Assembly: GCA_902790935.1 (NCBI GenBank)
Contig: CADATP010000012.1
Coordinates: 1 to 61,063 of the forward strand
DNA length: 61,063 nt
Source: an uncultured Lachnospiraceae bacterium
Lineage (GTDB): Bacteria > Bacillota > Clostridia > Lachnospirales > Lachnospiraceae
Direction of reading: 5' to 3'
Made by a program: the position numbers and the translations under genes. Shown in pieces: positions 1 to 61,063 of this stretch; position 1 is the stretch's first letter; each line of letters begins with the position of its first letter. The notes below the pieces were generated by a model that worked only from the letters and a program-made list of their open reading frames with translations, made no database searches and was not told where the DNA came from.

Positions 1-1
1 C

Positions 2-112
2 TATGATGGTTCAGTAATGGAAACATTGTACGCGCCAAGAAGAGGTACGCTGTTCTTTATGCATTCTGACCCGATTACATATGCGGAAACAGCAGTGATA
101 AAGATGGTATGA
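2..112 (+). CDS. C-terminal fragment of an aspartoacylase/succinylglutamate desuccinylase-like protein (5' truncated by window)
   Basis: An open frame enters from the left edge and stops at TGA 110-112, giving 36 residues that end in YAETAVIKMV. The segment with APRRGTLFF followed by HSDPITYAE looks like the C-terminal beta-domain of zinc-dependent M14-type AstE/AspA deacylases, where a final G-T/I-L strand and an SDP-like loop close the protein. The catalytic half lies outside the window, so neither substrate nor activity can be judged. Codon use matches the neighbours. The assignment rests on a short tail only; any protein ending in a biotinyl-like beta-sandwich is an alternative. Confidence 0.45.
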   Translation, partial: YDGSVMETLYAPRRGTLFFMHSDPITYAETAVIKMV

Positions 113-259
113 GATGTACAAGGGATATGACAGGAGAAAGAAAGATACTAATCTTCCGGATGATATATTGCAGACAGTATTCGGACGTAAGATGCGGGTA
201 CCGTACCCCAAAAACAAAATCACCCGTTCGGAAGCCCCTATTTTTGGGCAAAAAAAGAG
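113..259. other. Spacer with no supported gene
   Basis: Between the truncated gene and tRNA-Gly I see no ribosome site followed by a convincing frame. Two overlapping plus-strand frames (from 109 and 114) run into the antisense of the tRNA and are not credible proteins. The stretch CCCCAAAAA (about 207-215) could pair with TTTTTGGG (about 240-247), a weak hairpin with a long loop. The T-rich run at 251-259 read on the minus strand is the likely tRNA terminator. Confidence 0.4.
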
Positions 260-330
260 AGCAGGTGATGGGAATCGAACCCACGTATTCAGCTTGGAAG
301 GCTGATGTTCTACCATTGAACCACACCTGC
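260..330 (-). tRNA. tRNA-Gly (anticodon UCC)
   Basis: On the minus strand the acceptor stem GCAGGTG (330-324) pairs with CACCTGC, the D-arm is GTTCAATGGTAGAAC, the anticodon arm is TCAGC-CTTCCAA-GCTGA with UCC in the loop, and the T-arm carries GGTTCGATTCC. The discriminator base is U, as usual for bacterial tRNA-Gly. CCA is not encoded: the next bases are CTC and then a T run that probably ends the transcript. A sigmaA-type promoter lies upstream at 366-394. The RNA decodes GGA/GGG glycine codons. Confidence 0.97.
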
Positions 331-365
331 ATTGTTTGTTGCTCTTGTGTGTCGCAACAAAGGGT

Positions 366-394
366 ATTCTAACTTATAGAATCGATATTGTCAA
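366..394 (-). promoter_or_regulatory. SigmaA-type promoter of tRNA-Gly
   Basis: Read on the minus strand: TTGACA (394-389), 17-base spacer, TAGAAT (371-366). It points at the tRNA, whose 5' end is 36 bases downstream. The -10 lies in a small palindrome, ATTCTA-N5-TAGAAT (366-382). Confidence 0.75.
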
Positions 395-456
395 CAACTT
401 TTTTTAAATTTTTTTTTGTGTTATTCTTTTAGGGGGAAAAAGCAAGGAGGAGACGT

Positions 457-1380
457 ATGGCAAAGAAGATTCTTGTTATAGGCGGTACATATTTTCTCGG
501 CAAGGCTTTTGTGCAAATGATCCTTGAGGAAACGGACTGTGAAGTTACGATCGTGCACCGCGGTACTGCGGGAGCGAAGATTGACATTGAAAGCGAGCGT
601 CTAACCGAGATTTTTGGGGACAGACATGACGGAGCGGCCCTTAGAGAACTTCCCGGGAAACACTATGACGCCGTTGTGGATTTTTGTGCGTATATAAAAG
701 GCGACATTTCCTTCTTGTTAGATCGTATAAAGGCTAAAGTAGATCATTACATATTCATCAGTACGGTTGATGTCTACCAAAGGGGACTCGGAAGGTTTCT
801 GGAGGAGGATGCTCCTCTTGAGACAAGAAGCTTTGGAGGTACGACGGGCGATTATATATCCGGCAAGGTTGCGCTTGAGTCGGAGATAAAAGAGGCCTGC
901 GCGAAAAAAGGCTGTGAATATACGGTTCTTAGGCCGGCCATCATCTTCGGACCGGAGAACTATGCGCCAAGAGAGGGAATGTACTTCTACTGGATCGGTA
1001 GCGCGGGGCAGGTGCTGTCTCCAACAGACTCGGACGGAGAGTTTCAGCTTGTGTACGTAAAAGACGTTGCCCGGGCAATAAAGCTTGTCATAGGCAACTC
1101 GGCAGCTTACGGCAAGGCGTTTAACGTCTGCGAAAACAAAACAGAAAACTACGAGAGTTTCTGCAAGCTTTTAAAAGAAGCTACAGGGGAAGACTTCGAG
1201 ATCCTTGAAACCCGCGTAGAAGTAATAAATGAAAAGAACATCCCGCTCCCTTTCCCCCTTACAAAGGCGGAGTCAAATTACTATGACGGCAAAGCCATAG
1301 CAGAGCTTGGAATTAAATTTACCGATAAGGTTTCGGCTATGAAAGAGACCTATCAGGATTATCTTAGGAGGAACTCATGA
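457..1380 (+). CDS. NAD(P)-dependent epimerase/dehydratase family protein (extended SDR)
   Basis: This 307-residue protein has the Rossmann glycine motif GGTYFLG at residues 9-15 and an SDR-type active site: Ser102 in ISTVDVY and Tyr133-xxx-Lys137 in GDYISGK. A VLRPAIIFGP segment follows at about 157-166, typical of sugar-nucleotide epimerases and dehydratases. It should bind NAD(P) and act on a sugar or sugar-like substrate in the cytoplasm; the substrate cannot be read from sequence. The glycine pattern GGTxFxG rather than GxxGxxG puts it with the atypical extended SDRs (CSP41-like). The ATG follows AGGAGGAG at about 446. Its stop overlaps the next start (ATGA), so it is translationally coupled to the deacetylase-like gene, suggesting a joint role in carbohydrate processing. 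Confidence 0.85.
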   Translation: MAKKILVIGGTYFLGKAFVQMILEETDCEVTIVHRGTAGAKIDIESERLTEIFGDRHDGAALRELPGKHYDAVVDFCAYIKGDISFLLDRIKAKVDHYIFISTVDVYQRGLGRFLEEDAPLETRSFGGTTGDYISGKVALESEIKEACAKKGCEYTVLRPAIIFGPENYAPREGMYFYWIGSAGQVLSPTDSDGEFQLVYVKDVARAIKLVIGNSAAYGKAFNVCENKTENYESFCKLLKEATGEDFEILETRVEVINEKNIPLPFPLTKAESNYYDGKAIAELGIKFTDKVSAMKETYQDYLRRNS

Positions 1381-2177
1381 AATTTTTATATCCCGAAGGA
1401 AAGAAAAAAGCGCTGACATTCAGCTACGATGACGGAGAGATCTTTGATATTAAGCTGGCGGAAATCCTTAGAAAGCATGGAATGAAGGGAACTTTCAACT
1501 TAAACTCTTCAAATCTTTGCGATACTGACGGCGGCCGCTATGTCAACAAAAACAAGCTCGCCGAGATTTATGCGGGCCACGAGATCGCAATCCACGGCGT
1601 TGAACATAAAAACCTTTGCCAGATGACAGATCAGGAGATCGCGCTTGAAATTCTCCCCGACAGACAGGCCCTCGAAAAGCTTACAGGCGGTCTTGTACAG
1701 GGTATGGCATACGCCTTTGGCGCGTACAACGATAATATCATAAGGATAATCGGCACCCTCGGAGTACACTACTCAAGAACCGTTGGTGAGAATCATTATT
1801 TTGATCTTCCAAAGAATTTCCTTGCTTGGGATGCGACCTGCCATCATGATCATGATGTAATGAAATGGGGAAAAGAATTTCTTGATTGTCCGGATTGGAA
1901 AGAACTTCCTCTTATGTACGTTTGGGGACATTCCTATGAGTTTGGCCGCCCCGATGACTGGCATATAATAGAAGAATTCACCGATATGATGCAGAACCGA
2001 GATGAAATCTGGTATGCAACAAACGGTGAAATCTACGATTATATTACAGCTATAAGACGACTGGAACTCGGCGCCGGACGTGACATTGTTTACAATCCTA
2101 CCGCTTTTAAGATCTGGTATAAGGGTAAGGATGGAAAACCGATGGTTATAGAACCCGGGAAGACCGTAAGGCTCTAA
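1377..2177 (+). CDS. Polysaccharide deacetylase (NodB-like) family protein
   Basis: A 266-residue protein with NodB-domain motif 1, TFSYDDG at residues 14-20 (Asp18 and Asp19, catalytic base and metal ligand), and motif 2 HGVEH at 73-77 supplying two metal-binding histidines. A VWGHSYEFG segment near residues 180-190 fits the later substrate-groove motif. Such enzymes remove N- or O-acetyl groups from glycans with a divalent metal. There is no signal peptide or membrane segment, so it probably acts in the cytoplasm, unlike cell-wall deacetylases. The start overlaps the upstream SDR gene by four bases (ATGA), and Shine-Dalgarno AGGAGG lies inside the end of that gene. Exact substrate unknown. 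Confidence 0.85.
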   Translation: MKFLYPEGKKKALTFSYDDGEIFDIKLAEILRKHGMKGTFNLNSSNLCDTDGGRYVNKNKLAEIYAGHEIAIHGVEHKNLCQMTDQEIALEILPDRQALEKLTGGLVQGMAYAFGAYNDNIIRIIGTLGVHYSRTVGENHYFDLPKNFLAWDATCHHDHDVMKWGKEFLDCPDWKELPLMYVWGHSYEFGRPDDWHIIEEFTDMMQNRDEIWYATNGEIYDYITAIRRLELGAGRDIVYNPTAFKIWYKGKDGKPMVIEPGKTVRL

Positions 2178-2188
2178 ACTTATTCGGA

Positions 2189-3256
2189 CTATTTTCCGAT
2201 CGTGTTTTTAATAAGACTGATAATAACAGGGATGGCGTTCTGCATGGAGCTTTTTTCCATAGCATGAATATAGCTGTCCCTGTCTTCGTATACGGCGCAT
2301 ACCGTATCTGTCAAAAGCTCGGGAGTAAGAGTGTCCTGGTCTAAAACCTTGCTGTATCCCTGAGATGCAAAGGACTCTGCGTTTAAAAGCTGGTCGCCTC
2401 GGCTTGACTTTGCCGGAAGGGGGATAAGGATATTTGGCTTTTTAAGGGCTACGATCTCGCAGATAGCGTTGGCTCCGGCCCTTGAGATGATTACATCTGC
2501 CATAGCAAAGAGATCCTTCATCTCATCCTTTATATACTCAAACTGTACATAACCTTTGGTTCCTTCAAGGGATTCATCTTTTTTGTTTTTTCCGCAAAGA
2601 TGGCAGACGTTAAACTTGGGAAGAAGTAAAGGAAGGGCTTCTCTTAAAGCTTTGTTTACGGCTACGGCGCCGAGGGATCCTCCGGTAACCATCAAAACAG
2701 GCTTATCATCCGTAAATCCGCAAAAAGCCTTTCCCCTCGCTGCATCGCCCGTAAAGAGCTCGGCCCTGATGGGGGTTCCTGTGTGGACTGCTTTTCCCGC
2801 GGGGAGCTTTGAAACGGTCTCCGGGAAGTTGCAGCAAACCTTCTTTGCCGCTCCGTAGCAAAGCTTATTTGCAAGCCCCGGTGTCATATCCGATTCGTGG
2901 ATGATGCAGGGAATTTTAAGAGCCGCCGCAGCGCGGACTACGGGGACGCTTACAAATCCGCCCTTTGAAAAGACAACATCGGGCTTATATTCCTTTAAAA
3001 ACTTTTTTGCCTCATTAAATCCCTTGACAACCTTAAAAGGATCGGTCAGATTCTTGACGTCTATATAGCGGCGGAATTTGCCTGTCGCAACGCCGACGTA
3101 GTTAAGCCCCTGATCCGTGGCAAGCTGTTTTTCGATTCCATCGTAAGAGCCGACGTAAGTAATCTCAAAACCTTCTTTATTAAGCGCCGGGAGGAGAGCA
3201 AGGTTCGGGGTTACATGTCCCGCGGTGCCGCCTCCGGTGAGAACTATTTTACTCAT
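2189..3256 (-). CDS. murG: UDP-GlcNAc:lipid II N-acetylglucosaminyltransferase MurG
   Basis: This GT28 enzyme transfers GlcNAc to undecaprenyl-PP-MurNAc-pentapeptide, making lipid II at the inner face of the membrane. At 355 residues it has the family length. Visible motifs are GGTAGHVTPN near the N-terminus (lipid-phosphate loop), HESDMTPG in the middle, and the UDP-GlcNAc domain with GGSLGA, SRAGANAICE and KPNILIPLP. The start at 3256 (MSKIVLTGGGTAGH) is preferred over an upstream in-frame Met at 3343 because AAGGAG sits about 7 bases before it and the family begins just ahead of this strand. It stands alone, away from a division cluster, between convergent and divergent plus-strand neighbours. 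Confidence 0.95.
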   Translation of the reverse strand: MSKIVLTGGGTAGHVTPNLALLPALNKEGFEITYVGSYDGIEKQLATDQGLNYVGVATGKFRRYIDVKNLTDPFKVVKGFNEAKKFLKEYKPDVVFSKGGFVSVPVVRAAAALKIPCIIHESDMTPGLANKLCYGAAKKVCCNFPETVSKLPAGKAVHTGTPIRAELFTGDAARGKAFCGFTDDKPVLMVTGGSLGAVAVNKALREALPLLLPKFNVCHLCGKNKKDESLEGTKGYVQFEYIKDEMKDLFAMADVIISRAGANAICEIVALKKPNILIPLPAKSSRGDQLLNAESFASQGYSKVLDQDTLTPELLTDTVCAVYEDRDSYIHAMEKSSMQNAIPVIISLIKNTIGK

Positions 3257-3421
3257 TTTTTCTCCTTCGGATTGAAAAACCAATCTGATTAATTTATTCT
3301 TAATAATTGACATTCTACCACCATAACCTTGAATTTGCCACACGACTTTGATAAAATAAACAGGGTTTGCACAATATCTTGCAATACCCCTAACCCTTTA
3401 GATAGCTTAAGAGGCGGACTT

Positions 3422-4381
3422 ATGAAGATAGTTGTACTTGAAAGAAACAGCGTAGGACCCGATATCCCGGTTGACTGTTTTAATGAACTGGGGGAAGTGG
3501 TTTGCTACCCCAATACCGTTACGGTTTCCGATGTCGCCGAGAGGGTTAAGGACGCCGATATCGTGGTAGCCAACAAGTCGCCGATGAACGAGGAAAGCTT
3601 AGGGGATGCCCCCAATATCAAGCTTGTCTGCGAGTTTGCCACAGGGTATGACAACTGCGACCTTAAGTATTTAAGATCAAGAAACATCCCCGTCTGCAAC
3701 GTGGTCAACTACTGTACCGATATGGTTGCGCAGCACAGCTTCGCTATGGCTCTCGCTCTTTCTCAGAGCCTGCCGCATTACGACAATTACGTTAAATCCG
3801 GCGAGTACAGCGCCCAGGACAGATTCTCAAACTTTGATGTTCCTTTCTACGAGCTTGCGGGCAAGACCTGGGGAATCGTGGGAATGGGTAATATCGGAAG
3901 AAAGGTAGCGCAGATAGCAAGCGCCTTCGGATGCAAGGTTATCTTCCATTCCGTCACCGGTACAAGTAAGGTTACGCAGTACGAGCGCGTTGATAAGGAT
4001 ACTCTCCTTAAAGAGAGCGATTTTGTCTCAATCCATTGTCCCTTAAGCGATATCACAAGGGATTTTATCGACGCTGACGCTCTTAAAAAGATGAAAAAAA
4101 CGGCAGTCCTTATAAATGTAGCAAGAGGACCTGTTGTAAATAATACCGCTCTTGCCGAGGCCCTTGAAAGCGGCGAGATAAAAGCGGCGGGACTGGACGT
4201 TCTCGAAAAGGAGCCTTTGGCCCCTTCGAATCCTCTTTCAAAGATCAAGGATTCCAACAAACTTATCATCACTCCCCATCTTGCATGGGGCAGCGTAGAA
4301 GCCAGAACAAGATGCGTTCTCGGCGTGTACGACAATATAAAGGCATTCTTGGACGGCAGTCCGATACATGTCGTAAATTAA
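3422..4381 (+). CDS. D-isomer-specific 2-hydroxyacid dehydrogenase
   Basis: The 319-residue protein has the family's two-domain layout. The NAD-binding loop GMGNIG is at residues 154-159. The catalytic triad is visible as Arg235 in NVARGPVV, Glu264 in LEKEP and His286 in TPHLAW. It should interconvert a 2-keto acid and a D-2-hydroxy acid with NAD(H), for example hydroxypyruvate/glycerate or another short substrate; which one is not clear. The start at 3422 (MKIVVLERNS) is chosen over the longer frame from 3329 because the added residues look like translated leader and a GAGGCGG ribosome site precedes it. It is followed after 12 bases by the small transporter pair, which may carry a related compound. 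Confidence 0.88.
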   Translation: MKIVVLERNSVGPDIPVDCFNELGEVVCYPNTVTVSDVAERVKDADIVVANKSPMNEESLGDAPNIKLVCEFATGYDNCDLKYLRSRNIPVCNVVNYCTDMVAQHSFAMALALSQSLPHYDNYVKSGEYSAQDRFSNFDVPFYELAGKTWGIVGMGNIGRKVAQIASAFGCKVIFHSVTGTSKVTQYERVDKDTLLKESDFVSIHCPLSDITRDFIDADALKKMKKTAVLINVARGPVVNNTALAEALESGEIKAAGLDVLEKEPLAPSNPLSKIKDSNKLIITPHLAWGSVEARTRCVLGVYDNIKAFLDGSPIHVVN

Positions 4382-4393
4382 AGGAAGAAAGAT

Positions 4394-4786
4394 ATGATCG
4401 AATCTCTTAAGAAAAACGGCAAAGGAATCATTCTTTTGCTGATCAGCGCTTTCAGTTTAGCGCTGGGACAGCTGCTTTGGAAAAAGCCTCTTGAGAATGT
4501 AGATATTCCTCTCGTTCTCGCCTCGGGATTTTCCGGCATCTGGTCGCTGTTTTTAAAGGTTTTACCCGGCTTTATCGTTTACGCCATCGGCGCGGTAGTA
4601 ATGACTATCGGACTCGGATACGGAGAGCTTTCTGTGCTGCAGCCTATTAACTCAATGAGCTATGTATTTGCACTCATCCTTTCCGCAATATTCGTACCTA
4701 CCGAATCCATTTCCGTCATCACCGTGATCGGCGTATTCGTAGTAATTGTCGGAGTTATCGTGATAGGAGGAAGCAGCAAGAAATGA
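4394..4786 (+). CDS. Small DMT/EamA-type membrane protein, first of a pair
   Basis: A 130-residue very hydrophobic protein with four predicted membrane segments (about residues 12-28, 38-60, 65-90 and 100-125). Its size and pattern match half-size drug/metabolite transporters (SMR-like or ArnE/ArnF-like) that work as dimers. The next gene encodes a similar 125-residue protein and overlaps by four bases (ATGA), so the two probably form a heterodimer. AAGGAAG lies before the ATG. Substrate unknown. The dehydrogenase gene directly upstream suggests export or uptake of a small organic metabolite, but that is only context. Confidence 0.72.
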   Translation: MIESLKKNGKGIILLLISAFSLALGQLLWKKPLENVDIPLVLASGFSGIWSLFLKVLPGFIVYAIGAVVMTIGLGYGELSVLQPINSMSYVFALILSAIFVPTESISVITVIGVFVVIVGVIVIGGSSKK

Positions 4787-5160
4787 CAATGAATCCCCTA
4801 TCCGTAAAAGAGATCATTATTATAATCGTGATCCTCTTGTCATCAACATGTATTTCCTCTCTTGCGAGTTACTTTTTAAAGAAAGCATCTCCCGCTGACG
4901 GAGGAAACAAGATCAAGATACTTCTCTCGCCGTTTTTCTATCTCGGCGGGGTGATGTATGTGGTGTCAGCTGCCGCAAATATATATTTATTGCAAAAGCT
5001 GCCTTATGCCATAGTGCTCCCCTTAGGATCGCTGACCTACATCTGGACGATGTTCTTCTCCAACAGACTTCTCGGCGAGAAGATCACAGGACGCAAGATC
5101 CTCGGAATGTGCATTATTATTGCCGGCGTTGTATTGGTAGCATTGGGAAAAGGTAAGTAA
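4783..5160 (+). CDS. Small DMT/EamA-type membrane protein, second of a pair
   Basis: This 125-residue protein has four hydrophobic segments and a YAIVLPLGSLTYIWTMFFS stretch near residues 70-88, then a conserved acidic residue in LGEKITGRKILG, as in EamA and SMR half-transporters. It overlaps the preceding gene by four bases. The start at 4783 is favoured over a second ATG at 4789 because AGGAGG at 4765-4770 is nearer. The pair together equals one full-length DMT carrier. Function and orientation of each half are not determinable here. Confidence 0.72.
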   Translation: MTMNPLSVKEIIIIIVILLSSTCISSLASYFLKKASPADGGNKIKILLSPFFYLGGVMYVVSAAANIYLLQKLPYAIVLPLGSLTYIWTMFFSNRLLGEKITGRKILGMCIIIAGVVLVALGKGK

Positions 5161-5175
5161 AGGAAGGAAATTAGT

Positions 5176-6339
5176 ATGATGAAAAAGTTAGTTTCAGTTA
5201 TGCTTTGTCTCGGCTTATCCGCATGTCTTCTTGCAGGATGCTCCTCAGATAAAGCAGACGTAGCGGATGATTCCGCATCCAGCACAATAGCTCAGCCCAT
5301 CGGAGGTGAAACAGAGAGCCCCGTGGTAGAAGAGCCTGCCGCTGAAGAACCCGAAGAGCCCACGCCCTCCGGTGATTTCAAAATCTTAGACAACGCAGAT
5401 GCTCCCGAAGGATTCGTTTACAACGAGCTTTCAGGAAGACTTATCGACGCATCCATCGAAAATCAGCGTCCCATCGCCGCAATGGTTGATAATGAGAAGA
5501 CCGCTCTTGACCACTTCGGACTTAACGATGCCGACGTTATTTATGAGATGGTAAACAGTCTTGAGAACAACCGTGTAACCAGACTTATGGTTATCATCAA
5601 GGACTGGGACAAAGTAGAAAGACTCGGAAGTGTCAGAAGTGCCCGTACTACAAACTGCATGCTTGCAGCAGAGTGGAACGCAGTACTCCTTCATGACGGC
5701 GGTCCTTTCTACATCAACGATTACATTAAGCTTGATTCCATTGATAACTTAAGTGGTGTATTTGCACGTATCAAGAACGGAAAACCCGTTGAGTTTACCG
5801 AGTATGTTACTCATGATGACCTTGTAAAGTACCTCAAGAATTCAACCGCTATTGATACCGAGTACAATTCATATTACACAGGCCCTCACTTCAAGTTCTC
5901 TGAGAGCAATGCAATGGAAGGAAATACCTACAGCTCTGAAAAGGATGCTGTCGGAACTATTTCTCTTCCTTTCCCTCATAACGCTTCAGAGCTCCACTAC
6001 AACGCTGACGAGAACATGTACGAGTACTACGAGTACGGCGCAGCGCACGTTGACGGAGAGACCGGAGAGGTTCTTAAGTTCAGAAACGTTATCCTTCAGA
6101 GAGCTTCTATGGGTAAGTACGATGACAATGGTTATATGTACTATAACATCGGCGGATCCGGAGAAGGATACTATATAACCGATGGAAAGTGCGTTCCTAT
6201 TACTTGGAACAAGCCCTTAAATCTTGAAGGAAACACAGTTTATCTTGATTCAAACGGAAACGAGATCGTCCTTAATGCAGGTACTACCTACATCGGACTT
6301 ATTCCCGATGATACCTGGAGCACTATGGTTATCAAGTAA
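5176..6339 (+). CDS. DUF3048 (YerB-like) lipoprotein
   Basis: The 387-residue product starts with a lipoprotein signal (MMKKLVSVMLCLGLSACLL then AGCSS, Cys22 as the lipidated residue), followed by an acidic, proline-rich linker to about residue 65. The rest fits the YerB/DUF3048 family: NQRPIAAMVDN followed by a segment ending in DADVIYEM is the usual start of the domain, and MVIIKDWDKVERLGSVRSART matches the core. The family sits on the outer membrane face; its function is not established. It ends the plus-strand run before a bidirectional terminator, facing the response regulator. AAGGAAGG precedes the start. Confidence 0.85.
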   Translation: MMKKLVSVMLCLGLSACLLAGCSSDKADVADDSASSTIAQPIGGETESPVVEEPAAEEPEEPTPSGDFKILDNADAPEGFVYNELSGRLIDASIENQRPIAAMVDNEKTALDHFGLNDADVIYEMVNSLENNRVTRLMVIIKDWDKVERLGSVRSARTTNCMLAAEWNAVLLHDGGPFYINDYIKLDSIDNLSGVFARIKNGKPVEFTEYVTHDDLVKYLKNSTAIDTEYNSYYTGPHFKFSESNAMEGNTYSSEKDAVGTISLPFPHNASELHYNADENMYEYYEYGAAHVDGETGEVLKFRNVILQRASMGKYDDNGYMYYNIGGSGEGYYITDGKCVPITWNKPLNLEGNTVYLDSNGNEIVLNAGTTYIGLIPDDTWSTMVIK

Positions 6340-6382
6340 TTGCTTTAATCTTTTTTAGGATTAAGAATTAGTATTAAGATAA

Positions 6383-6419
6383 AAAAGGAACTGGATGTGC
6401 TAACATTCGGTTCCTTTTA
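6383..6419. terminator. Bidirectional intrinsic terminator
   Basis: AAAAGGAAC (6383-6391) pairs with GTTCCTTTT (6410-6418), with T runs in both directions. It separates the convergent DUF3048 and response-regulator genes and can end transcription from either side. A second small dyad, TTAATC/GATTAA, lies just upstream around 6345-6365. Confidence 0.8.
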
Positions 6420-6452
6420 AATGTGTTTTATTGGTATTTAATTAGTCTTTGA

Positions 6453-7148
6453 TTATACCTTAAAGCGGTAGCCTACGCCCCAGATAGTTTCGATGTAATC
6501 GGGGTTTGCGTTGTCCTTTTCGATCTTCTCACGGATTTTCTTGATATGAACCGTAACGGTGGCGATATCTCCGATCGATTCCATATCCCAGATTTTCCTG
6601 AAGAGCTCTTCCTTGGTAAATACATGGTTGGGATTCTCAGCAAGGAAAGTTAAAAGGTCAAATTCTTTGGTTGTAAAAGCTCTTTCCTCGCCGTCGACAA
6701 ATACTCTGCGTGCGGTCTTATCAATCCTTAAACCGCGGATCTCGATAATATCGTTCTCAGTTTTTTGCTGACCGGCCTTTACAAGCCTGTCATATCTTGA
6801 AAGGTGTGCCTTAACTCTGGCAACAAGCTCGCTGGGGCTGAAGGGCTTAGTCATATAATCGTCAGCGCCGAGACCGAGTCCTCTTATCTTATCGATATCA
6901 TCTTTCTTTGCCGATACCATGATGATCGGAATGTTGATAGTTTTTCGGATTTCCTTGCAGACCTCAAAACCGTCCATCTCGGGGAGCATCAGATCAAGTA
7001 CAACAAGGTCATATGAATTGTTTCTTGCGGCTTCAAGTCCGGCAAGTCCGGTATTGCATACATCTACTTCATAATCGCTCATCTCGAGATAGTCTTTTTC
7101 GAGGTCTGCGATATCATGTTCGTCTTCAATGATCAAAACTTTACTCAT
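6453..7148 (-). CDS. OmpR/PhoB-family response regulator
   Basis: A 231-residue two-domain regulator. The receiver has acidic residues EDE at 8-10, the phospho-acceptor Asp52 in VVLDLMLPEMDG, and the conserved Lys in YMTKPFSPSEL near 105. The C-terminal winged helix ends with WGVGYRF, typical of OmpR/PhoB DNA-binding domains. It lies 32 bases downstream of its histidine kinase on the same strand and should be phosphorylated by it, then bind promoter DNA. No target sites can be identified. The stimulus is unknown, and no transporter or resistance gene sits next to the pair. Confidence 0.93.
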   Translation of the reverse strand: MSKVLIIEDEHDIADLEKDYLEMSDYEVDVCNTGLAGLEAARNNSYDLVVLDLMLPEMDGFEVCKEIRKTINIPIIMVSAKKDDIDKIRGLGLGADDYMTKPFSPSELVARVKAHLSRYDRLVKAGQQKTENDIIEIRGLRIDKTARRVFVDGEERAFTTKEFDLLTFLAENPNHVFTKEELFRKIWDMESIGDIATVTVHIKKIREKIEKDNANPDYIETIWGVGYRFKV

Positions 7149-7180
7149 ATACGTTTCTCCAATCTGCCTTTCTTTTAGAG

Positions 7181-8278
7181 CTAAAGCTCAATATATTTTC
7201 TGAGAACAAAGTGCATACATGTGCTTTCGCCTTCTTTACTGGTTGCCCAGATATATCCGCCATGGTCCTCAATGATTTTCTTAACAATGGAAAGCCCGAT
7301 GCCGCTGCCGCCCTGAGCGGAGTTGCGGGAAGAGTCTGTCCGGTAAAATCTTTCAAATATCTTGGGAAGATCCTGCTGGGCGATACCGCGGCCGTTATCC
7401 TCAATCTCTACCATAACCGAATCCGATTCATCAAGAAGCCTTATATCTATCTTTGCCTTGGGCTTATCGATGTACTTGATGGAGTTGCTGATGATATTGT
7501 TGATGACTTTCTTTAGCTGTTCCGGATCCGCTATTACAAGAGTATCATGCGAAACCATATTTGTATATGTGTATTCAATGCCTCTTTCTTCCAGGTCGAG
7601 ACCGATCTCCTCGATACAATCGTTGAAATAGTCTGCAATATTGATACGCAAAAACTTGTAGGGAATGCGATCGTTGCAGGCGTTTGAGTACGTTGTAAGC
7701 TCGTTTATAAGCCTGTCCATATCCACGGCTTTGTTGTAAATTGTTTTTACATACTTGGTAGTCTTTTCGGGGGTAGTACATATTCCGTCAAGAATACCCT
7801 CGGCGTAACCCTTGATAGCGGTGATAGGAGTCTTTAGGTCGTGGGAAATATTGCTGACCAGCTCCCTGTTTTTTTCCTCCTGACGAGAACGCTCCTCACA
7901 GGTTTCCTTAAGGCGCATACGCATATCTTCGTAGTTGCGGTATAGGTCGCCGAACTCGTTTTCTGCGTTGGTCTCAAGCACGTATGTATAATCGCCCTCG
8001 CGGATCTTGTTCATAGCTTCATTCAGCTTGCTGACAGGCTCGTAAATCCCGCGCCTTATCCATGTTGAAACAAGAAGTCCCGTCATAACAAGGATGACTA
8101 CGCAGGCGATGAGAAGGTCGATAAGCCAATGCTTTGTAAGCTGGTCAAAGGTAAACTTCATCTCGGGAGTAATACCGCCGAGGAATCTTCCGATTCCGAG
8201 GAAAGCCAGAAACATAAAAAGCAGTGGAACGACTATGGATATGATACATGCAAATATGATTTTTGTTTTAATCTTCAT
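7181..8278 (-). CDS. Sensor histidine kinase with HAMP domain
   Basis: The protein has about 365 residues. Two membrane segments (about 5-33 and 53-75) enclose only about 20 external residues, so it is an intramembrane-sensing type. HAMP covers roughly 78-130, the HisKA box SNISHDLKTPI has His146, and the ATPase domain shows NNIISNSIKY, EDNGRGI and GGSGIGLSIV. It should autophosphorylate and pass phosphate to the regulator 32 bases downstream. The chosen start is ATG 8278; an in-frame GTG at 8287 is possible, and neither has a strong ribosome site. The tiny extracytoplasmic loop suggests sensing within the membrane or through a partner protein. Confidence 0.92.
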   Translation of the reverse strand: MKIKTKIIFACIISIVVPLLFMFLAFLGIGRFLGGITPEMKFTFDQLTKHWLIDLLIACVVILVMTGLLVSTWIRRGIYEPVSKLNEAMNKIREGDYTYVLETNAENEFGDLYRNYEDMRMRLKETCEERSRQEEKNRELVSNISHDLKTPITAIKGYAEGILDGICTTPEKTTKYVKTIYNKAVDMDRLINELTTYSNACNDRIPYKFLRINIADYFNDCIEEIGLDLEERGIEYTYTNMVSHDTLVIADPEQLKKVINNIISNSIKYIDKPKAKIDIRLLDESDSVMVEIEDNGRGIAQQDLPKIFERFYRTDSSRNSAQGGSGIGLSIVKKIIEDHGGYIWATSKEGESTCMHFVLRKYIEL

Positions 8279-8345
8279 AATTCGCACCGTTCTTCAAAAT
8301 AGTTTATTTTCACTTAAAAAAGTGGGAAATATAAGTTACAGAGAA

Positions 8346-8373
8346 AGTATAGCACAACGTGGTTAATTTCGAA
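8346..8373 (-). promoter_or_regulatory. Candidate sigmaA promoter of the kinase-regulator operon
   Basis: Read on the minus strand: TTCGAA (8373-8368), 16-base spacer, TATACT (8351-8346). The -10 is good and the -35 weak. A small CACTT/AAGTG dyad lies between it and the kinase start. Confidence 0.4.
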
Positions 8374-8458
8374 GAAAATAAGTCTAAAAAAATTATTAAA
8401 ATTGATAAAAAATATAGGAAAAAAGCGCATTTAAGAAGGAAGGTAGAGCGTACTAACC

Positions 8459-8538
8459 AAGATTAGATTGACGTAGTATTGTTTGATAATATAAAGTGAA
8501 ACTATCAAATGTTCTGAATTTTTGACAAATCTAATCTT
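8459..8538 (+). promoter_or_regulatory. Rubrerythrin promoter flanked by an 11-bp inverted repeat
   Basis: A candidate promoter TTGACG (8468-8473), 16-base spacer, TATAAA (8490-8495) drives the reverse rubrerythrin gene. It is bracketed by a perfect inverted repeat, AAGATTAGATT (8459-8469) and AATCTAATCTT (8528-8538). A second dyad TGATA...TATCA (about 8484-8507) overlaps the -10. The right arm ends two bases before the GGAGG ribosome site. The arms could be paired operator sites or, with an upstream start point, a long RNA stem masking the ribosome site. Confidence 0.5.
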
Positions 8539-8552
8539 ATGGAGGAAAAGCT

Positions 8553-9137
8553 ATGAAGTATGTATGTCCTGTTTGCGGTTATGTACACGAGGGAGACAAT
8601 CCCCCCGCAGAGTGCCCCGTTTGCCATGTTAGCGGAGATAAGTTCAAGGTAGTTGAGGGCGAGCTTACCCTTGCTGCTGAGCATGAATTCGGTTTATACG
8701 CAAAGACAGTTAAGAATAATCCCGAGATCAGCGAGGAAGATAAAAAGTATATCTTCGAGCAGCTCAAGGCTAATTTCGAAGGAGAGTGCTCAGAGGTTGG
8801 AATGTATCTTTGCATGGCCAGAGTAGCGCACAGAGAAGGATATCCCGAGATCGGACTTTACTGGGAGAAGGCTGCCTTCGAGGAGGCTGACCATGCTGCG
8901 AGATTTGCAGAGATGCTCGGAACCGATCTTGAGCCCAAGATGACCGATTCCACAAAGCAAAACCTTGCATGGAGAGTAGACTGCGAATTCGGCGCTACTC
9001 AGGGAAAGACAGACCTTGCTAAATGTGCTAAGAAAAACAACCTTGACGCAATCCATGACAGCGTACACGAGATGGCTCGCGACGAGGCTCGTCACGGCAA
9101 GGCATTAAAGGGCCTTCTTGATAGATATTTTAAATAA
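8553..9137 (+). CDS. Reverse rubrerythrin (rubredoxin domain first)
   Basis: A 194-residue protein in which the rubredoxin-type iron site comes first (Cys5, Cys8, Cys21 and Cys24 in CPVCGY and CPVCHV), followed by a ferritin-like four-helix diiron domain. That domain shows GECSEVGMY, FEEADHAARF and HEMARDEARHGKAL, which supply the Glu/His ligands. Reverse rubrerythrins are cytoplasmic NADH-linked peroxide, and in some clostridia oxygen, reductases. The order is opposite to classical rubrerythrin. GGAGG is 6-7 bases before the ATG and the gene is monocistronic, ending at a strong terminator. The dyads in its promoter suggest redox- or peroxide-responsive control, but no recognisable PerR box was confirmed. 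Confidence 0.93.
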   Translation: MKYVCPVCGYVHEGDNPPAECPVCHVSGDKFKVVEGELTLAAEHEFGLYAKTVKNNPEISEEDKKYIFEQLKANFEGECSEVGMYLCMARVAHREGYPEIGLYWEKAAFEEADHAARFAEMLGTDLEPKMTDSTKQNLAWRVDCEFGATQGKTDLAKCAKKNNLDAIHDSVHEMARDEARHGKALKGLLDRYFK

Positions 9138-9160
9138 ATCAAAAAAGTTTTGATAAAACA

Positions 9161-9191
9161 TGCTCCGGCCCATATAAGCCGGAGCATTTTT
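9161..9191 (+). terminator. Intrinsic terminator after rubrerythrin
   Basis: TGCTCCGGC (9161-9169) pairs perfectly with GCCGGAGCA (9178-9186), followed by TTTTTAT. It makes the rubrerythrin gene a single-gene unit. Confidence 0.9.
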
Positions 9192-9202
9192 ATGCATAAA
9201 TG

Positions 9203-9231
9203 TTGTATATACGCGGAAAAAGGCTTATAAT
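9203..9231 (+). promoter_or_regulatory. SigmaA-type promoter upstream of the SCP2-tail gene and luxS
   Basis: TTGTAT (9203-9208), 17-base spacer, consensus TATAAT (9226-9231). It lies 70 bases before the SCP2-domain gene and should also drive luxS, whose start is 11 bases after that gene. Confidence 0.7.
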
Positions 9232-9303
9232 ATCGGTAGTTTGTTTTTTGTTTTGTTCTTAAATTATGTTTTTTGAAAAAGAAATGGTTTTAAGGAGGAA
9301 GAA

Positions 9304-10059
9304 ATGACTTACGAAAAGATTGTAGAAAAGGTGCAGAAATCATTCGCCAAAGCTTCAGGCTGGGACATCGGAGGCCACAAGGCAATCCAGATCAACGTCC
9401 GCGGAGAAGGCGAAGGAGCGTTCTATATCGAGGTTAGCGAGGGCAAGTTTAATGTACAGCCCTACGAGTACTACGATAACGACGCAGTAGTGACCATCAG
9501 CTCAAAGGTTCTTATAGACATCATGGATGGTAAAACGGAGCCCGCTGATGCATATTCAGCACAGAAATATTCAATAGTGGGGGATGCGGATGTTGCCAAC
9601 AAGATCCTATCCCTTCGCACAGTAAGCGAAGCTAAAAAGGCAGTTAAGAAAGCCGCTGACGAGACAAAGAAGGCTGCAAAGAAGGTAAGTGCGCAGACAA
9701 AGAAGGCCGCTTCAAAAACTACCAAGACAGCTAAGAAAGAAGTAAAAAAGGCAACAGCCGAGACTAAAAAGGCTGTAAAGAAGGCTACCGATGAGACCGC
9801 AAAGGCAGCTAAGGCAGTAGCCGAAGAAGTAAAGGCAGAGACCAAGAAAGCAGTTAAGAAGGCAACTGACGAAACCAAGAAAGCAGCTAAGAAGGCAACC
9901 GCAGAGACTAAGAAAGTAGCTAAGAAAGCTGCCGACGAGACCAAGAAAGTAGCCGAGAAGGTTACCGCAAAGGCTGAGGAAGTTAAGGCTGCAGTTCCTA
10001 CCGTTAAGCCCGCTTTCAAGAGACCTCTGGCCATCAAGCCTGCTGACGACAAAAAATAA
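9304..10059 (+). CDS. SCP2-domain protein with long Lys/Ala-rich 11-mer repeat tail
   Basis: Residues 1 to about 102 fit a SCP2 sterol-carrier-type lipid-binding domain (SEGKFNVQPYEYYDNDAVVTI and KYSIVGDADVANKILSL are the usual late elements). From about 103 to 235 the sequence is almost entirely Lys, Ala, Thr, Glu and Val in an 11-residue period around KKATDETKKAA, which should form a long amphipathic helix, like LEA group 3, phasins or histone-H1-type tails. It ends in a short Pro-rich segment. No signal peptide. The tail could bind DNA, a membrane or a granule surface; nothing in the sequence decides. GGAGG precedes the ATG. luxS follows after 11 bases, so the two are probably cotranscribed. 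The SCP2 half is clear, the role of the fusion unknown. Confidence 0.82.
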   Translation: MTYEKIVEKVQKSFAKASGWDIGGHKAIQINVRGEGEGAFYIEVSEGKFNVQPYEYYDNDAVVTISSKVLIDIMDGKTEPADAYSAQKYSIVGDADVANKILSLRTVSEAKKAVKKAADETKKAAKKVSAQTKKAASKTTKTAKKEVKKATAETKKAVKKATDETAKAAKAVAEEVKAETKKAVKKATDETKKAAKKATAETKKVAKKAADETKKVAEKVTAKAEEVKAAVPTVKPAFKRPLAIKPADDKK

Positions 10060-10070
10060 AGGATTATCAA

Positions 10071-10550
10071 ATGGAAAAGATAGCAAGTTTCACAATCGAC
10101 CATATCAAGCTACAGCCGGGAGTATATGTATCCCGCAAGGACCACGTGGGCGCTGAGGTTATTACAACCTTTGACCTTCGTATGACAAGCCCTAACGAGG
10201 AGCCTGTTATGAATACCGCGGAGATACATACCATCGAACACCTTGCTGCGACTTTTTTGAGGAACCATCCCGACTACAAGGACAAGACCGTATACTTCGG
10301 CCCCATGGGATGCAGAACGGGCTTCTACCTTCTCCTTGCCGGAGATTACGAGTCCAAGGATATCGTCCCTTTGATGATCGAGATGTATGAATTCATCAGA
10401 GACTTTAAAGGCGATGTACCCGGAGCGTCTCCCAAAGATTGCGGAAACTACCTTGATATGAACCTTGGAATGGCCAACTATCTTGCAAAGAGATATCTGG
10501 ATAATGTTCTCTACGGAATAGGCGAAGACAGACTTGTATATCCCGAATAA
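10071..10550 (+). CDS. luxS: S-ribosylhomocysteine lyase LuxS
   Basis: LuxS splits S-ribosylhomocysteine into homocysteine and DPD, the precursor of autoinducer-2. The 159-residue protein has the metal site HTIEH (His53, catalytic Glu56, His57) and the third ligand Cys124 in KDCGNY, plus Cys81 in GPMGCRTGFY. All catalytic residues are present and the length is normal. It is 11 bases downstream of the SCP2-tail gene and is followed by a terminator and then mtnN, which supplies its substrate. Activity recycles S-adenosylhomocysteine; whether AI-2 is used for signalling here is not shown. Confidence 0.97.
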   Translation: MEKIASFTIDHIKLQPGVYVSRKDHVGAEVITTFDLRMTSPNEEPVMNTAEIHTIEHLAATFLRNHPDYKDKTVYFGPMGCRTGFYLLLAGDYESKDIVPLMIEMYEFIRDFKGDVPGASPKDCGNYLDMNLGMANYLAKRYLDNVLYGIGEDRLVYPE

Positions 10551-10566
10551 TCTTTTGGTAAAATAA

Positions 10567-10599
10567 GCCCGCCGGCTCTTTGGGCCGGTGGACTTTTTA
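10567..10599 (+). terminator. Intrinsic terminator between luxS and mtnN
   Basis: CCGCCGGC and GGCCGGTGG (about 10569-10591) form a GC-rich hairpin followed by ACTTTTTAG. It may only partly separate luxS from mtnN, since the gap to mtnN is short. Confidence 0.75.
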
Positions 10600-10633
10600 G
10601 TTAAAATAAACGTATTTTAAAGAGGAAAACAGT

Positions 10634-11332
10634 ATGAGCAAAATCGGAATAATCGGAGCAATGGAACTCGAAGTAGAGACTCTTAAGAGCAAGATGAATG
10701 TAACCCGAAAGGTTACAAAGGCAAATATGGAGTTTAACGAGGGTACTCTCGGCGGGGCGCAGGTAGTTGTTGTAAGAAGCGGCGTAGGTAAGGTAAACGC
10801 TGCTCTTTGCGTACAGATCCTTGCTGATATATTCGAGGTTACTCATATAATAAATACCGGAGTTGCTGGATCCCTTAATGCGAAGCTTGATATCGGAGAT
10901 ATTCTGATCTCCAAGATCGCTCTTCACCATGATGTCGATGCAACCAATTTCGGATATCAGCTTGGAGAGGTTCCTCAGCTTGGAATAAAGGAATTTCCCG
11001 CTGATGAGAAGATGATCGCTTTGGCAGAGGAAACCTGTAAAAAGGTCCTTCCCGAGCTTAAAACTCTTGTGGGCCGCGTAGTCAGCGGAGACCAGTTTAT
11101 CGCGGACAAGGCGGTTAAAGAAAAACTCATCACAAATTTTGCCGGTGACTGCTGCGAGATGGAGGGCGCTTCCATCGCCCACGGCGCATACCTTAACGGT
11201 ATTCCCTTTGTGATCCTCAGAGCTATCTCCGACAAAGCGGATGATTCCGCCCAAATGGACTATCCTACTTTTGAAAGACATGCCGCAGAGCACTGCGCTA
11301 AGCTTGTAGAGGCTCTTGTGGGACAGATATAA
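10634..11332 (+). CDS. mtnN: 5'-methylthioadenosine/S-adenosylhomocysteine nucleosidase
   Basis: The 232-residue cytoplasmic enzyme removes adenine from SAH and MTA, giving S-ribosylhomocysteine for LuxS. Family features are the N-terminal GIIGAMELEVE (catalytic Glu near residue 11), GTVGAALN-type core here as GVAGSLNAKLDIGDI, GDQFI in the middle, and EMEGASIAHGAY plus RAISDKAD near the end (catalytic Asp). Length is typical. GAGG precedes the start. Directly after luxS, it completes the activated methyl cycle detoxification branch. Confidence 0.95.
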   Translation: MSKIGIIGAMELEVETLKSKMNVTRKVTKANMEFNEGTLGGAQVVVVRSGVGKVNAALCVQILADIFEVTHIINTGVAGSLNAKLDIGDILISKIALHHDVDATNFGYQLGEVPQLGIKEFPADEKMIALAEETCKKVLPELKTLVGRVVSGDQFIADKAVKEKLITNFAGDCCEMEGASIAHGAYLNGIPFVILRAISDKADDSAQMDYPTFERHAAEHCAKLVEALVGQI

Positions 11333-11353
11333 ATAACCGGGGGTTAATGCTAT

Positions 11354-13084
11354 ATGCATAACAAAAAAACTATACTGACGGCAGCTCTATTGGGGACAGC
11401 CCTGCTTCTTTCCGCTTGCTCAAAAATGACACAGGGGGACGGGGTTGGGGGTTCATTATCAGACAGCTCGCCCCAAAGTCAGACAATGACACAGGGGGAC
11501 GGAGTTGGGGGGTCACTATCAGGCGGCGAAAACGCCGGCTCCGACAGTGCATCCTTCTTCCCTTACGGAGAGGTATTTTACGACGGAAGAATGATTATGG
11601 GCGGACTCGAAGAACCCGCCGAAAGGCTTGATCCCGCCGAGATTTACGCAAACGTAACCTACACTCCCCAGATGTTTTACGGGGATTACAGACTGAACCA
11701 TAAAAATGACGGCATTCAAACTGCGTATGCTTCAAGAGAGTTTTTAAACAGTTGCAAGTGGGTAAAGGGTGATGAAATATCCGATTCCCTATCCGGAAAA
11801 ATCATCTCTTCGATCCCCTATAGGATCGTAGCGGGAAATGCGGAGCTGGACAACGCTCTTATCACAGATACAAACTACAACTGGTGCCAGATTTACTTCG
11901 CGGTATCGGGCGACGAGAGAGAAGGTGTCTACCTCGATGCGGCTTATACCGTCGAGGGAAAAGATATAATCTTTACTCCTGTATCGAGCTGGAACTTCGA
12001 CGAGACGACCGGGGAGCTTAGTTACAAATTCGAAGAAAAACAGGTTAAATATAGCTTTGAGTTTTGCGGTCCGAAGGTTACTCTTTCAACAGAGGACGCA
12101 AGCTATACCCTTATCGAGAGAGATTTCACAAGTTGGAAGAGCTACGTGACCGAGGAGAGCCTTTCCGTTGAGAGCAGTCTTTCCGAGAATTCAAGGAAAG
12201 TTGACGACATTGTCGGAATTGATATCACGGTTCAGGTGGATGCAAACGGAAAGCTTAATCCTAAAAAGTCCAACTTCACTTTAAAAACAGAATCAAACGG
12301 CCAGACAAAGAACTGTAACGGCTGCGCAAAATGGGACGAGGACGGACTCTTTACCTTCTCCTACACGGACCAAAACGGCGAGACAAAGATCCATCAGATG
12401 GTTATGTTTTACTGCGGCTTTGACGGAATAATCCTTTCCGACGGAAAGAAAAACTACTACTATCTCAGTACGTTTTTATCCGAGGCCAGCGTCGGACATT
12501 ATACGATCGAAGACCTCGGAGCTAACATTTCCGAAGAAGATGCGGCTGTTATCGAGACTCTTACTGATGAGGAAATCGAGGAGATCATCGAGACAAGAGA
12601 CAATCTTTTGGAAGACTTCGAAAAGGCATTTTCCGCAAACGGCATAGCGGCAAAGATTCAAGAAGAAACCGGAGAGATAGTCCTTGACTCTTCAATCCTT
12701 TTTGCAACGGGAGATTCATCTCTTTCAGAGGATGGAAAGAAGGCATTAAATGCCTTTATTACAGCATTTGTCAGTGTAATAGACGATCAAAAGTATAAAG
12801 GGTTCATTTCGAAGGTTGAGATCGGAGGACATACCGATACCCAGGGTGCTTACGATTATAACCTCGAGCTCTCCCAGGAAAGAGCGGATAATGTTAAGGC
12901 CTATTGCCTTACCGAGGCGGCGCTTTCTGACGAGATGAAGAATGAGCTTTCGAGCATTCTTATCCCCGTTGGTTACTCCTACGACAAGCCGGTTTATGAT
13001 AAAAAAGGAGACGTCGATATGGACGCCTCCCGTAGAGTTGAATTTGTATTCTATATTAACTTAGGGGCTATAAGCGGTCAGTAG
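11354..13084 (+). CDS. Lipoprotein with C-terminal OmpA-like domain and duplicated N-terminal repeat
   Basis: A 576-residue lipoprotein: signal to LLLSAC with Cys22 as lipid anchor. Residues 25-36 and 45-56 are two copies of MTQGDGVGGSLS, a translated DNA repeat with an exact 60-base period. The middle (about 70-430) is unrecognised. A helical, acidic stretch at about 395-440 precedes an OmpA/MotB-type peptidoglycan-binding domain, with ILFATGDSSLSEDG, GHTDTQGAYDYN near residue 493, LSQERADNVKAYC and DASRRVEFVF. It should sit on the outer membrane face and bind peptidoglycan. The ribosome site is weak (GGGGG at about 11340). Its stop codon lies inside the stem of the terminator. Confidence 0.8.
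   Translation: MHNKKTILTAALLGTALLLSACSKMTQGDGVGGSLSDSSPQSQTMTQGDGVGGSLSGGENAGSDSASFFPYGEVFYDGRMIMGGLEEPAERLDPAEIYANVTYTPQMFYGDYRLNHKNDGIQTAYASREFLNSCKWVKGDEISDSLSGKIISSIPYRIVAGNAELDNALITDTNYNWCQIYFAVSGDEREGVYLDAAYTVEGKDIIFTPVSSWNFDETTGELSYKFEEKQVKYSFEFCGPKVTLSTEDASYTLIERDFTSWKSYVTEESLSVESSLSENSRKVDDIVGIDITVQVDANGKLNPKKSNFTLKTESNGQTKNCNGCAKWDEDGLFTFSYTDQNGETKIHQMVMFYCGFDGIILSDGKKNYYYLSTFLSEASVGHYTIEDLGANISEEDAAVIETLTDEEIEEIIETRDNLLEDFEKAFSANGIAAKIQEETGEIVLDSSILFATGDSSLSEDGKKALNAFITAFVSVIDDQKYKGFISKVEIGGHTDTQGAYDYNLELSQERADNVKAYCLTEAALSDEMKNELSSILIPVGYSYDKPVYDKKGDVDMDASRRVEFVFYINLGAISGQ
11427..11455 (+). repeat. TGACACAGGGGGACGG repeat, copy 1
   Basis: Begins TGACACAGGGGGACGG, continues into a G/T-rich centre and ends TTCA; with copy 2 it differs by only a few bases over about 36 positions. 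It lies in frame inside the lipoprotein gene just after the lipobox and encodes MTQGDGVGGS. Confidence 0.75.
11487..11515 (+). repeat. TGACACAGGGGGACGG repeat, copy 2
   Basis: Starts exactly 60 bases after copy 1 and ends GGTCA, so its outer ends form TGAC...GTCA. The 20-codon spacing keeps the host lipoprotein in frame. Confidence 0.75.
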
Positions 13085-13102
13085 ACTGCTTATAGCTTTT
13101 TC
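13067..13102 (+). terminator. Intrinsic terminator overlapping the lipoprotein stop codon
   Basis: GCTATAAGC (13067-13075), inside the last codons, pairs with GCTTATAGC (13088-13096), followed by TTTTTCT. The stop TAG at 13082-13084 lies in the loop. It faces the convergent gene at 13169. Confidence 0.8.
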
Positions 13103-13168
13103 TATAGTGGAAAGTAACCTGCGTTTAAGCTGCATGCATTTATTTGCCTGCTTATTAAGCTGCAGACG

Positions 13169-13918
13169 CTACTGGGTAATACTTACGTTAAATCCCTCAA
13201 CGGTCCCGAATCTTTCAAGATTCGGGTCGTTGCCCTGATTCATCTTTTGAGCAATGACGTTATTCATCTCATTCTCAAAATCGGTAAGATTCTCGTTTTC
13301 CTGCTGAAGAGCTTTATTTCTCTCGTCTGTTATGCGCTGCTTCCTGGCATCTTCCTTGGCCTTGTCCGCCTTCTTGTTTTGATCTTCGGTAGCAGAATTG
13401 TCATCCGCCTTCTTAACGGTCTCTTTTGCGCTTGCAGCGTTTGAAACTTTCTCGGAAGCTTCATCGTCGGAAATCTGTTTCTTTAACTCCTCACGCTTTT
13501 CAATTTCCTTATCAAGGTCATTTCTGCTGATCTTGCCTTCTCTGTAGAGAACATCAAGCTGATCCTCCGAATATCCGGTAAGATCCGTTATCTCTTTTTC
13601 GGGCTCCTTTTGAAGGACGATTCCGTCATTTAATGCCTCCATAGATTTTTCGCTTGCTCTTACGGTATCGCCGTCCTTTGATGTTGAGATAACTTTACCG
13701 ACCGCCTCGTCTATTGTGGCAGCCTTTTGCTGCTCTGCAAGGAGCTCTTTACGAGCCTCTTCGCTTTTTGCGTTTTCATTCTCTCGAGCTTTGCGAAGCT
13801 CTTCAGCTCTCTTGGCAGAGGCATCATCAGCTTTATCGGCTCTGCTCTGTCCGACCTTATAGGCATTGTTAATATTTTCTTCTCTTATGACCATCTTGGC
13901 CTGAATATCCATCGCCAT
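13169..13918 (-). CDS. Unrecognised highly charged, coiled-coil protein
   Basis: A 249-residue protein without signal peptide or membrane segment, made mostly of Lys, Glu, Asp, Ala and Asn. Residues about 30-75, 120-165 and 175-230 look like long charged helices or coiled coils; a less charged TDLTGYSEDQLDVLYREGKI lies near residues 106-125. I do not recognise a family. AGGAGG stands 7 bases before the ATG, and a near-consensus promoter with a palindromic spacer lies upstream, so it is a real, independently expressed gene. It converges on the OmpA-domain lipoprotein. A structural or scaffold role is possible but not supported by any motif. Confidence 0.65.
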   Translation of the reverse strand: MAMDIQAKMVIREENINNAYKVGQSRADKADDASAKRAEELRKARENENAKSEEARKELLAEQQKAATIDEAVGKVISTSKDGDTVRASEKSMEALNDGIVLQKEPEKEITDLTGYSEDQLDVLYREGKISRNDLDKEIEKREELKKQISDDEASEKVSNAASAKETVKKADDNSATEDQNKKADKAKEDARKQRITDERNKALQQENENLTDFENEMNNVIAQKMNQGNDPNLERFGTVEGFNVSITQ

Positions 13919-13979
13919 ATAGACACCTCCTGTCGTTATTATCTGGCAATTTGTAAAATTTACAGACTATTACATTTAT

Positions 13980-14009
13980 ATTGTAGACTCTCTGAGAGGA
14001 AGATGTCAA
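13980..14009 (-). promoter_or_regulatory. SigmaA promoter of the charged coiled-coil gene, with palindromic spacer
   Basis: Minus strand: TTGACA (14009-14004), 18-base spacer, TACAAT (13985-13980). The spacer contains the palindrome CTCTCAGAGAG, which could be an operator. Confidence 0.7.
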
Positions 14010-14023
14010 GGATATTCTGTTAT

Positions 14024-15997
14024 TTATATATTTGTATCATCAGAGGCTTGGCTGCCGTTAGATCCGCTGCCGGGAGCCTGACCATCGGGAGCCTGCCCAC
14101 CGAAGCCGCCGCGTCCGCCGCGCATTTCACCGTTAAATTCTGATCCGTCGGGAGCTTGTCCGTCCGGCATCTGTCCGTTAAAACCTGATCCGTCCGGAGC
14201 CTGTCCGTCAGGCATCTGAGTTCCGTCGGGAGCCTGGCCATCAGGCATCTGAGTTCCATCGGGAGCCTGACCGCCGAAACCTCCGCGTCCGCCGCCGAAG
14301 CCGTCGCGGCCGCCACCCATGTTGCCACCGCCGCCGAAGCCGCCTCCAAATCCGGTTCCCGAGCCGTAGATGTTATTTCCGTCCATAGAAATCTCTACTG
14401 ATTCCGACCCTACTGAAAGAGAAAGCGTATCATCGTCTGAAATATCAGGTGTGGAAATAAGTACCGAGCTTCCCTGCTTCGCGGCAGTTACGGATACCAA
14501 TACGTTTCCATCGGAGTCCGTAAGGGTGATAGCGTCACCGGATTTATATGTAACGGTATTTACAAGTATGGATCCCTGAGAGGCATTATTAAAGTTCATA
14601 GCCATTCCGTTAGATCCAAGTGCTATGAAGGTTCCTCCTGTTATCGATCCTTCACTGTCGTAATCAAGAGCTCCATTTCCTGCACTAACGGGCCCGTCAA
14701 CAAGAGTATAACCTCCGGTTACGTATATAGAACCATTGGCATCGACACCGTCACCTTCGGAATTAATGTAAATCTTTCCGCCGCTGATCTCGATATAGCT
14801 GGAGCTTGAAGAAGAGAATGTATCTCCGCCCATGGGACCGAAACCACTTCCGTCATTTCCACCCGCAGCGTTGATTCCGTCATCGGTAGCCTTTACATTA
14901 ATTTCTCCGCCTGTGATAAGTACAACGGTTCCTTCGATTCCTTCGTAGCAGGAGCTGACGTTTATTTTTCCGCCGCTGATGATGGTAGTGCCGTCGCTGT
15001 GAACCGCATCATCGTCAGATGTGATATCAAAGCTTCCGCCTTCAATCTGAACTGTTCCGGATCCATCGATCGCATCACTGTCGGCGTTTAAGGTAAAGGT
15101 TCCGCCGCTTATATAAACATATCCAAGACTGTCATCCTCATCATTGGAAGCGTGTATACAATCGGTAGAAGCCGAAATATCAAAGGTTCCGCCACAGATT
15201 CTTACGCTGTCTTTTCCGTTAATACCGGAAGAGGAAGCCAAAATTTTGTAATATCCGTCGGTTACCTTAAGATCATCCTTGCTGACGATTCCGTGTCCGT
15301 AATTATTCACGATAGTAAGGCTGCCGCTTCCGTTAAGTACGAGATCGTCTTTGGAATAAATGACTGCGTCGATGTTGTTGTCATCTATTGCTACATATTC
15401 GCCCGTTGTGGATAATGTATTTTCGCTTCCTTCGGCAAGGGTGATAAATACCTTGTCCGCGTCTTTTACATATATAGCCGCCGAAGAATCGTTTGAGATA
15501 TTTGCTCCCTTAAGTACAAGCTGCACCTTTGCTCCGTCCGCGTCTACTACTATCTGTCCGTCTGAAAGAGTACCCGAGATTTCATAGATCCCTTCCTCAG
15601 AAATTGTCACGGTTGATCCGTCTACGGATACACCCTTGCCGGAAGATGTAATTCCATTGTCCGAAAGGGAAATGCTTACTGCCTTCGAAGCTTCGTAGGA
15701 AGGATCAAGATCTCTTTCCGTAAAAAAATCCGATGAATCAAGAGAACTTGATGCATAAAAATTGCTTTCCCCGGAAAGGATCTCTGATGATGAATCTAAA
15801 GATCCAGATGAAGATCCGTCGGTTACATCTGCGCTTCCTGCGTTAGCGGAAGAATCAGGGCTTTCGATAGTGCTTCCCGAAGAGCTTGTACCTGTGCTTG
15901 TTCCTGTGCTGCAAGCCGCCAAAGATACGGCGATCATTCCTGTTAAAACTACTGAAACTGCTTTTTTAAGATTATCACTTAATTTATTATAATTCAT
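14024..15997 (-). CDS. Cthe_2159-type beta-helix carbohydrate-binding lipoprotein with Gly- and APDG-repeat tail
   Basis: A 657-residue lipoprotein: signal ending SLAACS, then a Ser/Gly/Thr linker. The core (about residues 90-545) is a right-handed beta-helix of recurring rungs such as VYISGGTFTLNADSDAIDGS, VQIEGGSFDITSDDDAVHS and IISGGKINVSSCYEGIEG. This matches the Cthe_2159 family (DUF4353), known to bind pectin-like acidic polysaccharide with calcium. The last 100 residues are low-complexity: GGGFGGGGNMGGG-type glycine runs, then repeated QAPDGTQMPDG units. It is anchored on the cell surface. It overlaps the DUF4956 gene by 11 bases and is the last gene of the VTC operon. CAGGAGG precedes the start. 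Confidence 0.85.
   Translation of the reverse strand: MNYNKLSDNLKKAVSVVLTGMIAVSLAACSTGTSTGTSSSGSTIESPDSSANAGSADVTDGSSSGSLDSSSEILSGESNFYASSSLDSSDFFTERDLDPSYEASKAVSISLSDNGITSSGKGVSVDGSTVTISEEGIYEISGTLSDGQIVVDADGAKVQLVLKGANISNDSSAAIYVKDADKVFITLAEGSENTLSTTGEYVAIDDNNIDAVIYSKDDLVLNGSGSLTIVNNYGHGIVSKDDLKVTDGYYKILASSSGINGKDSVRICGGTFDISASTDCIHASNDEDDSLGYVYISGGTFTLNADSDAIDGSGTVQIEGGSFDITSDDDAVHSDGTTIISGGKINVSSCYEGIEGTVVLITGGEINVKATDDGINAAGGNDGSGFGPMGGDTFSSSSSSYIEISGGKIYINSEGDGVDANGSIYVTGGYTLVDGPVSAGNGALDYDSEGSITGGTFIALGSNGMAMNFNNASQGSILVNTVTYKSGDAITLTDSDGNVLVSVTAAKQGSSVLISTPDISDDDTLSLSVGSESVEISMDGNNIYGSGTGFGGGFGGGGNMGGGRDGFGGGRGGFGGQAPDGTQMPDGQAPDGTQMPDGQAPDGSGFNGQMPDGQAPDGSEFNGEMRGGRGGFGGQAPDGQAPGSGSNGSQASDDTNI
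14040..14345 (-). repeat. Tandem coding repeats (Gly-rich and QAPDG/QMPDG)
   Basis: The 3' end of the beta-helix gene contains degenerate tandem units of 12-21 bases encoding QAPDGTQMPDG, QAPDGSGFNG and GGRGGFGG. Such tracts are prone to slippage and length change. Confidence 0.8.
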
Positions 15998-16673
15998 TTA
16001 TAGCCACCTCCTGCGTATCCATGCTGACCTCGAGGTTTCCGTTACGGGTTCTGAGCATATCGATAAATTCTTTTTCCGATGCATCCTCTTTTAAAGCTAC
16101 GCTGTATCTGAGCTTGAAAAGGCTGCCCATATTGCTGGTCTTTACTGAGATAAGCTCTGCTTCATCGGTGAAGTCCTTCAAAATATCAGTAAAAGCTTCT
16201 GTATAGTTAAGATCCTCCGGAATCGTTATTCTAAGATTCTTTCTTGACTCATCAGTTGTTCCCTTAAATTTAAGGTAAGTAAGAAGAGTCATAATTACTG
16301 CAAGAACTACGGTAAATACTGCTGCGTATGCGAGATATCCCATTCCTGCGATAAGTCCCGCACCCATAGCGATAAAGATTGTTGAGATCTCTCTTGCAGA
16401 GCCCGGTGCTGAGCGGAACCTTACGAGACTGAAAGCTCCGGCTACCGCAACTCCGGCGCCGACATTTCCGTTGACCATCATAATTACGACGCAGACGATT
16501 GCGGGCATGATCGCTACTGAGATGAGAAAACTCTTTGTTGCCTTGTTCCTAAGGCTGTAAAGCCAGGCGAGAAAGACGCCGATGAGGAGCGATGCTCCGA
16601 TGCATACGATAAAGTTCATAAAAGGGATTGTCTCCGCTGTAGTGTCAAAAATACTGTTAAAAATATTGCTCAT
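15987..16673 (-). CDS. DUF4956 membrane protein (VTC partner)
   Basis: A 228-residue protein with four or five membrane segments in its first 150 residues (about 17-38, 46-66, 70-90, 97-120 and 118-140 in part), then a soluble C-terminal domain of about 80 residues ending VSMDTQEVAINEL. AGAFSLVRFRSAPGSAREI is the most conserved-looking stretch and matches the DUF4956 family. The start at 16673 has GGAGG 6-7 bases before it; the longer frame to 16787 overlaps the VTC gene and is rejected. It sits between the VTC-domain polymerase and the beta-helix lipoprotein with tight spacing, which implies one complex or pathway. No biochemical function is established; its C-terminus could be a cytosolic regulatory domain. 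Confidence 0.85.
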   Translation of the reverse strand: MSNIFNSIFDTTAETIPFMNFIVCIGASLLIGVFLAWLYSLRNKATKSFLISVAIMPAIVCVVIMMVNGNVGAGVAVAGAFSLVRFRSAPGSAREISTIFIAMGAGLIAGMGYLAYAAVFTVVLAVIMTLLTYLKFKGTTDESRKNLRITIPEDLNYTEAFTDILKDFTDEAELISVKTSNMGSLFKLRYSVALKEDASEKEFIDMLRTRNGNLEVSMDTQEVAINEL

Positions 16674-16698
16674 TATTATTTTCCTCCGATTATAAATG

Positions 16699-17520
16699 TT
16701 AGATACATGCTTTGAATTCATACAGATTCTTTTCAAAAAGAACCTGCTTTGTGGGCTCGGGAAGGTTACCTGCAAGCCCGTTGTCAAGTAAATAGGCTGT
16801 TCCGTACTTTGAAAAAGATGTTTTGTAGATCCGGTTTTCCGTAAGGATCTTTACGAACCAGGCGGGCATTGCCGCTCCGACCTTGACTTCCATAAGTACA
16901 TAGTTTTTATCAAGAAGCCTGTTTCCGTAATAACCTTTGTCCAGTCTTAAGTCATCTGTTCTCCATCTGATGTTGTCGTCGAATGTGATCCGGAACTCGT
17001 GATCGTCAGCGGCGTAAAAAGCATCTCTTTCGTACTGAAGCATCATAGCCGGGCGGATGCCCTTATAATACTGTACAAAATACTCGATTTCTTTTACGAT
17101 CTGTTCTTTTGAAGAACCGGCTTTCAATCGTTCTCTGAAGGTTTTGAGAAGGAATCTCTTAGCTTCGGGAGTACCGGAAAATGATTCGGGAAGGAATGCT
17201 CTCGACTGGGGCAGGAGCATTGAAACCCTTCTTTTGTAAACAATGCCGTCGTACTTCTTCTTGATCTCGACAAAAACCTGTGAATCATCACTCGCGATAC
17301 CGTAGCTGCGAAGCCTTAATTTTTCCTTATACATAGGTTTATCAAGGCTCCTTCTTGCAAGGATTGAATTCGGAGTGTCGTAGTAAAGGGATTGGATCTG
17401 GCTTCTGCCGTGTTCGTCCATGATCATATAAGGAGCCATCGCTTCAAGTACTCTGCGTTGTTGCTGCCTTGTTAAGATGTACTTAACTTCATATCTTTTA
17501 AATATTGTTTGGTCACCCAT
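16699..17520 (-). CDS. VTC-domain polyphosphate polymerase-like protein
   Basis: The 273-residue protein has the tunnel fold of yeast Vtc4: FKRYEVKYIL at residues 7-16 (Glu11 and Lys13), QIQSLYYDTP at 41-50, KEKLRLRSYG at 65-74 (Lys and Arg ligands), VFVEIKKKYDGIVYKRR at 82-98, and a later FRITFDDNIR and LLDKNYVLMEVKV. These basic and acidic residues line the triphosphate-metal tunnel in the family, so NTP-dependent polyphosphate synthesis or a related phosphotransfer is likely. No membrane segment; the adjacent DUF4956 protein may anchor it. AATATG preceded by GAGG at the start. First gene of the three-gene minus-strand operon. Confidence 0.88.
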   Translation of the reverse strand: MGDQTIFKRYEVKYILTRQQQRRVLEAMAPYMIMDEHGRSQIQSLYYDTPNSILARRSLDKPMYKEKLRLRSYGIASDDSQVFVEIKKKYDGIVYKRRVSMLLPQSRAFLPESFSGTPEAKRFLLKTFRERLKAGSSKEQIVKEIEYFVQYYKGIRPAMMLQYERDAFYAADDHEFRITFDDNIRWRTDDLRLDKGYYGNRLLDKNYVLMEVKVGAAMPAWFVKILTENRIYKTSFSKYGTAYLLDNGLAGNLPEPTKQVLFEKNLYEFKACI

Positions 17521-17657
17521 ATTTTTTCCTCATCTTCCTAAAAGTAAAAAATGTGATTTCTGAATTGTTTCAAAAGCGTTCTTTGCTTTTGTTAGGTATA
17601 GATTAACGGGAATTTGTGAACATTCTGTGTGAGAAAATTGTAAAATTTGCGAAAAAA

Positions 17658-17684
17658 TGACACAGGGGGACGGGGGCAATGTCA
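17658..17684 (+). repeat. TGACACAGGGGGACGG repeat, copy 3
   Basis: TGACACAGGGGGACGG followed by GGGCAATGTCA, so the copy is closed by ATGACA...TGTCAT (17657-17685). It lies in the promoter-side spacer of the VTC operon and is the only complete palindromic copy; copies 1 and 2 are inside the lipoprotein gene. Confidence 0.75.
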
Positions 17685-17768
17685 TTTAGATAGTAAATAA
17701 GATAAAAATAGTGTATCATTAAAGTCATGATAAATCCAAACATAAATACAGCCAGTTTTACGCGGAAA

Positions 17769-19160
17769 TTACGAAAAACTCTTTACAGCTTCTGCCTGGT
17801 GGCCGGCGAAAATACTTCTCTCATCATTATAGTAACGGATGAAATCGTCCATCATTTCGTGGCCGAAAAGGGTGCCGTCCTCATTTACAGAGTCCACATA
17901 AGGTGTGTAGTAAGTGCCGTACTTTGAGAAGTTTGCCCAAAGCAGGAAGTAGGAAGCGTTGGACTTTGACGCGCAGTCGAGAATGTCGCTGTGCCAATGC
18001 ATATTAAGGTTACCTGTAAGGTGGATGGATGTTGCGTGGCAATCTTTGTCAGGACGCTTGCTTGCAAGCCCAGTCTCCGTAACAGCCATAAGCTTTTTGT
18101 GGGCAACGGAGAATTCATCCAGTATAGCCAGCTGGTTTTTAAATCTTTCAAAGAAGACATCGCCTTCGCCGTCCTCCGTTTCAGGGTCATACATATCAAC
18201 GCCCACAAGATCCACAAGGTCATCGCCGGGAAACCGCTCCCCGTACTCTTTGGCGTCCTTATTCTCGCTTCCCGGGCTGTAGGCGTAGAGGAGATTATGA
18301 ACTCCCTTTGTATCCCTGAGATACTCGACGATATAGCGCCAAAGGGCCTTGAATTCATCGGGAGTGCAGTGGTCTGCACCCCACCAGAACCAGCTTCCTG
18401 TGTTTTCGTGAAGAGGTCTGAAAAAGAAAGGTTTCTCAACAGCCTTCGCGAACATAGCGACAATATCGAGATATCTCGTAAATGCATCATTTGCCTTTCC
18501 GCCGGGCATTACCTCGAGGACTACTTTTCCTTCGCAGCGGTTAGGTGTATATTCTTTATAATTGTACTTCGCAATGGCGGGAGATACGCCTTCAACGTAG
18601 CCTTCTCGGATCTTGCTGAATAAAAAGTTTGGCATATGCGCGGAAAGGGAAAAGACTCCGCCAAGGTCTATGGCGCGTCTTGCAAGGGCCGCAGCAGCGT
18701 AAATATCAGCTTCAGTTTTGTCCAGAGTGGCAGTATCTATTTTTTCAAGAGCTTTCCAGCCGGGGATGTCTGATGTATATTGCCTGTTAAGACGCTCCGC
18801 AGAAAACTCTACTCCCGTAAAGCTGAGGACGTCAAAGGCCTGAAGCGCAGGATAGTCTCCAGTAAGGTCGAAAGTATCCGAATGTGAAGCATCACGGTCA
18901 CCGGCCTTGCACTGGAGATTGTTTTCCTGCCCGAACATAACAAACTTAGAGCGTCCTATGGCATCCATATACTTGTAAAGGCTTCTGACAGATGCGTCAC
19001 AATCTTTATCGACGGTTGTAAACTCGTCGTCTGAAAGCAGCTTTACGGTCTCTGTTCCCGAGGCGCATGTAACGGATAGAACGCCGGCCTCTTCGTCAAA
19101 AACTACTTTATTCTTGTTTAAAGGAAGAACTTTTGAATTAACATAAGCGTCTTGCATCAT
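17769..19160 (-). CDS. GH26 endo-beta-mannanase-like glycoside hydrolase, no signal peptide
   Basis: In the 463-residue protein, the GH26 catalytic residues are visible: Glu252 in RPLHENTGSWFWWG (acid/base) and Glu362 in AVTETGL (nucleophile), with MFGQENNL at 75-82, SLSAHMPN at 171-178, and FLLWANFSKYGTYYTPY near the end. GH26 enzymes cut beta-1,4-mannan. There is no secretion signal, so it should act on imported manno-oligosaccharides in the cytoplasm. The N-terminal 60 residues are not part of the barrel. AAAGGG precedes the start; a second Met at codon 2 is also possible. It is divergent from the arginase-fold gene. No mannose-specific transporter is adjacent. Confidence 0.88.
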   Translation of the reverse strand: MMQDAYVNSKVLPLNKNKVVFDEEAGVLSVTCASGTETVKLLSDDEFTTVDKDCDASVRSLYKYMDAIGRSKFVMFGQENNLQCKAGDRDASHSDTFDLTGDYPALQAFDVLSFTGVEFSAERLNRQYTSDIPGWKALEKIDTATLDKTEADIYAAAALARRAIDLGGVFSLSAHMPNFLFSKIREGYVEGVSPAIAKYNYKEYTPNRCEGKVVLEVMPGGKANDAFTRYLDIVAMFAKAVEKPFFFRPLHENTGSWFWWGADHCTPDEFKALWRYIVEYLRDTKGVHNLLYAYSPGSENKDAKEYGERFPGDDLVDLVGVDMYDPETEDGEGDVFFERFKNQLAILDEFSVAHKKLMAVTETGLASKRPDKDCHATSIHLTGNLNMHWHSDILDCASKSNASYFLLWANFSKYGTYYTPYVDSVNEDGTLFGHEMMDDFIRYYNDERSIFAGHQAEAVKSFS

Positions 19161-19234
19161 AGTAACCCTTTCTTTAAGCGTCGTTTTATCGTATAGTAAC
19201 GTAATAAAAAGTGGAATTCAATAGGAATATTTTA

Positions 19235-19240
19235 TATACT
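19235..19240 (+). promoter_or_regulatory. Candidate -10 element just before the arginase-fold gene
   Basis: TATACT (19235-19240), with a weak TGGAAT 17 bases upstream. Transcription would begin at about the ATG at 19247, so the message may have almost no leader. No ribosome site is seen at normal distance. Confidence 0.3.
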
Positions 19241-19246
19241 TATAAC

Positions 19247-20062
19247 ATGATTTCAAAAAACATGAACAGAATCTTTAATTTCACAAATACATACGACCCG
19301 GAAAAATACGAGGATTTCAGCCTGATAGACTGCTCGGGGCTTAGTGGGACCGATATGTACCTTGATGATGAGGCACATAAAAAAATTTCACATCTTATAA
19401 AAGACAGCGCCCCCGGAAAGCCCTACTCGGGAATCCATCTGATCGACTCGGGAAATTATCATTATATGACTCGCCTTTTTACGGAGTTTATTGATGAGCC
19501 CTATGACCTATTGTTTTTTGACAATCATACGGATATGAAGCCCGCGATGTTTGATATGTTAAGCTGCGGCTCCTGGGCTGAGGACGTATTAAAAAACGAT
19601 CCAAATCTTAGAAAGATATTTATGATAGGACCGTCGCAAAAAAGCATATCCGAGCTTTCGGAGGATGTATTATCGAGCGAAAAGCTTGTAGCCATATCTG
19701 CAGAGGAACTTGAGAAGATGGCGCCGTCTGAGATATTCCAAAGGCTTGCGTGGGCTGCTCCGGTAGATGGCGAGGCACGAAGCAAAAACGGAGGAAGCGC
19801 TATAGCCCTATATATTTCAATTGACAAAGATGTCATATCTTCTGCTGAAATAGAAACAAACTGGGACCAGGGAAGCCTGAGCCTGGCAGTCCTTTTAAAA
19901 ATATTGGAGGAAATCTGCAAAAGCAGAAAAATATTAGGCGCTGATATCTGCGGACTCCTACCGGAGAGTGCGGGAAGAAGCCGGGGAGAGAGCGGCGCGG
20001 TAAAGTACTCTCTTTTAGAGAGCGATCTAAAGATAATAGAGGTTTTGAAAAAATATGTCTGA
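19247..20062 (+). CDS. Arginase-fold (ureohydrolase-like) protein
   Basis: The 271-residue protein keeps the two-metal ligands of the arginase/agmatinase fold: FFDNHTDM near residue 92 (Asp, His, Asp) and SIDKDV near 195 (Asp, Asp). Upstream GSGAHHY-type ligand appears as IDSGNYHYMT. The overall sequence is diverged, so arginine, agmatine or formimidoylglutamate as substrate cannot be claimed; it may act on another C-N bond. Start: ATG 19247 is chosen; a GTG at 19211 and an ATG at 19262 are alternatives, none with a good ribosome site. It overlaps the RNA methyltransferase gene by eight bases. Confidence 0.72.
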   Translation: MISKNMNRIFNFTNTYDPEKYEDFSLIDCSGLSGTDMYLDDEAHKKISHLIKDSAPGKPYSGIHLIDSGNYHYMTRLFTEFIDEPYDLLFFDNHTDMKPAMFDMLSCGSWAEDVLKNDPNLRKIFMIGPSQKSISELSEDVLSSEKLVAISAEELEKMAPSEIFQRLAWAAPVDGEARSKNGGSAIALYISIDKDVISSAEIETNWDQGSLSLAVLLKILEEICKSRKILGADICGLLPESAGRSRGESGAVKYSLLESDLKIIEVLKKYV

Positions 20063-21425
20063 TTTTTTACCTGCAGAATTTGAAAACAGAATGAGAAAAG
20101 AGCTTGGGGATGAGTACGAGGCCTTCGAGGAGGCTTTAAGAAGCGAAAGATACAGAGGGCTCAGGATCAATCCTTTAAAGAAAAGAGCAGAGCTTACGAT
20201 AAGAGAGCCCGGTGAAAATCCCGGGGCATCCGAAGAAACAGGCTCTTCAGTAAGCACCTCTCCAGAAGCTCTCTTTAATCTTACGGAAAAGATTGACTGG
20301 GCAGACGGCGGGTATTACTACGGAGATGAAACTCCGGGAAAACACCCGTACCATGAAGCCGGAGTATATTATATCCAGGAGCCCAGCGCGATGCTTCCCG
20401 CTTCCCTTCTTGGGGCTAAGCCGGGGGAAAAGATCCTCGACCTTTGCGCCGCACCGGGAGGGAAAAGTACCCAGATAGCGGCGATGATGGCGGGTGAGGG
20501 ACTTCTCGTATCAAATGAGATAAATTCAAAAAGGGCGGCTATATTATCGGAAAATATAGAAAGAATGGGAATCAGAAATGCCGTAGTAACAAGCGAATCT
20601 CCCGATAGCCTTGCGCCGAGATTCGAAGGCTTCTTTGACCGGATCATGGTTGATGCACCCTGCTCCGGGGAGGGAATGTTTAGGAAAAACGACGAAGCTA
20701 TAAAACAGTGGAGCCCGGAAAATGTCTCAGCCTGCGCCGAAAGGCAGGCGGGGATTTTGGACTGCGCAGCAAGAATGCTTCGAAGCGGAGGAAGGATCGT
20801 CTACTCCACCTGTACCTTTGCGAGAGAGGAAAACGAAGAGTCAATCGAGAATTTCCTTAAAAGACACCCCGACTTTACCTGCCTTAAGATGCACAGACTC
20901 TGGCCTCATAAGATAAAGGGAGAGGGACATTTCGCGGCAGAGCTTGTTAAAGCGGGGCCCGAGGCCGTAATTACATCACCTCAGCCACTGGCAGCAGCCG
21001 ATAAAAAGAAGCTTAAAGAGTATCTTAAAGATATAGTAAAGGATGACTGCTTTGAAGAGAAAGGCCCTCTTTACTCCGGAAGCCTTGTAACCTTTGGTGA
21101 GAATATTTATCTTTGTCCGGCAGCTATGCCTTCCATAAAAGGACTTAAGGTTTTGAGACCCGGACTTTGCCTCGGAAGCTTAAAGAAGGACCGCTTTGAA
21201 CCGGCACATTCCCTTGCACTCGCCCTGCAGGCGGATATGGCAGAGCGAAGCGTAAACTTAAATCTGAAGGATTCTGCAGACTACATAAAAGGTCTTACAA
21301 AAAATGCAGAAGGGGAAAAGGGCTGGTGCCTTGTGCTAACCGAAGGTTATAGCCTCGGTTGGGGTAAGATAGCGGGAGGGATCCTTAAAAACCACTATCC
21401 CAAGGGACTTAGAAAGGACCTTTGA
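20055..21425 (+). CDS. RsmF/NOP2-type rRNA 5-methylcytosine methyltransferase
   Basis: A SAM-dependent RNA methyltransferase of 456 residues. Motif I is LDLCAAPGGKST, motif IV DAPCSGEGMFRK and motif VI STCTFAREENE, with the catalytic Cys in TCT and the second Cys in PCS. EPSAMLPASLLG marks the domain entry. The C-terminal 150 residues look like the RsmF PUA-like RNA-binding domain. It should methylate a cytosine in rRNA or tRNA. It overlaps the arginase-fold gene by eight bases and is followed after three bases by an RluA-type pseudouridine synthase, forming an RNA-modification pair. Confidence 0.92.
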   Translation: MSDFLPAEFENRMRKELGDEYEAFEEALRSERYRGLRINPLKKRAELTIREPGENPGASEETGSSVSTSPEALFNLTEKIDWADGGYYYGDETPGKHPYHEAGVYYIQEPSAMLPASLLGAKPGEKILDLCAAPGGKSTQIAAMMAGEGLLVSNEINSKRAAILSENIERMGIRNAVVTSESPDSLAPRFEGFFDRIMVDAPCSGEGMFRKNDEAIKQWSPENVSACAERQAGILDCAARMLRSGGRIVYSTCTFAREENEESIENFLKRHPDFTCLKMHRLWPHKIKGEGHFAAELVKAGPEAVITSPQPLAAADKKKLKEYLKDIVKDDCFEEKGPLYSGSLVTFGENIYLCPAAMPSIKGLKVLRPGLCLGSLKKDRFEPAHSLALALQADMAERSVNLNLKDSADYIKGLTKNAEGEKGWCLVLTEGYSLGWGKIAGGILKNHYPKGLRKDL

Positions 21426-21428
21426 TAC

Positions 21429-22211
21429 ATGGATATTCTATATGAAGACAGCGATATAATTGTTGTAAAAAAGAGGGCGGGACTTGCAACCCAGACTAAA
21501 AAGATAGGCGAAAAAGACCTCGTAAGCGAGCTTAAAAACCATCTAAAGGGCGGGTATGTCGGCGTAATCCACAGGCTCGATCAGCCGGTTGAAGGACTGC
21601 TGGTTTTTGCAAAGACGAAAAAAGCGGCAGCGGTATTATCGTCGGAAGTCGGCGATAAAGAAGGAGCCGGCTTTTCAAAGATATACACCGCAATAGTACT
21701 TGCGGAAGCTGAGTATAAGGAAAGCGAATCCCTGACTGACTATATCTGTAAGACAAAGGAAGGAACGGCGAAGATACTAAGGGCCGGAGAGGAAAAAAGT
21801 TTCCCCGATGCAAAAATAGCGAGGCTTGATTATAAGGTTGAAGGAAAGCTTGAATTAAAGGAAAAGACTGAGCTAAAAGAGAAAGATGTAGGTGAAAAGG
21901 CAGAAGGCAAAGCTAAAGATGAAGCGGACAATTCCTGCGAAATTCTTAAGATACGCGTAACTCTTCACACAGGCCGCTTCCATCAGATAAGAGCTCAGCT
22001 CTCAGCCGCCGGCCTTCCTATTGTAGGGGACAGAAAATACGGAACTGACAAAGCTGTCAGCCTCGCTGCTTCTCTTGGCAGCAGATTCCCTTTTCTTTGC
22101 GCAAGTACGCTTAGCTTTAAACACCCGGTAAGCGGTAAAAATCTTGAATTTACCTGCGATGCGTTTCATGATATTATAGAAAACAAAATGACCTTAAAGG
22201 TAGATAGATAA
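21429..22211 (+). CDS. RluA-family pseudouridine synthase
   Basis: The 260-residue enzyme has the RluA catalytic motif HRLDQPVEGLLVFAKT (catalytic Asp near 53), TGRFHQIRAQLSAAG and IVGDRKYG late in the sequence. It isomerises uridine in rRNA or tRNA; the target cannot be deduced. There is no S4 domain. Residues about 140-175 form a Lys/Glu-rich low-complexity insert (LELKEKTELKEKDVGEKAEGK) absent from the basic fold. It starts three bases after the methyltransferase gene and its stop overlaps the start of the next gene by one base. Confidence 0.92.
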   Translation: MDILYEDSDIIVVKKRAGLATQTKKIGEKDLVSELKNHLKGGYVGVIHRLDQPVEGLLVFAKTKKAAAVLSSEVGDKEGAGFSKIYTAIVLAEAEYKESESLTDYICKTKEGTAKILRAGEEKSFPDAKIARLDYKVEGKLELKEKTELKEKDVGEKAEGKAKDEADNSCEILKIRVTLHTGRFHQIRAQLSAAGLPIVGDRKYGTDKAVSLAASLGSRFPFLCASTLSFKHPVSGKNLEFTCDAFHDIIENKMTLKVDR

Positions 22212-23197
22212 TGAATGTTTTAAAGGCTATAAAGGTGGCCGAGCTTAGGAAAAAGCTTTCCATTATACCTGCAAAGATAATAGTTGCTCTTGTGCTGACC
22301 CTTGGCGTATTTGTTGATTTCGTTAATCGCGAAAATATGCTGGCTAACGCCGTCGAGAAAATAAAGTCCGCTCCGAAAAATGCGCTGTTTCTGTTTCTTA
22401 CAATATACGGTGCTGTTTCCTTCGTGTACATATTTATCAGACTTATGCATAACTGGCTCTTAGGGCTGATCCTTTCAATAGGAGCCGCGGCCCTTATAAT
22501 TACTCAGGCCGGAAAGCTCGGAGGTCGCCTGCAGATAATCGCTCTTGTGGCGACGCTTATTTTGGGACCTGTTTTTGATATCATAAATCTCCTTAGATAC
22601 CAGACCTTAAAGAGCGAAGTGATAAGAGCCGAAGAAGAGCGTATCGAGGAAAGCTACGGCGATGGGTTCGATGAGGGCTTCGCCAGAGGACTCAGACAGG
22701 GAGAGAGAAACGAACGCAGACGTCTTCGGGACTATGAAGAAGGGTATGAAGATGGCTACGAGAGTCGCAGAAGGCTTCGTGGGCATGATGATCGCCGCCT
22801 CTCTGATTATGACAGCAGTGACGGATACGAGGATGAAGATTACGGCGATGACTACGAAGACAGCCCGCGTCTGCGCCGTGATGAGGCTTACGATGAATAC
22901 AGCGGCCGCCATTTAGATTATGATGACTACGAAGACGGATATGATGAGGACGAGGAGGACTACGACGAGCCGGGTTATGACTATGACGGCAACAGGTCCG
23001 AAAGCGCTGAAAGATATATCTCCGGAGACAGTTCCAATGCGCAGGGATTTTTTGCCGACTGCAAGAGCCCTGCCGATATAAAACGCAGATACCACGATCT
23101 TTGCAAGGTTTACCACCCTGACAGCGGAAATGGCTCTGCCGAGCTTTTCTACCGCATTAAGGATGAGTACGACAGGCTTACAGCCTCGATGTCGTGA
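22211..23197 (+). CDS. Membrane protein with C-terminal J-domain
   Basis: A 328-residue protein. The first 130 residues hold three or four membrane segments; a central stretch (about 140-270) is extremely rich in Asp, Glu, Arg, Tyr and Gly (for example DYEEGYEDGYESRRRLRG) and should be disordered. The end is a compact J-domain: SPADIKRRYHDLCKVYHPDSG with the HPD triad at 302-304 and FYRIKDEYDRL as the last helix. It could recruit DnaK to the membrane. It is translationally coupled to the RluA gene (shared A of TAATG). The substrate and the role of the acidic-aromatic linker are unknown. Confidence 0.8.
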   Translation: MNVLKAIKVAELRKKLSIIPAKIIVALVLTLGVFVDFVNRENMLANAVEKIKSAPKNALFLFLTIYGAVSFVYIFIRLMHNWLLGLILSIGAAALIITQAGKLGGRLQIIALVATLILGPVFDIINLLRYQTLKSEVIRAEEERIEESYGDGFDEGFARGLRQGERNERRRLRDYEEGYEDGYESRRRLRGHDDRRLSDYDSSDGYEDEDYGDDYEDSPRLRRDEAYDEYSGRHLDYDDYEDGYDEDEEDYDEPGYDYDGNRSESAERYISGDSSNAQGFFADCKSPADIKRRYHDLCKVYHPDSGNGSAELFYRIKDEYDRLTASMS

Positions 23198-23222
23198 CAA
23201 AATATTTTTGCAGTGTTATAAT
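23194..23222 (+). promoter_or_regulatory. SigmaA promoter upstream of the phosphodiester glycosidase gene
   Basis: GTGACA (23194-23199), 17-base spacer, TATAAT (23217-23222). The -35 overlaps the stop codon of the J-protein gene. A small CGCC-TCC-GGCG hairpin lies near 23278-23288, just before the start codon. Confidence 0.75.
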
Positions 23223-23301
23223 TAAATTTACGTATTTTCAGCTTTGACAGGTTACTCGTTACAGAACGCAAGATTTCGCCTCCGGCGGAACAAGAGAGAG
23301 A

Positions 23302-24381
23302 ATGGAAGAGAACGTTAGAGAAACTAAAAATATCAAAGTAATACGCATATTGGGCGCCGTTTTGGGAAACAGCGCGCTAATTTTGGTTACCACTTTGGCA
23401 ATTGCGCTTCTCTTTGTTGTAAGTGTTATTCTCATCTTGACTCACGGTCCTTCGAGCCAGGCGAAATATATTTTTGTCAATTCCTGTCATGAGACCAGCG
23501 CCTTAAAGTTTTTACCTTACTGGTTTTTGAGTGACGATGAGGTGGACAGGCTCCTTTTACCAATATCCGAAGATGACGGATACAGAGAGCTTGGATACGG
23601 CCCCGAAGCGGCGGAAAATACCGGAGAAAACGAGACTGCCGAAGTCTTTTTGCCGGCCGATGAGGATGATGGATTTACGGACGGAATAAAGATAGAGGAT
23701 GTGTACGGAGACACCTATCGCGGAAAAGTGATGCTTATAAGGGATCCCGAAAGAGTAACCTTTGGTGTGCTTAATTCCTACAGCGAGGACGGATACGGAA
23801 AATACCTTTATAAATTTATAGAAGATACCGGAGCGATCGGAGGAGTCAACGGCGGCGGATTTGCCGATGAAGAAGGCAGAGGCCACGGAGGATGCCCCGA
23901 CGGATTTGTTATCAAGGATGGCAAGATCATTTACGGTGCTGACCTTGGAGTTTGCAACAACTTTATCGGCTTTGACGAAGACCATAAGCTCCTTTTAAAG
24001 AGCTGCACAGCAAACCAGGCTCTTAACGCCGGCGCGGTAGAAGGTTTTACCTTTGAGATGGGCAGCGTACTTATAAGGGACGGGAACCCTGCGAGGAAGC
24101 TGGGAGGCGGTTACAATCCCCGGACAGCTATCGGGCAAAAGGCTGATGGAACGGTAATACTCGTTGTTATCGAGGGACGGCACGCTGCGAGCCTTGGAGC
24201 TACAAGAGACGATCTTGTTAAGATTATGGAATACTACGAGGCGGAAAATGCCACTATGCTTGACGGCGGCTCCTCCGCTGAGATGCGATATGACGGCGAA
24301 CAGCTGACAAGAGGAAGCGGAATCATCGGAATGCGCCCTCTCCCCAACGCCGTACTTGTAATGCCGGAGGGTGAAAAATGA
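23302..24381 (+). CDS. Phosphodiester glycosidase (NAGPA/DUF2233) family protein, membrane anchored
   Basis: The 359-residue protein has one N-terminal membrane segment (about 20-42), a variable acidic region to about 125, then the NAGPA domain: GGVNGGGFADEEG, PRTAIGQKADGTVILVVIEG, and LDGGSSAEMRYDGEQLTRGSG near the end. The family cleaves sugar-1-phosphodiesters; the mammalian member uncovers mannose-6-phosphate, and bacterial members are placed at the envelope. It should act outside the membrane. Ribosome site weak (AGAGAGAG). The next gene overlaps it by four bases, giving a coupled pair. Confidence 0.87.
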   Translation: MEENVRETKNIKVIRILGAVLGNSALILVTTLAIALLFVVSVILILTHGPSSQAKYIFVNSCHETSALKFLPYWFLSDDEVDRLLLPISEDDGYRELGYGPEAAENTGENETAEVFLPADEDDGFTDGIKIEDVYGDTYRGKVMLIRDPERVTFGVLNSYSEDGYGKYLYKFIEDTGAIGGVNGGGFADEEGRGHGGCPDGFVIKDGKIIYGADLGVCNNFIGFDEDHKLLLKSCTANQALNAGAVEGFTFEMGSVLIRDGNPARKLGGGYNPRTAIGQKADGTVILVVIEGRHAASLGATRDDLVKIMEYYEAENATMLDGGSSAEMRYDGEQLTRGSGIIGMRPLPNAVLVMPEGEK

Positions 24382-25526
24382 AGAATCCGGTAGTGCGTAG
24401 AATCTTTTTTGTATATCTCGGGATGCTGGTTGCAGTGGCGCTGTTTTTCCTTGCTCTACTTTGGAGAAGCCTTGTGATGTACCAGACAAACTACGAGGAC
24501 GAACAGCAGGTTCTTGAGACTTTGAAAAATGCCGAAAGAGCGCCTCAAAGGACTTTTTTGCAGTTTGCAGAGCAGCTTACGGCCGAAGAGCTCGCTAACC
24601 TTTGGTTAGAGGATAATCAAAACGCTCCGGAGTCTGAACTTACCGTGACAAGCTATTTTACAGACCTATTAAGCGCCGAAGAGATTGGATATTACAAGTC
24701 CAGAAAAAGTACCAAAAAGGCTCCCGTCTTTGAGATTTTCGCCGGAGAAAGCCCGGTTGCAAGAGTATATCTGACCGGGGCAGGTTCTAAGTGGGAAGTT
24801 GAGGATGTCCGGGTTTTTGCAAATGGAAAAGAAGAGTTTACCTGCTGCGTGCCGGAAGGTACGATAGTTTCTTTAAACGGAAAAGAACTGGGGAGCAGCT
24901 ACGCCGATAAAACCGGGATCGTTAAATTTCCTTACGACAGAGAAAGAGACCTCTACAAGGACCTTTTGAAAAATGAGGTCATGTGGACAAAAGTCAGAGC
25001 GGACGGACTTTTGTCGGTTCCCGAATACGAGATAACAGCAAAGGAAGGGGAGATCATTTCCAAAGAGGAAATCCCTGATGCTTCCGGAGGCTTTTATATA
25101 CTATATGCTGACGAAGAACTTACTGAAAAACTGACTGGGGTGTCGGAAGGGTTCTTAAACGCGTATCTTACTTACTACACATACGGCAAGAATATGATCG
25201 ATGACCATATCGCCAAGGCACAAAGCTACTGCTTCGCAAATTCCCCCGCGGACAAGTCGCTGATAAATGCCTACGAGGACAGCGTAAGCTGGGCCTACGG
25301 ACACACCAATCTTCGAAACGAGATTTTAGACGAGGGAAGACCGGTCAAGTGGGCGGACAATTGCTACTCGGTGGATATAAAGTATCATGCCTACGCTAAG
25401 CGCGGCGGCGAGGAGCTCGATTATTCAAGACAGGACGAGCTTATCAGAATCGTGATGCTTGATAAAGGAAACGGATACAAAGTGTACGCTTTTGACGTAT
25501 CCCCTGCCGGAGAGTTTTTGGAATAG
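24378..25526 (+). CDS. Unrecognised membrane-anchored extracytoplasmic protein
   Basis: A 382-residue protein with one N-terminal membrane segment (about 9-31), then an extracytoplasmic part with no family I can name. Residues about 45-110 (QFAEQLTAEELANLWLEDNQ) are helical; from about 130 there are beta-rich stretches (EFTCCVPEGTIVSLNGKELG). The end, about 220-382, resembles the NTF2-like type in secondary-structure alternation, but this is weak. It is coupled to the phosphodiester glycosidase by ATGA and probably works with it at the cell surface. Its stop lies 34 bases before metG. Confidence 0.6.
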   Translation: MKNPVVRRIFFVYLGMLVAVALFFLALLWRSLVMYQTNYEDEQQVLETLKNAERAPQRTFLQFAEQLTAEELANLWLEDNQNAPESELTVTSYFTDLLSAEEIGYYKSRKSTKKAPVFEIFAGESPVARVYLTGAGSKWEVEDVRVFANGKEEFTCCVPEGTIVSLNGKELGSSYADKTGIVKFPYDRERDLYKDLLKNEVMWTKVRADGLLSVPEYEITAKEGEIISKEEIPDASGGFYILYADEELTEKLTGVSEGFLNAYLTYYTYGKNMIDDHIAKAQSYCFANSPADKSLINAYEDSVSWAYGHTNLRNEILDEGRPVKWADNCYSVDIKYHAYAKRGGEELDYSRQDELIRIVMLDKGNGYKVYAFDVSPAGEFLE

Positions 25527-25560
25527 ATATAAAGATTTTGGATATATTTGGAGGAAAGAC

Positions 25561-27564
25561 ATGCAAAACAAAGGAACTTATTATTTAACAACAGCAATTG
25601 CCTATACATCGGGCAAACCCCACATCGGAAATTCATATGAGATCGTTATGGCCGATGCCATTGTGAGACATAAAAGACTGCAGGGCTATGATTGCCGCTT
25701 CCAGACCGGAACAGACGAGCACGGTCAAAAGATCGAAGAGAAGGCTGCGGCAGCAGGCGTTACTCCCAAGGAGTTTGTTGATAATATAGCCGGCATCATT
25801 CGGGGAATCTGCGACAGCCTGAACGTTTCTTACGACAAGTTTATCCGTACCACCGATGCGGACCATGAGAAACAGGTTCAGAAGATGTTCAAGAAAATGT
25901 ACGCAAAGGGAGATATCTACAAGGGAGCCTACGAAGGTCTCTACTGTACACCCTGCGAGTCTTTCTGGACCGAGAGCCAGCTCGTAGACGGTAAATGCCC
26001 CGACTGCGGACGTGAAGTTAAGCCCGCAAAAGAAGAGGCGTATTTCTTTAAGATGAGCAAGTACGCCGACAGACTTATGAAGTATTACGACGAGCATCCC
26101 GAGTTTATCCAGCCTGTTTCCAGAAAGAACGAGATGGTAAACAACTTCTTAAAGCCCGGACTTCAGGACCTTTGTGTATCGAGAACCTCTTTCAAGTGGG
26201 GTATTCCTGTTGATTTTGATGACAAACATGTCGTTTATGTATGGCTTGATGCTCTTTCAAACTATATCACGGGTCTCGGATACGACGCAGACGGCGAGAG
26301 CGGAGAGCTTTACAAGAAATACTGGCCCGCAGATCTTCATCTTATCGGAAAGGATATTCTCCGCTTCCATACCATCTACTGGCCTATCTTCCTTATGTCT
26401 CTTGGGGAGCCCCTTCCCAAGAAGATATTCGGACATCCCTGGCTTTTACAGGGTGGAGAAAAGATGAGTAAGTCTCGCGGAAACGTTATCTACGCTGACG
26501 ATCTTATTGATCTGTTCGGAGTAGACGGCGTTCGTTACTATGTACTTCACGAGATGCCTTACGAAAATGACGGAACTATCACATGGGAACTTATGACCGA
26601 GAGATACAACTCGGATCTTGCCAATGTTCTTGGAAACCTTGTTAAGAGAACGATTTCCATGACCAATAAATATTTTGACGGAGTTGTCAGAAAAACCGGA
26701 GCTACGGCAGATGTTGATGCCGACCTTAAGGCTGTTGTTACCGCTGCAAGAGATAAGGTTGCGAAAAAGATGGATGACCTCAGAGTTGCTGATGCTATCG
26801 ATGAAGTATTTGCGATCTTTAAGCGCTCCAATAAATATATCGATGAGACCGAGCCCTGGAGCCTTGCAAAGGATGATGCCAATAAGGACAGACTTTCCGA
26901 GGTTATGTACAATCTTACCGAGTCTATTGTGATCGGTGCAAATCTTCTCTATCCTTATATGCCCGAGACCGCTGACGCTATCCTTGCTCAGCTTTGCGAG
27001 ACCGGAAAGAGAGATTACGAGGACCTTGATAAGTTCGGACTTTTCGAATCCGGCAAGAAGGTTACAGCAGAGCCCGAGATCCTCTTCGCAAGACTTGTTC
27101 CCGAAGAGATCATGAAAAAGGTTGAAGAGATCCGAGCAGCACAGAAGGCTGAGTACGAGAAAGAAAACGGAATTACTGCCGAAGATGCAAATGCTTCGGA
27201 AGAATCTGACGCAGATGTCATCGATATCGATCCTAAGGATACCATCACATACGACGACTTCTCAAAGCTTCAGCTTCAGGTTGGAGAGATCGTTAAGTGC
27301 GAGGCTGTTCCCAAGTCCAAAAAGCTTCTTTGCTCTCAGGTAAAGATCGGCAGCAAGACTCGCCAGATCCTTTCCGGTATAAAGGCAAGCTACTCTCCCG
27401 AGGAGATGGTAGGCAAGAAGGTTATGGTACTCGTAAACCTTCAGCCCAGAGAAATCGCAGGACTTACCAGCGAGGGAATGATCCTTTGCGCCGAAGACGC
27501 CGAAGGAAAGCTTGCGATCATGGTTCCCGACAGACCTATGCCTGCCGGAGCTGAGATTTGCTAA
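25561..27564 (+). CDS. metG: Methionyl-tRNA synthetase
   Basis: A class I synthetase of 667 residues that charges tRNA-Met with methionine. The HIGH motif is PHIGNSYE (about 18-25), the zinc knuckle has CTPCESFW and CPDCGRE, and the KMSKS loop is GEKMSKSRGN near residue 300. The anticodon-binding helical domain follows, then an acidic linker (ASEESDADVIDID) and a C-terminal OB-fold tRNA-binding domain with LQVGEIV and ILSGIKASYSPEEMVG, which is used for dimerisation. The start at 25561 has GGAGGAAAG upstream; the earlier frame start is rejected. The stop codon is the first base of a structured spacer. Confidence 0.97.
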   Translation: MQNKGTYYLTTAIAYTSGKPHIGNSYEIVMADAIVRHKRLQGYDCRFQTGTDEHGQKIEEKAAAAGVTPKEFVDNIAGIIRGICDSLNVSYDKFIRTTDADHEKQVQKMFKKMYAKGDIYKGAYEGLYCTPCESFWTESQLVDGKCPDCGREVKPAKEEAYFFKMSKYADRLMKYYDEHPEFIQPVSRKNEMVNNFLKPGLQDLCVSRTSFKWGIPVDFDDKHVVYVWLDALSNYITGLGYDADGESGELYKKYWPADLHLIGKDILRFHTIYWPIFLMSLGEPLPKKIFGHPWLLQGGEKMSKSRGNVIYADDLIDLFGVDGVRYYVLHEMPYENDGTITWELMTERYNSDLANVLGNLVKRTISMTNKYFDGVVRKTGATADVDADLKAVVTAARDKVAKKMDDLRVADAIDEVFAIFKRSNKYIDETEPWSLAKDDANKDRLSEVMYNLTESIVIGANLLYPYMPETADAILAQLCETGKRDYEDLDKFGLFESGKKVTAEPEILFARLVPEEIMKKVEEIRAAQKAEYEKENGITAEDANASEESDADVIDIDPKDTITYDDFSKLQLQVGEIVKCEAVPKSKKLLCSQVKIGSKTRQILSGIKASYSPEEMVGKKVMVLVNLQPREIAGLTSEGMILCAEDAEGKLAIMVPDRPMPAGAEIC

Positions 27565-27733
27565 TAACAGCGGATTGAATAATACATTCTGAATACACTT
27601 GTGTAATGAAGAATGTATTATTCGAAGGCGCCCCACCACATGAGCAAAAAAGTGATTTTTCAAAGAAAAATCGCGATTTGCGAAGGTGGTGAGGATTGCG
27701 AGAATTACGAAGTAATGGAGCAATCCGTTATTA
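27562..27733 (+). other. Structured palindromic element between metG and the alpha/beta hydrolase gene
   Basis: Almost every base of this spacer can pair. Arms TAATAAC-AGC-GGATTG (27562-27577) and CAATCC-GTTATTA (27721-27733) form an outer stem starting at the metG stop. Inside are a perfect 14-bp stem (27577-27590 with 27610-27623) topped by TACAC-TT-GTGTA, and an irregular arm CACCAC/GTGGTG (27634-27639, 27686-27691) enclosing GCAAA/TTTGC and a 10-bp hairpin (27652-27674). A last hairpin, GGATTGC (27693-27699) with GCAATCC (27720-27726), competes with the outer stem for CAATCC. The AGGAGG site follows. A cis-regulatory RNA or a MITE-like repeat would fit. Confidence 0.6.
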
Positions 27734-27752
27734 AATAAAGGAGGACGTGCCC

Positions 27753-28682
27753 ATGAAAAAGGAAGAGTTCTACTTCGACTCCAGAGATGGTATAAGCAAG
27801 ATCCATGCTACGAGATATATGCCCGATGACGGTGATATCAGGGGTGTCTATCAGATCATACACGGTATGAGCGAGTACTTTGGCCGATACGAGGATATAG
27901 CCCGCTTTTTGACAGACAGGGGATTTGTAGTTGTGGGCGACGACCATCTCGGCCACGGGAAAAGCGTGCCTGAGGGCGGCCTCAAGGGATATTTTTGCGA
28001 GAACGATCCTGCGACGGTTGTTGTCAGGGATGTACACAGACTTAAGAAGATGACCCAGGAACTCTACCCCGGTGTGCCCTACTTTATTATGGGCCACAGC
28101 ATGGGATCCTTTATTGCGCGCAATTATATTATGCGCTACGGAACCGGTATAAAAGGAGCCGTTATTATGGGAACCGGCAACCAGACTAAGCCCCTTATTG
28201 CGGTATCAAAATGCGTTGCCGGTATCCAGAAGCTTTTCTTAGGAGATAAGCATCCCGCCCTTTTTATAAACAATCTCGCCTTTGGCGGATACAATAAGCG
28301 GATCGAAAATCCGAGAACGCCCTTCGACTGGCTCAGCGTCAATAAAGAAAATGTTGACAGATACATTGAAGATCCGGATTGCGGCTTTCTGTTTACCGTA
28401 AACGGATTTCGGACTTTATTTGAACTGATATCGAGGCTTCTTAGTAAAAAGAACTTAAAGAAGGTCCCTGCAGATCTTCCGATATTCTTTGTATCCGGCG
28501 CCGAGGACCCTGTAGGCGATTACGGAAAGGGAGTTTTAAAGGCTAAGAAAGCACTTGAGGACTTGGGAGTAAAGGATATTTCCTTAAAGCTTTACCCCGG
28601 ACTCAGACATGAGATTCTTAACGAAGATGAAAAGGAAACTGTCAAAGAGGATATTTACGAGTGGCTGACAAAAAGACTGTAG
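27753..28682 (+). CDS. Alpha/beta hydrolase (monoacylglycerol lipase/serine aminopeptidase S33 type)
   Basis: In this 309-residue protein the nucleophile elbow GHSMGS has Ser116, the acid is probably Asp in SGAEDPVGDYG near 265 and the base His in GLRHEILNE near 290. IIHGMSEYFGRYEDIA at 35-50 and DDHLGHGKS at 63-71 are typical of monoglyceride-lipase-like hydrolases. No signal peptide, so it is cytoplasmic; the ester or amide substrate is unknown. The start is ATG 27753, 7 bases after AGGAGG; the in-frame GTG at 27747 lies too close to the ribosome site. It follows the structured spacer and overlaps the next gene by 22 bases. Confidence 0.87.
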   Translation: MKKEEFYFDSRDGISKIHATRYMPDDGDIRGVYQIIHGMSEYFGRYEDIARFLTDRGFVVVGDDHLGHGKSVPEGGLKGYFCENDPATVVVRDVHRLKKMTQELYPGVPYFIMGHSMGSFIARNYIMRYGTGIKGAVIMGTGNQTKPLIAVSKCVAGIQKLFLGDKHPALFINNLAFGGYNKRIENPRTPFDWLSVNKENVDRYIEDPDCGFLFTVNGFRTLFELISRLLSKKNLKKVPADLPIFFVSGAEDPVGDYGKGVLKAKKALEDLGVKDISLKLYPGLRHEILNEDEKETVKEDIYEWLTKRL

Positions 28683-29161
28683 AGCTTCTTACGACGACTC
28701 CTTATGATTATCGCTGGGCGAGAGCGGAAGAATGGAAACCCGCCATGATGATGGTGTGGAAGACATTTATGAAATTTGAATCTCCCGATTACTCCCAGGA
28801 GGGCGTCAAAGAGTTTTTTGAATTCATAACCGATGATGACATATACAAGGCTTTCCTTGGAGGCACCTACCGGATGATGGTAGCTCTTGACGGAGACCGC
28901 ATAATCGGCGTGGGCTCCGTAAGGAATATGAATATCCTTTCCCTTCTTTTTGTGGACGAAGATTACCATAAACAAGGGGTTGGGACTGTTCTTTTAGAGC
29001 TTCTCGGAAGCTACGTAAAAGAGACCAACAAAGAGTTTATCTTTAAGGTTAAGGCGGCGCCCTATGCCGTGGATTTTTACAAAAACAGGGGGTTTTGCGC
29101 CACATCATGTGAGCAGGAAAAAGGCGGGATAAGAGTTACGCCTATGGAGAAAGTACTATGA
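28661..29161 (+). CDS. GNAT-family N-acetyltransferase
   Basis: A 166-residue protein with the GNAT fold: YRMMVALDGDRIIGVGSVR as the central strands, then SLLFVDEDYHKQGVGTVLLE with the acetyl-CoA loop (Gln/Gly pattern QGVGT), and AVDFYKNRGF near the end. It should acetylate an amine of unknown identity. It starts with GTG inside the end of the hydrolase gene (22-base overlap), with GAGG about 10 bases upstream, and overlaps the YesL gene by ATGA, so the three are coupled. Confidence 0.85.
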   Translation: MADKKTVELLTTTPYDYRWARAEEWKPAMMMVWKTFMKFESPDYSQEGVKEFFEFITDDDIYKAFLGGTYRMMVALDGDRIIGVGSVRNMNILSLLFVDEDYHKQGVGTVLLELLGSYVKETNKEFIFKVKAAPYAVDFYKNRGFCATSCEQEKGGIRVTPMEKVL

Positions 29162-29862
29162 AGATTTTTAATCCTGACAGCCCTTTTATGGTTGTGCTGT
29201 CGAGAATCGCAGATCTTATACTTATAAATTTATTTACACTCATACTTTGCATCCCGGTTGTAACAGCCGGCGCAGCTATAACCGCCGGTTACTATACTCT
29301 TTTAAAGATAAGAAGGGACGAGGACAGCGGTACAACAAAGCTGTACTTTGGGTCCTTTAAGGAAAACTTTAAGCAGGCAACGGTTATCTGGCTGATCTTT
29401 CTTTTGATACTCGGAATCCCGGTTTATATCCTTGCCGTAGTCAATTCCAATTATGCGGAGGTTGTTCCGGCTGCGGCGAAGGTTATGCTCGGAGGAGCGA
29501 TCCTTTTGGTGGCTTTCCTTTTTTCGATGGTATTCCCGGTTCTTTCGAGATTCGGAAATACGATCCCCGGTACTATTAAGACCGGCGTGATCGTAGCCAT
29601 CAGCAATCCGCCGAGATCTTTCCTTATTGTTGTGATGACCGTAGCACCGTTTTATCTTTGCTACAACTTTTTACAGCTTTTACCTATCATACTGATGTTT
29701 GGATATTCACTTCCCGCCTTTTTGACAGTATGCCTTTACAATAAACAGTTCCTTAAAATGGAGGAGAAGGCAAACGAGGCGGCAGGCATCCCGAAGCCGG
29801 GCTCGGAGGATGAACACATCTTCAGCGATGAACGGACTATTACTGACGAACATACAAATTGA
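29158..29862 (+). CDS. YesL/DUF624 family membrane protein
   Basis: The 234-residue protein has five or six membrane segments. The family signature is visible at the start: LINLFTLILCIPVVTAGAA and GYYTLLKIRRDEDSGTTKLYF, followed by FGSFKENFKQATVIWLIF. YesL proteins often neighbour carbohydrate-uptake and degradation genes in Firmicutes; their function is not known. It ends the three-gene run and is followed by a terminator. An msmK-type ATPase gene lies 190 bases downstream, consistent with a sugar-related setting. Confidence 0.87.
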   Translation: MKIFNPDSPFMVVLSRIADLILINLFTLILCIPVVTAGAAITAGYYTLLKIRRDEDSGTTKLYFGSFKENFKQATVIWLIFLLILGIPVYILAVVNSNYAEVVPAAAKVMLGGAILLVAFLFSMVFPVLSRFGNTIPGTIKTGVIVAISNPPRSFLIVVMTVAPFYLCYNFLQLLPIILMFGYSLPAFLTVCLYNKQFLKMEEKANEAAGIPKPGSEDEHIFSDERTITDEHTN

Positions 29863-29866
29863 ACAT

Positions 29867-29906
29867 AAAAGAGGTGGCAAATTGTTCAAATTGTCGCCTC
29901 TTTTAT
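29867..29906 (+). terminator. Intrinsic terminator after the YesL gene
   Basis: AAAAGAGGTGGCAA (29867-29880) pairs with TTGTCGCCTCTTTT (29891-29904) apart from two weak positions, followed by ATTATT. The outer A and T runs could make it work in both directions. Confidence 0.75.
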
Positions 29907-30051
29907 TATTTTTTAAGAAATAATGTCAATTTTGACAAAATGAATAGAAATCTTTGTTTAAATGAGTTATGGCGAAAACCCCCTTACATCGGTATACTAA
30001 TCATTGTAATTTTTGTTTTGCCTAAAACGTAACTTGAAAGGAGCTATTAAA

Positions 30052-31164
<1,113 letters not shown>

Positions 31165-31188
31165 TAATCATTTCAAATGTATTAAAGA

Positions 31189-31217
31189 GCCCCGGCACAA
31201 CCTGCCGGGGCATTTTT
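31189..31217 (+). terminator. Intrinsic terminator after msmK
   Basis: GCCCCGGCA (31189-31197) pairs with TGCCGGGGC (31203-31211), followed by ATTTTTG. The ribosome site of the next gene starts immediately after it, so that gene depends on read-through or on a promoter I cannot see. Confidence 0.93.
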
Positions 31218-31227
31218 GAGGATAAGT

Positions 31228-32313
31228 ATGATTCCAAATTCAGTAATAGAAAACTGTATAGAAGATTTATACAATATTACCAAAACCGATATTGCGGCAT
31301 ATGACGGACGGGGAAAACTTATCGTTTGCGCCGGAGATGTAAAGGCTGAGTCCTCGCATCTGCAGGCTTTTCTTGATTCCCCTGCCGATTCTCAGGTAAT
31401 CGGAGAAAGCCACCTTATGAAGGTGACCGAGGATGAGGAGAATGCGTACATCATCGTAACCGGCGGACAGGGAGATAATGCTTACAACGTCGGAAGGATC
31501 GCTGTTTCCCAGATAAAAGCACTTCAGATCGCGTACCAGGAAAAGTACGATAAAAACAGCTTTTATCAAAATCTTATATTGGATAATATGCTTCTTGTTG
31601 ATATCTACAACAGAGCCAAGAAGCTTCATATAGACACAAAAGGATGGCGCACTGTATTTTTGATCGATGTTAAACATGACGTTAAAAATATTGCGACTGA
31701 GCTTTTAAAGATGGCTTACCACTCTCAAACAGGCAGCGTTATTACTGCTGTTGACGAGGAAAAGATCATCCTTATAAAGACCTTTGACAAAAAGCCTGAG
31801 ACAGAAGACCTCGAGCAGATAGGAGAGACTATAGTTTCTCTTATAAATACCGAGGCTATGACCAACGCGAAGGTTGCTTTCGGAAATCCCGTTGAGGAGT
31901 TAAAGGACGTTTCGAAATCTTATAAAGAAGGAAAGCTTGCTCTTGAGGTAAGCAACATCTTCTATGAAGAGAAAAGTATCGCTGCCTACTCCGAGCTTGG
32001 AATCGGAAGGCTTATTTACCAGCTTCCCGTTAATCTTTGCGAGATGTTCCTCGAAGAAGTATTCGGAGGCGGACTACCTCCGGAGCTTGATGAAGAGACT
32101 ATTGCGATGATCGGAAAGTTTTTGGAGAACAATCTTAATGTATCCCAGACTTCCGAACAGCTCTATATGCACAGACACACGATCCTCTACCGTCTCGACA
32201 AGGTACAGAAGGCGACGGGCCTTAACCTCAGAGAGTTTGAGGATGCCCTTACCTATCGAATCGCCATGATGGTCCAAAGGTATCTTGATTATCTTAAGCA
32301 GATGCCTTCGTAA
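31228..32313 (+). CDS. CdaR/PucR-family transcriptional regulator
   Basis: A 361-residue regulator. The N-terminal part (about 1-130) resembles the sugar-diacid-recognition type, a middle GGDEF-like region lies about 130-270, and the C-terminus is a PucR-type helix-turn-helix: LENNLNVSQTSEQLYMHRHTILYRLDKVQKATGLNLREFEDALTY. This last segment is diagnostic. It binds DNA and senses a small molecule that I cannot name. The ATG at 31228 has GAGG in front and is preferred to a TTG at 31216. It follows the msmK terminator, so control of sugar uptake is plausible but unproven. Confidence 0.9.
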   Translation: MIPNSVIENCIEDLYNITKTDIAAYDGRGKLIVCAGDVKAESSHLQAFLDSPADSQVIGESHLMKVTEDEENAYIIVTGGQGDNAYNVGRIAVSQIKALQIAYQEKYDKNSFYQNLILDNMLLVDIYNRAKKLHIDTKGWRTVFLIDVKHDVKNIATELLKMAYHSQTGSVITAVDEEKIILIKTFDKKPETEDLEQIGETIVSLINTEAMTNAKVAFGNPVEELKDVSKSYKEGKLALEVSNIFYEEKSIAAYSELGIGRLIYQLPVNLCEMFLEEVFGGGLPPELDEETIAMIGKFLENNLNVSQTSEQLYMHRHTILYRLDKVQKATGLNLREFEDALTYRIAMMVQRYLDYLKQMPS

Positions 32314-32343
32314 ATTTGAGTAAAATAAAAAGGCCTTTGCCAT

Positions 32344-33345
32344 TCAAAGACCTTCGTAATCAAATGCCGGAATAAAGCTTTCTTCAGCGGTATCACCCTC
32401 CTGAATGAAAGCTTTTTCTATGCCCAGCTTTAGAGCAAAACTGACAACTCTATCATATTCATCCTGCGTTACTTTTCTTGTAAGCTCCGGAAACCTTGAA
32501 CAGAGCGGAGAATCCGGATCCGTAATATGAGCCATTGGCGTGTACTGGTTCATAATACTTATATAAATACTGTCTCCGTAGGTTTCGTGGAGATACCTAA
32601 GTATCTTCTTACTGTCTTTTGTCTGCCCGGGGAGGATGAGATGACGGACGATCATTCCTCGCTTCATCAGGACATCGCCGCTGTAATCAAAAATTTCACT
32701 ACTCTGTCCCTTGACAAATTCAGATTCCTCAAAAACTTCACAGCTTGGTCCCTTTTTTGAGGTAACTTCGAAAACAGGAACTCCGACCTGCCGGTACATT
32801 TCAGCTATAGCTTCGCATGCTCTTTCAAAATAATCGGGAGCCGCGCTGTACTTTGACGAAAGCTCGCTTGAATAATACTTCATATCCGGAAGATAAATAT
32901 CCACAAGGCCGTCAAGCATCTTTATGGAAGAGACGCTTTCATATCCCCCGCAGTTAAATATGACAGGAATGTCAAGGCTCCTTTCCTTGGCTTTTTCCAG
33001 GGCTTTTACGATCTGCGGTATAAAGGGAGTCCCCGTGACAAGATTGATGTTGTGGGCTCCCTTTTCTTTAAGCTCGAAAAAGATTTCTGCGAGGCGGCCT
33101 TCGCTGATTTCGCGGCCCACATCCCCGAGAGCGATATTATAGTTTTGACAGAAAACGCACCTGAGATTGCATCCGGAGAAAAAGACAGCTCCGCTTCCAC
33201 GGTTTCCGGACAAAACGGGCTCCTCCCAAAAGTGGAGAGCTGCTCTTGCAGCTTTGATTGCAGAAGTCTGTCCGCAATACCCGGTTTCGCCGGCTGATCT
33301 GTTAATTTTGCAATTTCTTGGGCATAATGTGCAGGATGTAAGCAT
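32344..33345 (-). CDS. Radical SAM protein, PflA-like (COG1313 type)
   Basis: In this 333-residue protein the radical-SAM cluster motif is CNLRCVFC (about residues 60-67, CxxxCxxC). CTLCPRNC at 5-12 and GYCGQ at about 21-25 give an extra N-terminal cysteine set. Both are seen in the putative pyruvate-formate-lyase-activating family COG1313. It should use SAM and a 4Fe-4S cluster to make a glycyl radical or modify a partner protein; the partner is not in this window. There is no ribosome site at normal distance before ATG 33345, so translation may be weak or another start used. Convergent with the CdaR-type gene. Confidence 0.85.
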   Translation of the reverse strand: MLTSCTLCPRNCKINRSAGETGYCGQTSAIKAARAALHFWEEPVLSGNRGSGAVFFSGCNLRCVFCQNYNIALGDVGREISEGRLAEIFFELKEKGAHNINLVTGTPFIPQIVKALEKAKERSLDIPVIFNCGGYESVSSIKMLDGLVDIYLPDMKYYSSELSSKYSAAPDYFERACEAIAEMYRQVGVPVFEVTSKKGPSCEVFEESEFVKGQSSEIFDYSGDVLMKRGMIVRHLILPGQTKDSKKILRYLHETYGDSIYISIMNQYTPMAHITDPDSPLCSRFPELTRKVTQDEYDRVVSFALKLGIEKAFIQEGDTAEESFIPAFDYEGL

Positions 33346-33450
33346 TTTTTATACGATAGGCCTTAAAATAGGCCGTTATTTGCAGGGTTTATATCAAAAC
33401 CTCAAAGGGAAAGTAATTAAAAAAAATATTCAAAACAAAATAAAAATCAT
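33346..33450. other. Spacer between the radical SAM gene and the SRP RNA
   Basis: AT-rich. It holds the T-rich 3' flank of the SRP RNA and a doublet ATAGGCC-TTAAA-ATAGGCC (about 33356-33374) upstream of the radical SAM start, which also forms GGCCT/AGGCC. No gene is seen. Confidence 0.5.
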
Positions 33451-33610
33451 CCTCTGTAAGGAACCCGCCTGAGCTGCAAGCCCAGCGCCCTCACGGCACA
33501 TGGAGCATCTGCTTAGTGCTGCTTCGTTCCCGACCTGACACGGTTCGCAGCGTCGCATTGCGCGAGACCAGACAAGCCTGCCCAGACGGATTCCTTACAA
33601 AAGACGATTG
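33451..33610 (-). ncRNA. ffs: Signal recognition particle RNA (ffs)
   Basis: On the minus strand the domain IV hairpin reads GTCAGGTCGGGAACGAAGC, with the GGAA tetraloop and the asymmetric loop that binds Ffh. The outer ends TGTAAGGAA (33599-33591) and TTCCTTACA (33463-33455) pair, and CCG-CTG pairs with CAGGCGG inside them, giving a long rod of about 150 bases. The exact 5' end is uncertain by about 10 bases. The RNA is scaffold for Ffh in targeting nascent membrane proteins. A T-rich stretch (about 33440-33415) follows the 3' end. Confidence 0.93.
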
Positions 33611-33621
33611 TCGCGAAGATA

Positions 33622-33650
33622 AGTTTATAGAATTTTAGGGCTTGTGTCAA
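33622..33650 (-). promoter_or_regulatory. SigmaA promoter of the SRP RNA
   Basis: Minus strand: TTGACA (33650-33645), 17-base spacer, TAAACT (33627-33622). The expected start point lies about 15 bases before the SRP RNA stem. Confidence 0.75.
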
Positions 33651-33758
33651 GGGCAAATCGGTCTTATAGTATATTTATGAAACTGTGGCCGAAATGACAG
33701 GCCCCCATATGTATAATTATTAATACTTATCAAAGAAACTAAACCCGGAGGTGATCAT

Positions 33759-33950
33759 ATGGCAGACAATAATAATCTTGGAAACGAATGGAAATCTACA
33801 GCTTACAATCTCGGAGGAGCTTTTGTTGAGCTTGGAAAGACTCTTATGCATTCTATAAAAAAGGGTGTTGATATCGCTTACGATGCTATGAATGATTTTG
33901 ATAACAATAAAAATAAGAAGGGTGGAAACAGTGGAAACGGAGGCAACTAA
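33759..33950 (+). CDS. Small unrecognised protein upstream of the TraX-like gene
   Basis: A 63-residue polypeptide with GGAGGTGAT about 7 bases before the ATG, the best ribosome site in this stretch. The middle (AYNLGGAFVELGKTLMHSIKKGVDIAYDAM) looks like an amphipathic helix; the end is Asn/Gly/Lys-rich (NNKNKKGGNSGNGGN). I do not recognise it. Its last 20 bases overlap the start of the TraX-like gene, so the two are translationally coupled. Could be a small membrane-peripheral partner of that protein. Confidence 0.6.
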   Translation: MADNNNLGNEWKSTAYNLGGAFVELGKTLMHSIKKGVDIAYDAMNDFDNNKNKKGGNSGNGGN

Positions 33951-34941
33951 AAAAGGACTTACAGGTTCAGCCATAAAGATTATCGCGATGGCCTGTATGT
34001 TTATTGACCATTTCGGAGCATCTGTTTACCAGGGACTTATGTACTCCGGTAAATGGGGCGGTTTAGATACCTATTTTTTTGGAGCTTTAACCGGACCCGG
34101 AATTGATTCGAAGGTTTATCTGGGATATATGATACTTCGCTGTATCGGAAGGATAAGCTTTCCTATATACTGTTTCTTCCTTATAGAAGGCTTCGGATAC
34201 ACAAGAAGCAAATGGAAGTATCTCCTGCGAATGATGATCTTCGCCGCTGTTTCGGAGGTGCCTTTTGACATGGCTATCTTTGGAAGCTTCTTCTACTATC
34301 ATTATCAAAATGTATTTTTTACCCTTGCCATCGGCCTTTTGATGATCTGGGGTATCGATACTTTTACAAAAAGGGAAAATGGAAAAGGACTGACTTTCCT
34401 TTTCTGCGCGTTGGGATGTATAACCGGCGGTTATGGTCTTACAACTCTTGTTTATGATTTTGTAGTAGAGATTGCAGCGCAGTTTTTCGGAGCGTACTCT
34501 ACCGCTGTTTTTTTCTTTGGAATGGTAGGCGCCTTTGCCTTTGCTTTACTTATACTGATGGTAGTCTTAAACGAGCTTGATAAATCAGACCTCTTAAAGA
34601 AAATTTCGGTAACGGCAGCCTTTGCGGGATGTGCCTGCCTCTTAGCGGAGCAAACTCCCTTTGGAATTACGACGGATTACGGTACGGTAGGAATCGCGAC
34701 GATCCTTATCATCTATCTTTTAAGGAAGTGGCGTATGCCTTCGATCTGTGCCGGATGCGGAGTACTCGCGGTATTTAGTTTTATGGAGATCCCCGGATTT
34801 TTATGCGTGCCTCTTATAAAGGCCTACAACGGGGAAAGAGGAAAGGGAAACAAATACCTTTTCTACGCCTTTTACCCGGTGCATCTGCTTATTTTAGGGC
34901 TTATCTGCTTCGTACTGAAGTTAAATCCATGGCAGGGATAA
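33931..34941 (+). CDS. TraX-family membrane protein
   Basis: The 336-residue protein has about eight membrane segments. IKIIAMACMFIDHFGA near the start, RCIGRISFPIYCFFLIEGF and LRMMIFAAVSEVPFDM match the TraX family, named after the F-plasmid pilin N-acetylase; chromosomal members in Firmicutes are thought to be membrane acyltransferase-like proteins and do not imply conjugation. A GTG start at 33931 (VETEATKKGL) with AGAAGGG in front is chosen; GTG 33922 or ATG 33892 are possible but further into the small gene. Coupled to the 63-residue gene upstream. The substrate is unknown. Confidence 0.83.
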   Translation: METEATKKGLTGSAIKIIAMACMFIDHFGASVYQGLMYSGKWGGLDTYFFGALTGPGIDSKVYLGYMILRCIGRISFPIYCFFLIEGFGYTRSKWKYLLRMMIFAAVSEVPFDMAIFGSFFYYHYQNVFFTLAIGLLMIWGIDTFTKRENGKGLTFLFCALGCITGGYGLTTLVYDFVVEIAAQFFGAYSTAVFFFGMVGAFAFALLILMVVLNELDKSDLLKKISVTAAFAGCACLLAEQTPFGITTDYGTVGIATILIIYLLRKWRMPSICAGCGVLAVFSFMEIPGFLCVPLIKAYNGERGKGNKYLFYAFYPVHLLILGLICFVLKLNPWQG

Positions 34942-35041
34942 AGAAAGCTGCTTAGGACTGAAAGCTTAAAAGATAAGAATAAGTATAAGAATAACAACAA
35001 GTATAAAAATCAGAAACACAATATAAAGAAGGAAAAGAAAG

Positions 35042-36226
35042 ATGTTAGTTCAAAAGTATAAAGATATGCTCTCGGGAAAATCAGTTATCAGAGAGCTTTC
35101 GGAGTTCGCTACCGCAAGAGGAAAGGAAATCGGATATGAAAATGTATTCGATTACAGCCTCGGGAATCCCAGCGTCCCCGTTCCGCAGGAGTTTACGGAT
35201 ACGATGATAAAGCTCCTTCAGGAAAAGGATCCGGCTTATCTTCACGGATATTCTCCCAGCCTTACAATACCATCGGTTAGGGAGAAAGTTGCCGCTTCCC
35301 TTGAGAGAAGATTCGGAATCCCTTATCGTATGCAGCATGTATTTATGACTGCGGGAGCTGCCGGAGCTATCGCACACGCTGTAAGACTTGTTACCGTACC
35401 CGGAGATGAGGTGCTTACCTTTGCTCCCTTCTTCCCCGAGTATCACCCTTACGTCGATCTTTCCGGCGCGGTATTAAAGGTTGTACCTCCTCAGTTTGAT
35501 TCTTTCCAGATAAACTTTGAAAAAGCAGCTGAGATGATGACAGAGAAGGTTATGGCTGTACTTATCAATACACCCAATAATCCTACCGGCGTCGTTTACT
35601 CCGAGGAGACATTGAAAAAACTTGCCGCCCTTATGACCGAAAAGTCAAGGCAGTACGGCCATCCGATCTACCTTATTACCGACGAACCCTACAGAGAGAT
35701 CGTGTTTGGAGGAAAAGAAGCGCCCTGCGTTTCCAAGTATTACGACAATTCGATCATGTGCTATTCCTTCTCCAAATCCCTTTCGATACCCGGAGAAAGA
35801 ATCGGATATCTTGCGGTCAATCCCGCTTGCGAGGAAGCGGAAACTCTGGTCAATATGTGCGGACAGATATCCCGCGGCATAGGCCACAACTGCCCTTCGT
35901 CTATCATACAGCTTGCAGTCGGAGAGTGCGTAGATCTTACGGCTGATCTAAGCGTATATGAGACAAATATGAACCTTATATATAATGAACTGAAGGATCT
36001 CGGACTAACCGTTGTCAAGCCTGACGGAACCTTTTATATCTTCCCCAAGGCACCGGAAGAGGATGCAAAAGCATTTTCAAAAAAGGCGCTTAAGTATGAT
36101 CTTATCCTTGTTCCCGCGGACACCTTCGGAGCTCCCGGATACTTTAGAATGGCGTACTGCATAGATACCGAGAAGGTTGAAAGATCCCTTCCCGTACTTA
36201 GAAAATTCATTAAAGAGAACTATTGA
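35042..36226 (+). CDS. PLP-dependent class I/II aminotransferase
   Basis: A 394-residue fold-type I aminotransferase. Visible are FMTAGAAGAI (phosphate loop), NTPNNPTGVV, TDEPYREI (Asp and Tyr contacting PLP) and the Schiff-base Lys in SFSKSLSIPGERIGY; the C-terminal RMAYC has the substrate-carboxylate Arg. It should transfer amino groups between an amino acid and a keto acid; substrate unknown. The 100 bases upstream are very A-rich and contain no gene. AAGGAAAAGAAAG precedes the start. Monocistronic in appearance. Confidence 0.92.
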   Translation: MLVQKYKDMLSGKSVIRELSEFATARGKEIGYENVFDYSLGNPSVPVPQEFTDTMIKLLQEKDPAYLHGYSPSLTIPSVREKVAASLERRFGIPYRMQHVFMTAGAAGAIAHAVRLVTVPGDEVLTFAPFFPEYHPYVDLSGAVLKVVPPQFDSFQINFEKAAEMMTEKVMAVLINTPNNPTGVVYSEETLKKLAALMTEKSRQYGHPIYLITDEPYREIVFGGKEAPCVSKYYDNSIMCYSFSKSLSIPGERIGYLAVNPACEEAETLVNMCGQISRGIGHNCPSSIIQLAVGECVDLTADLSVYETNMNLIYNELKDLGLTVVKPDGTFYIFPKAPEEDAKAFSKKALKYDLILVPADTFGAPGYFRMAYCIDTEKVERSLPVLRKFIKENY

Positions 36227-36294
36227 TCTCGGAACCATTGTTTAGTTTTGGTGAGAGAATATGCACAAAATATGCATAAAAAAACGCCGAAAAG

Positions 36295-36323
36295 TTGACA
36301 ATAGCCGAAAAAAGCGATACTAT
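36295..36323 (+). promoter_or_regulatory. SigmaA promoter of the Lys/Ala-rich protein gene
   Basis: TTGACA (36295-36300), 17-base spacer, TACTAT (36318-36323). It gives a leader of about 70 bases. Confidence 0.8.
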
Positions 36324-36400
36324 GGCAACGTTAGGACAATTTTTCATTAATTCGTAACTAATTAACACTATATCTATTGTTCCAGAAGGGAGATGTCATC

Positions 36401-36931
36401 ATGGCAGTTACCAAAAAGACCGTAGCTAAGGCTACAACCGCTAGCACTGAAGTTAAGACCGAAGCAGCAGCTGCAAAGGCTGCACAGAAGGCTGAAGCTC
36501 CTAAGGCTGAGAAGAAGGCTCCTGCTAAGAAAGCAGTAGCAAAGAAGCCTGCAGCTAAAAAGGAAGTAGCAAAGAAAGAAGTTGCTAAAAAAGAAGTAGC
36601 TAAGAAAGAAACTGCTAAGAAAACCGCAGCAAAGAAGCCCGCTGCAAAGAAGGCAGCAGCTAAAAAGCCCGCAGCAAAGACCGTAGCCAAGAAGACTACC
36701 GCAAAGAAGACTGCAGCTAAGAAGGCTGTTAAGGTTAATGCAGAGATTTCAGTACAGTTTGCCGAGAAGGATTACTCTTACGATCAGCTCGTTAAGATCG
36801 CTAAGGACGTATGGAAGTACGACCTTAAGGGTAAGGCAAGCGAGCTTACAGAGATCAAGCTTTACGTTAAGCCCGAAGAGAGCAGAGTTTACTATGTTCT
36901 CAATGGAAAGGACGGATCTTTCGAGATTTAA
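36401..36931 (+). CDS. Lys/Ala-rich histone-H1-like protein with small C-terminal domain (DUF6465-like)
   Basis: A 176-residue protein. Residues about 20-112 are nearly all Lys, Ala, Val, Thr, Pro in AAKK and VAKKE repeats, like histone H1 tails and bacterial Hc1-type proteins. The last 60 residues ([23 protein letters not shown] through [14 protein letters not shown]) form a small acidic domain that resembles the Lachnospiraceae family DUF6465; this name is from memory. The basic part should bind DNA, RNA or other polyanions. AGAAGGGAGATG lies before ATG 36401; the longer frame is rejected. A consensus promoter and terminator make it a strongly expressed single gene. Confidence 0.82.
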
Positions 36932-36979
36932 TCTCTTTTCCTATATATTATAAAGTTTTACTTTGATTTAAACAGTGAC

Positions 36980-37014
36980 AAACTCCATCCGTTTTTATAG
37001 CGGATGGAGTTTTT
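36980..37014 (+). terminator. Intrinsic terminator after the Lys/Ala-rich gene
   Basis: AAACTCCATCCG (36980-36991) pairs perfectly with CGGATGGAGTTT (37001-37012), followed by TTGC. It isolates the gene from the heat-shock operon. Confidence 0.93.
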
Positions 37015-37058
37015 GCTTATATATATCCTTACTTTATAATTCTTTTATATTTTATGAG

Positions 37059-37129
37059 TTGACATCTTGGGAGCATAGTGATATTTTAGTATACACAAGA
37101 TGTTAGCACTCTTTGATATCGAGTGCTAA
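37059..37129 (+). promoter_or_regulatory. Heat-shock promoter with CIRCE operator
   Basis: TTGACA (37059-37064), 17-base spacer, TATTTT (37082-37087), then CIRCE: TTAGCACTC (37103-37111), N9, GAGTGCTAA (37121-37129). HrcA binds CIRCE and represses hrcA-grpE-dnaK-dnaJ until heat stress titrates GroEL. The operator lies just after the start point. Confidence 0.95.
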
Positions 37130-37183
37130 CAACAAGACCAAAGCTTAAGGAAGCTTTCCTACAACAGTAAAGGAGCGGACGCG

Positions 37184-38209
37184 ATGGAGATGGACGAACG
37201 CAAGACAAAGATCTTGCAGGCTATCATCAGAAACTATCTTGAAACCGGCGAACCCGTCGGAAGCCGGACGATTTCAAAATATACCGATCTGAATCTCAGC
37301 TCCGCTACTATACGAAATGAGATGGCGGACCTAGAGGAGATGGGATATATAATCCAGCCTCATACTTCTGCGGGACGTATTCCTTCCGATAAGGGCTATC
37401 GCTTCTATGTAGATACCCTGATGGAGGCGAAGGAACGTGAAGTTGCCGATATGAAGGATATGCTTCTCGAAAGGCAGGATAAGCTCGAGGATATGCTTAA
37501 AACCGTAGTCAAGTATCTTGCAAAGGATACCCAGTACGCTACGATGATAACAGCTCCTACGACTCACCTCAACAAGCTTAAATTCATCCAGCTCTCCAGA
37601 GTCGATGCAGGCCACCTTCTCGCTGTAGTCGTTATCGAGGGAAATATGATCCGCAACCGTATGATCGATGTTGCGGAGGAGATCGACGACGAGACGATGC
37701 TTAAGTTGAATATGCTCCTTAATACACAGCTTAACGGCCTTGCAATCGAACAGATAAACTTAAGCATGGTAGCAAAGCTAAAGCAGCAGGCGGGAATCCA
37801 CAGCGGCGTTATCGGAGATGTTATCGATGAAGTAATCGAAACCCTTTCCGAGGACAAGGACCTTGAGGTTTATACAAGCGGAGCAAACAACATCTTTAAA
37901 TACCCCGAGCTTGCGGACAATGAAAACGCCAGCCGACTTATTTCCGCTTTTGAGGAAAAGGAAATCCTCGGAGATATCATCCAGCCCGGCGAGGGAAGCG
38001 ATGAAACCGGAATCCAGGTATATATCGGAGGGGAGAACAAAAACAGCGGAATGCAGGATTGCAGCGTTGTTACAGCTACTTATGATCTCGGCGACGGTAT
38101 GAAGGGAACGATAGGAATCGTCGGACCGAGAAGAATGGATTATGACAAGGTTGTCGGAACACTTAAATCAATAAAGACTAAATTGGATGACCTTTACAGA
38201 AAAGAATAG
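37184..38209 (+). CDS. hrcA: Heat-inducible transcription repressor HrcA
   Basis: The 341-residue repressor has the N-terminal winged helix (ILQAIIRNYLETGEPVGSRTI, then SSATIRNEMADLEEMGYI) and the GAF-like and inserted domain with HTSAGRIPSDKGYRFYVD. It binds the CIRCE operator 55-80 bases upstream of its own gene and is normally stabilised by GroEL. It leads the operon hrcA-grpE-dnaK-dnaJ. AAAGGAGCG precedes the ATG. No groESL is present in the window. Confidence 0.97.
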   Translation: MEMDERKTKILQAIIRNYLETGEPVGSRTISKYTDLNLSSATIRNEMADLEEMGYIIQPHTSAGRIPSDKGYRFYVDTLMEAKEREVADMKDMLLERQDKLEDMLKTVVKYLAKDTQYATMITAPTTHLNKLKFIQLSRVDAGHLLAVVVIEGNMIRNRMIDVAEEIDDETMLKLNMLLNTQLNGLAIEQINLSMVAKLKQQAGIHSGVIGDVIDEVIETLSEDKDLEVYTSGANNIFKYPELADNENASRLISAFEEKEILGDIIQPGEGSDETGIQVYIGGENKNSGMQDCSVVTATYDLGDGMKGTIGIVGPRRMDYDKVVGTLKSIKTKLDDLYRKE

Positions 38210-38239
38210 TATTAAATAAATAGTAGAAAGGTACTGAAA

Positions 38240-38836
38240 ATGGCAGAAGAGGAAATTAAGAAAGAGGCATCGCAGGAGGCGGCTGAGGATACAAAAGAAA
38301 CAAAGGCCGAAGAGGCAAAGGCTGAGGAAGCTAAGACCGAAGAGCCTTCAAAGAAATCCAAGAAAGAAAAGCCTTCAAAAACAGATAAAGAAAAGGAAGC
38401 CTTAAAAGAACAGGTTTCGGTTCTCGAAGATAAAGTAAAGCGTCAGCTTGCCGAGTTCGAAAACTTCAGAAACCGTACCGAGAAAGAAAAGACCGCAAGC
38501 TACGACAACGGAGCTGCAAATGCTTTAAAGAAATTCTTACCGGTAGTTGATAACTTTGAAAGAGGACTTGCAAGCGTTCCCGAAGATAAAAAGGATGATC
38601 CTTTTGTACAGGGTATGGACAAGATCTACAGACAGTTCGTTACCGAACTTGAAAATATCGGAGTTGAGCCCATTGAAGCTTTGGGACTTCCCCTTGATCC
38701 CAATCTTCATAACGCCGTTACCCAGCAGGAGAGCGACGAATACGAACCCGGAACAATATGTGCCGAGCTTCAAAAGGGTTACACCTACCACGGTATCGTA
38801 CTCAGATACAGCATGGTAGCCGTAGTTCCCGAATAA
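38240..38836 (+). CDS. grpE: Nucleotide exchange factor GrpE
   Basis: A 198-residue co-chaperone that opens the DnaK nucleotide pocket. The first 65 residues are Glu/Lys/Ala-rich and disordered, then a long dimerising helix (LAEFENFRNRTEKEK), and a C-terminal beta-wing with NPNLHNAVTQ-type sequence here as DPNLHNAVTQQESDEYEPG. All standard. It lies 30 bases after hrcA and 97 before dnaK. Confidence 0.97.
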   Translation: MAEEEIKKEASQEAAEDTKETKAEEAKAEEAKTEEPSKKSKKEKPSKTDKEKEALKEQVSVLEDKVKRQLAEFENFRNRTEKEKTASYDNGAANALKKFLPVVDNFERGLASVPEDKKDDPFVQGMDKIYRQFVTELENIGVEPIEALGLPLDPNLHNAVTQQESDEYEPGTICAELQKGYTYHGIVLRYSMVAVVPE

Positions 38837-38879
38837 AACAATTTCCCAACCGATGGTTAAAGCCACTGAGCGGATTTAA

Positions 38880-40823
<1,944 letters not shown>

Positions 40824-41018
40824 GCGATCAGCATAGCGTACTTTGCTATGCTGACAAAAGGGTCTCGATGTATTTACGAGCCCTTTTGCGCGGAGCGAAG
40901 CGGAGTGTCGCGCAAGATGTCACGTACTTTGTGACATCTTGAAAAGCGATCAGCATAAAGTTAAAATATCAACTCGTAAGGGGACAAATCTTTTGTCCCC
41001 TATACGCGTATAAAAAGG
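40824..41018 (+). other. Multi-hairpin spacer between dnaK and dnaJ
   Basis: Five hairpins fill the gap. A: TCAGCATAGC (40828-40837) with its complement (40845-40854), loop GTACTTT. B: AAAAGGG-T-CTCG (40856-40867) with CGAGCCCTTTT (40877-40887), terminator-like. C: TTGCGCG/CGCGCAA (40886-40892, 40909-40915). D: 11-bp CAAGATGTCAC (40913-40923) with GTGACATCTTG (40931-40941), same GTACTTT loop as A. E: GGGGACAAA/TTTGTCCCC (40980-41000). A 12-bp palindrome TATACGCGTATA follows at 41001-41012. GCGATCAGCATA occurs twice (40824-40835, 40946-40957), so the right arm of A can alternatively pair with the second copy. Confidence 0.65.
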
Positions 41019-41028
41019 TGGATTTATT

Positions 41029-42204
41029 ATGGCAGACCAGAAAAGGGACTATTACGAGGTCCTCGGCGTAGACAAAAACGCAGACGAAGCTGCACTTAAA
41101 AAAGCATATCGTGAGCTCGCCAAAAAGTATCATCCCGATGCAAACCCCGGAGATAAGGAAGCTGAGGCAAAGTTTAAAGAAGCTTCAGAGGCTTATGCCG
41201 TTCTCTCAGATCCCGAGAAGAGACGTCAGTATGACCAGTTCGGACATGCTGCATTCGATGGCGGCGCAGGCGGAGCCGGAGGATTCGATTTCTCAAATAT
41301 GGACTTCTCCGATATCTTCGGAAGCTTCGGAGATATTTTCAGCGGAATCTTTGGCGGTGGCGGAAGAAGCTACGGCGGAAATTCCAACGGCCCTATGAAG
41401 GGTGCGAATATCCGTACAAGAGTTGATCTGGATTTCCTCGAGGCGGTATTCGGATGTGAAAAGGAAATAGAGCTTACCGTTAAGGAGACATGTACCTCCT
41501 GTAACGGATCCGGAGCCAAGAAGGGAACATCTCCCGAGACCTGCCCTACCTGCGGAGGTAAAGGACAGGTTGTTCGTACCCGCCAGTCTATGCTGGGTAT
41601 GATGAGAAGCGTTGAGACCTGCCCGGACTGCGGAGGAACAGGTAAGATCATCCGCGAGAAGTGCCCTGATTGCAGAGGCAACGGCTTCGTACCTATGAAA
41701 AAGAAATACTCCGTTAACATCCCTGCCGGAATTGACAACGGCCAGGCAGTCAATATGCCCGGACTCGGCGACCCCGGAAGAAACGGCGGCCCCAGAGGAG
41801 ATGCCCGCGTTGAAGTACGCGTACGTCCTCACCCCGTATTCCAGAGAGACGGATTCGATATATTCTCAAATGTACCTATTACGATCGCACAGGCTGCTCT
41901 CGGCGGAGATGTACTTATCGATACCGTTGACGGCAAAGTAGTGTATAATGTTAAAGCAGGAACACAGACCGGTACCCGCGTCAGATTAAAAGGCAAGGGT
42001 GTTCCTTCCTGGAGAAGCAAGGGCGTAAGAGGCGACCATTACATCAACCTCATCATCAAGACCCCGGATAAGCTCTCCAAGGAAGCAAGAGAAGCCCTTA
42101 TGGAATTTGACAGACTTACCGGCGACAGCTTAAACGAAGTTGCAAGACAGACCGGAAAAGACCCGGATGACGGCGGCAAGAAGAAAAAGCGTTTCGGCAA
42201 ATAA
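41029..42204 (+). CDS. dnaJ: Chaperone DnaJ (Hsp40)
   Basis: A 391-residue type I DnaJ: J-domain with the HPD triad in [10 protein letters not shown], a Gly/Phe-rich linker ([20 protein letters not shown]), four CxxCxGxG zinc repeats ([32 protein letters not shown]) and two beta-sandwich substrate domains. It delivers unfolded proteins to DnaK and stimulates its ATPase. Ribosome site AAAAAGGTGG. It follows the long structured spacer, so its level relative to dnaK may be set by hairpin B or the palindrome. Confidence 0.98.
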
Positions 42205-42222
42205 TACCAATCGGAGGCAGTC

Positions 42223-43110
42223 ATGTCCCAGGATAAGAAAGAGATTCAGGAGCTAACGAAAGAAATCCTGAAAAACTACGAAAGAAAAAGCATCATCAAC
42301 CCCGAGGAGCTTTTTGAACAGCCCGACAGAGAGGCTGTAAACGATATCCTTGATAAGCTTGTAAAGATGGTCTTCCCCGCCTTCTACAGAGAAAAGGGTT
42401 ACCGCTTCTACAATGTTGAGAGCAGACTTACCGTCCTTATCGAGGATGTATACTACAATCTCAACAAGCAGATTCCTATCGTTCTCAGACAGATGGAGGA
42501 GAACAGGTCCCTTTCCGAGGAACAGATTGCGGAAAAATCGGAATCTATTGTAAAGGAATTCCTTTCAAGGATCCCCAAAGTAAGAGATCTTGTGGAGACA
42601 GACGTACAGGCTTCCTTTGACGGAGATCCCGCTGCTTTTAATACCAACGAGATAATCCTTTGCTATCCGGGGCTTCGCGCTATTACAATAAGCCGTATAG
42701 CCCATGAACTCTTCCTCCTCGGAGTACCTCTTATTCCGAGAATGTGGACAGAGTACGCCCACTCAAGAACAGGCATCGATATTCACCCCGGAGCAACCAT
42801 TGGCAAGTATTTCTGCATTGACCATGGAACGGGAATCGTTGTAGGCGAGACAACTATAATCGGCGATTACGTTAAGGTATATCAGGGAGTAACCATCGGT
42901 GCGCTCTCCACAAGGGGAGGTCAAAGCCTCAGGGGAACAAAGCGTCATCCTACCATAGAGGACAGAGTTACGATCTACGCGGGAGCTTCGATCTTAGGAG
43001 GCGAGACCGTTATCGGCCACGACGCTGTCATCGGATCCAACGCATTCATTACATCTTCGGTAGGAGCAAATGAGCGCGTAAGCATGCAAAACTGCCGGGA
43101 AAAGAAATAA
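42223..43110 (+). CDS. cysE: Serine O-acetyltransferase (CysE/EpsC type)
   Basis: The 295-residue enzyme makes O-acetylserine from serine and acetyl-CoA for cysteine synthesis. A helical N-terminal half (1-165) is followed by left-handed beta-helix hexapeptide repeats: ARTGIDIHPGATIGKYFCIDHGTGIVVGETTIIGDYVKVYQGVTIG-type sequence is visible from AHSRTGIDIHPGATIG onward, with the catalytic His and the RGTKRHPTIED loop. It is longer than E. coli CysE. It shares one base with ispE (TAATGA) and follows dnaJ by 18 bases, but there is no functional link to heat shock. GGAGG precedes the start. Confidence 0.92.
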   Translation: MSQDKKEIQELTKEILKNYERKSIINPEELFEQPDREAVNDILDKLVKMVFPAFYREKGYRFYNVESRLTVLIEDVYYNLNKQIPIVLRQMEENRSLSEEQIAEKSESIVKEFLSRIPKVRDLVETDVQASFDGDPAAFNTNEIILCYPGLRAITISRIAHELFLLGVPLIPRMWTEYAHSRTGIDIHPGATIGKYFCIDHGTGIVVGETTIIGDYVKVYQGVTIGALSTRGGQSLRGTKRHPTIEDRVTIYAGASILGGETVIGHDAVIGSNAFITSSVGANERVSMQNCREKK

Positions 43111-44213
43111 TGATAAATAAAAAAGCATACGCAAAAATAAATCTTTCACTTGATGTAAAAGGAAAGCTCGAAAACGGATACCATGAGGTCTGCATGATAA
43201 TGCAGACCATTGGTTTATACGACGAGCTTTCTTTTGATGTATACAGGATTTCGGAAGAGGAAAGAAATAAAGGTTTTAAAGACGGGAATAATACGGAATC
43301 TAAAGGCGAGAGGATAGGGCTGTCCTGCCGCTTTTCCCGGGGCGGCCCCGAGCCGACAGAGGATCCTAAGGATAATCTTGCCTATAAGGCGGCGGAGCTT
43401 TTGCTCCCCTACTTCCCTGAAGGCACCGGAGTAGATATTAAGATAGTAAAGAACATCCCTATGGCAGCAGGTATGGCGGGAGGAAGTACTGACGCCGCCG
43501 CAGTTTTAAGAGGGATAAACGAGCTCTTTAACCTTGGACTTTCGGATGAAAAGCTTTGCGAGCTGGGAGTTAAGCTTGGAGCGGACGTTCCCTATTGTAT
43601 CTTGGGGGGAACGATGCTTGCGGAAGGAATCGGCGAAAAGCTTACGAGACTTCCCGCTATCCCGAAGTTTTATCTTGTGATCGCAAAGCCACAGGCAGGA
43701 GTTTCAACAAAGTACGTTTATCAGACCCTTGACGCTCTTGAAAATCCACCGCACCCTGATGTAGCGGCGATGCAAGAGCTTATATTAGAGACAAGTAGGA
43801 AGAAAGGTGACCGGACTCCGGAGGGAGAGCTTTCAAAAGAAGCCTGCGTAGAAGGCGGAAGCTTATCCGGAGCGGACGATGTAAGCGCATCGTTTGCCAA
43901 AAAATTAGCGCCCCTTCTTGGGAATATCCTTGAGTCCGTAACGATCCCTGTCTGTCCAAAAGTAGCCGAGATCAAAAAGCTCCTTCTTGATAACGGCGCT
44001 CTCGGAAGCCTGATGAGCGGAAGCGGCCCTACGGTATTCGGAATCTTTGAATCGGAGGAGAAGGCAAACCTTGCGGCTAAGGTGCTTATAGATATGAGCA
44101 CTGCTGCCGTATCGGCCGTAAAGGATAAGGGTGACACAGGGGCTGTAGAGGAAGCTTTTGAGAAAGTCCCCGCTAAGGACATATTTGTATCTACGACAGT
44201 AAACCCCATTTAA
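43110..44213 (+). CDS. ispE: 4-diphosphocytidyl-2-C-methyl-D-erythritol kinase IspE, with two insertions
   Basis: A GHMP kinase of the MEP isoprenoid pathway. KAYAKINLSLDV at the start, PMAAGMAGGSTDAAA (ATP loop), GADVPYC and LMSGSGPTVFGIFE are intact. At 367 residues it is about 80 longer than usual: an insert near residues 45-80 (EERNKGFKDGNNTESKGER) and another near 230-265 (RKKGDRTPEGELSKEACVEGG) are both hydrophilic and probably surface loops. Starts one base before the end of cysE. The catalytic Asp in ADVPYC and Lys are present, so it is likely active. Confidence 0.92.
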   Translation: MINKKAYAKINLSLDVKGKLENGYHEVCMIMQTIGLYDELSFDVYRISEEERNKGFKDGNNTESKGERIGLSCRFSRGGPEPTEDPKDNLAYKAAELLLPYFPEGTGVDIKIVKNIPMAAGMAGGSTDAAAVLRGINELFNLGLSDEKLCELGVKLGADVPYCILGGTMLAEGIGEKLTRLPAIPKFYLVIAKPQAGVSTKYVYQTLDALENPPHPDVAAMQELILETSRKKGDRTPEGELSKEACVEGGSLSGADDVSASFAKKLAPLLGNILESVTIPVCPKVAEIKKLLLDNGALGSLMSGSGPTVFGIFESEEKANLAAKVLIDMSTAAVSAVKDKGDTGAVEEAFEKVPAKDIFVSTTVNPI

Positions 44214-44299
44214 TGCGGCATCCGGAAACGTCAAAAAAACGACTATAAAGACAGCGAAGAAAAAAGCCGGAAAGCGAAGAAAGAAACAAAACAGATTAC

Positions 44300-44713
44300 A
44301 TGAACAAAGACGTTAAGATAAAGATAATCGGAGCCCATGGCGAGGGTAATGACAGAGATGTCGTTAAAAGCGAGACCACGGGCCTATATTATGAAAAAAG
44401 CGGGAAACAGTATCTTAAGTATACTGAGACCGATCCCGAGACCGGGGCAAAAAGAAACGCTCTGATCAAGATAGAAGGGCCTGTCCTCAGCGTAGAGTAC
44501 CGCGGAGCAACGGATTCCTTTATGGTCTTTGAAGTAGGAAAGACGACCCGCTCTATGTATATTACCCCGATGGGAAGTATGCCGATTGAGATAGAAACAG
44601 AGAGCCTCACCGTTGAAAACAGGCAAGACTCTCTTGAGATTTATATTCATTATTCAATTTCGCTCTCGGGTACGGATATGAACAAGGCTTCAATCCATAT
44701 CTACGTGAGCTGA
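44300..44713 (+). CDS. DUF1934 (YwiB-like) protein
   Basis: A 137-residue protein that fits the YwiB/DUF1934 beta-barrel family: KIIGAHGEGNDRDVVKSET at the start, then GLYYEKSGKQYLKYTETD and a final NKASIHIYVS. It is cytoplasmic with no known enzymatic residues and no known function. It lies 86 bases after ispE, with no strong ribosome site at the ATG (AGAAACAAAACAG in front). Converges on the gene at 44740. Confidence 0.83.
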   Translation: MNKDVKIKIIGAHGEGNDRDVVKSETTGLYYEKSGKQYLKYTETDPETGAKRNALIKIEGPVLSVEYRGATDSFMVFEVGKTTRSMYITPMGSMPIEIETESLTVENRQDSLEIYIHYSISLSGTDMNKASIHIYVS

Positions 44714-44739
44714 CCTTTAGATCTAAACAAACATAGAAA

Positions 44740-45246
44740 CTACTTAACAGGCTTTGCACCGGCTTTTTCCTGAAGCTTTTCAACGAAACGTGCGAAGCCT
44801 TTTTTCTTTTTCTTTTCAGGAGCGGCAAGCTTGCCGTGGGCTCCCTTGAAATCAACTATATAAAGTCCGGAAACGCCCGCCTTGATCTCCTTTTTAACGG
44901 GGAGGTCGGGGAAAATCTTGTCGTCTGCGATAAGGGTAACCATCTGAGGTCCGACCTTTGCCTTGACAACGGGAAGCTTCTGCCATCTTAAATACTTAGG
45001 AGTCTGGTCGATAACATTTTGAGGAAGACCGGACTTTGTGATCTGAAGCTTTTTCTTGTCGATGACAAGCATCGTAACGTACTGCTTGTTGGCCTGCATC
45101 AGAGCCTGCTGCTCGTCCTGCTTTTTCTGGGCTTTTTTACCGAGTATATAAAGCACGATGAAAAGTGCGATGATAACAACGAGTACGACTATAGCGACGA
45201 TAAATCCCGGAGTGACTGTAAAAAGTAAAATTCCGAATGTAGACAT
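44740..45246 (-). CDS. Unrecognised single-pass membrane protein
   Basis: A 168-residue protein with one strong N-terminal membrane segment (about 10-36), a charged Lys/Gln linker, a soluble domain from about 55 to 145 with alternating strands (YVTMLVIDKKKLQITKSGLP, QMVTLIADDKIFPDLPVKK, GLYIVDFKGAHGK), and a Lys-rich C-terminus. The domain faces the cytoplasm if the positive-inside rule holds. I do not recognise a family. AGAAGGAG stands before the ATG. Monocistronic and convergent with the DUF1934 gene. Confidence 0.65.
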   Translation of the reverse strand: MSTFGILLFTVTPGFIVAIVVLVVIIALFIVLYILGKKAQKKQDEQQALMQANKQYVTMLVIDKKKLQITKSGLPQNVIDQTPKYLRWQKLPVVKAKVGPQMVTLIADDKIFPDLPVKKEIKAGVSGLYIVDFKGAHGKLAAPEKKKKKGFARFVEKLQEKAGAKPVK

Positions 45247-45402
45247 ATAATGCTCCTTCTATAAAAATCTGTATATGATTTTAGCACATAAACATATACA
45301 GCGCAAACCAAAAAAACGCTCATTGGGTAGATAAAGAAACCAAGATATGATAAAATAAATTTTGTCTGCGAACTTAAATCGGCGGAATATGAGGAAAGAG
45401 AT

Positions 45403-46887
45403 ATGAACTGGGCGGAAACATGGGAAATAGCTAAGATTGTCTGGCGATATGTGCTTATGACGCTTGTTGTCTTTGACATAATCTTCGCACTGATCGCTGT
45501 CTTTTTTGAACGGAAGAACCCGAAGAGCGTTTGGGCCTGGATCTTGCTTATGATGGCGGTCCCTTACGTGGGCTTTGTACTTTATCTGCTTGCCGGTACT
45601 ACACTTAACAAGCGAAGAATGTTCCGTGACAAGGGCTTCGAGGATATGATGAAAAACCGTATCCACGAGCAAAAAAAGGAGCTCGAGCGTTTAAGCGGAG
45701 ACAGAGAGCTTCCCAAGGAACTCTACGATTTTAAAAACCTTGTGTACTATAACCTACACAATTCCTACGCCGTACTCTCCGACGGCAACGATATAGACGT
45801 CTTTACCAGCGGACAGGACAAGTTCGCCGCTTTAAAAGAAGACCTTAAAAAGGCTGAAAAGTTTATCGACTTTCAGTATTATATAATCCGTAACGATGAG
45901 CTCTTCGAGGAGATCGTAAAGATATTAAAGGAAAAGGTGGATCAGGGAGTCGAGGTAAGAGTCCTCTACGACGGACTGGGCGCCCGCTCCACTCCTAAAA
46001 GATACTGGAAAAAGCTTAAAGCTATGGGCATCAGAGTAGGCGGCTTTTGGCCCGCCTGGTTTGGAAAGATCAATTTCCGTGTTAATTATCGTGACCATAG
46101 AAAGATCGTTGTTATCGACAATAAAGTAGCTTACGTCGGTGGATTCAACATCGGCCGCGAGTATATCGATATGGAAGAGAAGTTTGGCCACTGGAGAGAT
46201 ACCCACCTTCGTATCACAGGAGACGCGGCCTATATGCTCCACGGACGATTCGCCCTTGACTGGGCATACGTTACGGGGGAGAAGCTTTTCGACCGTGAAG
46301 ATATGGGCATCGCCAAGAGGGAGAACCCCTCGAGGGACAACTGCTACGTACAGATAGTAAGCTCGGGACCCGACAGTGACTGGCAACAGATAAGAGACAA
46401 TTATCTTTATCTTATAAGCCACGCAAAGCAGTCCCTCTATATCCAGTCCCCTTACTTTATTCCTGACGACTGCATCCTTGCGGCTCTTAAGCTGGCGGCA
46501 CAGTCCGGGATCGACGTTAGGATCATGATCCCCTGCAAGCCGGACCATCCCTTCGTTTACTGGGCTACCCACTGCTTCGCCGGAGAGCTTGTTGAAGCCG
46601 GGGCTACCTGCTATAAATACGAAGGCGGCTTCCTTCACGCAAAAGGCGTGATCGCGGACGATGAGGTTTACACCTACGGAACCGCAAATATGGACATCAG
46701 ATCCTTTGCCCTTGACTTTGAGGTAAATGCAGTTATCTACGACAAAGACAAGGCACATGAAATGACGGAGATCTTCCTTAAAGATGTTGAGGAATGCTCC
46801 GTTATGACGAAAGAAGAATACAAAAAGCGCAAGTTCATCATCCGCTTCAAGGAACAGATATCAAGGCTTCTTGCCCCTGTTCTCTAA
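45403..46887 (+). CDS. cls: Cardiolipin synthase (PLD superfamily)
   Basis: The 494-residue enzyme joins two phosphatidylglycerols to cardiolipin. Two N-terminal membrane segments (about 15-37 and 45-65) precede two HKD motifs: HRKIVVID with His232 and HAKGVIAD with His412, each followed by the Gly-Gly-Asn or Asn-Met-Asp residues. VYVGGFNIGREY and YGTANMDIRSF are typical. Length and layout match bacterial Cls. GAGGAAAGAG precedes the start. Stands alone upstream of the FKBP-type lipoprotein. Confidence 0.94.
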   Translation: MNWAETWEIAKIVWRYVLMTLVVFDIIFALIAVFFERKNPKSVWAWILLMMAVPYVGFVLYLLAGTTLNKRRMFRDKGFEDMMKNRIHEQKKELERLSGDRELPKELYDFKNLVYYNLHNSYAVLSDGNDIDVFTSGQDKFAALKEDLKKAEKFIDFQYYIIRNDELFEEIVKILKEKVDQGVEVRVLYDGLGARSTPKRYWKKLKAMGIRVGGFWPAWFGKINFRVNYRDHRKIVVIDNKVAYVGGFNIGREYIDMEEKFGHWRDTHLRITGDAAYMLHGRFALDWAYVTGEKLFDREDMGIAKRENPSRDNCYVQIVSSGPDSDWQQIRDNYLYLISHAKQSLYIQSPYFIPDDCILAALKLAAQSGIDVRIMIPCKPDHPFVYWATHCFAGELVEAGATCYKYEGGFLHAKGVIADDEVYTYGTANMDIRSFALDFEVNAVIYDKDKAHEMTEIFLKDVEECSVMTKEEYKKRKFIIRFKEQISRLLAPVL

Positions 46888-46932
46888 GCCGGTATAAGCG
46901 CTTGTATTATAAAAACACTAAAGAGGAGTATT

Positions 46933-48084
46933 ATGAAAAAACATTTAAGACAGATTGCGACCGTAACGCTTGCCTGCGCTCTTTCGCTTACAACCCTTGC
47001 GGCCTGCGGAAACAAAAACGCATCGGGCGAGGCCGCTGACAATGCATCTTCACAGGCAGATACCGCTACTGCGGGAAAGAACGTTTCCGATGAAAATGCA
47101 ACCTACGTATCCCAGCTCGATATCGAAAAATACATCGATATCAAGGATTACAAGAATATCGAGGTTACGGTTTCATCCTACGATGTAACCGATGAGATGG
47201 TTGATTATTACTTTACCCAGCAACTTTCACAGCTTGCTCCCTCTGTCGCAAGCGAAAAATTTGTTACTGACAGAGCTGTCGCAAACGGAGACCTGATAAA
47301 TCTCGACTTTGCCGGATACAAGGATGGAGTTGCTTTTGACGGCGGTACTGCCGAAGGCTACACCCTTCTTATCGGATCACATTCCTTTATCGACGGATTC
47401 GAGGACGGACTTATCGGAGTAAATCCCGGCGAGAGCGTAGATTTAAACCTTACCTTCCCCGAAAACTACGGACAGGCAGACCTTGCCGGAGCCGATGTAG
47501 TATTTACCTGCAAGGTAAACGGAATCATCCCCGAGGAGGAGGTAGTCGCTCTTTTTAACGTAACCAGCGGAACTGCCGCAGCTAAGGGATTCGACGGAAT
47601 GAAGGCAACCTTAAAGAGCCTTATCGAGGAAAGCTACGAGAGCCAGTACCAGTCAGAGCTCGAGAATGCTATCGCCGAGAAGCTCCAGGAGATGGCAGAG
47701 TTCAAGGAAGAGTTCCCGAACTCTCTCATCATCAAGTACCAGGACAACGCAAGAGAAGTTCTTCAGCAGTACGCCGATATGTACCAGACAGATATCGACA
47801 CCCTTGCAAGCCAGATGCTTGGAATTACCGCAGACCAGTTTATTCAGGACAACAGCTACAATCAGCTTAAGATCGACGCTGCGCTCGCATTCGTTGCAGC
47901 TAAAGAAGGCATCGAGATCGATGACAAAGAGCTTGCGGACAGGATAGATCAGTATATTACCGATTCGGGAGTAGACCCCGAGTCCGAGGAGCTTGCTTCT
48001 CTCGAGCCCTTAGAATACAAGGATTCATTTATTGCCGGAGATGCTATGGAATACTTAAAAACCGTAGTAAAGGTAAACAAATAG
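46933..48084 (+). CDS. FKBP-type (trigger-factor-like) peptidyl-prolyl isomerase lipoprotein
   Basis: A 383-residue lipoprotein: signal ending TTLAACGN, a Ser/Ala linker, then an FKBP domain (NLDFAGYKDGVAFDGGTAEGY, LIGSHSFIDGFEDGLIGVNPGE) and a C-terminal helical arm like that of trigger factor (residues about 205-383). It should fold or hold secreted proteins outside the membrane, unlike cytosolic Tig. GAGGAG precedes the start. The GH31 gene begins 12 bases after its stop. Confidence 0.9.
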   Translation: MKKHLRQIATVTLACALSLTTLAACGNKNASGEAADNASSQADTATAGKNVSDENATYVSQLDIEKYIDIKDYKNIEVTVSSYDVTDEMVDYYFTQQLSQLAPSVASEKFVTDRAVANGDLINLDFAGYKDGVAFDGGTAEGYTLLIGSHSFIDGFEDGLIGVNPGESVDLNLTFPENYGQADLAGADVVFTCKVNGIIPEEEVVALFNVTSGTAAAKGFDGMKATLKSLIEESYESQYQSELENAIAEKLQEMAEFKEEFPNSLIIKYQDNAREVLQQYADMYQTDIDTLASQMLGITADQFIQDNSYNQLKIDAALAFVAAKEGIEIDDKELADRIDQYITDSGVDPESEELASLEPLEYKDSFIAGDAMEYLKTVVKVNK

Positions 48085-48096
48085 GAGGATTACTAA

Positions 48097-50121
48097 ATGA
48101 GTTTTGAGAAGGAAAACGGGGCACTTGTTTGCTACCGAAACGGCGAAAAGCTCGTGATCGAGCCCTGGGGAAAAGACTCCCTCAGAGTACGCGCCACAAA
48201 GTTTGGAAAATTCACGGGCAATGACTGGGCTCTTACCGAGAAGGTACCTGCCTGCGATGCCAAGATTGAGTTTTTTGAGCGTGACCATTGGGTAGGCGAC
48301 GGAACCATCGACAAGAGACAGCATGCGTCCATCACAAACGGCCGCATCAAAGCTGAGATCAACTTTGTCGGAATCATCTCTTTCTATAGAGATGACAAGC
48401 TTATCTTAAGAGAGTATTACCGTTCATACGACGGAACGATCTCTCAGGGAAGCCGCTGCTTAAAGGTTGTAAACCGCGAGTGGAAGGGAATCATCGGCGG
48501 AAGCGATTTCTCCCTCAACGTAAAGTTCGACGCCAACAAGGGCGAGAAGATCTTCGGTATGGGTCAGTACCAGCAGCAGGATCTCGACTTAAAGGGATGT
48601 GTACTTGAGCTCGCTCAGAGAAACTCTCAGATATCGGTTCCCTTTATGACTTCATCTCTTGGATACGGACTTCTTTGGAACAACCCTGCCGTAGGACGCG
48701 TTACCTTCGGTAAAAACTATACAGAATGGATCGCAAGATCTACCAAGGAGATGGACTACTGGATCACAGCGGCTGACGGCCCCAAGCAGATCCTTGAGAA
48801 CTATACCTCCGTTACCGGACATGCACCCACATTCCCCGAGAACCTTATGGGACTTTGGCAGTGCAAGCTCCGTTACAGAACCCAGGACGAAGTACTTGAG
48901 GTTGCAAGAGCTTATAAGAAGGAAGGCATCAAGATCGACCAGATCGTTATCGACTTCTTCCACTGGACCGTACAGGGCGACTGGAAATTCGACAAGACCT
49001 ACTGGCCCGATCCCAAGGCGATGGTTGACGAGCTCCACTCTATGGGCATCAAGGTCATCGTATCCGTTTGGCCTTCAGTAGACAGAAAGAGTGAGAACTT
49101 CTATCCTATGATGGAGAAGGGGCTCCTTATCCGTACAGAGCGCGGAGCAGACCAGACCTACGACTATCAGGGCGACTGCGTAGAGATCGATCCTTTCAAT
49201 CCCGAGTGCCGCGAGTATGTATGGAATGTCTGCAAGAAAAATTACTATGACTTCGGAATCGACGCATTCTGGCTCGACAATTCAGAGCCCGATTACGGCG
49301 TATATGACTTCGAGAATTACCGCTACAGTGCAGGTCCTGCGCTCCAGGTAAGCAACATGTACCCCCAGATGTACAGCAGAGTCTTCTATGATAAGATGAA
49401 GGATTTAGGTGACGGTACTGTCGTAAATCTTCTTCGCTGCGCATGGGCAGGAAGCCAGAAGTACGGCAACGTAGTCTGGTCAGGTGACGTTCCTTCAACC
49501 TTCCAGGCTTTCTACGAGCAGGTTCAGTGCGGACTCAACATGGGTCTTGCGGGAATCCCCTGGTGGACCACAGATATCGGCGGATTTATGACCGACGATG
49601 TAAACGATCCCGACTTTAGACAGCTCCTTATCCGCTGGTATCAGTTCGCTGTATACTCCGCAGTCCTTCGTATGCACGGAGACCGTGGACCTTACAATAT
49701 CCCGCCTCTCGACGACAGAGACTGGGGCGGCGGATATCTCCACACCGGTCAGCCCAACGAGCTTTGGAGCTACGGCGAGGACAACTACAAGATAATGAAG
49801 AAGTACTATGACGTTCGCGTCAGCATGCATGATTACATCAAGAAGCTCTACGATGAGGCAAGCACAAACGGTGCTCCTCTTATCCGTACCATGTTCTTCG
49901 AGTTCCCCGAGGACAAGAAGTGCTGGGAGCTTCAGGACCAGTATATGTTCGGTGAGAAGTATCTTGTAGCTCCTATCTTCGAACTGGGCTGCTTCGAAAG
50001 AGAGGTATACCTCCCTGCGGGAGATTGGAAGCTTACATCTACCGGCGAAGTATTTAAGGGCGGACAGACAGTTAATGTCGATGCACCCATCGAGTACATG
50101 CCCGTATTTGAAAGAGTTTAA
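48097..50121 (+). CDS. GH31 alpha-glycosidase (alpha-xylosidase/YicI-like)
   Basis: The 674-residue family 31 enzyme has the nucleophile Asp394 in FWLDNSEPD and the acid/base Asp464 in WSGDVPSTF. DFFHWTVQGDWKFD and VIVSVWPSVDR are barrel strands, and GIPWWTTDIGGF and MRMHGDRGPY-type sequence line the pocket. No signal peptide: a cytoplasmic enzyme, likely on imported oligosaccharides with alpha-xylosyl or alpha-glucosyl ends. GGAGG precedes the start. Twelve bases after the lipoprotein gene, but without an obvious functional tie. Followed by a terminator. Confidence 0.93.
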   Translation: MSFEKENGALVCYRNGEKLVIEPWGKDSLRVRATKFGKFTGNDWALTEKVPACDAKIEFFERDHWVGDGTIDKRQHASITNGRIKAEINFVGIISFYRDDKLILREYYRSYDGTISQGSRCLKVVNREWKGIIGGSDFSLNVKFDANKGEKIFGMGQYQQQDLDLKGCVLELAQRNSQISVPFMTSSLGYGLLWNNPAVGRVTFGKNYTEWIARSTKEMDYWITAADGPKQILENYTSVTGHAPTFPENLMGLWQCKLRYRTQDEVLEVARAYKKEGIKIDQIVIDFFHWTVQGDWKFDKTYWPDPKAMVDELHSMGIKVIVSVWPSVDRKSENFYPMMEKGLLIRTERGADQTYDYQGDCVEIDPFNPECREYVWNVCKKNYYDFGIDAFWLDNSEPDYGVYDFENYRYSAGPALQVSNMYPQMYSRVFYDKMKDLGDGTVVNLLRCAWAGSQKYGNVVWSGDVPSTFQAFYEQVQCGLNMGLAGIPWWTTDIGGFMTDDVNDPDFRQLLIRWYQFAVYSAVLRMHGDRGPYNIPPLDDRDWGGGYLHTGQPNELWSYGEDNYKIMKKYYDVRVSMHDYIKKLYDEASTNGAPLIRTMFFEFPEDKKCWELQDQYMFGEKYLVAPIFELGCFEREVYLPAGDWKLTSTGEVFKGGQTVNVDAPIEYMPVFERV

Positions 50122-50128
50122 GACCTTT

Positions 50129-50164
50129 AGCCGGACCTTGCAAGGAGCAGGGTTCGGCTTTTTT
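50129..50164 (+). terminator. Intrinsic terminator after the GH31 gene
   Basis: AGCCGGACC (50129-50137) pairs with GGTTCGGCT (50151-50159) using one G-U pair, followed by TTTTTG. It separates the GH31 gene from the flagellar cluster. Confidence 0.88.
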
Positions 50165-50227
50165 GCACATATTAGAAGGCTTTCGAAGGAATGTAAGCCT
50201 TTTCTTCAAAAAAATCAAAATAGCCCT

Positions 50228-50254
50228 TAAGAAATTTTCATTTACTCCGATAAA
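50228..50254 (+). promoter_or_regulatory. Sigma28/SigD-type promoter upstream of flgM
   Basis: TAAG (50228-50231), 15-base spacer, CCGATAAA (50247-50254). This fits the flagellar sigma consensus (TAAA, about 15 bases, GCCGATAA) with one difference in the -35. FlgM is the anti-sigma for this factor, so the site would give feedback control. Confidence 0.6.
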
Positions 50255-50333
50255 CATACTGTAAAGATAAATATGGCTGAGAAATCAGCTTAGAAAAAGG
50301 CAAAGTCCTATAGTAATGGAGGGAGGCATCCTT

Positions 50334-50615
50334 ATGCGAATAGAAGCTTACAACCAGGTACAAAGTGTATATCAGACACAGAAAGCCCGTCAGGTACAGA
50401 AGCCCGGTGCTGCGGTTCGTCCTTCGGACCAGATTTCGATCAGCAGCTTCGGAAAAGATTTACAGGTAGCCAAAGCAGCTCTTGCAAATACACCTGACAT
50501 CAGAGAGGATCTGACAGCTGATATCAAGCAGCAGGTTCAGAGCGGCACCTACAACGTGAGCACTGAAAGCTTTGCAGATAAGCTCTTAGCAAAATTTCAG
50601 CAGGGCCTTGTATAG
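50334..50615 (+). CDS. flgM: Anti-sigma28 factor FlgM
   Basis: A 93-residue protein with the FlgM layout: a flexible N-terminus and a C-terminal helical part, RPSDQISISSFGKDLQVAKAAL then VSTESFADKLLAKF. It binds sigma28 until the hook is complete and is then exported. The start at 50334 has GGAGGGAGG upstream; the earlier frame at 50316 is its leader. First gene of flgM-flgN-flgK-flgK-flgL. Confidence 0.88.
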   Translation: MRIEAYNQVQSVYQTQKARQVQKPGAAVRPSDQISISSFGKDLQVAKAALANTPDIREDLTADIKQQVQSGTYNVSTESFADKLLAKFQQGLV

Positions 50616-50627
50616 GAGTTATAACCA

Positions 50628-51146
50628 ATGGCAAGTTTGATGGAAAACTTGATCGATATACTAAACAAGGAATCGGATTCTTACGATGGGCTTCTGGAGA
50701 CATCCCGTAAAAAGACAGCTATCATAGTCAAGGGAGATCTGGAAGCCCTCTCGCAACTCACGGAAGAGGAGCAGACTAAGACAGACAAGATCTTAAACCT
50801 CGAGAAAAAAAGAATCGAGGTTATGAAAGATATGGCTAATGTGTTGAACATGGATGTTAACACCTTAAAGCTTACCCAATTGGTGGATGTTTTATCATCC
50901 AGACCGGAAGAACAAAAAAGCCTCGCTGCAGCGATCGACAGGATCAAGGCATCAGCCCTTGCAGTGCAGCAGGTAAATAAGCAAAACAGCGAGCTTTTAA
51001 AGAACTCAATCGAGATGGTAGAGTTCGAGCTTAACCTCTTGCAGGCTATGAAGCAGGCTCCGGAAACCGCAAACTACTCCCGCGGCGCCTACAACACAGG
51101 GGATACGATGGGAGTTTCGAGAAAAGGTTTCGATGCAAAACAGTGA
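50628..51146 (+). CDS. flgN: Flagellar export chaperone FlgN
   Basis: A 172-residue helical protein typical of FlgN, which keeps the hook-associated proteins FlgK and FlgL soluble before export. KESDSYDGLLETSRKKTAIIVKGD, EEEQTKTDKILNLEKKR and a long helical end (VQQVNKQNSELLKNSIEMVEFEL) match. It starts 12 bases after flgM and is followed by its clients, the two flgK genes and flgL, which supports the call despite weak sequence conservation in this family. Confidence 0.88.
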   Translation: MASLMENLIDILNKESDSYDGLLETSRKKTAIIVKGDLEALSQLTEEEQTKTDKILNLEKKRIEVMKDMANVLNMDVNTLKLTQLVDVLSSRPEEQKSLAAAIDRIKASALAVQQVNKQNSELLKNSIEMVEFELNLLQAMKQAPETANYSRGAYNTGDTMGVSRKGFDAKQ

Positions 51147-51178
51147 TTCCGGAACAACACAATATGGAGGGTTAACAC

Positions 51179-53074
51179 ATGTCCTTATGGAGCAGCTTAT
51201 ATGTGGGTACCTCCGGATTGCAGACAAGCCATAACGCGCTCAATACTGTAGCGCATAACTTGACCAATGCAGATACGGACGGTTACACGCGTCAGCAGGT
51301 AGAACAGTCCGACAAATTATATTTGACTATTTCCAAGACGGCCAGTGCGGTTTCTCCGCAGCAGTCAGGTCTTGGCGTTTCATATTCCAATGTAAAGCAG
51401 ATCAGAGATTATTTCCTCGACAGAACCTTCAGAAAAGAATCGGGCAGAAGCATGTTTTACGAAGTATCGAGAGATACCCTGCTCGAGGTTGAAGATCAGC
51501 TCGGAGAGATGAACGGAGAAGCGTTCCAGACACAGCTCTCCGACCTTTGGACTGCAGTTCAGGAGCTCTCAAAGGATCCCTGCAGCTCTGTCACCCAGAG
51601 CACACTTTTACAGGAAGCCAATGAGTTTCTTTCCAGAGCTCAGGCCGTATATGACGGCTTATCGAGCTATCAGGATAATCTGAATCTCCAGGTAAAACAG
51701 CAGATTGAAAAGATCAACGACTATGGTCTCAAGATCCTCGACCTCAATGACCAGATCAGGACTATTGAGATGGGCGGTATTGAGCATGCCAACGACTTAA
51801 AGGACCAGAGAAACCAGATACTTGATGAGCTTTCAAAGCTCGTTGACATCTCCTACGATACCGATACCTTCGGAAACGTATACGTACAGATCGAAGGAGA
51901 GGATTTTGTTAAGGGAAGTACCTGTTACCAGATCGGTTTAAATACCGATTCCGTTACCGGTTTCTACACACCCTTCTGGCCCCAGAACGCAAACACCATT
52001 CCCGGAAGCGATGAGTTCCCTAACGGAAATGGCATGCTTATCACGGTAGACGGTGTCCTTAAAAGAGAGAACACCGACAACGGAGTTTCAAAGGTACTTA
52101 CCAAGACCTTTAATATAGACAATGCTCTCGTATTTAATTTAAACAGAGAGATCTCTTCGGAGCTTGGAACGGATATCGGCGGAGTAAAGGCGATGCTCCT
52201 TGCAAGAGGAGACCACAGAGCTTCCTACGCGGATATCGAGGGCGGAAACTACGACAGAGTTTCCCAGTCGGTACTGATGAACGTACAGGCTGAGTTTGAC
52301 CAGCTCTTCCACAATACAATAAGCGCCATCAACGGAGTACTCGCTGAGGCAGCAGGCGTTAATAACTACAACATCGCAGAAGGCGTCGGAAGCGCGACGG
52401 ATAAAGACGGAAATGCTGTTACATTAGACAAGAACATCAGCATCATCCCTATAGATTCCGCTAATCCTCAGGGTTACCTTACAAACGAAGAAGGAATCCC
52501 CTATCAGATATTTACCAAGATCGCCGGAGACGGATACGAAAAGCTTACCTTAAACGGAGTAAAGTATTTAGACGATTCCGGAAATCAGGTAGAGATACCC
52601 GATGGTGATTACTGGGTGTTTAAAAATGAGAATACGGATCCCGAGATGATCTACACTCTCTACTCTCTTTCAAATACCCAGATAAATCAGGAGCTGATGC
52701 AGGCTCCCGCAAAGCTGGGCTTCAGACTTGAGGACGGCTCGGAAGATCTTGCTACGATGGAGAAGTTAAAGGCGGTATTTACAACCGAGAAATACACTCT
52801 TAACCCCAACGTGCTTAAGCAGGTAAGTATCCTCGGTTACTACGATGACCTTGTAAGCCAGGTTGCAAACTCATCCTTCGTTTACAATGAGATCTTCACA
52901 AACCAGGAAAACACCGTAGCCGCTGCGGAGAGTGCAAGAGACCAGATACATGCCGTATCAAGCGACGAAGAGCTTTCATATATGATAAAGTTCCAGAGCG
53001 CTTATAACGCCTCAAGCCGATTTATCAACGTAGTGGACGAGATGTTAGAGCACCTTCTCACATCCCTCGCTTAG
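51179..53074 (+). CDS. flgK: Flagellar hook-associated protein FlgK (first copy)
   Basis: A 631-residue HAP1. The D0 domain start GTSGLQTSHNALNTVAHNLTNADTDGYTRQQ and the end SYMIKFQSAYNASSRFINVVDEML are the diagnostic axial helices. It links hook to filament. The middle region is variable. It starts 32 bases after flgN, with TGGAGGG upstream, and is followed by a second, longer FlgK. Confidence 0.95.
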   Translation: MSLWSSLYVGTSGLQTSHNALNTVAHNLTNADTDGYTRQQVEQSDKLYLTISKTASAVSPQQSGLGVSYSNVKQIRDYFLDRTFRKESGRSMFYEVSRDTLLEVEDQLGEMNGEAFQTQLSDLWTAVQELSKDPCSSVTQSTLLQEANEFLSRAQAVYDGLSSYQDNLNLQVKQQIEKINDYGLKILDLNDQIRTIEMGGIEHANDLKDQRNQILDELSKLVDISYDTDTFGNVYVQIEGEDFVKGSTCYQIGLNTDSVTGFYTPFWPQNANTIPGSDEFPNGNGMLITVDGVLKRENTDNGVSKVLTKTFNIDNALVFNLNREISSELGTDIGGVKAMLLARGDHRASYADIEGGNYDRVSQSVLMNVQAEFDQLFHNTISAINGVLAEAAGVNNYNIAEGVGSATDKDGNAVTLDKNISIIPIDSANPQGYLTNEEGIPYQIFTKIAGDGYEKLTLNGVKYLDDSGNQVEIPDGDYWVFKNENTDPEMIYTLYSLSNTQINQELMQAPAKLGFRLEDGSEDLATMEKLKAVFTTEKYTLNPNVLKQVSILGYYDDLVSQVANSSFVYNEIFTNQENTVAAAESARDQIHAVSSDEELSYMIKFQSAYNASSRFINVVDEMLEHLLTSLA

Positions 53075-53122
53075 GATTTAATTTTAGTTTTAGATTAAAA
53101 CATTACCCGGAAAGGAGCGCAT

Positions 53123-55165
53123 ATGTCTTCAACATTTTTCGGACTTAATATTTCATATTCAGGACTGCTTGCCAGCAATGCGTCCCTTAATACAACCGCA
53201 AATAACATCTCCAACGTACAAACCAAAGGTTACAGCCGCCAGGAGGTACAGACCCAGGCAGCCCAGGCTATCAGAACCTTCGCTACTTACGGATGCGCCG
53301 GTGCCGGTGTTGATACTCTCGCCGTAGAGAGGATCAGAGACGAATTCTACGATTCAAAGTATTGGGACAACAACTGCAAAGTAGGCGAGTACAATATGAA
53401 GTCCTACTATATGGAAGAGATGGAAGGCTACTTCTACGATTCCGGAAGCAACGCAGGCTTCTCACAGGTATTTGACCAGTTCGCCATAAAAGGTATCCAG
53501 GAGCTTCTAAAGAATCCTGCAGACGCCTCCACAAAGAGCCAGCTTGTAGGATATGCCGGACAGCTTACGGACTACTTTAACGGAGTATACGGAAATCTCC
53601 AGGAGATGCAAAAGGATATAAACTCTGAGATCAAGCTCCAGATTGACCAGATAAACTCCTACTCCAGCGAGATCGCTGCATTAAATAAACAGATAAATAC
53701 CATCGAACTTACGGGCCAGAAGGCCAACGAGCTCAGGGACCAGAGAACAAGACTTGTGGACGAGCTCTCAAAGATAGTTGACGTACAGACCTTCGAAACA
53801 CCTATCACAGACGCCAACGACCCCACAAGACTTACCGGTGCCAACCGCTATATCGTAAAGATCGCGGGAGGCCAGATCCTTACGGATATGAGCGATTACC
53901 ATAAGCTCGAGGTAGTTGCAAGAGAAAATACCGAGAAGGTTAACCAGTCCGATATCGACGGACTTTACGATGTATACTGGGTTTCATCTTCACTTTACTC
54001 CACATTCCAGGCGGAGGTCGTTTTAAACGACAAGATCCCCCTTGCGGAGAAACAGTCCTGGAACGATTACGTTAAGGAAAGAGGACAGGAATTCCACCTT
54101 GACAACGCGGCCTTAGGCGGAAAGTTAAGGGGCCTTGTAGAGCTTAGAGACGGAAATAACGGCGAGTACTTTAACGGTACCGTCACCGCTGCGGAAGTAA
54201 ACGGATATTCCGACAACTCAACAACACCCCCTACCGCCCATGATACCGTTACGATAAAGGTTACTTCCGACTGGCTTACGGACTTAAACAAGTCAAATCT
54301 TTCCGACCAGGGCGGAATCATCAACATCGGAAACAAGGAATACTCCTACGATTCATGGGAGTTTATCTACGATAAGGACACGGATAGCTACAGCTACAAA
54401 TTCGTACTTTCCGCTATAGGAAACGGCAATACCAGCCACATTACAAACGACCGCGTAGGCAAGGAAGCAAAGATCGGTTCCAATATCGAATACCAGGGAA
54501 TCCCTTACTATATGCGCCAGATGAACGAGTGGTGCAGAGTATTTGCGGCAGCTTACAACGACACCTTATCAAAGGGCGACGGCGGAAAGACAAATACCGA
54601 GCTCTTTACCGGAACCAATGTCACTTATCAGGCTGACGATCCGAACTCACATGAGCAGTATCTCTTTAGCTCCAAGTACGGAAAATACGCAGTAGACGCT
54701 GACGGAAATCCTAAGGATTACATCATCGATGTATCCGACGACAGCTACTACAAATTAACCGCCGGCAATTTCACCATCGTAACCGCTATGGCAAACGATC
54801 CTTCACTTATGGCAAATAAGTTTAAGGTAGAAGACGGAGCCGAGCAAAACGACCTTATAGAGCATTTAAGGGCTATCGCCACCGACAAAGAAGTCCTCTC
54901 CTTCAGAGGAACAAGCGCAGACAAGTTTTTACAGTCCGTTTTATCGGACATCGCTTTAAACTCCGCAAGCGCCCGTACCTTTGAAAAGAGCTACACAAAT
55001 ATCTCCACAAGCATCGATACCAAGAGGCTTTCCATCTCAGGTGTCGACGAAGATGAAGAGGCTGTAAACCTTGTTAAGTTCCAAAACGCTTACAACCTTT
55101 CATCCAAGATGATCCAGACCTTCCAGGAGATTTACGATCGCCTCATCAACCAGACAGGAGTATAG
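53123..55165 (+). CDS. flgK: Flagellar hook-associated protein FlgK (second copy)
   Basis: A 680-residue paralogue with the same ends: LNISYSGLLASNASLNTTANNISNVQTKGYSRQE at the start and VNLVKFQNAYNLSSKMIQTFQEIYDRL at the finish. The central domains differ strongly from the first copy, so it is not a recent duplication. Either one is the main hook-filament junction and the other a variant, or both contribute to the junction. GGAAAGGAGCG precedes the ATG. Followed after four bases by flgL. Confidence 0.93.
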   Translation: MSSTFFGLNISYSGLLASNASLNTTANNISNVQTKGYSRQEVQTQAAQAIRTFATYGCAGAGVDTLAVERIRDEFYDSKYWDNNCKVGEYNMKSYYMEEMEGYFYDSGSNAGFSQVFDQFAIKGIQELLKNPADASTKSQLVGYAGQLTDYFNGVYGNLQEMQKDINSEIKLQIDQINSYSSEIAALNKQINTIELTGQKANELRDQRTRLVDELSKIVDVQTFETPITDANDPTRLTGANRYIVKIAGGQILTDMSDYHKLEVVARENTEKVNQSDIDGLYDVYWVSSSLYSTFQAEVVLNDKIPLAEKQSWNDYVKERGQEFHLDNAALGGKLRGLVELRDGNNGEYFNGTVTAAEVNGYSDNSTTPPTAHDTVTIKVTSDWLTDLNKSNLSDQGGIINIGNKEYSYDSWEFIYDKDTDSYSYKFVLSAIGNGNTSHITNDRVGKEAKIGSNIEYQGIPYYMRQMNEWCRVFAAAYNDTLSKGDGGKTNTELFTGTNVTYQADDPNSHEQYLFSSKYGKYAVDADGNPKDYIIDVSDDSYYKLTAGNFTIVTAMANDPSLMANKFKVEDGAEQNDLIEHLRAIATDKEVLSFRGTSADKFLQSVLSDIALNSASARTFEKSYTNISTSIDTKRLSISGVDEDEEAVNLVKFQNAYNLSSKMIQTFQEIYDRLINQTGV

Positions 55166-55169
55166 GCTT

Positions 55170-56771
55170 ATGAGAATCACGAATAAAATAATGCAGAGGA
55201 ACTCCCTCACAAATATCAACTCCAATAAAGAGCTGCAGGACAATCTTACAACCCAGATGTCAACGCAGAAAAAGATAAACCGTGCATCGGACGACCCGGT
55301 TATTGCGATTCGTGCCCTCAGACTTAGAAGTAACGTTACCGAGGTTACTCAGTACTACAGCAAGAATATTCCCGATGCGGACAGCTGGCTTCAGGTAACA
55401 GAGGACGCTTTAAAGAACACCTCCGCTATCGTGACCAAGATGATCGAACAGGCAACAAGAGGATCCAATGGTGATTTAACCAGCAGTGACAGAAAGATCA
55501 TCTTAGAGCAGCTTCGCGCTCTTGGCGACGAGGTCTACAAGACCGGAGACGCCAGCTACGCCGGAAGATACGTATTTACCGGATACAGAACAGATACGTC
55601 TCTCAGCTTCCAGGAAGAGACCAAGAATATCAAGTACACCATCACAGAGCAGCTTGATAAATCCGCTATCAGCGATATGACAAGCGTAAATATCGGAGCT
55701 CTCGGAAAGTGGACAAGCGCCAACTACGATACAGATACTGACCTTGCTGCTTTAAACGAAAGCGGCGTTACCACCGCTGATGTACACAGGATCAGACTTG
55801 CCTACGAGGATCTTGACGAGGAAAGCGCCCTTAAGATCGAGTATACCGACGGAAGCGGAAACACCCAGACCTTTGACGCTTCAAATAATGTTAATTCCAC
55901 AGACATTACAACCTTCTCCGGAAAGGATGCATACGCATACGTAGCGGACAATGCGGACGCAGTAGTCCTTGTAAGAGATACCGGCGAGCTTCTTATCGGC
56001 GAGAATGTATACCGCAAGCTGATGGATACTAAGGATGATCCTACAACCTCCACCAAAAACGAGGCCGAGATCAGAGTAACCTACCAAAAGACAAACTTTA
56101 CAGCCGACGACTTAAGACCGGAGCATTACTACGCCTGCACAGGCCAGAAGCTTATCGAGGATACCGCTACCGGAAATATGGTAAACGACGGCGATCCTAT
56201 TAATTACAATCAGGATTATTTAAAGGGAATCGTTGATAAACAGTCCATCGAGTACGACGTAGGATTCAACCAGACCATCCGCGTAAACTCAACAGCCGAC
56301 GAGTCCTATAACCTCGGTATCGGAAGAGAGGTTGACGACCTTGTAAGAGCTCTTCAAAACGTTATCAATCTTGAAGAGACAAGAGCCAGCATCGAAAAGA
56401 AGATCGCCGGTACCACAGACGAGGCGAAGCTTACCATCCTTAACAATCAGCTTGTAGCCGCAAACAAGGCTTTCGACTACGCCAAGGACCTTTGCCAGAA
56501 GAGATTCGAGAGCGGAATCACATCCTTCCAGGGATACCTTGATGATACCTCTCTTGCTATCACAAACGTAGGTACAAGATCCAGCAAGCTCGAGCTTATC
56601 CAGAGTCGTATGCAAAACCAGAAGACTACCTTCGAGACATTAAAGAGCCAAAACGAGGACATCGATATCACAGAGGTTGCCATCCAGCTTTCGAGCTCGG
56701 AGATGACCTACCAGGCAGCTCTTACCGCTACCGGAAAGATCATCCAGAACACACTTCTTAATTATATTTAA
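55170..56771 (+). CDS. flgL: Flagellar hook-associated protein FlgL
   Basis: A 533-residue HAP3. The flagellin-like start TNKIMQRNSLTNINSNKELQDNLTTQMSTQKKINRASDDPVIAIRALRLRS is unmistakable, and the C-terminal helix SSSEMTYQAALTATGKIIQNTLLNYI fits. The central part (about 150-400) is larger than in E. coli (317 residues total), as common in Firmicutes. It starts four bases after the second flgK and closes the hook-associated operon. Confidence 0.94.
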   Translation: MRITNKIMQRNSLTNINSNKELQDNLTTQMSTQKKINRASDDPVIAIRALRLRSNVTEVTQYYSKNIPDADSWLQVTEDALKNTSAIVTKMIEQATRGSNGDLTSSDRKIILEQLRALGDEVYKTGDASYAGRYVFTGYRTDTSLSFQEETKNIKYTITEQLDKSAISDMTSVNIGALGKWTSANYDTDTDLAALNESGVTTADVHRIRLAYEDLDEESALKIEYTDGSGNTQTFDASNNVNSTDITTFSGKDAYAYVADNADAVVLVRDTGELLIGENVYRKLMDTKDDPTTSTKNEAEIRVTYQKTNFTADDLRPEHYYACTGQKLIEDTATGNMVNDGDPINYNQDYLKGIVDKQSIEYDVGFNQTIRVNSTADESYNLGIGREVDDLVRALQNVINLEETRASIEKKIAGTTDEAKLTILNNQLVAANKAFDYAKDLCQKRFESGITSFQGYLDDTSLAITNVGTRSSKLELIQSRMQNQKTTFETLKSQNEDIDITEVAIQLSSSEMTYQAALTATGKIIQNTLLNYI

Positions 56772-56789
56772 ACGGATTTGGGCGTGACA

Positions 56790-56817
56790 TAAAGTTTGGG
56801 TTTTAATGCGCCGATAT
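56790..56817 (+). promoter_or_regulatory. Sigma28/SigD-type promoter upstream of fliW-csrA
   Basis: TAAA (56790-56793), 16-base spacer, GCCGATAT (56810-56817), near-perfect for the flagellar sigma factor. It starts transcription about 110 bases before fliW. Confidence 0.75.
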
Positions 56818-56852
56818 ATATTTTGTGGTAAAATATTTTTATCGCTACAGTA

Positions 56853-56925
56853 AAAACGCTTCGCGAGGAAGCGAGTTAAAACTTATTGTGCATGAGGCAC
56901 AGGCAGACATGAAGTTTGCCGGAAA
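56853..56925 (+). promoter_or_regulatory. Three consecutive hairpins in the fliW leader
   Basis: CGCTTC/GAAGCG with a GCGAG loop (about 56857-56873), TGTGC/GCACA with an ATGAG loop (about 56887-56901), and GGCAGAC/GTTTGCC (about 56903-56921). They precede a GGAAAGGAG ribosome site. The GAGGA and AAGGAG stretches are of the kind CsrA can bind. Confidence 0.45.
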
Positions 56926-56933
56926 GGAGAATC

Positions 56934-57392
56934 ATGAAGATTGAAACAAGAATTTTCGGTGAAATCGACATTGCAGAAGAGAAGATCCTTACTTTCGAGA
57001 AAGGCATCATCGGATTTCCCGACCTTAAGCGCTTTACACTTATTCATGACGAAGAGGTAGGCGCAAACGCAGGTATCAGATATCTGCAGTCTATGGATGA
57101 GCCCGCATTCGCGATGCCCGTTATGGACCCTCTTGTAGTTAAGCCCGATTACGACCCCGAGGTTAATGATGAGCTCTTAAGCGGACTTGGAGAGCTTAAC
57201 GAGAACAACCTCCTCGTACTCGTAACCGTATCCGTTCCTTCGGATCTTACAAAGATGACTGTTAACCTTCAGGGACCTATCGTCATCAATGCTGAAGAGC
57301 GCAAAGCAGCACAGATCATCGTCGACAGCTCCGAGTATCCCGTAAAGTTCCCTATCTACGAGATCTTAAAGAGCAGAAAGGATGGTGAGTAA
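56934..57392 (+). CDS. fliW: Flagellar assembly factor FliW
   Basis: In this 152-residue protein, MKIETRIFGEIDIAEEKILTFEKGIIGF and DEPAFAMPVMDPLVVKPDY are family signatures. FliW binds both flagellin and CsrA; when flagellin is free it releases CsrA and stops flagellin translation, so it couples export to synthesis. The start at 56934 has GGAAAGGAG before it. The stop is directly followed by csrA (TAATATG), making them a coupled pair, as in other Firmicutes. Confidence 0.95.
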   Translation: MKIETRIFGEIDIAEEKILTFEKGIIGFPDLKRFTLIHDEEVGANAGIRYLQSMDEPAFAMPVMDPLVVKPDYDPEVNDELLSGLGELNENNLLVLVTVSVPSDLTKMTVNLQGPIVINAEERKAAQIIVDSSEYPVKFPIYEILKSRKDGE

Positions 57393-57393
57393 T

Positions 57394-57615
57394 ATGCTAG
57401 CACTGTCCAGAAAAAAGAACGAAGCGCTCATTATCAACAACAATGTTGAAGTTACCATCCTTGAGATCAAGGGTGACCAGGTAAAGATCGGTATCAACGC
57501 CCCCAAGGAGATACCCGTATACCGTAAGGAGGTTTACCTCCAGATCCAGAATGCCAACAAGGAGGCTGCTGCGGAAGTCGGCGGACTCGAGGCACTTAAG
57601 AACGTTTTCGGCTAA
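57394..57615 (+). CDS. csrA: Carbon storage regulator CsrA
   Basis: A 73-residue RNA-binding dimer: MLALSRKKNEALIINNNVEVTILEI is the classical start, and the IGINAPKEIPVYRKEV strand has the RNA-binding residues. It binds GGA-containing leaders, chiefly flagellin mRNA in Gram-positive bacteria, and is inhibited by FliW encoded just before it. The start at 57394 has GGTGAG upstream. A terminator follows. Confidence 0.96.
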   Translation: MLALSRKKNEALIINNNVEVTILEIKGDQVKIGINAPKEIPVYRKEVYLQIQNANKEAAAEVGGLEALKNVFG

Positions 57616-57634
57616 AAGTAACAATAAAGATCAG

Positions 57635-57671
57635 GGTACGCTGCTCAAAAGGTGGCGTACCTTTTGATTTT
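57635..57671 (+). terminator. Intrinsic terminator after csrA
   Basis: GGTACGC (57635-57641) pairs with GCGTACC (57655-57661), followed by TTTTGATTTT. It ends the flagellar transcript. A second GC hairpin GCCC/GGGGC with TTTTTAC lies at about 57694-57713. Confidence 0.8.
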
Positions 57672-57715
57672 ATAGATTTTTTTAGGGTATTTTGCCCTAA
57701 GGAGGGGCTTTTTAC

Positions 57716-57744
57716 TTGACATGTCCGTCAAATGACAGTAAAAT
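57716..57744 (+). promoter_or_regulatory. SigmaA promoter of greA with dyad
   Basis: TTGACA (57716-57721), 17-base spacer, TAAAAT (57739-57744). The -35 belongs to a dyad, TTGAC-N6-GTCAA (57716-57731), which could be an operator. Confidence 0.8.
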
Positions 57745-57802
57745 ATTGTGGCATATCGAATAAACTCGCACATTTCTTGTAACAGGAAGGGGTTTTAAAA
57801 CA

Positions 57803-58285
57803 ATGGAAAAGAAGAACATTCTTACTTACGAAGGTCTTACAAAATACGAGGACGAGCTTCATAACCTTAAGGTCGTAAGACGTCAGGAAGTAGCTCAGAA
57901 GATCAAGGAAGCTCGTGAACAGGGTGACCTCTCGGAGAACGCTGAGTACGACGCAGCAAAAGACGAACAGCGTGACATCGAAGCCCGTATCGAAGAGCTC
58001 GAGAAGATCCTTAAGAACGCTGAAGTCGTTGTAGAGGATGAAGTAGATCTCGACAAGATCAATGTAGGATGTAAAGTTAAGCTTATTGACATCGAGTTTT
58101 CTGAAGAACTTGAGTATAAGATAGTAGGTTCCACCGAGGCTAACAGCCTTGAGGGAAAGATTTCAAACGAGAGTCCCGTAGGACGCGCACTCATCGGACA
58201 TAAAGTAGGTGATGCTGTGGATGTTGAGACTCCTGCAGGCGTTTGCAGCTACAAGATTCTCGGAATTGAAAGATCGGCACAGTAA
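57803..58285 (+). CDS. greA: Transcription elongation factor GreA
   Basis: A 160-residue factor that rescues backtracked RNA polymerase by stimulating transcript cleavage. The N-terminal coiled coil carries the acidic tip (GDLSENAEYDAAKDEQRDIEARIEELEKIL) and the C-terminal domain has NPGKEISNESPVGRALIG-type sequence here as KISNESPVGRALIGHKVGD. All normal. AGGAAGGGG precedes the start. lysS follows after 21 bases. Confidence 0.97.
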   Translation: MEKKNILTYEGLTKYEDELHNLKVVRRQEVAQKIKEAREQGDLSENAEYDAAKDEQRDIEARIEELEKILKNAEVVVEDEVDLDKINVGCKVKLIDIEFSEELEYKIVGSTEANSLEGKISNESPVGRALIGHKVGDAVDVETPAGVCSYKILGIERSAQ

Positions 58286-58306
58286 TTAGTTGAAAGAGGT
58301 AGCATT

Positions 58307-59920
58307 TTGGCAGAACAGAACAATCAAAATCAGCAGCCACAGGATATTAACCAGCTTTTAAAGGTTCGCCGCGAAAAGCTCGCAGCCTTACAGGAAGCCG
58401 GTAAAGATCCCTTTGTGATTACAAAGTATGATCAGACTTACCACACCGACAGGGTTAAAGAAGAGTACGAAAAGCTTGAAAAAGAGCTTCTCGGCGACAG
58501 ACCCGAGGTTAATGTGGAAGGCCTTGACGAACAGGCTGCCCGTGAGGCCAAAAAGGCCGATTACAATGAGCGCCGAGAGATCATGGATGCGCATCCTATA
58601 AATGTAAGTATCGCCGGCCGTATGATGTTCAAGCGCGTTATGGGTAAAGCCTCATTTTGTAATATCCGCGACCTTAAGGGCGATGTACAGGCGTACGTAT
58701 CCAAGGACAGCGTTGGCGAAGAAGCTTACGCTGACTTTAAGAAGAGCGATATAGGCGATATCTACGGTATCAAGGGATACGCTTTCAGAACTATGACCGG
58801 AGAGATCTCCGTACATGCTTCCGAGATTACTCTTCTTACCAAGAGTCTCCAGATCCTCCCCGAAAAGTTCCACGGACTTACCGATACCGATACAAGATAT
58901 CGTCAGAGATACGTTGACCTTATTATGAATCCCGAGAGCAAGGAAGTATTTGTAAAGCGCTCAAAGATCATCCGCGAGATCAGAAACTTCTTAGCAGACC
59001 GTGACTTTATGGAGGTTGAAACTCCCACCCTCGTACACAACGCGGGCGGAGCCGCTGCAAGACCTTTTGAGACTCATTACAATTCCCTCGACGAGGACGT
59101 AAAGCTTCGTATTTCTCTTGAGCTTTACTTAAAGAGACTTATTGTCGGCGGACTCGAGAGAGTATTCGAGATCGGCCGTGTATACAGAAACGAAGGTATC
59201 GACACAAGACACAACCCTGAATTCACACTTATGGAGCTTTACCAGGCATACACTGATTACAACGGTATGATGGAGCTTACGGAGAGTATGTTCAAGTATC
59301 TTGCTCAGGAAGTTTGCGGTACCACAACCATCACATACCAGGGAACCGAGATCGATCTCGGTAAGCCTTTCGAGAGACTTACTATGACCGAAGCGGTTAA
59401 AAAGTACGCAGGCGTCGATTTCGACGATCCCGCCCAGGTACCCGATGACGAAGCTGCTAAGCGACTCGCCAAGGAAAAGGGTATCGAGTTTGAAGAGCGC
59501 CATAAAAAGGGCGACATCCTCAACCTCTTCTTCGAAGAGTACTGTGAGGAGAGGCTTATCCAGCCTACCTTTATTATGGACCATCCCATCGACATCTCTC
59601 CTCTTACCAAGAAGAAGCCTTCGGACCCTTCAAAGGTAGAGAGATTCGAGCTCTTCATCAACGGCTGGGAGATGTGTAACGCGTACTCTGAGCTCAACGA
59701 TCCCATCGACCAGAGAGAGCGTTTCGCCGCTCAGGATGCCAACGCGGCAGCGGGCGACGAAGAGGCTGAGCACACCGATGAGGACTTCTTAAATGCCCTC
59801 GAGATCGGTATGCCTCCTACAGGCGGTATAGGCTACGGCATCGACCGTCTCACAATGCTCCTCACCGATAGCGCAGCCATAAGGGACGTCCTGCTCTTCC
59901 CGACATTGCGGTCTATGTAG
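58307..59920 (+). CDS. lysS: Lysyl-tRNA synthetase (class II)
   Basis: The 537-residue enzyme has an N-terminal OB-fold (VNVSIAGRMMFKRVMGKASF-like) and class II motifs: motif 2 EIGRVYRNEGIDTRHNPEF and motif 3 GGIGYGIDRLTMLL. It starts with TTG at 58307, AGAGG eight bases in front. Residues 480-500 (DANAAAGDEEAEHTDEDF) are acidic. The last residues LLFPTLRSM differ from the usual FPTMK-type end of the family; an integrating element next to the stop could have changed them. Followed by about 150 bases of palindromic sequence and a terminator. Confidence 0.96.
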   Translation: MAEQNNQNQQPQDINQLLKVRREKLAALQEAGKDPFVITKYDQTYHTDRVKEEYEKLEKELLGDRPEVNVEGLDEQAAREAKKADYNERREIMDAHPINVSIAGRMMFKRVMGKASFCNIRDLKGDVQAYVSKDSVGEEAYADFKKSDIGDIYGIKGYAFRTMTGEISVHASEITLLTKSLQILPEKFHGLTDTDTRYRQRYVDLIMNPESKEVFVKRSKIIREIRNFLADRDFMEVETPTLVHNAGGAAARPFETHYNSLDEDVKLRISLELYLKRLIVGGLERVFEIGRVYRNEGIDTRHNPEFTLMELYQAYTDYNGMMELTESMFKYLAQEVCGTTTITYQGTEIDLGKPFERLTMTEAVKKYAGVDFDDPAQVPDDEAAKRLAKEKGIEFEERHKKGDILNLFFEEYCEERLIQPTFIMDHPIDISPLTKKKPSDPSKVERFELFINGWEMCNAYSELNDPIDQRERFAAQDANAAAGDEEAEHTDEDFLNALEIGMPPTGGIGYGIDRLTMLLTDSAAIRDVLLFPTLRSM

Positions 59921-59962
59921 TGCTTGAAACGATGTAAAATCAAGGACTGTAGAAATTTTTGA

Positions 59963-60041
59963 TATAGGGATTTACCCCAGTTCTACCCTATAAATTCCAA
60001 TAGATATGCACAAATCTGCATGAAAAAAACGTAGTACTGGG
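59963..60041 (+). repeat. Cluster of inverted repeats downstream of lysS
   Basis: TATAGGG (59963-59969) with CCCTATA (59986-59992); CCCAGTTCTAC (59976-59986) with GTAGTACTGGG (60031-60041), 10 of 11 complementary; ATGCA/TGCAT (60006-60010, 60017-60021). The whole 250-base gap (59921-60168) holds no gene. It may be the end of a mobile element, a recombinase binding site, or an oriT-like region. Confidence 0.45.
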
Positions 60042-60068
60042 TTCATAAAAAAGTTTATAAGACTTATT

Positions 60069-60115
60069 AGGACACTTTCTAAGAATGAAAATTCGAAGAA
60101 GGTGTCCTTTTTTTG
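60069..60115 (+). terminator. Intrinsic terminator before the mobile-element-like genes
   Basis: AGGACAC (60069-60075) plus TTTCT pairs with AGAAGGTGTCCT (ending 60108), followed by a run of seven or more T. It ends any transcript from lysS. Confidence 0.85.
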
Positions 60116-60168
60116 TTTCTGTTATGGTGATGACCGCTAAATTCAAAAAGAAGGGAGAAAAGATGTGA

Positions 60169-60423
60169 GTGAAAGATTATCGAGACCGCACCGACATGGT
60201 GCATGTTGAAATTGAAGCCCCTCATTCGTATCAGATAAAGCGGGTCATGAAGGCACTTGAAAAGGTTAAGGGGCTTCGCATGATGAGCACATCGGGTGTG
60301 AAGCGAAAAAGGGGACCGAAATTCATATGCTGTCAGATCTGCTCATTTGAAGATACAAAAAACGCTGATAACGGTAAAAATCGTTATAACAGAAAATCGG
60401 AGGATAAGCCATGTGTAAAGTAA
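60169..60423 (+). CDS. Small protein upstream of parA, unrecognised
   Basis: An 84-residue basic protein starting with GTG, with AAGGGAG about 10 bases before. VHVEIEAPHSYQIKRVMKALEKVKGLRMM could be one strand and two helices; a cysteine pair lies in FICCQICSF. I do not recognise it. It overlaps the parA start by 13 bases. Its position before parA suggests a role in the replication, partition or control module of an integrative element. Confidence 0.6.
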   Translation: MKDYRDRTDMVHVEIEAPHSYQIKRVMKALEKVKGLRMMSTSGVKRKRGPKFICCQICSFEDTKNADNGKNRYNRKSEDKPCVK

Positions 60424-61063
60424 TAGCTATTGCGAACCAGAAAGGCGGGGTCGGAAAAACGACTACTGCAGGAAATCTCGGGATCGGTCTTGCCGGGAAA
60501 GGGAAAAAAGTTCTTTTGATAGATGCGGATCCTCAGGGATCGCTAACCCTGAGTCTGGGATACTCAAATCCCGATTCAATGGAATATACTTTCGCAGATG
60601 TTCTTGCATCGGTCATTACGAAAATAGAATATGATCCGTTTGAGGGAATACTTCATCATCCTGAAGGAGTGGATCTCATGCCGGGAAATATTGAACTTTC
60701 AGGTATTGAGTCAACACTGGTGACAGTCCTTGTCAGCCGGGAACAGATATTCAAGAAATATATATCAAGGCTTCGTGACAGATACGATTATATAATTATC
60801 GACTGCATGCCGTCTCTTGGGATGCTCACGGTAAACGCTTTTACAGCTGCGGACAGCATTATAGTTCCCGTTCAGGCGGCATATCTTTCTCAAAAGGGTT
60901 TTGAGCAGTTTATTACGACCGTTGAAAACATTATGGATATCAATCCGGGGCTGTATGTTGAAGGAATCCTGATGACGATGGTTGATGACAGGACGCTCAA
61001 CGCAAGAAAAGTCATAAAAGAGATAGAAAAAGACTATGGCACGAGATTCAGTATATTTGAAAC
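60411..61063 (+). CDS. ParA/Soj-family ATPase (3' truncated by window)
   Basis: At least 217 residues. The deviant Walker A is KGGVGKTT (11-18), with LLIDADPQGSLTLSLGY, IIDCMPSLGMLTVNA (Walker B-like) and VPVQAAYLSQKGFEQ. It is the ATPase of a ParA-type partition or chromosome-segregation system. No ParB is seen because the sequence ends. AGAAAATCGGAGG precedes the ATG. Sitting after the lysS terminator and a coupled small gene, it looks like the start of a plasmid-derived or integrative conjugative element. Confidence 0.9.
   Translation, partial: MCKVIAIANQKGGVGKTTTAGNLGIGLAGKGKKVLLIDADPQGSLTLSLGYSNPDSMEYTFADVLASVITKIEYDPFEGILHHPEGVDLMPGNIELSGIESTLVTVLVSREQIFKKYISRLRDRYDYIIIDCMPSLGMLTVNAFTAADSIIVPVQAAYLSQKGFEQFITTVENIMDINPGLYVEGILMTMVDDRTLNARKVIKEIEKDYGTRFSIFE

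Follow-up and report, generated by a model that had tools for sequence, protein, structure and literature searches.

A folded repeat between dnaK and dnaJ of an uncultured Lachnospiraceae bacterium: a probable member of a dispersed, REP-like family often located at gene ends

The dnaK-dnaJ spacer described here probably (we put the chance at about 0.68) holds one unit, and a truncated copy of a next one, of a REP/BIME-type repeat that is composite, palindromic, multi-copy and non-autonomous and belongs to one clade of gut Lachnospiraceae. The hairpins between the two chaperone genes are a real structure but most likely not a chaperone switch, and membership in a repeat family would account for the odd spacer.

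Results

Layout and folding of the dnaK-dnaJ spacer

The window, i.e. the whole stretch of DNA that was analysed, comprises 61,063 nt and belongs to a genome (G000) whose assembly of 2.28 Mb is 82.7% complete. It carries the gene order hrcA-grpE-dnaK-dnaJ according to Pfam assignments, and upstream of hrcA lies an inverted repeat (37101-37131) which we take to be CIRCE-like. The spacer between dnaK and dnaJ is 205 nt long and is organized as follows.

38934..40823, + strand: dnaK (HSP70), open reading frame, PF00012 with E 2.6e-243
40821-40823, + strand: dnaK stop codon TGA, left border of the element
40819..40944, + strand: complete unit in the R1 covariance-model match, which scored 92.5 bits (R1 was trained with this copy included)
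40824..40911, + strand: stem P1 around hairpins A, B and C; GCGA (40824-40827) pairs with TCGC (40908-40911)
40828..40854, + strand: hairpin A, 10-bp perfect stem, loop GTACTTT at 40838-40844
40855..40888, + strand: hairpin B, stem with loop ATGTATTTA
40889..40907, + strand: hairpin C region, CGNAG motifs CGGAG, CGAAG and CGGAG; the weakest helix
40913..40941, + strand: hairpin D, 11-bp perfect stem, loop GTACTTT at 40924-40930
40946..40957, + strand: second, truncated unit (GCGATCAGCATA), the start of a next unit
40979..41001, + strand: hairpin E, kept in genome G013 without A-D and not part of the repeat
41001..41012, + strand: palindrome TATACGCGTATA, 3' flank of hairpin E, with AGGTGG 3 nt downstream
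41029..42204, + strand: dnaJ, open reading frame, PF01556, PF00226 and PF00684

Together with short flanks the spacer folds with -93.4 kcal/mol (z -8.4), a stability that was reached by none of 200 shuffled sequences; P1 is absent from the minimum free energy (MFE) structure of this copy. Several features pointed out in a preliminary description of the sequence are indeed present. Hairpins A and D share the identical loop GTACTTT on perfect stems that differ from each other (10 and 11 bp), GCGATCAGCATA occurs at both 40824 and 40946, and the 12-bp palindrome near the dnaJ ribosome site was found 3 nt before AGGTGG; the palindrome occurs only once in the window and is altered in genome G029. 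Among 5000 resamples from a first-order Markov model, 6 contained a direct repeat of a 12-mer. We interpret what had been called a duplicated arm as a truncated second unit; partial units also close the arrays at several other loci. When scanned with Rfam at the gathering score, the spacer gave no match.

A promoter-like pair of hexamers, TTGAAA-17-TAAAAT (10/12, a match to the consensus only), lies at 40939-40967, reaching from the end of hairpin D across the partial unit. The spacer of G013 lacks the first of these hexamers.

No support for a switch specific to dnaK-dnaJ

It had been suggested that the hairpins form an attenuator or RNA thermometer, with B as an intrinsic terminator and with the 3' arm of A pairing alternatively with the copy downstream. 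The very stable fold of the spacer would suit such a device, as would the retention of hairpin E in G013 and the presence of a hairpin in other long spacers of the genus. Hairpin B does not resemble a terminator, as its T run is part of the stem, and a terminator scan of 40750-41060 finds none. The alternative pairing of A is 7.2 kcal/mol costlier, has an ensemble probability of about 3e-5 for its middle pair, and the complementarity it requires is not kept in the G029 and G012 spacers. At 37 C, the single temperature used, AGGTGG (41016-41021) is unpaired in both the MFE and the centroid structure. Moreover, hairpins A-D are absent from G013, and the unit also follows many other genes. Given the spacers of the relatives, the missing terminator and the disfavoured alternative pairing, a switch specific to dnaK-dnaJ was rejected, and we regard an attenuator or thermometer built from hairpins A-E as extremely improbable.

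Spacers were obtained from 27 of 30 dnaJ loci compared, the other three being cut by a contig end. The expectation that dnaK and dnaJ are separated by a short, plain gap holds for part of the genus, where 15 of 24 spacers measure 4-6 nt, but not for named relatives, whose spacers have a median of 85 nt and range from 2 to 690 nt (75 measurable of 80). A long gap is thus not unusual. Five other genomes of the genus (G007, G016, G019, G024 and G021) contain a hairpin in a spacer of 84-115 nt. The closest relative, G013 (98% identity in DnaJ), has an 84-nt spacer that retains hairpin E and the palindrome, and of the element only the first arm (AGCAATCAGCATA); it looks as if an array had collapsed there. 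In G029 and G012 the corresponding position is occupied by an A-B-C-D array whose loops are similar (one being GTCCTTT) and whose stems differ. The DnaK C-terminus (...DFREV) is intact in G000, G013, G029 and G012, with or without the element.

In genome G032, which belongs to a different genus, the dnaK-dnaJ spacer (L032) is 348 nt long and holds three tandem copies of another repeat (GAATTGCGAGAGCACGAAGTGCGGAGC...). The dnaK-dnaJ spacer has therefore taken up repeats more than once.

Architecture of the repeat unit

The possibility of an inserted repeat family, also raised at the outset, is the one that was borne out: the four-hairpin unit recurs at many other genes of the clade. It is about 112-126 nt long and consists of the short stem P1 around hairpins A, B and C, followed by hairpin D. 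In the consensus, P1 is formed by approximately GCRAT with ATYGC, the loop of A is close to GTMCTTT and that of B to ATGNNNYAA, C contains CGNAG, and the loop of D is GTACTTT or similar. Several arrays terminate in partial units.

Among copies of G000 and its relatives the loops are conserved, and the stems are variable yet covarying. An alignment of 21 units has standard pairs in 91.3% of pair cells and double changes at 34 of 38 pairs (shuffled mean 24.4), with a covariation score of 0.704 as compared to 0.226 for shuffled and at most 0.118 for slid controls. Pairing is poorest in P1 (78.1% of cells) and in one pair of hairpin C (65.0%). Nevertheless, the strands of P1 change together across copies (GCGA/TCGC, GCAA/TTGC, GCCGA/TCGGC, GTCGA/TCGAC), and its 5' strand is paired as proposed in the MFE structure of 58 of 69 units. 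CG[N]AG is present in the middle 40 nt of all 21 aligned units. Covarying stems had been put forward as a sign of regulation; the stems do covary, but the covariation belongs to a dispersed family and not to the dnaK-dnaJ operon.

When nine unit-bearing loci were compared with Rfam, the sole match overlapping a unit was mir-BHRF1-3, on the other strand of L127 and at 24.1 bits as against a gathering score of 80. A literature search by titles and abstract openings yielded no description of the element.

At five G012 loci (L100, L101, L110, L112 and L113) the unit is nested in a longer repeat, which adds an outer stem about 25 bp long. The sequence of this outer stem differs among the five copies and is still largely complementary; its flanks approximate CTATGGGTCYTCG and GCCTCRGACACATTG.

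Distribution and spread

Model R1 gave at least 73 matches in at least 7 of 31 genomes of the genus: at least 33 in G012, 16 in G008, 8 in G029, 6 in G014, 4 each in G000 and G013, and 2 in G005. Up to 120 first-look candidates were scored per genome, and the counts are lower bounds. The seven genomes make up exactly one clade of a midpoint-rooted tree of Upp and DnaJ from all 31 (FastTree support 0.992). In a family-wide draw of 200 genomes at least one matched, namely G000 itself, and the other 199 gave no match among the candidates scored; with 18 candidates per genome and stricter filters this count is a lower bound in an even stronger sense than that from the genus. Within up to about 3 kb around dnaJ of 80 named relatives, a match was found only in UBA3632 (taken as G012). 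Most genomes searched are incomplete metagenome-assembled genomes (MAGs).

Near-identical copies at different loci make recent spread visible: three G012 loci (L101, L112, L113) carry copies that are 98-99% identical, and three copies on one G008 contig (L279, contig C33) are 95-97% identical. Of the latter, one lies flush with the stop of an ammonium transporter-like ORF (591 aa, assigned from the C-terminal end) and one with that of an asparagine synthase ORF; the third is the next tandem unit. The contig is well suited for studying recent insertion.

Some observations speak against the REP-like reading. Across 12 genomes, of which the MAGs are incomplete, Y1_Tnp genes did not co-occur with the repeat (none in G008 and G014, and present in the element-free G011 and G027), and no unit was found in the loci of four of the ten matching Y1_Tnp genes, three of those four being in carriers. 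The Y1_Tnp distribution and these loci without units leave an IS200/RAYT-type mobiliser unsupported. In addition, neither a target-site duplication nor a clean empty/filled polymorphism was seen among the copies. The idea, derived from the G013 spacer, that TCAGCATA repeats represent a target-site duplication was abandoned since other arrays end in partial units starting with a similar GCRATC. A search of viral contigs with one degenerate pattern of a common hairpin A gave no match, a weak test because stems vary.

Location of the repeat at gene ends

For the positional analysis 83 R1 matches were reduced to 62 arrays by removing later units of arrays, places fetched twice, and weak or partial matches. 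In 34 of them the model start falls between -5 and +3 nt relative to the stop (TAA 19, TAG 12, TGA 3) of a sense gene upstream, as compared to 1 of 62 in a mirror control (other side and strand) and 555 of 20000 random positions. The stop used is that of the longest ORF with 70 codons or more, and some of the 34 ORFs may be spurious; at least one of the ORFs used (L249) is in the wrong frame, though the true stop is also adjacent. Orthologous sites are counted repeatedly in the 34 of 62; when each is counted once, about 25 of 46 sites lie at a stop. Six further arrays have a sense stop 25-51 nt upstream and 22 have none within 60 nt, so that by the ORF test 28 of 62 arrays are located away from a sense stop, which again does not favour the REP-like reading.

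According to Pfam, genes with the element at their stop include dnaK, upp, tpiA, cheR, priA, and those for an ammonium transporter fused to P-II and for asparagine synthase. Upp ends with an intact IFGTK in all 27 genomes compared; the element directly follows upp in G013, G000, G029, G008 and G005, and none was seen there in the other 22 genome stretches, including G014 and G012. Where this can be checked, intact C-termini thus place the elements at natural gene ends rather than within truncated genes. Downstream of the element behind tpiA (L253) there is a terminator-like hairpin with a T run, which implies that this element would be part of the transcript.

Seven of the 62 arrays adjoin the 5' ends of tRNA-Arg genes in antisense, five with anticodon acg (L258, L259, L117, L263, L255) and two with tct (L287, L270), the same tRNA being involved in several species; in this they are unlike the copies at stop codons. 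The first unit of L254 adjoins the 5' end of a tRNA-His gene in antisense; it was the second unit that entered the count of 62.

Sense orientation and stop adjacency, and likewise the predicted transcription of the tpiA element, are compatible with a different reading, in which the unit is a host-owned, cis-acting RNA module at many operons: a fold behind the stop would set the stability of an mRNA segment or translation termination, and selection would keep the fold and its loops. The invariant loop residues and the maintenance of stems at nine sites judged orthologous point in the same direction. However, a module of this kind fits poorly with matches in only at least 7 of 31 species, with the loss at dnaK-dnaJ in G013 and the lack of an element after upp in G014 and G012, with the different kinds of genes it would serve, with the seven arrays set antisense against tRNA-Arg 5' ends, and with near-identical copies at different loci, which indicate spread. 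We consider it unlikely, albeit worth keeping in mind, and prefer the reading as a REP-like repeat.

How the stems change

Nine sites judged orthologous by hand from flanking proteins gave 24 pairwise comparisons, which are not independent and rest on a structure-fitted alignment. Among their 864 pair cells, 546 are unchanged, 239 have changed on both sides and are still paired, 27 show one-sided changes, and 52 are unpaired in one member. One pair in hairpin A of the upp element is C-G in G013, T.G in G029 and T-A in G000, which may be read from these sequences as a stepwise path in place.

Wobble pairs are rare. Loop-anchored alignment of the A and D stems (69 of 80 distinct units) gave 1380 cells, of which 1131 are Watson-Crick, 29 G.T or T.G, 31 A.C or C.A, and 189 other. 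Isolated stem mismatches, counted in 71 units, comprise nine G.T and two A.C, or 17 and 5 at looser settings; terminator-like hairpins used as a control show 25 G.T and 17 A.C, and the mismatch test is therefore weak. In MFE folds of the element strand 195 of 2791 pairs are G-U, as compared to 46 of 2628 for the other strand. The corresponding proportions in the controls are 11.4% and 5.3% for 16 tRNAs and 2.1% and 2.0% for Clostridiales-1 RNA; shuffled units reach 14.7%. Hairpin-loop-closing pairs account for 106 of the 195 and 3 of the 46. Their removal leaves 89 versus 43, and the strand lean was hence no longer regarded as a mere loop effect.

The rarity of wobble (29 of 1380 cells) and the excess of double over one-sided changes (239 versus 27) would be expected if the unit were a folded single-strand DNA substrate of some recombinase or transposase, comparable to attC or REP hairpins, with a structure that serves mobility only and for which transcription is irrelevant. 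CGNAG is unusually stable in DNA hairpins, and the presence of such motifs in 21 of 21 units agrees with this explanation, as does the fact that stop codons and tRNA 5' ends have only gene borders in common. On the other hand, an enzyme was not found (Y1_Tnp genes in 12 genomes), such a role does not explain why units at protein genes are so strongly biased to the sense orientation, and G-U leans to the element strand; the weakness of the mismatch test, with its 25 to 17 control, further reduces its weight. We judge a purely DNA-based role of the fold to be quite improbable. The preponderance of G.T over A.C (17 to 5) and the approximately two-fold lean of non-closing G-U to the element strand (89 versus 43) hint at selection on the RNA strand, for which a purely selfish DNA repeat has no need, and the latter lean shifted a little weight from the DNA-only explanation to the host RNA module.

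DNA template switching is a published way of keeping stems perfectly paired (PMC8794818). Template switching alone could remove wobble (PMC8794818), which takes away from the argument for a DNA substrate.

Discussion

Taking the above data together, we propose that the element is a REP-like repeat: it occurs throughout the clade, continues to duplicate in some genomes, and often has its left end flush with the stop of the upstream sense gene. Some enzyme would have moved it, and its stems may stay paired during fast divergence in part through template-switch mutation of DNA. At the locus studied here the repeat would be transcribed together with dnaK. By analogy with REPs, it might then hinder 3'-5' decay or terminating ribosomes, in a manner that favours dnaK over dnaJ; it is possible, on the strength of this analogy, that it acts as an mRNA barrier after dnaK and lowers dnaJ relative to dnaK.

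The family offers a natural test set, since a common fold is found at matching gene ends across species together with paired rewriting of stems and few wobble intermediates. It allows one to ask whether covariation stems from RNA selection or from template switching of DNA, and whether the stoichiometry of operons is tuned by repeats located at stop codons.

In Salmonella, the dnaK-dnaJ intergenic region is likewise 85 nt long, and dnaJ mRNA was below dnaK mRNA in one condition; regulation there is tied to PhoP and low Mg2+ (PMC12077118). Salmonella shares the long spacer with named relatives of our bacterium, and no comparable element is mentioned in the passages on that region (PMC12077118).

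Among known systems, REP/BIME elements are reported to lie near the 3' end of the upstream ORF when located between co-directional genes, GTAG REPs often providing its stop codon (PMC3733652), and REPs less than 16 nt from a stop are reported to lower translation (PMC12306157, citing Liang 2015). G-T pairing is reported to be frequent in GTAG REPs (PMC3733652), in contrast to the rare wobble of the present units. The repeat described here resembles REP/BIME in being multi-copy, palindromic and mostly extragenic, and in its position near the stop of the upstream ORF (34 of 62 arrays versus 1 of 62 in the mirror control). It differs in size and build, REP/BIME units being about 14-40 nt long, whereas the present one extends over about 112-126 nt and has four hairpins in which the loops are conserved and the stems hypervariable. 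The terminal GTAG or CGTC tag of REP/BIME is found on neither strand of the 205-nt spacer; anywhere and on either strand, GTAG occurs in 6 and CGTC in 14 of the 21 units. REP/BIME elements are tied to RAYT, a Y1 transposase; for the present element no co-occurrence with Y1 genes was seen across the 12 genomes, of which the MAGs are incomplete.

Integron attC sites come after stop codons and preserve their structure while the stem sequence varies. Both properties are shared by the present element, whose copies, by contrast, are located at housekeeping genes and have four hairpins.

Nearest in kind is Clostridiales-1 RNA (RF01699), which is tabulated in Weinberg et al. 2010 (PMC2864571). One copy is present in the window:

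27562..27733, + strand: Clostridiales-1 RNA copy, starting with the first base of the methionyl-tRNA synthetase (metG) stop codon (27562-27564)

Clostridiales-1 RNA was detected in 28 of 31 genomes of the genus at E <= 0.001, in 25 of them over the cut-off, with up to 27 matches in one genome. Of 27 copies (26 of 30 fetched loci plus the window copy, leaving out the four weakest, L317-L320), 19 start within -6 to +5 nt of a sense stop, compared with one of 27 in the mirror control. Sequence and architecture are different from those of the present unit, and Clostridiales-1 is genus-wide whereas our element belongs to a single clade; RF01699 matched neither the spacer at the gathering score nor the units of nine loci at E up to 1, its only match within those loci being a separate copy (L109, 1157-1301). 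Common to both, however, are multiple copies, an outer stem around several hairpins, stop adjacency in sense orientation and, in the case of Clostridiales-1, G-U at about 2% on either strand. Being multi-copy and often stop-adjacent in this genus, the Rfam family deserves a second look at its label as an RNA gene. It is tempting, if rather speculative, to regard the unit, its variant with the longer outer stem and Clostridiales-1 as three families of a Lachnospiraceae class of folded elements at gene ends, with fixed loops and with stems rewritten in part by template switching, in which case Clostridiales-1 would be a mobile repeat and not an RNA gene. If such a class exists, covariation, usually taken as proof that an RNA is functional, would in these families partly report a DNA process.
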